This document shows positions 1 to 33,122 of a stretch of DNA of 33,122 nucleotides, in pieces (within the stretch, counting starts at the first letter, position 1; every line of letters begins with the position of its first letter). Source of the stretch: Aquificaceae bacterium (GTDB lineage Bacteria; Aquificota; Aquificia; Aquificales; Aquificaceae). The position numbers and the translations under genes were made by a program. The stretch covers positions 1 through 33,122 of the forward strand of contig WFYI01000045.1 of the NCBI GenBank assembly GCA_015490155.1, written 5' to 3'. The notes beneath the pieces are model-generated. The model saw only the letters and a program-made list of their open reading frames with translations. It was not told the origin of the DNA and ran no database searches.

Positions 1-251
1 GCGGCTCTCACTCCCGGAAACTTATTCGCCGCTATACACATACCTATACCTGTCCCGCATACGAGAATGCCCCTATCAGCCTGCCCTTCCTGAACCAAGC
101 GAGCCACCTCACTTGCGAAGATGGGATAGTGGGTGGACTCTTCGGAATTCGTCCCCACATCAACGGTGTCGTATCCCCTGCCCATCAGGTATTCAAGTAT
201 CTTTTTCTTCAACCTTAATCCGGCGTGGTCTGAGCCTAAAGCTATCTTCAA
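1..251 (-). CDS. rpiB: Ribose-5-phosphate isomerase B (3' part beyond window edge)
   Basis: RpiB interconverts ribose-5-phosphate and ribulose-5-phosphate in the pentose phosphate pathway in the cytoplasm. The frame from a TTG at 251 reads MKIALGSDHAGL and continues without a stop to base 1, giving 83 residues of a family usually near 145-150. Visible family marks are the Asp8-His9 substrate-binding pair, the HYP segment near 41-43 and the catalytic cysteine (Cys65) in the CGTGIGM loop. The TTG start is chosen because GGAGG lies 8 bases upstream; the ATG at 258 is out of frame. The gene follows the exported-protein gene by 13 bases and is probably in its operon. The missing C-terminal half lies outside the window. 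Confidence 0.9.
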   Translation of the reverse strand, partial: MKIALGSDHAGLRLKKKILEYLMGRGYDTVDVGTNSEESTHYPIFASEVARLVQEGQADRGILVCGTGIGMCIAANKFPGVRA

Positions 252-264
252 CGTTCATGCCTCC

Positions 265-738
265 TCACTGCATAAGGTAGTCAAAATCAACGACCCTTTT
301 CTTTCCATCCTCGTGGATTACAACGGTAATATGGTAAAGCCCTTTGTCCGACATATCAAACCATGCCCCGAAGTTATCCCCGTACTGGTGAGGATACTTA
401 CCCAGCTCTTTTCTTACCGCTCTCATCAATTGGGAACGAACCTCGGCTTCCACTTTAACGTTCGATATGTACTTGAACTCTCCGTTTTCCTGCTTCCATA
501 TACTAACCGCTACGTGGTGCGTATCCCTCTTTCCCGGCTCTCCGTGATGTTTTACGAGGAGCTTGTACGCACGCGGGAAATTACTTTTAAGCTCACCTAT
601 ACTCATTACACCTATACTTACATAATAGTCGTTTACCTTTTTTGTCAGGGGAGTTGAGAGAGCCGCAACTTCTTCAGCTTTCAAGCCCACGGTTAAAGTA
701 ATTAGCAAGAGAAAAATTAAGCCTTTTATTTTCTTCAT
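265..738 (-). CDS. Exported protein of unknown function
   Basis: I do not recognise the family. The protein (157 residues from this start) opens with MKK and a hydrophobic stretch of about 15 residues rich in Leu/Ile, then Lys-Ala-Glu, which fits a Sec signal peptide and a periplasmic or secreted product. The mature part is mixed charged and polar, with one aromatic cluster near the C-terminus (GAWFDMSDKGLYHITVVIHE), and has no cysteine. The ATG at 738 is preferred over the in-frame ATG at 744: GGAGGG sits 7 bases before 738 but only 1 base before 744. It lies 13 bases upstream of rpiB on the same strand, which says little about its role. Confidence 0.8.
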   Translation of the reverse strand: MKKIKGLIFLLLITLTVGLKAEEVAALSTPLTKKVNDYYVSIGVMSIGELKSNFPRAYKLLVKHHGEPGKRDTHHVAVSIWKQENGEFKYISNVKVEAEVRSQLMRAVRKELGKYPHQYGDNFGAWFDMSDKGLYHITVVIHEDGKKRVVDFDYLMQ

Positions 739-785
739 GTCCATACCCTCCTTAACAATTAATCTAATCCAAACAGAAATATGAG

Positions 786-791
786 TATAAT
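786..791 (+). promoter_or_regulatory. -10 element for a near-leaderless transcript of the DUF1232 gene
   Basis: A perfect TATAAT ends 9 bases before the ATG at 801, so normal promoter geometry puts the transcript start near 798, three bases before the start codon. There is no Shine-Dalgarno sequence before this ATG. No good -35 match is seen at 16-18 bases. Function is inferred from position only. Confidence 0.45.
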
Positions 792-800
792 TACTTTGTC

Positions 801-1181
801 ATGAATCCGAAGATGGAAAAGGTACTTGAGAAGTTTAAGACCTACGATTACACGGACTTAGAGAAACTTAAGGAAGCTTTCCAAAGGAAGATGGACGGTA
901 TAGCCCCAACTATGGAATACGTTAGGAACATGATACTCGATGCTAAGTTAATTTACAGGATTCTGATAGACGAGGAGTTTGACCTGAGCGAAAAAGCAAG
1001 GGAAGACTTTATGGCGGCGCTGTGGTATCTCGTAGAGAGTAAGGATAGGATTCCTGACTGGATACCAATAATAGGTTATTGGGACGACTACAAACTGCTT
1101 AAGTACGTAAAAGAGAAGCACAGTGAAGAGATAGAGAGGTACTTTGAAACCACTAAGTACTTTATAGCCAATTACTTTTGA
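801..1181 (+). CDS. DUF1232 (YkvA-like) protein
   Basis: 126-residue protein of unknown biochemical role. The segment around residues 72-103 (ALWYLVESKDRIPDWIPIIG, then YWDDYKLLKYV) matches the core pattern of DUF1232 proteins, where a hydrophobic helix leads into a Pro-rich turn and an Asp-Asp pair. The N-terminal 70 residues are charged and helical. In the family this domain is often membrane associated, but here the hydrophobic part is short. The ATG has no Shine-Dalgarno; a TATAAT lies just upstream. Its TGA overlaps the ATG of the following permease gene by one base (TGATG), so the two are probably translated together, although I know of no functional link between the families. Confidence 0.8.
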   Translation: MNPKMEKVLEKFKTYDYTDLEKLKEAFQRKMDGIAPTMEYVRNMILDAKLIYRILIDEEFDLSEKAREDFMAALWYLVESKDRIPDWIPIIGYWDDYKLLKYVKEKHSEEIERYFETTKYFIANYF

Positions 1182-2152
1182 TGGTTCGTTTCATACTGCT
1201 CAGGCTCCTACAAGCCGTTCCCACGGTTCTCGGCGTAACCTTTATATCCTTTGTGATTATCAAACTTGCCCCCGGGGATTTCTTAGACCAACTCAGGCTA
1301 AATCCCCAGATTTCACCGGAGACGATAGATAGATTGAAGAAACTGTACGGCTTAGACCAACCCCTTATCGTCCAGTACTTCAAGTGGTTAAAGTCTGCCC
1401 TCGTGTTCGACCTCGGGTACTCTTTCCAGTATCACACTCCGGTGGTAGAGTTAATCAAGGAGAGGCTTCCCAACACCCTGCTCCTCTCGGTAAGCTCGGC
1501 ACTTCTGGCTTGGGCTATGGCTGTGCCGCTCGGTACGCTTGCGGCTTTTAAAGAGGGCAGTGCCGTAGACAGGCTTATAAAAGCCTTTGCTTACTCATTT
1601 ATGTCTGTGCCAAGCTTTTTTTTAGCTTTCCTTTTCCTGTTTTTAGCTTCCAAGACCGGCTGGTTCCCTATAGGGGGAGTCCAAAGCCCTAACTTTAATG
1701 AGCTTTCTTTGACGGGTAAAGTATTGGACATTCTTCACCATCTATTCATACCAGCGATGACCATCGCTCTCGTTTCCCTTGCGGGGCTTACAAGACTCGT
1801 GAGAAGCTCGGTGTTGGAAGTGCTTAACAGCCCTATGATGGTAATGCTGAAGGCAAAGGGCGTGTCCAACTTGACTATACTCAAGCACGTGTTGAAAAAC
1901 GCTATGAACCCCTTTACAACTCTTATCGGCTACGAGATAGCGGCTCTCATATCGGGAGCGGCTCTGATAGAGATAATAGTCGGCTGGCCCGGGATGGGTA
2001 TGCTCATGCTTGACGCGGTTCTGTCCCAAGACCTCTTCCTCGTCATGGGAGGACTGTACATAGGAACCATAATGCTGATTGTAGGCAACCTTATTGCAGA
2101 CCTACTCCTTGCATGGATAGACCCGAGGGTGAGAGAAAAGGAGATAGGGTAG
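1181..2152 (+). CDS. ABC transporter permease, DppB/OppB type
   Basis: Inner-membrane permease of a peptide/nickel-type ABC importer, 323 residues from the ATG at 1181, a normal length. The start reads MVRFILLRLLQAVPTVLGVTF, the typical first membrane segment of DppB/OppB proteins, followed by the APGD loop. Five further hydrophobic segments follow. The cytoplasmic EAA-type loop, which contacts the ATPase, is visible near residues 215-240 (KAKGVSNLTILKHVLKNAMNP). The final IDPRVR is also typical. A TTG three bases upstream is open in frame, but the ATG overlapping the previous stop (TGATG) is the better start. No second permease, ATPase or binding protein is in the window. The gene ends one base before the convergent ligase-like gene. 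Confidence 0.9.
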   Translation: MVRFILLRLLQAVPTVLGVTFISFVIIKLAPGDFLDQLRLNPQISPETIDRLKKLYGLDQPLIVQYFKWLKSALVFDLGYSFQYHTPVVELIKERLPNTLLLSVSSALLAWAMAVPLGTLAAFKEGSAVDRLIKAFAYSFMSVPSFFLAFLFLFLASKTGWFPIGGVQSPNFNELSLTGKVLDILHHLFIPAMTIALVSLAGLTRLVRSSVLEVLNSPMMVMLKAKGVSNLTILKHVLKNAMNPFTTLIGYEIAALISGAALIEIIVGWPGMGMLMLDAVLSQDLFLVMGGLYIGTIMLIVGNLIADLLLAWIDPRVREKEIG

Positions 2153-2153
2153 C

Positions 2154-3314
2154 TCACTTCCTACCTTGGATATACCTGTGCGCCAGAGTATAAGCAAGAA
2201 TGTGAAGGGGCAATAATGCATCCCAAAAGTAGGTAAAGATTGAAGAAAATAGGTGTATTCCCAGCAGGAATAAGGAGGGAAGAATCACAAGCTCTCTAAT
2301 TTCAAGTGTGCTTAGTCTCGGAAGTATCCTGAAAAAGGAAACGTATACGAGCAGTATACCGAGTAGCCCTATCGCCCCTCTCTCTATGAACTCGCTGAGC
2401 AGAAATACGGACTCGTATGAACCTTCCCTGTGGTCTCCCTCTTTCAGGTTCAGCTTGAATCCCGGTCTTACCCCGTGTCCTACCAAAATGTTTACGATGT
2501 TCCCCTCATGGAAATCTTCCTTTACCACCTCAAGTCCCTTGCTGAAGAGGTAAGCACGGTTGCTCAGTATCGTATCGAGGGTTTGCATATCTAAGTCCTT
2601 CTGGAGTGTAATCACCTGATAAAAGTTTTTGAACCTGTCGTCCCTTTCTTTCATGTACATAAAACCGGCTGCCGTAGATAGCAAGAGCAGTGCAGAAGAC
2701 ACGAGAACAAGCTTAGGATTTATATGTTTTCTCACCATGAACAGCAAAAGTAGAAAACAGGCAAAGAGAGCGAGCACCAAGGCTCGCTTAGATATAAGCA
2801 CCGTCATAGCCGAGCATAGAATACCCGCAAGGAAGAAAGCAAGCGACACACCCGGATTTTTATTTTTAAGGTGTACAAAGGAATAGGTAAGGAAGGTTAT
2901 CGAAAGCAGGGAAGATATAAAGCCGGCTTCGAAGGGTCCTCCCCAGATGGGTTTAAACTCTCCTATAGAAATGTACCTAAAGGTTGCCACTACTAAGCTC
3001 AAGCTCCCAAGGAGCATTATTATCGTGTTGGTTATACTAAAGAAAGATAGAGAAACCTCTATTCTCTTACCGGACATGAATATCAAAGGCAGGAGAGCTT
3101 GCTCGAGGGCTTTAAAAAACATCTGGGTGTTAAATAGGGCTGTTCCGAGCAAGGTTGAAAGGGAATAAGTTATTACACCTACGCTCAGCGTAGAGTTATC
3201 GATTAATCTCTTGAAATTAAAAATCGTGTACAGAAACAGTAGGGAACACAAAAGCTCGAAAAGGGTGAGAGATAAAAAAGAGGCTACAAGAAGCAAGTAA
3301 AATAGTGCGTTCAT
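2154..3314 (-). CDS. O-antigen ligase-like membrane protein
   Basis: 386-residue integral membrane protein with about ten to twelve hydrophobic segments. A large hydrophilic loop around residues 220-310 contains a VGHGVRPGF segment and a charged SYESVFLLSEFIERGAIG segment. This arrangement is that of the Wzy_C/WaaL group, which transfers undecaprenol-linked glycans to lipid A core, to protein, or onto a growing polymer. Which acceptor is used cannot be told from sequence; protein O-oligosaccharyltransferases have the same shape. It overlaps the preceding GT39-like gene by four bases (ATGA), so it is the last gene of the MscS/glycosyltransferase operon. Its stop is one base from the stop of the convergent permease gene. 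Confidence 0.78.
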   Translation of the reverse strand: MNALFYLLLVASFLSLTLFELLCSLLFLYTIFNFKRLIDNSTLSVGVITYSLSTLLGTALFNTQMFFKALEQALLPLIFMSGKRIEVSLSFFSITNTIIMLLGSLSLVVATFRYISIGEFKPIWGGPFEAGFISSLLSITFLTYSFVHLKNKNPGVSLAFFLAGILCSAMTVLISKRALVLALFACFLLLLFMVRKHINPKLVLVSSALLLLSTAAGFMYMKERDDRFKNFYQVITLQKDLDMQTLDTILSNRAYLFSKGLEVVKEDFHEGNIVNILVGHGVRPGFKLNLKEGDHREGSYESVFLLSEFIERGAIGLLGILLVYVSFFRILPRLSTLEIRELVILPSLFLLGIHLFSSIFTYFWDALLPLHILAYTLAHRYIQGRK

Positions 3315-4648
3315 CTACTTACCAACCTCACCTCCTTTCCGAAAAGTTTAAAACTTTTTACGAGTTTTCCGTCTTTTAGATTTCCGTCGCATACCACATT
3401 AAACTCCCAGTTTTTGTTGATTCTGGACTTTGTAATGTACCTGTCTCCGAGTAGGCTAAGGTAAAGGCAAAGAGATTTTACATCTTCACAGTCGCAAGTT
3501 AGGGGCTTGTCTCCGGTTACGGTTAGAATGTGCTGCGCAACCTTCTTAGCAGAACCTCGATGGCTATCTACAAAGCCAAGAGAAAATCCGTACATTCCCC
3601 TGAGAACTACCGTTATGAGTACGATAAGGAGAAAGGCTCTGTAAACCCTCTCTTTTGCACCAATTAGATATGCCGTCGGCACAGCCAAAAGGGGGAACAA
3701 GGGCAGTATATATCTTCCACGGCTACCCGCGGAAAGCAGGTAGGGCAAGTAGTTGAATATCAAGATTAAGAGTACGGGTTTTAGATTGTCGGGGAGGTAG
3801 ACTTTAGCCCTATATTTCCAAAGAACAAAGATAAGAACCAAGCTCGTGGGTAAGGTCTGTTTTAGGTTCAGAAGCGGGTATGTTACGAGGTGTTTTATAA
3901 GGCTCAGTGGCTCCCTTGAGTTTTCTACCCTTGAGATACTTTCAGCAAAAAGTTTACTTACGTACGCATCAGGGTACTCGGTAAGTACAAGCCACATAAC
4001 GGATATAAGTAGAGCAACCAAGAACGACGCGAGTGCATAGGGCGTAAAGATAAGCCTAAACCTCCTCGTATAAATCAATAAAGCCGAAAGGCTCAAGAGG
4101 AAGAAGAGGTAAGCCGGCAGACCCTTCAGGAGAAAGGCAGAAGCGGTAAAAAGCCCTGCGATGGGCATGTACGTGGCGGACTTGAAAAAGGAAAGGTATA
4201 AAAATAGTAAACTAATCAGATTGAAAAGGGTAAAGGTTGAATCTATCTCCCCCAGCCAGCCGTACCAGAAAAGTATATCCGCAAAGCTTACGTAAGCTAA
4301 CGCAGAGAGGAGCGAAAGCTTTAAGTTTCCCAAAATCAGGTATGTCAGGACACCTGTAAGAAGCGAGGTAACGAGTGTGGAGATTACAGATATAATCCTC
4401 AAAGCCACCTCTCCCCATCCTATAAGCTCCGAGGAGAGTAGAACCAGCCAATTAAACAGCGGTGGCTTGTTAAAGTAAGGCTCTCCTAAAAAGTATGTCT
4501 GAAAGAACTCTCCCCTTTTAAGCATCTCCCACGCAATTAGAACCCGTCTTGATTCCTCCATTCTGAACTCGTAGGAGGATATATTGGGTATCAGTGATAA
4601 AAAGGCGAGGATTAAAAGTAAAAGGGGTGTTCCTAACTTTTTCTCCAC
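3311..4648 (-). CDS. GT39/ArnT-like membrane glycosyltransferase
   Basis: 445-residue polytopic transferase of the PMT/ArnT superfamily (GT-C fold), which moves a sugar from a polyprenyl-phosphate donor onto lipid or protein at the outer face of the inner membrane. The first periplasmic loop has FRMEESRRVLIAWEML, where these enzymes carry an acidic pair followed by Arg; here it is Glu-Glu instead of the common Asp-Glu. The downstream PYFNKPPLFNWL segment is the family KPP motif. About ten hydrophobic segments follow, then a soluble C-terminal tail with three cysteines (CDCEDVKSLC). The start is GTG at 4648, inside the end of the upstream glycosyltransferase gene (16-base overlap). The sugar and acceptor are unknown. 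Confidence 0.82.
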   Translation of the reverse strand: MEKKLGTPLLLLILAFLSLIPNISSYEFRMEESRRVLIAWEMLKRGEFFQTYFLGEPYFNKPPLFNWLVLLSSELIGWGEVALRIISVISTLVTSLLTGVLTYLILGNLKLSLLSALAYVSFADILFWYGWLGEIDSTFTLFNLISLLFLYLSFFKSATYMPIAGLFTASAFLLKGLPAYLFFLLSLSALLIYTRRFRLIFTPYALASFLVALLISVMWLVLTEYPDAYVSKLFAESISRVENSREPLSLIKHLVTYPLLNLKQTLPTSLVLIFVLWKYRAKVYLPDNLKPVLLILIFNYLPYLLSAGSRGRYILPLFPLLAVPTAYLIGAKERVYRAFLLIVLITVVLRGMYGFSLGFVDSHRGSAKKVAQHILTVTGDKPLTCDCEDVKSLCLYLSLLGDRYITKSRINKNWEFNVVCDGNLKDGKLVKSFKLFGKEVRLVSR

Positions 4649-5403
4649 AGCCTTTCCCCGTAGCGTTCTTTAAGCTGAAGCTCGAGAAGAAAAGCGTACT
4701 TTAAAAAGGTGTAAAAAGCTCCTATTACAGATATTAAAAGCCCTCGTCTTCCCTCAAGAAAACCTTTCTTGAGAATGTAAACCTTTAGAAAGTGCCACAG
4801 AGGTCTCAAGATTAATTGACTTAGATATACCCTCTTCCCTTCCGCATGAAGCGTCTCAGCCACCAGCTTTGCGTAGCTCACGCTCTTTGAGACATGGTTT
4901 TCTAAACTTTTAAAGGAGTAGTGGTATATAACTCCTTTCTCTATCCTTCCCACCTTGCCCTTACATCTGCATACATCGTGAGCCTTCTCCTCAAACTTCC
5001 CAATCTCCTTTTTAAAGAGCCTTAACCTCCATTCGGGAAACCAGCCATGTTTGAGGAACGCACCCAAGTAATAGGTCTGTCTGTTGAGTAGGTAACAGTC
5101 GTAGTTTCCCGAACCTATCCTTTTAAGTATCTCTTGGGCAAGCTCCGTAGAAAGCTCCTCGTCAGCGTCTAAGGACAGCACCCATTCGTTCTTTGCAAGT
5201 CCAACGGCGTAGTTCTTCTGTACCGAATATCCCTGCCATTCCTTGTAAAAGGTTCTTGCGCCGAGAGACTTGGCTATCTCTACCGTTCTATCGGTAGAGC
5301 CTGAGTCCACAACCACTATATCGTCACTTATTTCCTTTACACTCTCTATACACCTGCCTATGTTTTCCTCTTCATTTTTAGTGATTATAACTACAGAGAG
5401 CAT
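4633..5403 (-). CDS. Family 2 glycosyltransferase, WaaE-like
   Basis: 256-residue GT-A glycosyltransferase. The N-terminus MLSVVIITKNEEENIGRCIE is the usual nucleotide-sugar-binding start, VVDSGSTDRT follows at 31-40, and the metal-binding DADEE lies at 79-83. The middle HGWFPEWRLRLFKKEIG is typical of the lipopolysaccharide core glucosyltransferase-like group (WaaE/KdtX relatives). It should act at the cytoplasmic face of the inner membrane; its C-terminal part has a hydrophobic patch that may anchor it. The start codon overlaps the stop of the MscS gene by one base (TAATG) with AGGAG just before it, so expression is coupled. Exact sugar and acceptor cannot be assigned. Confidence 0.88.
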   Translation of the reverse strand: MLSVVIITKNEEENIGRCIESVKEISDDIVVVDSGSTDRTVEIAKSLGARTFYKEWQGYSVQKNYAVGLAKNEWVLSLDADEELSTELAQEILKRIGSGNYDCYLLNRQTYYLGAFLKHGWFPEWRLRLFKKEIGKFEEKAHDVCRCKGKVGRIEKGVIYHYSFKSLENHVSKSVSYAKLVAETLHAEGKRVYLSQLILRPLWHFLKVYILKKGFLEGRRGLLISVIGAFYTFLKYAFLLELQLKERYGERLWRKS

Positions 5404-6503
5404 TACTCCTTAAACTCCGGCATCTTCTCCACGTAAACAGACCTGCTGGGAAACGCAAAAGAAGAGCCGTTTTTCTCAACTATCTCCATTATCTTTAGGT
5501 TTACGTCCTCTCTTATCTCTAAATACTTAGCCCAGTTGGCGGTGTTGGTAAAGCAGTAAACAAATATATCCAGAGAGCTATCGTTAAACCTCTCGAAGTA
5601 AACCATTATGAGTTGGTCCTTAGCTATTCCCGGATGTTCGTGCAACATCCTCCTTATATCCTCGAGGATACTTCTCATCTGTTGGGAGGTGGTCTCGTAG
5701 GTTAGCCCCAAATACATCTTAATTCTCCTAACTCCCCTCCTTGAGAAGTTCTCGACGGGGTTGGTAGCGAACACCTGATTCGGAACCGTGATAAGACTCT
5801 TCTCGAAGGTTCGGACTTTTGTTGTTCTCATTCCTATGTCTTCCACTATTCCCTCTACGCCCCCGACCTTTACCCAGTCACCTATCCCCAAGGACTTGTC
5901 TGCGAGTATGGTTAACCCACCAAAAAGGTTTGCAGCAGTATCCTTAGCAGCGAGGGCAACCGCCAAGCCACCTATACCCAATGACGCTATCAGCGTGCTT
6001 ACGTTTATCCCCCATTCCTGAAGTATTGCGACAGCCCCCACAACTATAACGAAGGCTTTTGCCAGCTTAACCAGAAAGCTCCCTACCTCCCTGGCAAACT
6101 CTTTACCGAATTTCTCCGCAAACCTGTATATGTAAGGCTCAAAACCGATTATAAGGTTGTAAGATGCCCAAAATAGCCCCACTATGAGGAAGGTTTTAAG
6201 AACCTTTAGGACTACACCCTCCTCTACGCCTACAACGTACAGGGACAGAGAAATACCTATAGCTATAAAAACATAGCTAACGGGTCTTTTAAGAGCCTCG
6301 AGAAGTAGGTCGTCTATTTGCGTGGCAGTTCTTTGCGTCAGCTTTCTGATAAATCCTATAACAATTAAAACAAAGAGTTTTCTCAGAAAGACAAAGAATA
6401 GGAATATAACCACAGAGAGCGTGAGCTTGTACAGAGGGACACCCAGAACTACATAATTTATATGTTTCTCTATACCCCTGATAAGCTCAAGCAGAGCTTC
6501 CAT
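5403..6503 (-). CDS. Small-conductance mechanosensitive channel (MscS family)
   Basis: 366-residue membrane channel that opens under membrane tension to release solutes on osmotic downshock. Four or five hydrophobic segments precede the pore helix at about 170-197 (LIASLGIGGLAVALAAKDTA, then ANLFGG), the hallmark Gly/Ala-rich TM3 of MscS. The beta domain follows with GDWVKVGGVEGIVEDIGMRTTKVR and IPN-like VPNQVFATNPVENFSRR. The length is greater than E. coli MscS (286) because of extra N-terminal membrane segments. It is the first gene of an operon with three glycan-assembly genes. No Shine-Dalgarno is seen; TATCAT at 6512-6517 and CATAAT at 6509-6514 lie immediately upstream of the ATG. Confidence 0.93.
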   Translation of the reverse strand: MEALLELIRGIEKHINYVVLGVPLYKLTLSVVIFLFFVFLRKLFVLIVIGFIRKLTQRTATQIDDLLLEALKRPVSYVFIAIGISLSLYVVGVEEGVVLKVLKTFLIVGLFWASYNLIIGFEPYIYRFAEKFGKEFAREVGSFLVKLAKAFVIVVGAVAILQEWGINVSTLIASLGIGGLAVALAAKDTAANLFGGLTILADKSLGIGDWVKVGGVEGIVEDIGMRTTKVRTFEKSLITVPNQVFATNPVENFSRRGVRRIKMYLGLTYETTSQQMRSILEDIRRMLHEHPGIAKDQLIMVYFERFNDSSLDIFVYCFTNTANWAKYLEIREDVNLKIMEIVEKNGSSFAFPSRSVYVEKMPEFKE

Positions 6504-6537
6504 AGCTTATTATGATAATGGACATTTTAATCATAGA

Positions 6538-6566
6538 TTGGGATTGATAAAATTTGAGTGTAAATA
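6538..6566 (+). promoter_or_regulatory. Probable promoter of tpx
   Basis: TTGGGA (6538-6543) and TAAATA (6561-6566) are separated by 17 bases, placing transcription start near 6573. The gene then has a conventional leader with AGGAGG at 6577-6582, seven bases before the ATG at 6589. This is a normal leadered arrangement, unlike several other starts in the window. Confidence 0.45.
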
Positions 6567-6588
6567 AATACCATAAGGAGGTAAAAGC

Positions 6589-7101
6589 ATGGCAGAGACG
6601 GTCACTCTTAAAGGAAATACAGTTAGCCTAGTTGGTCCTGCTCTCAACGTCGGGGACGACGCCCCGGAAGCCGTTGTGGTAACGAAAGACTTGGAAGAGA
6701 AGAGAATAGGCGGTGCCAAGGGAAAGGTTCAGCTTATAATAACCGTTCCCTCTTTGGACACGCCCGTGTGTGAAACGGAAACCAAAAAGTTCAACGAGAT
6801 GGTATCCGGCTTAGGAAATAGCGTAGATGTGACGGTTGTGTCCATGGACTTACCCTTTGCGGAAAAGAGGTTCTGTGAGAGCTTCAGCATAGGGAATGTC
6901 ACCGTAGCCTCCGACTTTAGGTACAGGGACATGGAAAAGTTCGGCGTTCTCATATCCGAGGGTGCCTTAAAGGGAATCCTTGCGAGAGCGGTATTCGTAG
7001 TTGATAAAGAGGGCAAAGTAGCTTATAAACAGCTGGTTCCCGAGATAACAGAAGAGCCGAATTACGACGAGGTTATAGAAAAGGTCAAGTCTCTCGTTTA
7101 A
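6589..7101 (+). CDS. tpx: Thiol peroxidase
   Basis: Atypical 2-Cys peroxiredoxin that reduces hydrogen peroxide and organic peroxides using thioredoxin-type reductants in the cytoplasm. The 170-residue length is standard. The active site PSLDTPVCETET places the peroxidatic cysteine at Cys61, with the Thr four residues before it, and the resolving cysteine is Cys96 in KRFCESF. The N-terminal TLKGN and VGDDAP segments are typical of the Tpx group rather than AhpC. It has a strong Shine-Dalgarno, a candidate promoter and a hairpin after the stop, so it is probably a single-gene transcript. It lies divergent from the MscS operon and convergent to coaX. Confidence 0.96.
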   Translation: MAETVTLKGNTVSLVGPALNVGDDAPEAVVVTKDLEEKRIGGAKGKVQLIITVPSLDTPVCETETKKFNEMVSGLGNSVDVTVVSMDLPFAEKRFCESFSIGNVTVASDFRYRDMEKFGVLISEGALKGILARAVFVVDKEGKVAYKQLVPEITEEPNYDEVIEKVKSLV

Positions 7102-7104
7102 CAT

Positions 7105-7129
7105 CCTGCGGGGGGTTTCCCCCCAAAGG
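7105..7129. terminator. G6/C6 hairpin between tpx and coaX
   Basis: GGGGGG (7110-7115), TTT, CCCCCC (7119-7124) form a perfect six-base-pair stem with a three-base loop; CCT at 7105-7107 can add three pairs with AGG at 7127-7129 across a small internal loop. It fills the 28-base gap between two convergent genes, so it may act on both transcripts. No T-run follows on either strand, so it is not a classical intrinsic terminator; it could instead serve as a 3' end stabiliser. Confidence 0.5.
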
Positions 7130-7792
7130 TTAAATAAGCTTAAGCATAGCCCTGTGCGTCAAGAGTTCGTCGTATATACCTAAGTCTTCAAACAACTTGC
7201 CTTCCCCTCCGGTGATTATGGTTTCTTCTAAATTCCAAACCTTTTTACACCTCTCTATAAGAGCCTTTACCTCACCTATCACCCCACCTAAGACGGCTTC
7301 CTCGGTAGTCCTGCCGTAGTTTACCTCTAAGGATTTTGGCTTCAGAAGTGGGATGCCCTCTGTGGACTGAGACAGAGCTTTCAACTTGAGACTAACTCCG
7401 GCTGTTATAAACCCCCCTTTAAAAACACCTTTTTCGAGCAAGTCTACGACCACGGCTGTTCCGCAACTGACGACTACCGCGCTGTCAGAATAAATCTCTC
7501 TAACGCCGAAGGCGTTTATAACTCTATCTATACCTAAGCTTTCCTTAGTTCTGTAATCAATCCCTATAGGTATGTCTTCCAAGGTCAAAAACCTTATCTC
7601 TCCGAATGTCTGGGTAAGTAGCCCTCTCAGGCTCGGCTTTACGCTCACGCACAGGACTTTTTCGTAACTTCCGGTTAAAGAACTTACCTTCCCGTGGGGA
7701 ATTTTATCTCTCTTAATAAGCTCATTCCCCTCCCATAGGCAGACATCTACGGTGGTATTCCCAACATCGAGGGTCAGTATTTTACCTTGCAT
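7130..7792 (-). CDS. coaX: Type III pantothenate kinase
   Basis: Phosphorylates pantothenate, the first step of coenzyme A synthesis; type III enzymes are not inhibited by CoA. The 220-residue protein has the ASKHA-fold marks: LDVGNTTVDVCLWEG at the N-terminus (phosphate-1 loop with the first Asp), GIDR near 97-100, SCGTAVVVDLL near 123-133 and the C-terminal TGGEGK. The length is a little under the usual 240-260. The ATG at 7792 lies 19 bases inside the end of thrB and has AAGG directly before it, so the exact start is not certain; a CTG at Leu6-7 is an alternative. The overlap suggests co-transcription with thrB. Confidence 0.92.
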   Translation of the reverse strand: MQGKILTLDVGNTTVDVCLWEGNELIKRDKIPHGKVSSLTGSYEKVLCVSVKPSLRGLLTQTFGEIRFLTLEDIPIGIDYRTKESLGIDRVINAFGVREIYSDSAVVVSCGTAVVVDLLEKGVFKGGFITAGVSLKLKALSQSTEGIPLLKPKSLEVNYGRTTEEAVLGGVIGEVKALIERCKKVWNLEETIITGGEGKLFEDLGIYDELLTHRAMLKLI

Positions 7793-8664
7793 CCTTCGGA
7801 ACTGGCTTTGAGTATCTTATATCTCGCACTTACACCCTCGTCCTGAAACGCCCTTACCATCTCCGAACCCACCTTGTCTTCTTCAGACTCACATATAGCG
7901 CACACAGTTGGACCCGCTCCGCTCAGGAATACCCCGTAAGCCCCCGCTTCGTATCCGGCCGATAGGACTTCGTTAAAGCCCTTTACAAGAGCTGCCCTTT
8001 TGGGCTGGTGTAGTTTGTCTCTGACCGCCTCTTTTATAAGCCCGTATTCTCTACCGAGAAGCGCAGCGATAAATAAACTTGCCCTCTGGACATTAAAGAC
8101 TACCTCTTCCCTGCTGAACCTCTTTTTTAGGGCATTCCTCGCCCTTTCGGTGGAAAGTTCGAAGTCCGGTATCACGAAAACCAGCTTAAGTTCAGAGGGA
8201 AAGTCAAATCTGGAGTAGAACACCTTATCTCCGTCTACCGCACTTACGGTAAAGCCTCCCACCAACGCAGGCAATAGATTATCGGGATGAGGTTCAAACT
8301 CAAAGGCAAGCTTTAGCTTATCCTCCACGGAGAGGTTAACACCGGTTAGTCGCAGGGCGCACTCTATACCTCCAACTATAGCGGTTGCAGATGAACCGAG
8401 ACCGCGAGCCACGGGAACAGAGTTAAACTGCTTTAGCTCCAAAGGGGTTTCCCTTACTCCCAAAATCTCACATACCCTTTTGTAAACGCGTATGAACAGG
8501 TTGCTTTCGTCCGCAGGTAAGCTCTTTCCTTCGTTTCCGAAAATCTGAACCCTGTAGCTGTCCGAGTGCCTTACCTCAAAAACGTTGTAAAGCTCAAGGG
8601 CTAACCCGAAGGTATCAAAGCCCGCTCCAAAGTTCGTGGTGGTGGCGGGAACATCTATCTCCAT
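7774..8664 (-). CDS. thrB: Homoserine kinase
   Basis: GHMP-family kinase that phosphorylates L-homoserine to O-phosphohomoserine in threonine synthesis. The 296-residue protein starts MEIDVPATTTNFGAGFDTFG, the usual N-terminal strand and GxGFD turn. The phosphate-binding loop PVARGLGSSATA lies at 84-95, and the C-terminal GHMP motif SGAGPTV follows at about 249-255. No Shine-Dalgarno precedes the ATG; TAAAAT at 8672-8677 lies at the distance expected for a near-leaderless transcript. The gene is 26 bases after the HD-GYP gene on the same strand and overlaps coaX by 19 bases. No other threonine gene is adjacent, in keeping with the scattered operons of this lineage. Confidence 0.94.
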   Translation of the reverse strand: MEIDVPATTTNFGAGFDTFGLALELYNVFEVRHSDSYRVQIFGNEGKSLPADESNLFIRVYKRVCEILGVRETPLELKQFNSVPVARGLGSSATAIVGGIECALRLTGVNLSVEDKLKLAFEFEPHPDNLLPALVGGFTVSAVDGDKVFYSRFDFPSELKLVFVIPDFELSTERARNALKKRFSREEVVFNVQRASLFIAALLGREYGLIKEAVRDKLHQPKRAALVKGFNEVLSAGYEAGAYGVFLSGAGPTVCAICESEEDKVGSEMVRAFQDEGVSARYKILKASSEGCKVKY

Positions 8665-8671
8665 CTCTGTA

Positions 8672-8677
8672 ATTTTA
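8672..8677 (-). promoter_or_regulatory. -10 element for a near-leaderless thrB transcript
   Basis: TAAAAT on the minus strand ends 7 bases before the thrB ATG at 8664, which predicts a transcript start at about 8665. There is no Shine-Dalgarno before the ATG and no convincing -35 at 16-18 bases, so the call rests on spacing and on the same pattern at other genes here. Confidence 0.4.
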
Positions 8678-8690
8678 ATTGCTACGGAGC

Positions 8691-9800
8691 TTATTCGGAG
8701 AACAAAAGGTCGAGTTCGAGGGTAAATGCCCTTCTCCTGCTAAATCGCATAATCATCTCAAGTATCTCCTTTGCGCTCTTAAAATCTCTCGGATAGTTGT
8801 TCTGGAGGTAGGACACCTCTACACCCTGTTCCTTCATAAAGGCTACAACGTGCTTTACCTTTTCCGGAGGAGGGATAAAAGGGGCTATAACCGCAAACTC
8901 ATCACCGCCGATACGGAATATAAGGGGGCTATCTATGTCCAACACGTCCTCCTTCATGAGCTTCACTATCGTATCTTTAAGGTCGTGCATAGAACAGCAT
9001 TCCATATTTATAGCTCTCACGAGGAGTGCTAAAGCCTCGTTCCCCTTAGTCCAGCCCTTCTCGAGGTTTATCTTCGATAGGTTCTTTATATCAAAGACGG
9101 TGAGACAGAACTCCTCTCTCTGTTCTATGAACGCGTTCAGCGTGGGCAGGAAAAGGTCTCCCTTTATGGCGCCTGTGGAGTCTATAAAGTAAAAACTCCA
9201 TCGTATCTTTTCAACATCTTGAGATGTAAAACTCGTATGCCAAGGAACTGACTTTAAGTTGGAAAGAACCTTTATGGCGTAGGGAACTATATCCGGGTCA
9301 AAGTGCTTACCTGCAAGCTCCTCCAACTCTTGAAAAGCCTCTTCCCAGGTTTTACTCTTTTTGTATATACGGCGGGCTGTCATAGCCTCGAAGGAATCCG
9401 CTACCGTGTAAACCCTTGCGAGGATGGGAATATCATTACCCTTCTTACCGAAAGGATAACCGCTACCGTCGTACTTTTCCTGATGATACAAAAGCACGTC
9501 TAAGCACTCCGGGGGTATTTCATTATCCTTTATAAGCTCGTAGCCTATTTTAACGTGGAGCTTCATTATCTCAAACTCCTCTTTGGTAAGCTTTGCGGGT
9601 TTTAGGAGTATAACGTCTGGGATACCTATCTTGCCTATGTCGTGGATTAAGCCCCCTATGTACAAGCCGTGGAGTTCCTTCTCAGTAAGTCCCATAGCCA
9701 TGGCTATCTGCATGGCGTAATGTACACCCCTCTCCGTATGACCTCTTGTGTATACATCCCTCACCTCAAGAGACTTTATGAGGAATTCAAAGTTTAACAT
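8691..9800 (-). CDS. Cyclic-di-GMP protein: HD-GYP followed by GGDEF
   Basis: 369-residue soluble protein with two opposing cyclic-di-GMP domains. The HD-GYP phosphodiesterase domain occupies about 5-180: His21 (GHTERG), His53-Asp54 (HDIGKIG), His82 with GYE, and [11 protein letters not shown] at 106-116, all apparently intact. The second half (about 200-369) is a compact diguanylate-cyclase-like domain: [10 protein letters not shown] in place of the usual FDiDhFKxiN, then GW-TKGNEAL for GH-xGDxxL, and an intact GGDEF at 298-302. The usual DxLTxLxNR entry is degraded, and no RxxD inhibitory site is seen five residues before GGDEF. It may therefore be a cyclase, a GTP sensor for the phosphodiesterase, or inactive. 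No sensor or membrane domain is present. It is divergent from hisA. Confidence 0.88.
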
Positions 9801-9824
9801 TTTATTTTAATCCCATAAGGTTAA

Positions 9825-9855
9825 ATTATAATTGAACTAAGGTTCGCAATATAAT
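9825..9855. promoter_or_regulatory. Divergent promoter region between HD-GYP gene and hisA
   Basis: The 69-base gap holds two TATAAT elements. The palindrome AATTATAATT (9824-9833) gives TATAAT on both strands and could serve the HD-GYP gene on the minus strand (18-base leader). A second TATAAT at 9850-9855 on the plus strand would start hisA transcription near 9862, giving an 8-base leader. The -35 matches are weak (TTATAA at 9826-9831 with an 18-base spacer for hisA). Confidence 0.4.
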
Positions 9856-9869
9856 CTATATCAGGTAAG

Positions 9870-10577
9870 ATGGATTTGAGGAGCTTCGTAATACCCGCAA
9901 TAGACATAAAAGAGGGTAAACTCGTAAGGCTTTACAGGGGGGAGTTTAGCAAGCTCAAGGAGTACGATAAAGACCTGATAGAGACCGCTACGTGGTTCAA
10001 CGACATGGGCTTTAAGAGACTACACCTGGTAGACCTCGACGGTGCGGAAGGAGGAAAGCCGAAAAATCTGGACAAGATACTTGCCATAAGAAAGGTATTC
10101 TCCCGCGAGATTGAGTTCGGCGGAGGGATAAGGAGTTACGAGACAGCAAAGCTCTTATTTGAAGAGGGCATAGACTACATAGTTATAGGAACTTTGGCTA
10201 TCAAGAGACCTGACGAGTTTGAGAAAATCTTAGAAAGGTATCCCGACAGGGTGATACTCTCTATAGACTCGAGGTACGGGAAGGTTGCAGTAGGTGGGTG
10301 GAAAGAGGAAAGCGCTTTATCTCCGGAGGAACTGGCGGTTAGGTACGAGGATAAACCCGTATGGGGTTACCTGTACACCATAATAGAGAGAGATGGCAGC
10401 CTTGAGGGCGTGGACGAAAACCCTTACAGGGAGATTAAGGAGGTTGTAGATAAGCCGGTTCTCGCCTCCGGAGGTGTATCCTCTCTTGAGGACATAAAAC
10501 GGCTTTACGAGATAGTTGACGGCGTGGTGGTGGGCAAAGCCATCTACGAGGGGAGCATAGACATAGCCTCTATATAG
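9870..10577 (+). CDS. hisA: ProFAR isomerase (phosphoribosylformimino-AICAR ribotide isomerase)
   Basis: HisA carries out the Amadori rearrangement of N'-5'-ProFAR to PRFAR in histidine synthesis. The 235-residue TIM barrel shows the two catalytic aspartates, Asp12 in VIPAIDIKEGK and Asp133 in LSIDSRYG, plus phosphate-binding EFGGGIRS (near 82-89), Trp144 after a Gly-Gly pair, TIIERDGSLEGVD (170-182) and ASGGVSS (199-205). The start at 9870 has only weak Shine-Dalgarno potential (AGGT); a TATAAT lies 14 bases upstream. Its 3' end overlaps the 3' end of the convergent ribF gene by 8 bases. No other his gene is nearby. Confidence 0.96.
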   Translation: MDLRSFVIPAIDIKEGKLVRLYRGEFSKLKEYDKDLIETATWFNDMGFKRLHLVDLDGAEGGKPKNLDKILAIRKVFSREIEFGGGIRSYETAKLLFEEGIDYIVIGTLAIKRPDEFEKILERYPDRVILSIDSRYGKVAVGGWKEESALSPEELAVRYEDKPVWGYLYTIIERDGSLEGVDENPYREIKEVVDKPVLASGGVSSLEDIKRLYEIVDGVVVGKAIYEGSIDIASI

Positions 10578-11517
10578 CTACCTTCCTTGCGATTTCTATA
10601 TCTTTGTTTATCTGCCTCTTGAGTTCCTCAACGCTGTTGAACTTCATCTCAGGTCTGATAAACTCCAAAAACTCTACCTTGATTTTCCTCCCCCTTATGT
10701 TTTCGTCGAAGTCAAGTATGTGAACCTCGAGAACCCTTTTATCTCCGCCGAAGGTGGGTCTTATTCCGTAATTTGCAACACCTTTGTAGGTTTCGTTCAC
10801 CCTAACCGCGTAAACTCCTTCCCTTAAACACAGGTTATCCGTCCCCTTTAGATTGGCAGTAGGAAAACCTATCTTAGAGCCTCTTCCGTCTCCTGATACC
10901 ACTTTGCGTTTTATAAAGTAGTTTCTACCTAAAAAAGTCTTGACCTCCCTGAGCCTGCCTTCGTGCAGAAGCCTCCTGATAAGGGTACTGCTTACGATAT
11001 GCCCCTCTATCTGGAAAGGTGCTACGGTATCCACCTCAAATCCCAATTTCTCTCCGATTTCCCTCGCAAGCTCTATCTCTCCCTCTCTCCTGTACCCGAA
11101 CCTCCAATCGTATCCCACCAAAAGGTATCTGCACCTGAGCTTTTCGTAAAGTATCTCTTCAAGGAAGTCTCTTGCGGAAATCTTTGAGAATTTTTCGTCA
11201 AACTTCACGAAGGAAAAGTAATCTATCTCCTCCCTTTCGACAAGCTCCACCTTTTCGTCTATATCAGAAAGCTCACAGGTTAGGAGCTTTGGAGCTATAA
11301 CCTTTAGAGGGTGAGGGCAGAAAGTAAGAACGAGGCTCTTAAGTCCCCTTTTGTGGGCGTTGTCTTTGAGCTTGTCCACGAGGTACTTATGTCCCAGATG
11401 AAATCCGTCGAAGTTACCTACGGTTATGGCTGTATCTATGTCGAGGCTGTTCAAAGCCTCCAGGTCTTCTTTAAGGGGACAGCTCTCGCTTCCGAGTTTG
11501 AGGAAGAAAGTTTTCAT
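10570..11517 (-). CDS. ribF: Bifunctional riboflavin kinase / FAD synthetase
   Basis: Converts riboflavin to FMN and FMN to FAD. From the ATG at 11517 the protein has 315 residues, the normal size. The N-terminal nucleotidyltransferase domain has VGNFDGFHLGH (33-43), the (H/T)xGH-type site, and ISSTxIR-like VSSTLIRRLL later on. The C-terminal flavokinase domain has GRGSKIGFPTANL, YGIRPTFGG and LEVHILDFD. An open frame continues 23 codons further upstream to 11586, but that part has no similarity to the family, whereas MKTFFLKLGS is a natural N-terminus. Upstream Shine-Dalgarno is weak. It is divergent from the ribosomal cluster. Confidence 0.93.
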   Translation of the reverse strand: MKTFFLKLGSESCPLKEDLEALNSLDIDTAITVGNFDGFHLGHKYLVDKLKDNAHKRGLKSLVLTFCPHPLKVIAPKLLTCELSDIDEKVELVEREEIDYFSFVKFDEKFSKISARDFLEEILYEKLRCRYLLVGYDWRFGYRREGEIELAREIGEKLGFEVDTVAPFQIEGHIVSSTLIRRLLHEGRLREVKTFLGRNYFIKRKVVSGDGRGSKIGFPTANLKGTDNLCLREGVYAVRVNETYKGVANYGIRPTFGGDKRVLEVHILDFDENIRGRKIKVEFLEFIRPEMKFNSVEELKRQINKDIEIARKVAI

Positions 11518-11638
11518 CTCACAGTTTATAAATTCTAAAGCTTTTCTCGTTCGCCGTTCAAATAAGGTGTTCACACATAGCCACACTACACAAACAAGGG
11601 CTTTACTGACCCCTATTCACAGGAAGCAGATATTCGGC

Positions 11639-11667
11639 TTGATTTAGGAAAGTTTAGATGTTATCAT
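11639..11667 (+). promoter_or_regulatory. Probable promoter of the rplN-led ribosomal cluster
   Basis: TTGATT (11639-11644) and TATCAT (11662-11667) are separated by 17 bases in the gap between ribF and rplN, placing transcription start near 11674 and giving a leader of about 41 bases. A GGGGTGA near 11701-11707 can serve as the Shine-Dalgarno for rplN. No long hairpin or leader gene was noticed in the leader. Confidence 0.45.
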
Positions 11668-11714
11668 AATGTTTTGTCTCTTTAAAGGAACAAGAACTTT
11701 CGGGGTGATTAATT

Positions 11715-12080
11715 ATGATACAAAGGCAAGGCTATACGAACGTTGCCGACAACTCGGGGGCAAAGAAGGTTAGGATTATAGGGATACCTTACGCCCCGAG
11801 AAAGTACGCAACGCTGGGAGATGTGGTTACCGTGACCGTTAAGGACGCTATGCCCAACGGTGCGGCAAAGAAGGGTAAGATTTACAGGGCTGTTGTGGTT
11901 AGAACCGCAAAGGAAGTTAGGAGAGAGGACGGAAGTTACATAAAGTTTGACGATAACGCGGTAGTCCTCCTGAATCAGTACGGAGAGCCTCTGGGAACGC
12001 GTATTCTCGGTCCCATAGCGAGGGAAGTTAGGAACAGAGGCTTCACCAAGATAGCTTCCTTGGCACCGGAGGTAGTTTAA
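11715..12080 (+). CDS. rplN: 50S ribosomal protein L14 (uL14)
   Basis: 121-residue L14, one shorter than the common 122. It begins [18 protein letters not shown], where the family has MIQ-x-x-(T/S)-x-L-x-VADNSGA, and contains the [26 protein letters not shown] stretch (not quoted further) that contacts 16S rRNA at bridge B8, then [15 protein letters not shown]. It is the first gene of this cluster; upstream is ribF on the other strand, so the S10 operon genes (rplP, rpmC, rpsQ) that precede rplN in most bacteria are not here. Its TAA overlaps the rplX ATG by one base. Confidence 0.98.
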
Positions 12081-12439
12081 TGGCAGCTAAGATAAAGAAA
12101 GGCGATACGGTAATGGTTGTAAGAGGTAAGAAAACGAACAAGGGTTACACGGGCAAGGTTCTGGAAGTGACAAAGGACAGAAGCAGAGTCGTAGTGGAAG
12201 GGCTAAACATAGTCAAGAAGCACCTCAAGGAGATTCCCAATGTTCGCGAGGGTGGTATATACGAGGTCGAGGCTCCCCTTCACGTGAGCAACGTTATGCT
12301 CGTATGCCCCAACTGTAACGAACCCACAAGAGTGGGTTTTAGGATAGTGGAAGAGAAGAAAGTCATCAGAAAGTACAGGTATTGTAAGAAATGTAACGAA
12401 AACATAGACCTTGTGAGTGAGAAAGAGAAGAGAGGTTAA
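12080..12439 (+). CDS. rplX: 50S ribosomal protein L24 (uL24), zinc-ribbon form
   Basis: 119-residue L24 that initiates 50S assembly by binding the 5' end of 23S rRNA. The KOW motif is at about 5-33 ([21 protein letters not shown] region), followed by GLNIVKKH. Unlike many mesophile proteins it has two CxxC pairs, Cys76/Cys79 (CPNC) and Cys102/Cys105 (CKKC), bracketing the conserved PTRVGFR segment, so it probably binds zinc. The start overlaps the rplN stop (TAATG), with GGAGG inside the end of rplN. Confidence 0.97.
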
Positions 12440-12444
12440 GAGTT

Positions 12445-13014
12445 ATGGCTACAGCGGTTGAGACAAAGTACGTTCCCAGACTTTACAAGAAATATACCGA
12501 TGAGGTAGTCCCGAGACTCGTTCAGAAGTTCGGCTACGAAAACCCGATGGAAGTTCCCAAGCTCGTGAAGATAGTCGTAAACATGGGTGTCGGAGAAGCT
12601 GTTCAGGACATCAAACTCCTTGAGAGAGCTATGGAAGACCTGAAGCTGATAACGGGACAGCAACCTGTAATCAGAAGAGCTAAGAAATCGGAAGCGGGTT
12701 TTAAGCTCAGAAAGGGTATGCCCGTGGGTGCCAAGGTGACGCTGAGGAAAGAGAGGATGTGGGACTTCCTTGATAGGGTTATATCCGTAGCCCTGCCGAG
12801 GGTTAAGGACTTTAAGGGGCTAAACCCCCGTTCCTTTGACGGAAGGGGTAACTACGCCTTCGGAATATCTGAGCAGATTGTTTTCCCGGAGATAGACTAC
12901 GACAAGGTGGACAGGATAAGGGGACTGGACATAGCCATAAACACCACAGCCGAGACGGACGAGGAGGCTCTGTGGCTCCTGTCCCTCTTAGGTTTGCCTA
13001 TAAGAGCGTTTTGA
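12445..13014 (+). CDS. rplE: 50S ribosomal protein L5 (uL5)
   Basis: L5 binds 5S rRNA and forms part of the central protuberance. The 189-residue protein is about ten longer than the E. coli form, mainly at the N-terminus. Recognisable segments are [35 protein letters not shown]-type [12 protein letters not shown], the [10 protein letters not shown] loop, [20 protein letters not shown] and the closing [12 protein letters not shown]. It starts five bases after rplX and ends ten bases before rpsN. Confidence 0.98.
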
Positions 13015-13024
13015 GGAGGTAATT

Positions 13025-13213
13025 ATGCCGAAGAAAGGTAAGATAGCTAAAGACCTTAAGTACTATCCCAAGTTCACTTCAAGGAAGAAAAACAGATGTC
13101 CCATATGCGGAAGACCGAGAGGGTTCTTAAGGTACTTCAACATGTGTAGGCTCTGTTTTAGAGAGAGGGCGCTCAGGGGTGAGCTGCCCGGAGTTAGGAA
13201 ATCCAGCTGGTAA
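13025..13213 (+). CDS. rpsN: 30S ribosomal protein S14, zinc form (uS14)
   Basis: Short 62-residue S14 of the zinc-binding type (often called rpsZ/rpsN type Z), as in thermophiles and Gram-positives, instead of the roughly 100-residue zinc-free form. The four ligands are Cys25, Cys28, Cys41 and Cys44 ([20 protein letters not shown]). It sits in the 30S head near S3 and S10. A strong GAGGAGG lies before the ATG. The gene is in its usual place between rplE and rpsH. Confidence 0.98.
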
Positions 13214-13228
13214 TTGGAGGTATAAGGT

Positions 13229-13639
13229 ATGGACCCCGTAGCAGACATGTTCTCGGCGATGAAAAACGCCATAATGCGTAGAAAGGATTACGTTGATGTT
13301 CCGTCTTCAAAGCTAAAGGAGAATATCCTTGAAGTCCTGAAAAAGGAAGGCTTCATAAAGGATTGGGAAAGGTTACAGGACGAGAATCACACCAAAGGAA
13401 CTCAGTACACGCTCAGGATACATTTTAAGTACCTTGATGCGAGGAAGGAAAAGAGCGCATTAACGGGACTTGTAAAGGTATCAAAGCCCGGTAAAAGGGT
13501 TTACTCTCCCAACAGAACCGTTCCCTACGTCAAAAGGGGATTGGGTGTGGCTATTTTGTCTACGGACAGAGGTGTTATAACAGACCACGAGGCAAGAAAG
13601 CTCAAAAAGGGCGGAGAGGTCATAGCTTTCGTATGGTGA
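13229..13639 (+). CDS. rpsH: 30S ribosomal protein S8 (uS8)
   Basis: 136-residue S8, a primary binder of 16S rRNA helix 21 in the 30S platform. The start reads [27 protein letters not shown] in the usual position of DPIADMLTRIRNA, and the protein ends with the family signature [20 protein letters not shown] and GGEVIAFVW. In E. coli S8 also represses this operon by binding its mRNA; I did not find an obvious helix-21 mimic here. GGAGG precedes the start. Confidence 0.98.
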
Positions 13640-13649
13640 GGAGGTAACA

Positions 13650-14195
13650 ATGTCAAGGATTGGAAAGAACCCCATACCTATACCCGACGGTGTGAAAGTA
13701 AACCTGAGCGGGAATACGGTGTCCGTCGAGGGTCCAAAAGGAAAGCTCTCTATGGAGATACACCCGGACATGAAGGTTGAGGTGGACGATAAGGAAAAGG
13801 TTATAAGAGTGTCCAGACCAACGGAGAGGTCTCACCACAAGGCTTTACACGGCACAACCGCAGCCCTAATCAGGAACATGGTCAAAGGCGTATCCGAAGG
13901 ATTTACGAAGGTTCTTGAGCTTCATGGTCTCGGGTACAGGGCTTCCATGAAGGGAAACGCCCTTGAGCTTAACCTCGGCAAATCCCATCCGGACATATAC
14001 CCGGTTCCAGAAGGTATAAAGATAGAGGTGAAAGGAAACGAGATACACATAAGCGGAATAGACAAGCAAAGAGTTGGACAGGTGGCCGCCGAGATAAGGC
14101 ACCTTAGAAAGCCTGACCCCTACAAAGGTAAAGGTATAAGGTACAAAGGAGAATCTCTCAAACTCAAGCCCGGAAAAGCCGCGGGTAAGAAGTAA
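13650..14195 (+). CDS. rplF: 50S ribosomal protein L6 (uL6)
   Basis: 181-residue L6, a two-domain protein near the factor-binding site of the 50S subunit. The start [20 protein letters not shown] is typical, and the C-terminal signature [14 protein letters not shown] is present with the final KPGKAAGKK tail. The start has GAGGAGG eight bases upstream; the gap to rpsH is ten bases. Confidence 0.98.
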
Positions 14196-14206
14196 GGAGG
14201 ATAGAC

Positions 14207-14578
14207 ATGGCTAAGCTTGATAGACACTTAAAAAGGGAAAGAAGGCATAAAAGAATCAGAAAGAAGATTTCCGGAACCCCTGAAAGACCGAGGCTCTGCA
14301 TACATAGGAGCTTGAACCACCTCAGAGCGCAAATAGTGGACGACCTGCAGGGGCATACGCTCGTATCCGCATCTACTCTTGATAAGGACTACGAAAAACT
14401 CGCGGGCAAAAGGGGCGGCAAGTCCATTGAGGCAGCTCAGTACCTTGCGGAGGTTCTAGTTAAAAAGGCTACGGAAAAGGGAATAAAGCGTGTCGTGTTT
14501 GACAGGGGCGGTTTTAAGTATCACGGGAAAATCAAGGCTTTTGCGGACAAGTGTAGAGAGCTGGGACTGGAGTTTTAA
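14207..14578 (+). CDS. rplR: 50S ribosomal protein L18 (uL18)
   Basis: 123-residue L18, which with L5 anchors 5S rRNA in the central protuberance. The basic N-terminus ([17 protein letters not shown]) is followed by [20 protein letters not shown], the conserved strand, and the C-terminal [21 protein letters not shown] signature. GGAGG precedes the ATG; twelve bases separate it from rplF and from rpsE. Confidence 0.98.
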
Positions 14579-14589
14579 GGAGGTTTTTC

Positions 14590-15210
14590 ATGGGTGGTAA
14601 GAACATAGACGCTCTAATTGACAAAAGGAGAAGGGAACTCGGTATAGCCGAGATGGTTGACGACCTTCAGCTTGAGGAAAGGCTTCTATACGCGAGAAGG
14701 ACTGCAAGGGTCACTAAGGGCGGTAGAAGGTTCGGCTTTAGCTCCATGGTTATAATCGGTGACAGGCGTGGTTTCGTGGGATTCGGACACGGAAAGGCTA
14801 AGGAGGTTCCCCTATCCATAGCAAAGGCTATAGAACAGGCGAAAAAGAAAATCATAAGGGTTCCCATAATTAACGGAACTGTCCCCCACGACGTTATAGG
14901 CAAGTTCGGACCGACGAAGATATTCGTCATGCCCGCAAGAAGGGGAACCGGTGTTGTCGCAGGTGGAGCGGCAAAACCCACCTTTGAACTGGCAGGGTAC
15001 ACGGACGTTCTTACGAAGATTGTGGGAAGCACAAACCCCAACAACGTGGTCAGGGCGGTTTTTGACGCCTTCCTTCAGTTGAAGACCCTTGAAGAGGTCG
15101 CTAAGGAAAGGGGCATTCCCGTTGAGGAGCTTCAGAGCAGGTATAACCTTTACGCTACACCTAAGTTGAAGGTTAAGACTTACTACCCTTGGAGGGGTAT
15201 CTATGGCTAA
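14590..15210 (+). CDS. rpsE: 30S ribosomal protein S5 (uS5), extended
   Basis: 206-residue S5, longer than the usual 160-175. The double-stranded RNA-binding-like domain starts near residue 27 (LEERLLYARRTARVTKGGRR) and has GRRFGFSSMVIIGD and GFVGFGHGKAKEVP; the C-terminal domain has RRGTGVVAGGAAK and GSTNPNNVVRAVFDAF. About 25 residues are added in front and about 25 behind (the tail reads [19 protein letters not shown]). S5 lines the mRNA entry channel and helps decoding accuracy. Its end overlaps rpmD by eight bases. Confidence 0.98.
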   Translation: MGGKNIDALIDKRRRELGIAEMVDDLQLEERLLYARRTARVTKGGRRFGFSSMVIIGDRRGFVGFGHGKAKEVPLSIAKAIEQAKKKIIRVPIINGTVPHDVIGKFGPTKIFVMPARRGTGVVAGGAAKPTFELAGYTDVLTKIVGSTNPNNVVRAVFDAFLQLKTLEEVAKERGIPVEELQSRYNLYATPKLKVKTYYPWRGIYG

Positions 15211-15391
15211 GAAGTTAAAGGTAACCCTCGTTAGAGGTTTGGCTGGAAAGAGGAAGGAGCACATACAGGCTGTAAGAAGCCTCGGGCTTAAGAAAGTAAG
15301 ACAGACGAGAGTACTTGAGGATAACCCCATGGTAAGGGGAAACATCCAAAAGGCGAGACACCTTGTAAGTGTGGAGGAGATTGAAGAATGA
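15203..15391 (+). CDS. rpmD: 50S ribosomal protein L30 (uL30)
   Basis: 62-residue L30 in its usual place between rpsE and rpl[21 protein letters not shown] is the family start (the G-x-x-x-x-x-x-x-T-x-x-x-L-G-L pattern) and [19 protein letters not shown] is the conserved middle. It overlaps the S5 stop by eight bases (start ATG at 15203 behind GGAGGGG) and the L15 start by four bases (ATGA), so all three are translationally coupled. Confidence 0.97.
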
Positions 15392-15837
15392 AACTTCACG
15401 AGCTTGCACCCAACGAAGGCGCTACGAGAAGTAAGAAGAGAGTAGGAAGAGGCATAGCCGCAGGTCAGGGTAAGACCGCCGGTAAAGGGCATAAGGGACA
15501 GACCTCAAGGTCTGGTGATAGAACCCTTCCCGCTTTCTTTGAGGGCGGACAGACACCCCTGCACCAGAGGATACCCAAAAGGGGCTTTGTTAACGTATTT
15601 AAGAAGTGCTACGCCACGGTGAACGTGAAAACCCTCGAGAAGCTCTTTGAAGACGGTGAGCAGATTACTCCGGAGGTTCTCGTTCAGAAGGGTGTGTGTC
15701 CCAAAGGCAAGCCCGTAAAGGTTTTGGGTGACGGTGAGCTGACGAAGAAGTTTACCGTAAAGGCTCACGCCTTTTCTAAAAGTGCAAAGGAGAAAATTGA
15801 GAAAGCCGGAGGCTCCTGCGAGGTAGTTCAGGGGTGA
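15388..15837 (+). CDS. rplO: 50S ribosomal protein L15 (uL15)
   Basis: 149-residue L15, a late-assembly 50S protein that reaches into the core by a Gly/Arg/Lys-rich extension. The first part [20 protein letters not shown] and [16 protein letters not shown] carries the family signature; [17 protein letters not shown] follows. It overlaps rpmD by four bases at the start and secY by four bases at the end (GTGA), showing unbroken coupling into the translocon gene. Confidence 0.98.
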
Positions 15838-17109
15838 TAGCTTACCTCAAAAACATATTTGAGATAAAGGATTTAAGGAAGAGGTTCTTTTTCACCCTTT
15901 TTATGTTCGCCATATACAGGCTCGGCAGTCACATACCCCTGCCGGGAATAGACACCGCGGCGCTAAACGACTTTTTACAGTCCTTTCAAGGAACGCTTTT
16001 TAACCTCTACGACATATTCTCCGGGGGGAACCTGGGCAGGATGACCGTATTTGCCTTAGGGGTTATGCCCTACATATCAGCCTCCATAATGATGCAATTG
16101 CTTACCGTGGCAGTTCCAAGACTCCAACAGCTCGCCAAGGAAGAGGGTGATTATGGTAGGTACAAGATTAACGAATACACGAAGTACTTAACCCTCTTTG
16201 TTGCGTTTATACAGTCCATAGGCATATCTATATGGCTTCAGAATCAGGTATCCCCGAGGGGACTTCTCGTCGTCCCGCAGGGAGGTATAGGCTTTATAGC
16301 TATATCGGTCATTACCCTCGTTGCGGGAACTATGTTCTTGGTGTGGATAGGTGAGAGGATTTCCGAGAAGGGTATAGGAAACGGTATGTCCCTGCTGATA
16401 TTCGCAGGTATAGTAGCGGGCTTCCCGAACGCGTCCATAAGGTTCTTTGACATGATTAGAAACGGGGAGATATCGCCCTTTACGGTAGCGGGAGTCCTCG
16501 CTATGGTGCTTCTTATAATCGTAGGTATCGTTTACATACAGGAAGCGGAGAGACGGATACCTATTCAGTACCCTCGCAGGCAGGTAGGCAGGCAGGAATA
16601 CCGGGGAGGTTCAACTTACTTACCCATAAAGATAAACCCCGCAGGGGTTATTCCTATAATCTTCGCTCAGGCATTGCTCATAATACCCTCAAGCGTGCTT
16701 TCCTTCATAAACCACCCGATAGCCCAGGTATTGCACGACGCCTTTAACCCAATGGCACCCCTTTACAACCTCTTCTACGTTATGCTGATAGTCTTTTTCA
16801 CTTACTTCTACACCGCGGTGATAATAAATCCCGTGGAGCTTACGGACAACTTACGTAAAGGGGGAGCGTTCATACCCGGCGTAAGACCGGGGCTTGAGAC
16901 GCAGAAGTACATGGAGACCATAATAAACAGGCTCGTGTTCATAGGCGCTATATTCCTCTCGGTGGTAGCCATAATACCTTTGATAATCAGCTTCCAGCTC
17001 AACATCCCCTTCTACTTCGGGGGAACCACAGCTCTGATAGTGGTAGGCGTTGCCCTTGATACCCTGAAGCAGATAGAGTCCAATCTCCTTACGAGGAAGT
17101 ACAAGGGCT

Positions 17110-17132
<23 letters not shown>
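15834..17132 (+). CDS. secY: Preprotein translocase subunit SecY
   Basis: Central pore of the Sec translocon in the inner membrane. The 432-residue protein shows ten hydrophobic segments. Signature parts are [13 protein letters not shown] after TM1, [28 protein letters not shown] (TM2, plug region), [22 protein letters not shown] and YPRRQVGR in the cytoplasmic C4 loop, then [14 protein letters not shown] in C5. The start is GTG at 15834, overlapping the rplO stop as GTGA; no ATG is near. The gene ends 15 bases before adk, and its 3' end appears to contain the adk promoter. Confidence 0.98.
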
Positions 17133-17780
<648 letters not shown>

Positions 17781-17782
17781 TC

Positions 17783-18559
17783 ATGGGATTAGAGCTTTAT
17801 TCTTTTAAGGAGATAGATAAGATAAAGGCTGCATCGCAGATTGTTGCGGAAGTCCTCCAAAGGGTGGCCGAGAACATAAAGCCCGGCGTAACAGCGTGGG
17901 ACTTGGAAATGATAGCCAGAGAGGAGGTTAAGAAAAGGGGAGCAAAGGCTGCCTTTTACAACTACAAGCCCCCCTTCAGCAATAGAAGGTTTCCGGCGGC
18001 GTTGTGCGTCTCCGTAAACGAGGAGGTGGTTCACGGGCTTCCCAAAAAGGAAAGGGTTATAAAGGAAGGCGACCTCGTTAGCTTGGACTTCGGCGTTGTT
18101 TACAAGGGATATGCGGGTGACTCCGCCATAACCGTTCCGGTTGGAGAGGTGGACGAAGAAAAGAAAAGGCTACTAAAGGCTACAAAGCTGGCGTTGGACA
18201 GGGCTGTGGAGCTATGTACCGCGGGCAATTGGCTAAGTCAGATAGTTGAGGCGGTTCACTCCACGGCTGAGGAGTACAGAGTTTATCCGGTTCAGAGGTA
18301 CGGAGGACACGGGATAGGCAGGAAGGTTCACGAGGAGCCTTTCGTTCCCAACAACAGGAAGGACATGGGGAAAAAGGATATAAAGCTCAGGCAAGGTATG
18401 GTGATAGCCATAGAGCCGATGTTCTCCTTGGGAACTGAAGAGACCGTGGCGGACGGGGACGGCTGGACTGTCAAGACCAAAGACGGCAGTTTCTCAGCCC
18501 ACTTTGAGCATACGGTAGCTATAACTAAAAAGGGACCTATGGTTCTTACGGAGTTATAA
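17783..18559 (+). CDS. map: Methionine aminopeptidase, type I
   Basis: Removes the initiator methionine from nascent proteins. The 258-residue enzyme has all five metal ligands of the pita-bread fold: Asp102 and Asp113 ([16 protein letters not shown]), His176 ([11 protein letters not shown]), Glu211 (AIEPMF) and Glu242 (AHFEHT). The substrate histidine His84 is in EEVVHGLP. There is no N-terminal zinc-finger extension. It follows adk by two bases, with a weak AAGGT before the ATG, and precedes infA by two bases, the same order as in many Gram-positive and thermophile genomes. Confidence 0.97.
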
Positions 18560-18561
18560 AT

Positions 18562-18807
18562 ATGGCAAAGAAAAGAAAGAAGAAAGACAAACAGCCGCAG
18601 GAAAAGGGCATAGTCGTTGAGGGCGAGGTGGTGGAAACACTGCCCAACGGTATGTTTAGAGTCCAGCTTGAGAGCGGACACGAGATTTTAGCCCACATAT
18701 CCGGGAAGATGCGAATCCACTTCATAAGGATATTGCCCGGGGACAAGGTCAGGGTAGAGCTTTCACCTTACGACCTGACGAGGGGAAGGATAACGTACAG
18801 GCTTTGA
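18562..18807 (+). CDS. infA: Translation initiation factor IF-1
   Basis: Single-domain OB-fold factor that occupies the A site of the 30S subunit during initiation. The 81-residue protein is longer than the usual 71-73 because of a Lys-rich N-terminus ([16 protein letters not shown]). The core [28 protein letters not shown] and [18 protein letters not shown] is standard. A second in-frame Met near the core is absent, so the basic tail appears real. ACGGAG eight bases upstream serves as the Shine-Dalgarno. A 67-base gap to rpmJ follows. Confidence 0.96.
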
Positions 18808-18834
18808 ATTCCTGAATTTGGTTTTATTTCGTGG

Positions 18835-18840
18835 TAAAAT
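18835..18840 (+). promoter_or_regulatory. Possible -10 element before rpmJ
   Basis: The 67 bases between infA and rpmJ form the widest gap inside the cluster after rplN and are AT-rich. They contain TAAAAT at 18835-18840, with CTGAAT (three of six consensus bases) 17 bases upstream. A start near 18847 would leave a normal 28-base leader with GGAGG. The evidence is weak. Confidence 0.25.
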
Positions 18841-18874
18841 AATTAGTTCAGTGTGTTCTTAAGGAGGTTTTGTT

Positions 18875-18988
18875 GTGAAGGTAAAGCCCTCTGTCAAGAA
18901 GATGTGTGCCAAGTGCAAGGTTATAAGAAGGAAAGGCAGGGTTATGGTTATATGTGAGAATCCAAAGCACAAACAGAGGCAAGGGTAA
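18875..18988 (+). CDS. rpmJ: 50S ribosomal protein L36 (bL36), zinc form
   Basis: 37-residue L36, too short for common ORF cut-offs. The reading is [20 protein letters not shown] followed by [17 protein letters not shown] and a TAA. Zinc ligands are Cys11, Cys14, Cys27 and His32, the classical C+ form. The start is GTG, with GGAGG seven bases upstream. It lies between infA and rpsM, its normal position, and is separated from rpsM by 13 bases. Confidence 0.96.
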
Positions 18989-19001
18989 TCGGAGGTAAGT
19001 T

Positions 19002-19370
19002 ATGGCGAGGATAGCTGGAGTTGATATACCTGACGGAAAGAAGCTCGAGGTGGCACTCACCTACATATACGGAATAGGCTGGTCAAGGGCCAAGGAGATT
19101 TGTGAAAGCGTCGGTATCCCCGGCACTAAGAGGCTGGGAGAGTTATCTCCCGAAGAACTTGCAAAGCTAAGGAAGTTTATAGACGAGAACTACAAGGTCG
19201 AGGGAGACCTCAGAAGAGAGGTTCAGCTGAACGTCAAAAAGCTCGTAGATATGGGAACATACAGAGGAATAAGGCACACGAGGGGGCTACCCGTTAGGGG
19301 ACAGAACACGAGGACTAACGCAAAGACGCGTAAGGGAAGACGCGGTAGAGGAATAATGAAGAGGAAGTAA
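19002..19370 (+). CDS. rpsM: 30S ribosomal protein S13 (uS13)
   Basis: 122-residue S13 of the 30S head, which contacts the P-site tRNA and the 50S subunit. [26 protein letters not shown] is the family start; the helix-two-turn-helix part and the basic tail [22 protein letters not shown] are intact. GGAGGT precedes the ATG. Fourteen bases separate it from rpsK. Confidence 0.98.
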
Positions 19371-19384
19371 TCGGAGGTTCAAGT

Positions 19385-19768
19385 ATGGCTAAGAAGGGCA
19401 AGAAAAAAGAGAAGAAAAAGGTTAGCAAAGGCATAGTCCACATACACACTACCTTTAACAACACTGTTATAACCGTAACCGATACAAACGGAAACACACT
19501 AACTTGGGAAAGCGGCGGAACGGTAGGATTTAAGGGAACGAGAAAAAGCACCCCCTACGCTGCACAGCTTGCAGCTCAGAAAGCGATGAAGAAAGCCATG
19601 AACGAGTACGGTCTTCAGGAAGTTGAGATATGGGTTAAAGGTCCCGGAGCCGGTAGAGAGTCAGCTCTCAGGGCTATCATATCCTCCGGTGTAAAGGTTA
19701 ACTCTATAAGGGACGTTACTCCCATACCTCATAACGGCTGCAGACCCCCTGCAAGGAGGAGAGTCTGA
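19385..19768 (+). CDS. rpsK: 30S ribosomal protein S11 (uS11)
   Basis: 127-residue S11 of the 30S platform, close to the E-site mRNA. A very Lys-rich N-terminus ([16 protein letters not shown]) leads into [18 protein letters not shown], and the C-terminal part has [13 protein letters not shown] and the signature [18 protein letters not shown]. The TGA overlaps the rpsD ATG by one base (TGATG). Confidence 0.98.
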
Positions 19769-20403
19769 TGGGAAGGCACCTTGGACCTATGGTCAAGTTG
19801 GATAGAAGGTTCGGAGCCGTAGTCTCCGGTAAGAAGTCTGCACCGAGAATACTCCAAAAAAGGAACTACCCCCCCGGACAACACGGAAGGACTTGGGGCA
19901 GAAGAAAGAAGCAGAGCGAATACGCCGTCCGTCTGATAGAGAAACAGAAGCTCAAGTACCTTTACGGTGGTTTGAGGGAAAAGCAGTTTAAGAGATACTT
20001 TGACATGGCTGCAAAATCAAAGGAGAACACGGGACAGGTTCTTCTCCAACTGCTTGAGAGAAGGCTTGACAACGTGGTTTACAGGCTCGGTATAGCCTCA
20101 ACGAGAAGACAGGCACGGCAGTTCGTATCCCACGGACACATACTCGTAAACGGAAAGAAGGTAAATATCCCATCTTACTTGGTTGACCCCGAGGACATAA
20201 TTGAGGTCAGAGAGAAGTCAAGAAACATTCCCTTTATAAAAGAGAATGTGGAAAACATAGACCCCCGCAGCGTTCCGGAGTGGCTTGAGTTGGACAAGGA
20301 TAACTTCCGCGGAAAAGTTATAAAGTTTCCGGAGAACGTTGAGGATTACTTAGAGATACCCATAAATCTGCAGTACATCATTGAGTTTTATTCAAAGGTA
20401 TAA
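19768..20403 (+). CDS. rpsD: 30S ribosomal protein S4 (uS4), zinc-free form
   Basis: 211-residue S4, the primary binder of the 16S 5' domain. [17 protein letters not shown] at the N-terminus lacks the cysteine cluster of zinc-type S4; the whole protein has no cysteine, in contrast to the zinc forms of L24, S14 and L36 nearby. The S4 RNA-binding domain lies at about 95-160 (RRLDNVVYRLGIASTRRQAR and HILVNGKKVNIPS). In E. coli S4 represses the alpha operon; no pseudoknot was sought here in detail. It starts on the rpsK stop (TGATG). Confidence 0.97.
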   Translation: MGRHLGPMVKLDRRFGAVVSGKKSAPRILQKRNYPPGQHGRTWGRRKKQSEYAVRLIEKQKLKYLYGGLREKQFKRYFDMAAKSKENTGQVLLQLLERRLDNVVYRLGIASTRRQARQFVSHGHILVNGKKVNIPSYLVDPEDIIEVREKSRNIPFIKENVENIDPRSVPEWLELDKDNFRGKVIKFPENVEDYLEIPINLQYIIEFYSKV

Positions 20404-20417
20404 TCGGAGGTTGGCGT

Positions 20418-21368
20418 ATGTTGAACGAGTTTATTTACCCCAGTAAGGTCTATTGGGAGGAAAAGAAAGATATCTACGGGAGGTTCGTAGCCGAGCCTTT
20501 AGAGAGGGGATTCGGAACAACCTTCGGCAACTCGATAAGGAGGACGCTTCTGTCTTCCATAAGCGGAACTGCGATTACCGCAGTGAAGATTTACGGAGTT
20601 TATCATGAATTTTCAAGTATAGAGGGTATAGTTGAGGATGTCGTAGAGATAATAGCCAACCTTAAGAAGGTAAACTTCAGGTTAAAAGACTCTGACGTGG
20701 AGGTTCTATACCTTAAAAAGAAAGGCGAAGGTGACGTTAAAGCGGGAGACATAACCCTTCCCCCCAACGTGGAGCTGAACAACCCCGAAGAGCATATATG
20801 CACGATAAGCGACCCCGAGGTTGAATTCCACGCGGAGATAAGGGTGGAAAACGGCAAAGGATACGTCTTGGCGGAGGAGATGGAAACCATAGGTGAAACG
20901 GGATGGATTCTCGTTGATGCGGACTTTTCCCCCGTAAAGCTGGCTACCTTCAGGATTGAGCAAACGAGGGTAGGAGACAAAACGGACTACGAAAAGCTGA
21001 TAGTAGAGCTTCACACCAACGGTATAAAGACTCCCGAGGAGTGCGTCAAAGAGGCTATAACTATTCTCCAGAAACATCTCTCCATCCTTGAGAATATCTC
21101 TTCTGAACTGCCTGTGATAGAGGAACCGGTCGTCGTAGATGAGCTTTCCGAAAGGCTTTCCCTATCCATAGAGGAGCTTGACATATCCCAGAGGGCGCTC
21201 AACTCCCTGAAGAGAATAGGCATAACCACCATAGGCGAGCTGGTTCAGATGTCCGAAGAGGAGCTTAAAAGTACCAAGAACATAGGGCGTAAAGCCCTCG
21301 CCGAGATAAAGGAAGCCCTTAAGAACATGGGTATGTATCTCGGTATGGGTGTAGAAAACAAGGGGTGA
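20418..21368 (+). CDS. rpoA: RNA polymerase alpha subunit
   Basis: 316-residue alpha subunit. The N-terminal assembly domain (about 1-225) includes the signature VAEPLERGFGTTFGNSIRRT and LLSSISGTAI, and the C-terminal DNA- and activator-binding domain (about 245-316) has LDISQRALNSLKRIGITTIG and NIGRKALAEIKEAL. A linker of mostly acidic residues joins them. The ATG at 20418 follows TCGGAGG. It lies between rpsD and rplQ as in the classical alpha operon. Confidence 0.98.
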   Translation: MLNEFIYPSKVYWEEKKDIYGRFVAEPLERGFGTTFGNSIRRTLLSSISGTAITAVKIYGVYHEFSSIEGIVEDVVEIIANLKKVNFRLKDSDVEVLYLKKKGEGDVKAGDITLPPNVELNNPEEHICTISDPEVEFHAEIRVENGKGYVLAEEMETIGETGWILVDADFSPVKLATFRIEQTRVGDKTDYEKLIVELHTNGIKTPEECVKEAITILQKHLSILENISSELPVIEEPVVVDELSERLSLSIEELDISQRALNSLKRIGITTIGELVQMSEEELKSTKNIGRKALAEIKEALKNMGMYLGMGVENKG

Positions 21369-21374
21369 TGAGAC

Positions 21375-21731
21375 ATGAGACACAGGGTAAAGAAGAAGAA
21401 GTTTGACAGGACTAAGGAGCAGAGATTAGCCCTATACAGGAGCCTTGCGAGGGCTTTGATACTTGAGGAAAGGATAAAGACGAGTCTCCAGAGGGCAAAG
21501 GCTCTCAGGGGCTTTGTTGAGAAGCTGGTAACCCTCGGAAAGCAGGGGGACTTGGCTTCAAGGAGAAGGGCTTTAGAGCTACTTCCCGACAAAGAGGCTG
21601 TTAGGAAACTCTTTGATGAGATAGCACCGAGATTTGAGGACAGAAACGGAGGATACACGAGGATACTCAAGCTCCATGACAAAAGAAGAGGTGACGGAGC
21701 TGAGCTTTGCATAATAGAGTGGGTTGAGTAA
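21375..21731 (+). CDS. rplQ: 50S ribosomal protein L17 (bL17)
   Basis: 118-residue L17. [20 protein letters not shown] and [22 protein letters not shown] match the conserved N-terminal half (family: MRHr-gxkLnRtxxHR-al-rnla-sLi-hExI-TT). The C-terminal end [27 protein letters not shown] is typical (quoted in part). It is normally the last gene of the alpha operon; here its TAA overlaps the next ATG (TAATG), carrying the operon into a membrane protein and a ferredoxin. Confidence 0.97.
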
Positions 21732-21973
21732 TGCTCTTTAAGCTCATTCACCTGCTCATAGAGCTTCTAATAATACTTGTCTTCGTTCATGCGATAGGCT
21801 CGTGGTTTCCTCAACTCAGAGAAAGTAAGTTTTACTGGTATTTAGACAGGATAATTGAGCCTATGCTCAGACCCATAAGACAAGTAGTCCCAACTCTGGG
21901 AGGTATAGACATATCCCCCATGATACTTATCTTCATACTTATCATCATCGATAGAATTGTCGTGGGTAGGTAA
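21731..21973 (+). CDS. YggT-family membrane protein
   Basis: 80-residue protein with two hydrophobic helices (about 3-24 and 60-78) separated by a loop holding the YggT signature: AIGSWFPQL, then [28 protein letters not shown], ending in a second helix. One YggT repeat is present, as in most short members. Members have been linked to cell division and osmotic adaptation, but the biochemical role is unsettled. Its ATG overlaps the rplQ stop, and its own TAA directly abuts the ATG of the ferredoxin gene, so all are probably co-transcribed. Confidence 0.88.
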
Positions 21974-22501
21974 ATGAAGCGTCCCGTAATGCTCATAGAC
22001 TTGGACAGGTGCATAGGTTGCCTGTCTTGTGAAGTTGCCTGCGTTCAGGAAAAGGGCATAGAAAACCTCTTTATTCGTCCTATGAGGGTTTTTCGTATTG
22101 AGGGAGTTTCGGATAAGCCCGACGGCTTCTTCCTGCCGATGAACTGCTTTCACTGTACCCCTGCACCTTGCGTTATAGCATGCCCCACCTCTGCCATGAG
22201 GAAAAGGGAAGGGGACGGAGTAGTTTACGTTGAACAGAATTTCTGTATAGGTTGTAAAGCCTGTATAATCGCCTGCCCTTACGGGGCTATAACCTTTAAT
22301 CCAGAAACTCAAAAGGTTGAAAAGTGTGATTACTGCTACGGTAGGATAGATAAGGGGCTTCTTCCCTCTTGTGTTTCAAAGTGTATAACGAATTGCCTTT
22401 ACTTTGTTGAGGTTGAAGATGTACCCAAGGAAAGACACAAGGTAAGGAGATTGAACTCGGAGCTTTACAGGGAAGTCTTTGGAGAGCCTACGATAGCTTA
22501 A
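21974..22501 (+). CDS. Four-cluster ferredoxin, DmsB/HycB-like electron-transfer subunit
   Basis: 175-residue iron-sulfur protein. Cysteines fall in four groups: Cys13/16/19/23, Cys58/61/66/70, Cys91/94/97/101 and Cys118/121/133/137 (plus Cys141), as in the electron-wire subunits of the DMSO-reductase, formate hydrogenlyase and related complexes, which pass electrons along four cubane clusters. No twin-arginine or other signal is present, so it is probably cytoplasmic. No molybdopterin catalytic subunit, hydrogenase or membrane anchor is in the window, so its partner is encoded elsewhere. It begins directly after the YggT stop and ends 14 bases inside the convergent ridA gene. Confidence 0.9.
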   Translation: MKRPVMLIDLDRCIGCLSCEVACVQEKGIENLFIRPMRVFRIEGVSDKPDGFFLPMNCFHCTPAPCVIACPTSAMRKREGDGVVYVEQNFCIGCKACIIACPYGAITFNPETQKVEKCDYCYGRIDKGLLPSCVSKCITNCLYFVEVEDVPKERHKVRRLNSELYREVFGEPTIA

Positions 22502-22874
22502 CCGCCACGACCTCTATCTCAATTTCAGAGCCGAGCGGTAGGGCATCTACACCTACAGCCACCCTTGCGGGTTTTATACTAACATCCTTAAAGAACTCCT
22601 CGTATATGGAGTTGAACTCTTTGAACTTGGATATGTCTTTTAAATAAACCACAACCTTTACCACGTTATCCCTGTCAAAACCGGCTGCGTTCAAAACCGC
22701 ATCAACGTTTCTCAGTGATTGAATTACTTGGTTTCTAAACCCATCTACGAGCTTATTCGTAGCCGGGTCTATACCTATCTGTCCGGACAGGTACAGAGTA
22801 TCCTTAACCTGAACGGCTTGAGAATAGGGTCCCACCGGAGTGGGAGCATCTGAAGTTTCTATCCTTGTCTTCAT
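22488..22874 (-). CDS. ridA: RidA/YjgF-family deaminase
   Basis: 128-residue RidA-type protein, a trimer that hydrolyses reactive 2-aminoacrylate and other enamines made by PLP enzymes. TPVGPYSQAV (12-21), LYLSGQIGIDP (28-37) and the C-terminal PARVAVGVDALPLGSEIEIE are family segments; Arg104 is the residue that binds the substrate carboxylate in RidA proteins. The cysteine often found three residues after that Arg is absent. The ATG lacks a good Shine-Dalgarno, and a TTGATT-16-TAAAAT pair lies just upstream, overlapping the start of the divergent hydrolase gene only 18 bases away. Confidence 0.94.
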   Translation of the reverse strand: MKTRIETSDAPTPVGPYSQAVQVKDTLYLSGQIGIDPATNKLVDGFRNQVIQSLRNVDAVLNAAGFDRDNVVKVVVYLKDISKFKEFNSIYEEFFKDVSIKPARVAVGVDALPLGSEIEIEVVAVKLS

Positions 22875-22884
22875 ACCGCCATTA

Positions 22885-22912
22885 ATTTTATCATGGCAGA
22901 GGTTATAATCAA
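22885..22912 (-). promoter_or_regulatory. Near-leaderless promoter of ridA
   Basis: On the minus strand TTGATT (22912-22907) and TAAAAT (22890-22885) are 16 bases apart; transcription should start near 22878, four bases before the ridA ATG. The element overlaps a plus-strand TATAAT (22904-22909), so the two divergent genes would share DNA for their polymerases and probably exclude each other. Confidence 0.45.
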
Positions 22913-23597
22913 TCTAATGTTCTTTTACGACGATAACGGTTCGCAGAAACTCTGGATACACCTGCACGGCTTTGCCACCGACGTGAGCGGTAGCAAGATA
23001 GCTCTGCTGAGAGAGCGCTTTAAGAAGGAGAAAAGCTACTCCTTCTTTGCCATGGACATGGATTACCACACCCACACCACCTCGCAGGTTCTTGAGACCC
23101 TTGAGGCTTTGGTTTGCGGATTCTCAAGGAGGTATAAGGATATAGTCATGTGCGGAAGCTCCCACGGAGCTTACGTGTCCGCAAACTACGTAAGGTTCAG
23201 AGAGCTTTGCAACCTAAAGAGGCTTGTTCTCTTAGCTCCCTCTTTTAGGACACTTGGTTTGATACTTGAAGAGGTTGGGCAGGAAAAGGCAAAGCCTTGG
23301 CTGGAAGGTAAAGAACCCCTCAAACTTTTGGAGGGCGATATAGAGATAGAGGTTATTCCCGAGTTCGCACGGGACATTATTGAGAAGGACTACGAGGTTC
23401 TGCAAAAGGGTAAAGTGAACTTTCCAAAAGACCCACCCGTTGAGATTTTCATAGTTCACGGAAAGTTTGACGAGGTGGTTCCCATAGAGGACACTTACGC
23501 ATTCGTTAAAGAGGTAAAGGTGGAAAGGTTCCTTGAGGTAGAGGACGACCACTCGTTATCTATGAACTTTGAGAGCTACATATCGGAGCTGGTATGA
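22893..23597 (+). CDS. Alpha/beta-hydrolase fold protein
   Basis: 234-residue soluble hydrolase of unknown substrate. The catalytic triad is readable: Ser90 in the nucleophile elbow CGSSHGAY, Asp193 in IVHGKFDEVVP and His220 in EDDHSLS. HLHGFATD (24-31) is the oxyanion-hole strand. The small size and absence of a lid resemble YqiA/UPF0227-like esterases, but I cannot assign a family firmly. Two starts are possible: ATG at 22893, without a Shine-Dalgarno, or ATG at 22917, which has TATAAT at leaderless distance and leaves MFFYDDNGSQKLWIHLHGF. The conserved fold begins after either. The end overlaps smpB by four bases (ATGA). Confidence 0.85.
   Translation: MAEVIINLMFFYDDNGSQKLWIHLHGFATDVSGSKIALLRERFKKEKSYSFFAMDMDYHTHTTSQVLETLEALVCGFSRRYKDIVMCGSSHGAYVSANYVRFRELCNLKRLVLLAPSFRTLGLILEEVGQEKAKPWLEGKEPLKLLEGDIEIEVIPEFARDIIEKDYEVLQKGKVNFPKDPPVEIFIVHGKFDEVVPIEDTYAFVKEVKVERFLEVEDDHSLSMNFESYISELV
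22904..22909 (+). promoter_or_regulatory. -10 element for a leaderless hydrolase transcript
   Basis: A perfect TATAAT ends 7 bases before the ATG at 22917 (Met9 of the open frame), predicting transcription start at 22916. This would make Met9, not Met1 at 22893, the real start. The -35 at 16-18 bases is poor (TTAATT at 22882-22887). Confidence 0.35.
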
Positions 23598-24064
23598 AGG
23601 GTTCTAAGATAGTGCCTATAGCCGAAAACAGGGAGGCTAAGGCTAAATACGAAATCCTTGAAAGGCTTGAGGCGGGGATAGTCCTTGAAGGCTCGGAGGT
23701 TAAGGCTCTGAGAAACAAGGTTAACGTATCCTTTAAAGACAGCTTCGTGCGTATAGAGGAGGGCGAGGCGTGGCTTCATAACCTCTACATCGCTCCCTAC
23801 CGCTACGCCTCCATAAAACCGCCAGACCCCCTTAGAAAACGCAAGCTCCTGCTTCACAAGAGGGAGATACTTCGTCTCTACGGCAAGGTTCAGGAGAAGG
23901 GGCTTACCCTCATACCCACGAGGCTTTACTTTAAAAACGGCAAGGTTAAGGTGGAGATTGCTCTCGTGAAGGGTAAAAAGCTCCACGACAGAAGGCAGGA
24001 GCTAAAGGAGAGAGCTATGAAGAGGGAACTGGAGAGGGAGTTCAAGGGGAAGCTCAAGCTATGA
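23594..24064 (+). CDS. smpB: SsrA-binding protein SmpB
   Basis: 156-residue OB-fold protein that binds tmRNA and rescues stalled ribosomes in trans-translation. Family segments: IVPIAENREAKAKYEILERLEAG (in part), VLEGSEVKALRNKVNVSFKDSF, and the RNA-binding RKLLLHKREI. The C-terminal tail, which mimics the codon-anticodon pair in the A site, is visible as GKKLHDRRQELKERAMKREL. The start overlaps the hydrolase stop (ATGA) and the end overlaps the THEP1 ATG (ATGA), so the three genes form a coupled unit. No ssrA gene was noticed in the window. Confidence 0.97.
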   Translation: MKGSKIVPIAENREAKAKYEILERLEAGIVLEGSEVKALRNKVNVSFKDSFVRIEEGEAWLHNLYIAPYRYASIKPPDPLRKRKLLLHKREILRLYGKVQEKGLTLIPTRLYFKNGKVKVEIALVKGKKLHDRRQELKERAMKRELEREFKGKLKL

Positions 24065-24585
24065 AGGTGGTTATAACCTCGGAGCCGGGAGTGGGCAAGA
24101 CCACCCTCGTGAAGAAGCTCGTTCAGCACTTGGGCGATAAAGCGGTAGGCTTCTGGACGGAGGAGGTGAGGGACAAAAAGAGCAAAAAGAGAACGGGCTT
24201 TAAGGTGGTGTCCACCGAGGGCAACTCGGAGCTTTTTGCGAGCAAGTTCTTCAGGTCTAAGAAGCTGGTAGGCTCTTACGGAGTGAACGTGGAGAGGTTT
24301 GAGAAGGTAGCGTTGCCGGTGCTGGAGAAGGCTCTCAAATCCAAGAGGAGCGTGGCGGTCATAGACGAGGTGGGCAAGATGGAGTTGTTTTCCAAAAGGT
24401 TCAGGGGCTTGGTAGAAGCTTTAGTGCATCAGCCCGACAGAGACCTAATCCTGACGATTCCCCTTCGGGACGTTCACCCTCTCGTGGCTGAAATAAGACG
24501 TCTGCCGGACACGGTTCTCATAGAGCTGGACAGAGAGAACAGGGAGTTTATGGATAAGGAGATACTGGAGCTGATTAGGGGCTAA
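24061..24585 (+). CDS. Nucleoside-triphosphatase, THEP1 family
   Basis: 174-residue P-loop NTPase of the THEP1/NTPase_1 family, known mainly from thermophiles and archaea; members hydrolyse ATP, GTP and other NTPs slowly, and their cellular role is unknown. Walker A is SEPGVGKTT (7-15) and the Walker B strand is VAVIDEVGKMEL with the family's DEVGKME run; the FWTEEVRD and RTGFKVV segments are also typical. The start overlaps smpB by four bases; the end overlaps the convergent permease gene by four bases. Coupling to smpB hints at a nucleic-acid or translation-related role but does not prove it. Confidence 0.92.
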   Translation: MKVVITSEPGVGKTTLVKKLVQHLGDKAVGFWTEEVRDKKSKKRTGFKVVSTEGNSELFASKFFRSKKLVGSYGVNVERFEKVALPVLEKALKSKRSVAVIDEVGKMELFSKRFRGLVEALVHQPDRDLILTIPLRDVHPLVAEIRRLPDTVLIELDRENREFMDKEILELIRG

Positions 24586-25448
24586 GAGACCACAAAGTCA
24601 AAAAGCACTCCACCCAGTATTGAGCCTATAAACCACAGACTAACGTAGAAGAAAACTAACTTTCTGGGGAAGAAGTTTATCGTAGCCATTATGGTGGGGA
24701 CGCATATACCGCTTGATGCCAGCATGAAGGTAAGAGCTTGTCCCTGTGTCAAGCCAAGCTCCAAGAAGGACTTGGCTATAGGGACTTCCTCGCCGGAGCA
24801 TACGTAAACGGGTATGGATACGAGAGCTATGACGGGGTATGCGAGGGGAAACTCTGCGAATTTTGCCACCGTGGAAGGCGGAATGAGGACTGAAACGAGA
24901 GAGGCTATCAGCAGTCCTAAAAGGACGTATTTCCCCGTTCCTATAAAGGTATCTTTGAAGGCTACTTTAAAACCCTGCCACCTGTTTTCCTCTCTCCTTT
25001 CGGAAGCCAAAAGCGGTAGAGAGGGAGGCTTTCTGAAAAGCAGGTCTGCTATGTAAGCGGATACCACCGCAAAGGCTATGCCGAACGCAAATCTGAAGAG
25101 GGTAAGCTCCCAACCGAACACACCCAACATGAGCAAAAGAATCACGGGCGATAGAATGGGTGCGGAGATTAGGAAAGCCACGGCGGGCGCGTAGCTTTTG
25201 GATAGGGAGTTTATGGACTGGGCTAAGGGTATCATGGAGCAGGAACACACGGGTATTGACGAGCCGAACACGGAGGTTATAAAAGGGGAAAAGAGCCGCC
25301 TATTTAAAAGCCTCTTTACGGAACCGAAGCTCACATAAGTCTGAATGAAGGCTCCTACCAAGGTAGCCAATAGGAAATAAGGCAGTATCTCTGCCGTATA
25401 GCTCAAAAATTTAAGGACGAACTGCTCAAGTATGTCTGGTATGCTCAT
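24582..25448 (-). CDS. ArsP-like/DUF318 permease
   Basis: 288-residue integral membrane protein with about eight hydrophobic segments in two halves. Each half carries the repeated family marker: SSIPVCSCSMIPLAQSI near residues 63-80, with the Cys-x-Cys pair, and SIPVYVCSGEEVPIAKS near 210-227. This is the pattern of the PF03773 permease family (formerly DUF318/UPF0718), which includes the organoarsenical efflux permease ArsP; most members have unknown substrates, and no ars gene lies nearby. The ATG has no Shine-Dalgarno, while TAAAAT lies exactly six bases before it, predicting a leaderless mRNA. The 3' end overlaps THEP1 convergently by four bases. Confidence 0.88.
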   Translation of the reverse strand: MSIPDILEQFVLKFLSYTAEILPYFLLATLVGAFIQTYVSFGSVKRLLNRRLFSPFITSVFGSSIPVCSCSMIPLAQSINSLSKSYAPAVAFLISAPILSPVILLLMLGVFGWELTLFRFAFGIAFAVVSAYIADLLFRKPPSLPLLASERREENRWQGFKVAFKDTFIGTGKYVLLGLLIASLVSVLIPPSTVAKFAEFPLAYPVIALVSIPVYVCSGEEVPIAKSFLELGLTQGQALTFMLASSGICVPTIMATINFFPRKLVFFYVSLWFIGSILGGVLFDFVVS

Positions 25449-25454
25449 AAGAAG

Positions 25455-25460
25455 ATTTTA
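25455..25460 (-). promoter_or_regulatory. -10 element for leaderless ArsP-like permease mRNA
   Basis: TAAAAT on the minus strand is followed by six bases and then the ATG at 25448, so the predicted +1 is the A of the start codon. A partial -35 (TGGCAA, 25483-25478, three of six) lies 17 bases away. There is no Shine-Dalgarno in front of this ATG. Confidence 0.45.
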
Positions 25461-25546
25461 GAGAAGTCCAACTGCACTTGCCATACTTGTAGAAGTTCAT
25501 AAGATAGCCGAGCAATTAGCTATACCTAAATATCAGGTAAAGGTCA

Positions 25547-25906
25547 CTAATCCTTATGCCCACTACAATACTCCTCCTTGTATATCTCCCTAAGGTGTTC
25601 GGGTAGGTTGTCTATGGGATACTCACCTTTGGCAATCTTGTTCAAGTGCCACCACCACTTTTCAAGGGGTTGGCTGGGGTCGTCCTGCACTTCAAAGCCG
25701 TGCCACTCGGGGGAGTTTTCTATGAAGTCAGTTAAGTTGTCAAGTAGATATTGGTCTGCAAACCTTACCGTCTCATTATCCTCCACACCATACTCGTATA
25801 TAAGCTCCCTCTGTTTTTGCAGGTCAAAGGGTGCGTTCTCAAACTCCAATACCATGGTTTGGTAATCAGGTGCTAAGGCTTCTTTAGAATAGACTTTAAC
25901 CGCCAT
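25547..25906 (-). CDS. Small acidic protein of unknown function
   Basis: I do not recognise the family. From the ATG at 25906 it is 119 residues, starting MAVKVYSKEALAPDYQTMVL; it is acidic, rich in Glu, Asp, Tyr and Trp, with no membrane segment or signal. A WWWHLNKIAKGEYP segment near the C-terminus and a final CSGHKD are notable. The open frame continues 16 codons further to 25954, inside the end of the rluD-like gene, but the ATG at 25906 is preferred because TATAAT lies exactly six bases upstream of it. No Shine-Dalgarno is seen. Neighbours are unrelated, so context gives no role. Confidence 0.7.
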   Translation of the reverse strand: MAVKVYSKEALAPDYQTMVLEFENAPFDLQKQRELIYEYGVEDNETVRFADQYLLDNLTDFIENSPEWHGFEVQDDPSQPLEKWWWHLNKIAKGEYPIDNLPEHLREIYKEEYCSGHKD

Positions 25907-25912
25907 AGTTAA

Positions 25913-25918
25913 ATTATA
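25913..25918 (-). promoter_or_regulatory. -10 element for leaderless mRNA of the small acidic protein
   Basis: A perfect TATAAT on the minus strand, between the upstream gene's end and the ATG at 25906, with six bases in between. The expected +1 is the A of that ATG. The -35 region, inside the rluD-like gene, has no good match. Confidence 0.45.
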
Positions 25919-25922
25919 GGCC

Positions 25923-26882
25923 TCACTTGTACTTGCGTAAGTATCCCAATACATCTTTGAATGGAGAGGGTAGTTCTATCTCGAAGCTAAGCCATTTGCC
26001 GGCGGAGGGGTGGTAAAATCCCAGCTTGTAAGCTACGAGCATATTACAGTCTTCAAGCATGAGGTTCACTTCCTTGGGAACGGAGTTTCTCTTAAAACCG
26101 TAAGTGATGTCTCCCAGTATGGGAAGTCCCATAGAGGAAAGGTGTACCCTTATCTGGTGTGTTCTACCGGTGTGTATCTTGAGCTTCAGAAGGGAAGCCC
26201 CTACGGAATGGAATACCTCCTCGAGCCAGAACTCCGTTATAGCTTCCTTCGACTGCTCCTGCCTCACGGCAAAGCGCTTTCTATCAACGGGGTGTCTTCC
26301 TATGGGTAAGTTTATTAGGGCGTATCTCTGCGACGGTATCCCTTTAACTAACGCCATGTAGAACTTTTCTGTCTTCCTTTCCTGAAATTGAGTTACGAGG
26401 CTCCTATGAGCCTCGTCGTTTTTTGCTACAACCATAAGCCCGGCGGTGTCTTTATCAAGTCTGTGGACGATACCAGGTCTTTCCACACCACCTATGGAGG
26501 ATAGGCTTTTTACATGGTAAAGTAGAGCGTTTACGAGAGTTCCGGTAGTGTATCCGGGGGAAGGGTGAACTACAAGCCCGCAGGGCTTTATTACCACAAG
26601 AATGTCTTTATCTTCGTAAATTACTTCCAAGGGTATGTTTTGGGGCTGAACTTCAAGGCTTTCCGGCTCGGGGATTAGGAGACTTACTCTCTCTCCTTCC
26701 CTAACCTTTCTCGAGGGTTTGTTGGAGAGTTTCCCCTCCACGAATACGTATCCTTCCTCTATCAGTTTTTTAATATAGCTTCTCGATAGCTCTCCGTAGC
26801 TTATGGATAGGAAAAGGTCAAGCCTCTTTCCGGAAAGCTCGGAGGATACGGTAAGATTAACTTCCTCCTTTATCTTCCTCAT
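25923..26882 (-). CDS. RluA-family 23S rRNA pseudouridine synthase (RluD-like)
   Basis: 319-residue pseudouridine synthase. An N-terminal S4 RNA-binding domain (about 10-70: SGKRLDLFLS... SRSYIKKLIEEGYVFVEGK) precedes the catalytic domain with GIVHRLDKDTAGLMVVAKN, where the Asp of HRLDKDT is the nucleophile, then KFYMALVKG and KLKIHTGRTHQIRVH. RluD modifies helix 69 of 23S rRNA; related RluA and RluC members have other targets, so the exact site is uncertain. The ATG at 26882 (a TTG lies just before it) is inside the end of a 58-codon ORF, overlapping by 26 bases, with no Shine-Dalgarno, so it is probably translated by coupling. Confidence 0.92.
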   Translation of the reverse strand: MRKIKEEVNLTVSSELSGKRLDLFLSISYGELSRSYIKKLIEEGYVFVEGKLSNKPSRKVREGERVSLLIPEPESLEVQPQNIPLEVIYEDKDILVVIKPCGLVVHPSPGYTTGTLVNALLYHVKSLSSIGGVERPGIVHRLDKDTAGLMVVAKNDEAHRSLVTQFQERKTEKFYMALVKGIPSQRYALINLPIGRHPVDRKRFAVRQEQSKEAITEFWLEEVFHSVGASLLKLKIHTGRTHQIRVHLSSMGLPILGDITYGFKRNSVPKEVNLMLEDCNMLVAYKLGFYHPSAGKWLSFEIELPSPFKDVLGYLRKYK

Positions 26883-27033
26883 CAAGGATTATGTGAATTT
26901 TAATCTCTTTTGGTTTTTCCTCAAGATTTAGGCTTTTTATGTACCCTGCAACCGTATTCTTTAAAGCCCTCATGGGAAAGTCTTTTAGTCTAACCTCCTT
27001 GCCGTTTACCTCTAACTTAACTCCTTTAGCCAT
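26857..27033 (-). CDS. 58-residue ORF of unknown function upstream of the rluD-like gene
   Basis: Short ORF reading MAKGVKLEVNGKEVRLKDFP, then MRALKNTVAGYIKSLNLEEK and an acidic end. It fills the 159-base gap between the MOSC and rluD-like genes. The composition (alternating strand, long basic helix, final strand IKIHIILDEED) looks like a real small folded protein and its codon use matches its neighbours. It overlaps the start of the rluD-like gene by 26 bases. A perfect TATAAT at 27041-27046 ends eight bases before the ATG. No family is recognised. It is shorter than 60 codons and would be dropped by usual filters. Confidence 0.7.
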   Translation of the reverse strand: MAKGVKLEVNGKEVRLKDFPMRALKNTVAGYIKSLNLEEKPKEIKIHIILDEEDKGGS

Positions 27034-27040
27034 ACCTGAT

Positions 27041-27046
27041 ATTATA
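27041..27046 (-). promoter_or_regulatory. -10 element for near-leaderless transcript of the 58-residue ORF and rluD-like gene
   Basis: Perfect TATAAT on the minus strand, overlapping the stop codon of the MOSC gene. The predicted +1 is 27034, one base before the ATG at 27033. AGGT directly abuts the ATG and is too close to serve as a Shine-Dalgarno. No clear -35. Confidence 0.45.
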
Positions 27047-27797
27047 GGAGATAAAGCTCGTCTCCCACACTCATCTTCCCGCCACTTAAAGTATTCGTGT
27101 TAATTGACAACCTGTAATATGTGTCCTCAAAAAGGGTTTTGTCAGCCCACCGAGGCAGTTCCTCTCGGCGCATATCTACAAACTTGTTCACAAACCCGGA
27201 GTAAACTTCCGCAGTAAAGGGGTCTCTCGTGGGTACGGGGCATCTCTTTGAGATTCCTTCTCCTCTGAAAACCACCCCTCCCAATCTGAATTCTCTGCCC
27301 ACCAATCTGTCTTCCCAAAATGGGATATCCACATCAAGCTCTATATTTGCCCTGAACCTTCTCCTTACATTTTCCTCCGATACTCCGAACAGGACAGATA
27401 CTCTTCTTATACTTCCGAGGGATATAACCGTAGGGCCGTGAGCCTTCTTATCGTCGGGAAAGCCTCCATCCTTTGAGCGTTTAAGGAAAACTCTGTATCC
27501 CAAAACTTCTGATAGCCAGTCGCTTATCTTTTTGGTCTCCTCCAGTACAAAACTCTCCGATTGATTTTTGAATTCCAGCTTTACCGTGCCTGCTTTTAGG
27601 TCGTAGAAAGCCCTTATCCTGTGTATATTCTTTTCCCTTTTTCCGCTGATGGCGTTTCCCTCCTCGTCAAATATGGCGAACTCCCTATCGTGCTTTAGCG
27701 AGCCTTTTTTTACTGTCTGCGTACTTTCCACATCTACGGGGTCAAGCCCCTTTATGGGATACACTCGGATTTTATAGACCTTCACACCCGCACTCAT
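27042..27797 (-). CDS. MOSC-domain protein
   Basis: 251-residue protein with the MOSC_N beta-barrel domain ([18 protein letters not shown] at 7-24, then [17 protein letters not shown]) and a C-terminal MOSC domain (about 120-245). The conserved cysteine is Cys186 in [19 protein letters not shown] proteins handle sulfur or reduce N-hydroxylated compounds with molybdenum cofactor, as in YcbX and mARC; the substrate here is unknown. No ferredoxin domain is fused, unlike YcbX. The start overlaps the sigma-54 activator's stop (ATGA), so it is translationally coupled to that regulator and is the last gene of the run. Confidence 0.9.
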
Positions 27798-29323
27798 CTG
27801 GGTATCTTTATGCCGTATTTCTGTATTCTGTAGCTCACCTGTCTGGGGGTCATTCCCAGTTTCTCGGCGGCCTTTTTTATAACAAAGTCGTTCTCCCTCA
27901 GAGCTTCTTCTATCAGCTTCCTTTCAATCTCCCATATAGAACCTTTGTCGGGCTGTTTTACAGGCTCTTCCTTTACCCGGTGGGTCACACTCTTTTTGGT
28001 CTTTAACTCCGGAGGAAGGTCTTTGGAGGTAAGGACTCCATCTGTATCGAGGATTATCATTCTCTCTATGACGTTCTGAAGTTCTCTAACGTTTCCCTTC
28101 CACTCGTAAGACATAAATGCCTCCATAACCTCCTGAGATATGTTTACGCTCTTCCCGTATTCCCTCGAGAAGCTCTCGACAAAATGATTTACGAGAATAG
28201 GAATGTCTTCCCTTCTATCCCTGAGAGGGGGTATGTATATGGGAACAACGTTCAGTCGGTAGTACAGGTCTTCCCTGAACTTTCCCTCCTCCATTAAACT
28301 CTCAAGCTCCCTATTTGTGGCTGCGACTATTCGAACGTCTACCTTTACAGGTTTACCTGAACCTAGCCTCTCTATCTCCTTCTCCTGAAGGACTCTTAGG
28401 AGTTTTACCTGAAGTGCAAGGGAAATATCGCCTATCTCGTCGAGGAATATAGTTCCCCCGTCAGCAAGCTCGAACTTTCCCTTCTTAGAGGTGTACGCTC
28501 CTGTAAAAGCTCCTTTCTCGTATCCGAAAAGCTCTGCTTCCAAAAGATTTTCCGGTATTGCCGCACAGTTCACAGTTATAAAGGGCTTATTTGCCCGTGG
28601 ACTTAGGAAGTGTATAGCCCTCGCAAATACCTCTTTTCCCACGCCACTTTCTCCCCTAAGCAAAACCGTTGCGTTGGTAGGGGCTACCCTGTGAACTACA
28701 TCCAGAACATCTATTATGTGCTTGCTCCTTCCCACTATGCCCTCAACCTTTAAATCCTTGTAAAGTCTCTTTATTTCAACTTCCAAGGCTCTCTTTTCAC
28801 TTTCGAGGGCGCTTTTCTCTTCCTGAACCTTTTTCTCAAGAGAAAAACTGCTGGATATAAGCGTAGCCACCATGTTCAAAAACTTCGTAAGCTCGTCCAA
28901 GGATTCCCTGCCGGAGATTACCCTATCCGCACTCAAAACCCCTATAACTCTGCCCCCGCTCTTTATTGGAACAGCTATAAAGGCAATTCTCTTGTTTTTT
29001 ACACTCTTCCTTTTCCATAGCTTGTTGAGGAACTCAGGCTCCTTAGAGATGTCGGGTATAACTATCGGTACTCCGTGCTTCCAAACCTTACCCGTAATTC
29101 CCTCTCCCTTCTTAAAACCCTCTCTGGGAAAATTTCCCGACGAGGTGGCTTTTACGACTATCTGGTCTGTTGAGGGGTCGTATATGGTAAGCGTAATCCT
29201 CTCAAACCCCGTGAGCTTCCTAAGTAACCTAAACACATACGGAACAGTTGCCTCAAGGTTCAAAGAGCCTGCAAGGAGTTTACTTACCTCGTAAAGGGTT
29301 TCAAGTTCTAATTTGCAATCCAT
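27794..29323 (-). CDS. Sigma-54-dependent activator, NifA-like (GAF-AAA-Fis)
   Basis: 509-residue enhancer-binding protein that remodels sigma-54 RNA polymerase. Domains: GAF sensor about 15-160; short coiled coil about 163-192; AAA+ domain about 195-430 with Walker A GESGVGKE (224-231), the sigma-54-contacting GAFTGA (271-276), Walker B IFLDEIG (292-298) and [13 protein letters not shown] (349-361); C-terminal Fis-type helix-turn-helix about 475-505 ([20 protein letters not shown]), close to that of NifA. There is no response-regulator receiver, so the signal is a small molecule or partner sensed by GAF. Its targets are not evident; no clear -24/-12 element was found in the window. It starts one base after the GT4 stop and overlaps the MOSC gene. 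Confidence 0.95.
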
Positions 29324-29324
29324 A

Positions 29325-30398
29325 TTAAGTTATTTTTGCATAATCTCCGACGAATTTTGCAACCTTACTTCTGAAAGCCTCTGCCGTAAACCGCTTTGCC
29401 CACTCAAGACAGCGCCTTGATATAAGTAAATAGCTGTCCCTATCCTGCCAAAGCTCTAAAACTCTATCAGCCATCTCTTTGTAGTTGCTTACCAATGCAC
29501 CGGTTATACCGTCCCTTATACTGTCCCTTAGCCCATGAACCTTATAGCCAATTGCAGGCGTTCCGTGTGAGTTAGCTTCTATAACTACCATTCCCCAACC
29601 TTCCCTTATAGAAGGAACGAGCAAGAAATGAGATTTTTTAAGAATCTCAAGCTTTTTACTTTCCGGAATAAACCCCGTAAATATCAGCCCATCAATCCTA
29701 TACCTGTTCTCAAGGTAATTACGCAAGGGACCGTCACCGACTACAATCATCCTTGCGTCTTTAACCTTTTCCTTAACAAGGGCAAAGCTCTTTAAGGCAT
29801 CCTCCGGGTTTTTTGTTTTCTTAAGTCTTCCTAAATACACGAGGGTTAGGGTTTTCTCCTTGGCAGGGGGTTCGGAAAGTACACTGTAACTCAGAGGTGG
29901 GTTTATAACGCTAACTCTCTCAAATCCAAGATTAAGGAGGTCTTCCTTCGTGGATTCTGAAACCGTTAGACAGGGTGTTTTCCTGTAAAGACGCGCAAGG
30001 AACTTCTCTATGTATCTGAGAGGATAACCCATTACGCCGAACTCCGCATTAAAAAACTCCTGATAGAGCTGGTGAAACAACACCACGGAGCTTTCGTGCC
30101 AAAAGGAAAAATAGCCCGTTCCGTTGAACTCGTCTATAACGAGGGAGTAAAGCTCTTTATTCTTTAATAGATGTAAAAATCCGTAAAGGTGTGTCGTAAG
30201 CTCGTTTCCTTTTCTCATGAAAAGTATATTGTTCTTTGCCTCTTTACTTTTTAAGCCATCTGCACGGGAGGAAAACCAAACTACACCGTATCCTTTATCT
30301 ACGAGGAACCTTGCAAGCTCTAAGGTGTACCTCTCCGCTCCACCGCTCTGGGGATGCCACGGACATCTGCGGTTGAGTATAAGAACCTTTCCCCTCAT
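29325..30398 (-). CDS. GT4 (group 1) glycosyltransferase
   Basis: 357-residue GT-B glycosyltransferase. [21 protein letters not shown] (in part) at the N-terminus is the acceptor-side Gly-Gly-Ala-Glu loop typical of GT4; the second half has [30 protein letters not shown] and the sugar-nucleotide site [20 protein letters not shown] with its E-x7-E pair. It probably adds a sugar to a lipid-linked glycan at the cytoplasmic face. The start overlaps the upstream membrane-protein gene by four bases (ATGA), and the regulator gene follows after one base, so it belongs to the pilin/DUF2723 run. Confidence 0.93.
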
Positions 30399-30991
30399 GC
30401 TAAGTATAAGGAGACAAGCCAGAGCAGGTATCCCAAAACGCCGGATACTATAAACCTCCTGCTCCTAAGCCATATCCATGCAATCGTGCTTCCGACCCAT
30501 AGGAGTAACGAAAAAGGAACCAAAAAGCCCCATACCGCATGCGTCTTTCTCCTGTAGGTTTCCTGTTCTAAGACCGCACTTTTAAGCTCTTCGCTCAAAT
30601 TTCCGTGTTTTTGCTTTAGATAAGATAGCTTTAAGCCTATTATCTTTTCTGTGGCAAAGATTTCCACATCTTTAAAAGGAGAGTAAAAGCTCTCCACCTG
30701 CCTTACCGCTGCTCTTAGAGTTTCGTAACAGTGGAGTTTTTCGTCAAAGGTCTGAAGTTTCTCCTCACATAGTTTTTTTAACTTTTCAACTGCCTTTTCG
30801 GAGTATCCCAAAAATGGAACGTGAGCAAGTATAACCTTTTCGTAATAGTCCACAGCGGACACGAAATCCCTTTGCCTTTCCATTTTCTTAGCTTCCTTCA
30901 AAAAATCTCTTTGAAGGTCTATGTTTTTATATATGAAAAACACAAAGGTAAGCATGAAAATAATAGGCACAAACACCTTAGCGTTCGTCAT
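30395..30991 (-). CDS. Membrane protein of unknown function
   Basis: 198 residues from the ATG at 30991, which has GGAG seven bases upstream; an open frame runs 15 codons further but lacks a Shine-Dalgarno and is inside the DUF2723 gene. One hydrophobic segment is near the N-terminus (about 4-22) and two are at the C-terminus (about 150-170 and 178-197). Between them lies a long charged helical region (about 25-140) with a DYYEKVILAHVPFLGYSEKAVEKLKK segment resembling a single TPR-like hairpin (quoted in part). No family is recognised. It overlaps the DUF2723 gene by 14 bases and the GT4 gene by 4, so it is probably part of the same glycan-related unit. Confidence 0.75.
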   Translation of the reverse strand: MTNAKVFVPIIFMLTFVFFIYKNIDLQRDFLKEAKKMERQRDFVSAVDYYEKVILAHVPFLGYSEKAVEKLKKLCEEKLQTFDEKLHCYETLRAAVRQVESFYSPFKDVEIFATEKIIGLKLSYLKQKHGNLSEELKSAVLEQETYRRKTHAVWGFLVPFSLLLWVGSTIAWIWLRSRRFIVSGVLGYLLWLVSLYLA

Positions 30992-32792
30992 GTTTTTTCT
31001 CTCCCTCGATGTAGTAAAAGTTCTTTGAAAGGTCATTATGCTGAGCTATTTGAAAATACATATTCATAAATGTATCTATTTCCTCATTAGGGTTGGAGAG
31101 GGTAAAAAGAGTCTTCTTTTCCAGAATTTTTGATGCCATGGCGAAGTTGTAAGATACAAATTTACACAGGTTAACCGTGAAGTAGTCATCGCTTTTGTGG
31201 GATATACAATCCCTGTAGGGTGTAAACATAAACTTCTGGAAGTATAAGAAGTTATCCTCTATCCATCTCTTGTGTTTATCTTCTTCTCCCTTCGGAACGA
31301 GTTTGTAGTAAACGAGGTAAAACTTTGAACTGAGAGCATCACTCAGGAATATGCTCTTGTCTATGTGTCCCGAGGAAAAGAGCCTGTTATCCCTTGCAAG
31401 GTCTAACAAGTCCCCTCCGAAGAACTCCTTATGGGTAGCTTTGTAGAGGTCTGAAGGCTGACAGCCTCTCAGGTATATAGAGTTTTCCTCCGGAGGAATC
31501 TCAACGTTACATATATCGTTCCTGAACCCCATAAGGCTTTTTAAATACCAAGACAGGAAAATAGCGTTATCTCCCCGCGTTATGAAGAAGCTGTAACCGG
31601 GCATCGTGGTAAGCGTGGTTTTCATGTAGCTGTATGGAACGTAATTTCTGCTAAAGTTCTGGTCTAACGCTCTATCAAATAGAAATAGAAGGGGAAATGT
31701 CAGCACCACCAGAGGTACAACTCTGTAAGCAAGCTCCATATTTTTCTTTTTGAAAAACTCATATATCACGGTTAGAGGTAAACTACACAGCAGGGCAAAG
31801 AGCAAAAATGCAGGCATGTAATACTGGTGTGCAACTATGTAAAGGTGTCCAATATCAAGTTCTTCCCTTGCCAGAGTTATTTTGGCAAGGAATATTCCGA
31901 ACATAAAAAAGGAGGTTAGTATGAATGCGAATGCCCTTTTGGACTTTTTAAATAGTAAGAATAATCCCAACAAGAAAAGAAATACACCTACAAAGGTAAA
32001 GTTTTTAACCAAAATAAAGGTTAGGTTTTTTATTGCAATAACGTAGCCTTCTAAAAAGCCAAAACCACTCTCCACGGCTTCTAAGGAAGACGCTTTGCCG
32101 TAAGGCTTTCTAAGAAACATGTAGATGAAAGAACTTAGGTCTTTTGTGGGCATAAAGAGAAAGGCACTTTCCGAGTAACTTCTTACTATAGCATGCAGGT
32201 TTACGGTAAACCCCAACAGGAACAAAGGGATACTTTTCAAACCGTCAACTACGGCTCTTTTACCAAAGCTTAGGAACAGTAAGGCTAAAGGGACTAACAT
32301 AAATAGAGCGGTGTGATGATTCCCCGAACTCAAACCGAGGATTAGGGCAGAGGTGTAAATGTACTCCTTTTTATAGCCTTTCAAAGAGGCTAAAACCCCC
32401 ATATACAGCAAAAACGTTATTAAAAACAGGTTCAAGGGATAGAACTTCAGAACAACGGATTGCCCCATAAAGGAGTATGTAAAGGCTACATATACAACGC
32501 CAAACAGAGCAACAGTGCTGCTTTCGGTTAAAGCTTTAACAATCTTAAAAAGTAAAAAAAGGCTTAGGATTGAAAACAGAACAGAGCCAAAAATCATTCT
32601 TTCCGAGATATTACCTACAGGCAGGAAAGAAAGGAGCTTGTTTACTTCCAAATAAAGGGGACAACCCGGAGGGTGAGCTATACCGAGGGTTTGAGAAGCT
32701 GTAGCCAATCCACCTCCATCGCCCGTAGATATAACGGGATAAAAAAACAGCGTATATACAAGGGTTATAAATAGGAAGGGAGCAAGGAACAT
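30978..32792 (-). CDS. DUF2723 O-mannosyltransferase-like membrane protein
   Basis: 604-residue protein with about ten to twelve membrane segments in the first 370 residues and a soluble C-terminal region of about 200 residues. The first extracytoplasmic loop has STGDGGGLATASQTLGIAHP followed by PGCPLY, the DUF2723 signature (acidic residue, then lgiaHPPGyPLY). These GT-C-fold proteins are relatives of protein O-mannosyltransferases and include TMEM260-type enzymes. The catalytic acidic residue is presumably the Asp in TGDGG, where many members have DsgE. The ATG directly follows the stop of the pilin-like gene without a gap and without a Shine-Dalgarno, so it is translated after the pilin by coupling. 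The donor sugar is unknown. Confidence 0.82.
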   Translation of the reverse strand: MFLAPFLFITLVYTLFFYPVISTGDGGGLATASQTLGIAHPPGCPLYLEVNKLLSFLPVGNISERMIFGSVLFSILSLFLLFKIVKALTESSTVALFGVVYVAFTYSFMGQSVVLKFYPLNLFLITFLLYMGVLASLKGYKKEYIYTSALILGLSSGNHHTALFMLVPLALLFLSFGKRAVVDGLKSIPLFLLGFTVNLHAIVRSYSESAFLFMPTKDLSSFIYMFLRKPYGKASSLEAVESGFGFLEGYVIAIKNLTFILVKNFTFVGVFLFLLGLFLLFKKSKRAFAFILTSFFMFGIFLAKITLAREELDIGHLYIVAHQYYMPAFLLFALLCSLPLTVIYEFFKKKNMELAYRVVPLVVLTFPLLFLFDRALDQNFSRNYVPYSYMKTTLTTMPGYSFFITRGDNAIFLSWYLKSLMGFRNDICNVEIPPEENSIYLRGCQPSDLYKATHKEFFGGDLLDLARDNRLFSSGHIDKSIFLSDALSSKFYLVYYKLVPKGEEDKHKRWIEDNFLYFQKFMFTPYRDCISHKSDDYFTVNLCKFVSYNFAMASKILEKKTLFTLSNPNEEIDTFMNMYFQIAQHNDLSKNFYYIEGEKKHDER

Positions 32793-33122
32793 TTAGGTTG
32801 AGATTACCTCACACTTTACACCTTTATAACCAAGGATACACCTTGCTTTATACGCCGTTATTCCTCCGAGCGATGCGTCTACAGTTCCACCGGATACAGT
32901 TCCATCCGTTTCACAGGTAAAGGTTCCGCTTATGGTTATGGTAAGGTTGTAGTCCGGAACCGTGGTATCCGCACAATTCTTTAGATTAAGGGAAGTTATA
33001 TCCAAAGTTACAGCGCTGTCTGACACGTTAGCTATACAGTAAGCTATTATGTCCTTTGCACATGCGTTGGACACGGGAAGAGCAAAGGATGTAACCTTCG
33101 ATTTTTGCTGATACTTTATGTA
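32793..33122 (-). CDS. Type IV pilin-like protein (5' end beyond window edge)
   Basis: The frame is open from the window edge to TAA at 32795-32793, giving the last 109 residues. The visible part starts YIKYQQKSKVTSFALPVSNA, which matches the region just after the hydrophobic N-terminal helix of type IV pilins (family: ...IPQYxxYxxrsqvseal). A GTG inside (33074) is open but is unlikely to be the start. The rest is a beta-rich, Thr/Gly/Val-rich domain with cysteines at the start (NACAKDIIAYC), the middle (KNCADT, FTCET) and the end (ARCILGYKGVKCEVIST), suggesting disulfides and a C-terminal D-loop. The prepilin leader and Glu5 helix should lie just outside the window. It abuts the DUF2723 gene. 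Confidence 0.75.
   Translation of the reverse strand, partial: YIKYQQKSKVTSFALPVSNACAKDIIAYCIANVSDSAVTLDITSLNLKNCADTTVPDYNLTITISGTFTCETDGTVSGGTVDASLGGITAYKARCILGYKGVKCEVIST

Follow-up and report, generated by a model that had tools for sequence, protein, structure and literature searches.

A TMEM260-like glycosyltransferase encoded beside type IV pilins in Aquificota and Nitrospirota: a probable dedicated pilin glycosyltransferase

The TMEM260-like protein encoded directly after a type IV pilin gene in an Aquificaceae bacterium is probably a dedicated periplasmic pilin glycosyltransferase, fed by a polyprenyl-phosphate-sugar and partnered by a small membrane protein that we call F3. The literature searched, which took in few subscription journals, assigns no substrate to a bacterial DUF2723/TMEM260-like protein, and it yielded neither a paper on pilin glycosylation in Aquificota nor a report of this family acting in pilin glycosylation.

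The pilin locus and its junction with the transferase gene

The window, meaning the whole stretch of DNA analysed, is the entire contig C45 (G000:C45:1-33122; 33,122 nucleotides) of a 1.59-Mb, 127-contig assembly; the nearest relative's genome (G001) is from the same genus. Read inward from the contig end along the minus strand, the window presents a pilin fragment, the TMEM260-like gene, F3, a GT4 glycosyltransferase gene and a GAF/sigma-54 activator gene. The PilA2-like pilin (32793..33122, minus strand, 109 codons) is open at the contig end, where its 5' end is missing, and begins past the leader region; aligned with the complete orthologues of ten related loci it is 33-50% identical in the globular part, with six Cys common to both. 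The complete orthologues carry a type III leader of the G-F-[TS]-[LIV]-[IV]-E-L type (e.g. GFTLIEL, GFTIVEL) and a hydrophobic helix, the features by which the original prediction had proposed to check its pilin-like frame. Pfam N_methyl is matched by all three orthologues scanned and finds no match in the window fragment, from which the N_methyl region is absent. Most relatives have two tandem pilins, PilA1 and PilA2. In the window's genome a PilA1 start was located at the extreme end of contig C24; it has the leader NKGFTLIELLVVIAIIAILA, preceded by a strong ribosome site, and probably continues toward C45; because no exact overlap was found between the two contig ends, the join across the pilin is one that we only infer.

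Other genes lie nearby in particular lineages. Hydrogenobacter-type genomes have, upstream of the pilins, three to four tandem, gap-free copies of a 65-96-aa gene (MEWVQALTVIASL...; L020, oriented 7039-7683; L021:5511-6251; L025, oriented 5650-6558), and in one Sulfurihydrogenibium-type genome a transposase-looking, unrelated 327-aa ORF was seen by eye between the minor pilins and PilA1 (L028, oriented 6140-7123).

The junction in the window reads ...GAGGTAATCTCAACCTAA followed at once by ATG: the pilin TAA abuts the start codon of the transferase gene (30978..32792, minus strand, 604 aa) with zero gap, as first described, and in the same frame, and the nearest GAGG lies some 14-16 nt 5' of that ATG. 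Overlap of the two genes is seen in nine relatives (4 nt in three genomes, 16 nt in six), and several relatives have a Shine-Dalgarno-like AGGAG or GAGG within the last pilin codons; in Nitrospirota, gaps of 5-200 nt between pilin and transferase are frequent. The lack of a ribosome site, as originally claimed, is a property of the window's genome and does not extend to the family at large; both that claim and the one that production of the transferase depends strictly on translation of the pilin were too strong. Translational coupling from pilin to transferase is plausible on the sequence.

Conservation of the adjacency

The genomes sampled, many of them MAGs, represent two phyla, with 136 Aquificota (among them G029, which we take to be Hydrogenobacter thermophilus, and G048 and G056, presumably Sulfurihydrogenibium) and 296 Nitrospirota. 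Gene order was counted from mechanical ORF calls and a pilin leader pattern, three loci being assessed by eye. A contig search of the genomes found no loci when a single sequence was the query and six when an alignment was used; a plasmid search gave no match.

PF11028, the family of the transferase, scores above its cut-off in 14 of the 136 Aquificota genomes, as a single copy in each, and a pilin gene stands beside all 14. In 13 carriers the transferase is directly downstream of the pilin; in the remaining one (G059) the pilin is 463 nt upstream and, by eye, only a doubtful 66-codon ORF intervenes. Automated scoring of adjacency covered 12 of the 14 carriers, the window pilin, cut by the contig end, and that of G059 being judged by eye; the pilin of G057, which overlaps the transferase gene by 50 nt, was missed by the leader pattern, so that the automated scoring assigned a wrong pilin 370 nt away, and was likewise found by eye. 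The number of pilin-like genes per Aquificota genome ranges from 2 to 13. Among Nitrospirota, the 62 PF11028 matches examined come from 40 genomes, and 29 of these copies, in 25 genomes, have a pilin immediately before them, against a chance expectation of about 0.5 of the 62 at 13 pilins per 1,500 genes, related copies being non-independent. The survey of neighbourhoods called for by the original prediction thus finds the pairing of DUF2723 and pilin genes conserved across two phyla.

Pilin adjacency is clustered on the protein tree, requiring 4 changes against 24.5 in shuffles. The pilin-linked proteins form a mixed Aquificota-Nitrospirota clade (22 members), a Nitrospirota clade (15) and a separate clade (6). 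Because Aquificota and Nitrospirota members interleave, the tree suggests transfer between phyla. One member of the separate, distinct Nitrospirota clade bears C-terminal TPR repeats (L088:8783-10906), which were found in none of the Aquificota proteins scanned. On a Nitrospiraceae MAG contig (L037:6904-8175), a gene closely related to the Hydrogenobacter-type transferase has no pilin in front and is shortened near the contig end.

The outer flanks of the locus vary: some Hydrogenothermaceae have PilY1 and minor pilins there, Hydrogenobacter has unrelated genes, and Nitrospirota have a PilO/PilQ-containing pilus locus and genes resembling two-component genes. The presence of PilY1 and minor pilins nearby in several genomes, together with the resemblance of the GT4 and flippase genes to polysaccharide gene sets, could mean that the enzyme modifies another envelope target, such as PilY1, a surface polysaccharide or a lipid, and is merely located in a type IV pilus superlocus. 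We regard such a target as unlikely, since the transferase directly follows the pilin, often overlapping it, even though the other pilus neighbours differ between genomes, and since the same position is elsewhere occupied by STT3-type protein transferases.

The TMEM260-like transferase

PF11028, formerly DUF2723, is now named TMEM260-like in Pfam, and the window protein matches it at 3.3e-17 (63.3 bits, with a cut-off of 24.2). A profile of 12 Aquificota orthologues retrieves the protein O-mannosyltransferase TMEM260 (PDB 9rql) at 8e-41, the sole solved protein at E < 0.001; the match spans the membrane domain and ends at residue 468, past which the bacterial protein is either unrelated or too diverged. 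The AlphaFold model of the transferase is of low confidence (mean pLDDT 61), so that its Foldseek matches in the PDB (STT3, PglB, AftA and AftB) count only as support for a GT-C fold. The assignment of that fold in the original prediction stands on both the profile and the structural matches. TfpO (PilO) and PglL are enzymes of the Wzy_C type, and a Pfam search of the window up to E 0.1 returned no Wzy_C domain.

A GD motif and an AHPPGYP motif are common to the bacterial family and TMEM260. The first-loop Asp25 is invariant in the pilin-linked members (43/43), in which other motif residues are also kept. Lys52 is present in all 43 of these and in 17 of 32 others, and the second His of an HH pair in 36 of the 43 and 2 of the 32. 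In TMEM260 the first-loop motif is GDSGE; the Glu three residues past the Asp is Gly in the window protein and variable in others. The loss of this second acid in several members, the window protein among them, would suit a non-working transferase that had turned into an assembly accessory, like the TfpY-like proteins that follow pilA, without glycosylating, in some Pseudomonas strains (PMC11841053). We consider such a change of role very improbable, given the invariant Asp, the retention of the other motif residues, and the donor-synthase and glycosyltransferase genes that come next in the operon.

Human TMEM260 (CAZy GT117) attaches mannose to Ser/Thr residues within the beta-strands of Ig-like IPT domains, and the mannose is left unextended (PMC11292533); such an acceptor would suit the beta-sheet domain of the pilin. 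Ser and Thr make up 22% of the window pilin fragment, compared with a mean of 11% in the other proteins of these loci, and 21% of pilins in loci with the transferase as against 18% in those without (Mann-Whitney p=0.005, relatedness ignored). The pilin is thus rich in Ser and Thr, as had been remarked, but this is no special trait, pilins being so in general.

Replacement by STT3/PglB-type enzymes

The best evidence that pilin glycosylation is the function comes from genomes in which a different transferase family occupies the same position. PF02516 (STT3) scores above cut-off in 18 of 61 Aquificota genomes, and in six that lack PF11028 (G016, G023, G028, G030, G034 and G052) an STT3/PglB-type gene is directly downstream of the pilin (L145:8273-10255; L144:2682-4661; L141:2383-4365; L142:8077-9978; L135:1-1128). 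Between STT3 and pilin genes the overlap is 4 nt in two of these genomes and 16 nt in two others, the same lengths as at TMEM260-like loci. Both kinds of enzyme are of the GT-C type; those of the replacement loci belong to PF02516/PF21436 instead of PF11028, and their genomes are without F3. In G046 and G060 STT3 is directly upstream of a pilin, and in the window's own genome it is elsewhere, away from pilins. As one position exchanges transferase families, it can be argued that pilin modification is what selection keeps. In many Aquificota that possess these tandem pilins, the slot holds neither a TMEM260-like nor an STT3 gene, so the modification is dispensable.

F3 and the remaining operon genes

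The usual order is pilin, TMEM260-like, F3, GT4, polyprenyl-phosphate-sugar synthase, methyltransferase, GT4 and flippase. F3 (30395..30991, minus strand) is a 198-aa membrane protein for which no family was found in Pfam or NCBIfam. It is present in 13 of 61 Aquificota genomes, all 13 of which have the transferase; the divergent G057 alone has the transferase without F3. In the F3 model (pLDDT 90.6) an N-terminal membrane helix is followed by a soluble helical region, with a helical hairpin at the C-terminus. Foldseek found nothing significant for it in the PDB (best E 0.41), and because the only proteins that a profile search matched, at E 0.02-0.06, were designed TPR proteins, a TPR-like character is no more than hinted at by the sequence. 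F3, modelled as all-helical, is set apart by description from TfpY-like proteins, the models of which contain a beta-sheet (PMC11841053).

The GT4 gene (29325..30398, minus strand; PF00534, 4e-31) overlaps F3 by 4 nt, and its orthologues, 51-57% identical, hold the same position after F3 in ten relatives. At five loci (L092, L093, L096, L098 and L026) a GT9-like, heptosyltransferase-like enzyme stands in place of this GT4, and the donor or glycan probably varies among such loci. The GAF/sigma-54 activator gene (27794..29323, minus strand; PF00158, 1.7e-74) begins 1 nt beyond GT4. In the original prediction the GT4 enzyme and a membrane protein completed the unit, followed by the activator; the first two belong to it, and the activator, which has no homologue in thirteen related loci, was rejected as a member.

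The best solved relative of the operon GT2 is a dolichol-phosphate-mannose synthase (5mlz, 7e-31). This DPMS-like gene is in the operon in most relatives, and the window's genome has its orthologue, 62% identical, on contig C119. The methyltransferase, the second GT4 and a Wzx-like flippase continue the operon in most relatives, and an operon scan in one relative found the Wzx-like flippase present and GtrA absent from the operon proteins. In the window's genome the second GT4 is on C71 (L086:1738-5040), beside four genes that by eye look like dTDP-rhamnose-synthesis genes, a faint pointer to the sugar that the second GT4 uses. The Wzx-like gene is on C90 (L215, G000:C90:203-1429) and contains one in-frame TAA, either because the gene is broken or through an assembly error.

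That multiple GT4 genes share an operon with a methyltransferase gene and a Wzx-like flippase gene would also be expected of an oligosaccharyltransferase pathway. In such a pathway a lipid-linked oligosaccharide would be assembled in the cytoplasm by the GT4s and the methyltransferase and flipped by the Wzx-like protein, after which the TMEM260-like protein would transfer it whole to the pilin. The occupation of the slot by OST-type enzymes in other genera adds to the appeal of this scheme. We rate it as the less probable course, if one to be taken seriously, because TMEM260 adds single mannose units that in humans are not extended (PMC11292533) and because the DPMS-like synthase of the operon makes a one-sugar polyprenyl-phosphate donor.

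Proposed pathway and comparison with known systems

For the TMEM260-like protein as a dedicated pilin glycosyltransferase, the following pathway is envisaged. The DPMS-like GT2 synthase would load a sugar onto the polyprenyl-phosphate carrier, and the flippase would carry the lipid-linked sugar to the periplasmic face. There the GT-C enzyme, with the conserved first-loop Asp as base, would attach the sugar in O-linkage to Ser/Thr in the globular domain of the pilin whose gene lies just upstream, either ahead of pilus assembly or in the course of it. F3 would act as a dedicated partner, perhaps by aiding pilin docking, and the GT4 enzymes and methyltransferase would elaborate the glycan; with the Wzx-like protein, they leave room for a possible larger one. 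The points against a dedicated pilin glycosyltransferase are the Gly in place of the second first-loop acid here, the many tandem-pilin Aquificota with neither enzyme, and the one Nitrospirota MAG copy without a pilin. The more specific proposal, that the bacterial TMEM260-type (GT117-like) proteins are true pilin-dedicated protein O-mannosyl- or O-hexosyltransferases with a new membrane partner, F3, and a slot exchangeable with STT3-type enzymes, is advanced tentatively, as having somewhat less than an even chance of being right.

The TfpO (PilO)/PglL enzymes are likewise encoded beside a pilin gene and modify that pilin; they differ in being of the Wzy_C type, as opposed to PF11028. They were named as the linked-gene precedent in the original prediction, which is right in part, the nearest precedent being also TfpW, a pilin glycosyltransferase of the GT-C type. 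The Pseudomonas enzymes TfpO and TfpW each glycosylate the associated pilin, which protects against pilus phages, TfpO attaching O-antigen units (PMC11841053). TfpW, in P. aeruginosa group IV strains, is a pilin arabinosyltransferase, and its gene too is beside the pilin gene; the differences, compared by description, are that D-arabinofuranose is added and that no F3-like partner is described (PMC11841053). Human TMEM260 is of the same Pfam family and targets Ser/Thr of beta-sheet domains, and F3, in the bacteria, is a separate protein. The Gtr three-component system likewise comprises a polyprenyl-phosphate-sugar synthase, a flippase and a GT-C enzyme (PMC11127046), but its substrate is O-antigen and it uses GtrA as flippase, whereas here the candidate flippase resembles Wzx and a protein is proposed as acceptor.

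Significance

By means of the TMEM260-like family, these Aquificota and Nitrospirota probably decorate their own surface fibres with sugar, and in thermophiles the modification may be protective or stabilising. The conserved pilin partner gives this family a testable bacterial substrate, and as cultured thermophiles probably carry the locus, the proposal is directly testable. If true, a further GT-C family would join TfpO/PglL and TfpW in the glycosylation of pilins; on the more specific proposal, animal TMEM260 would also have a counterpart in bacteria whose substrate is defined.
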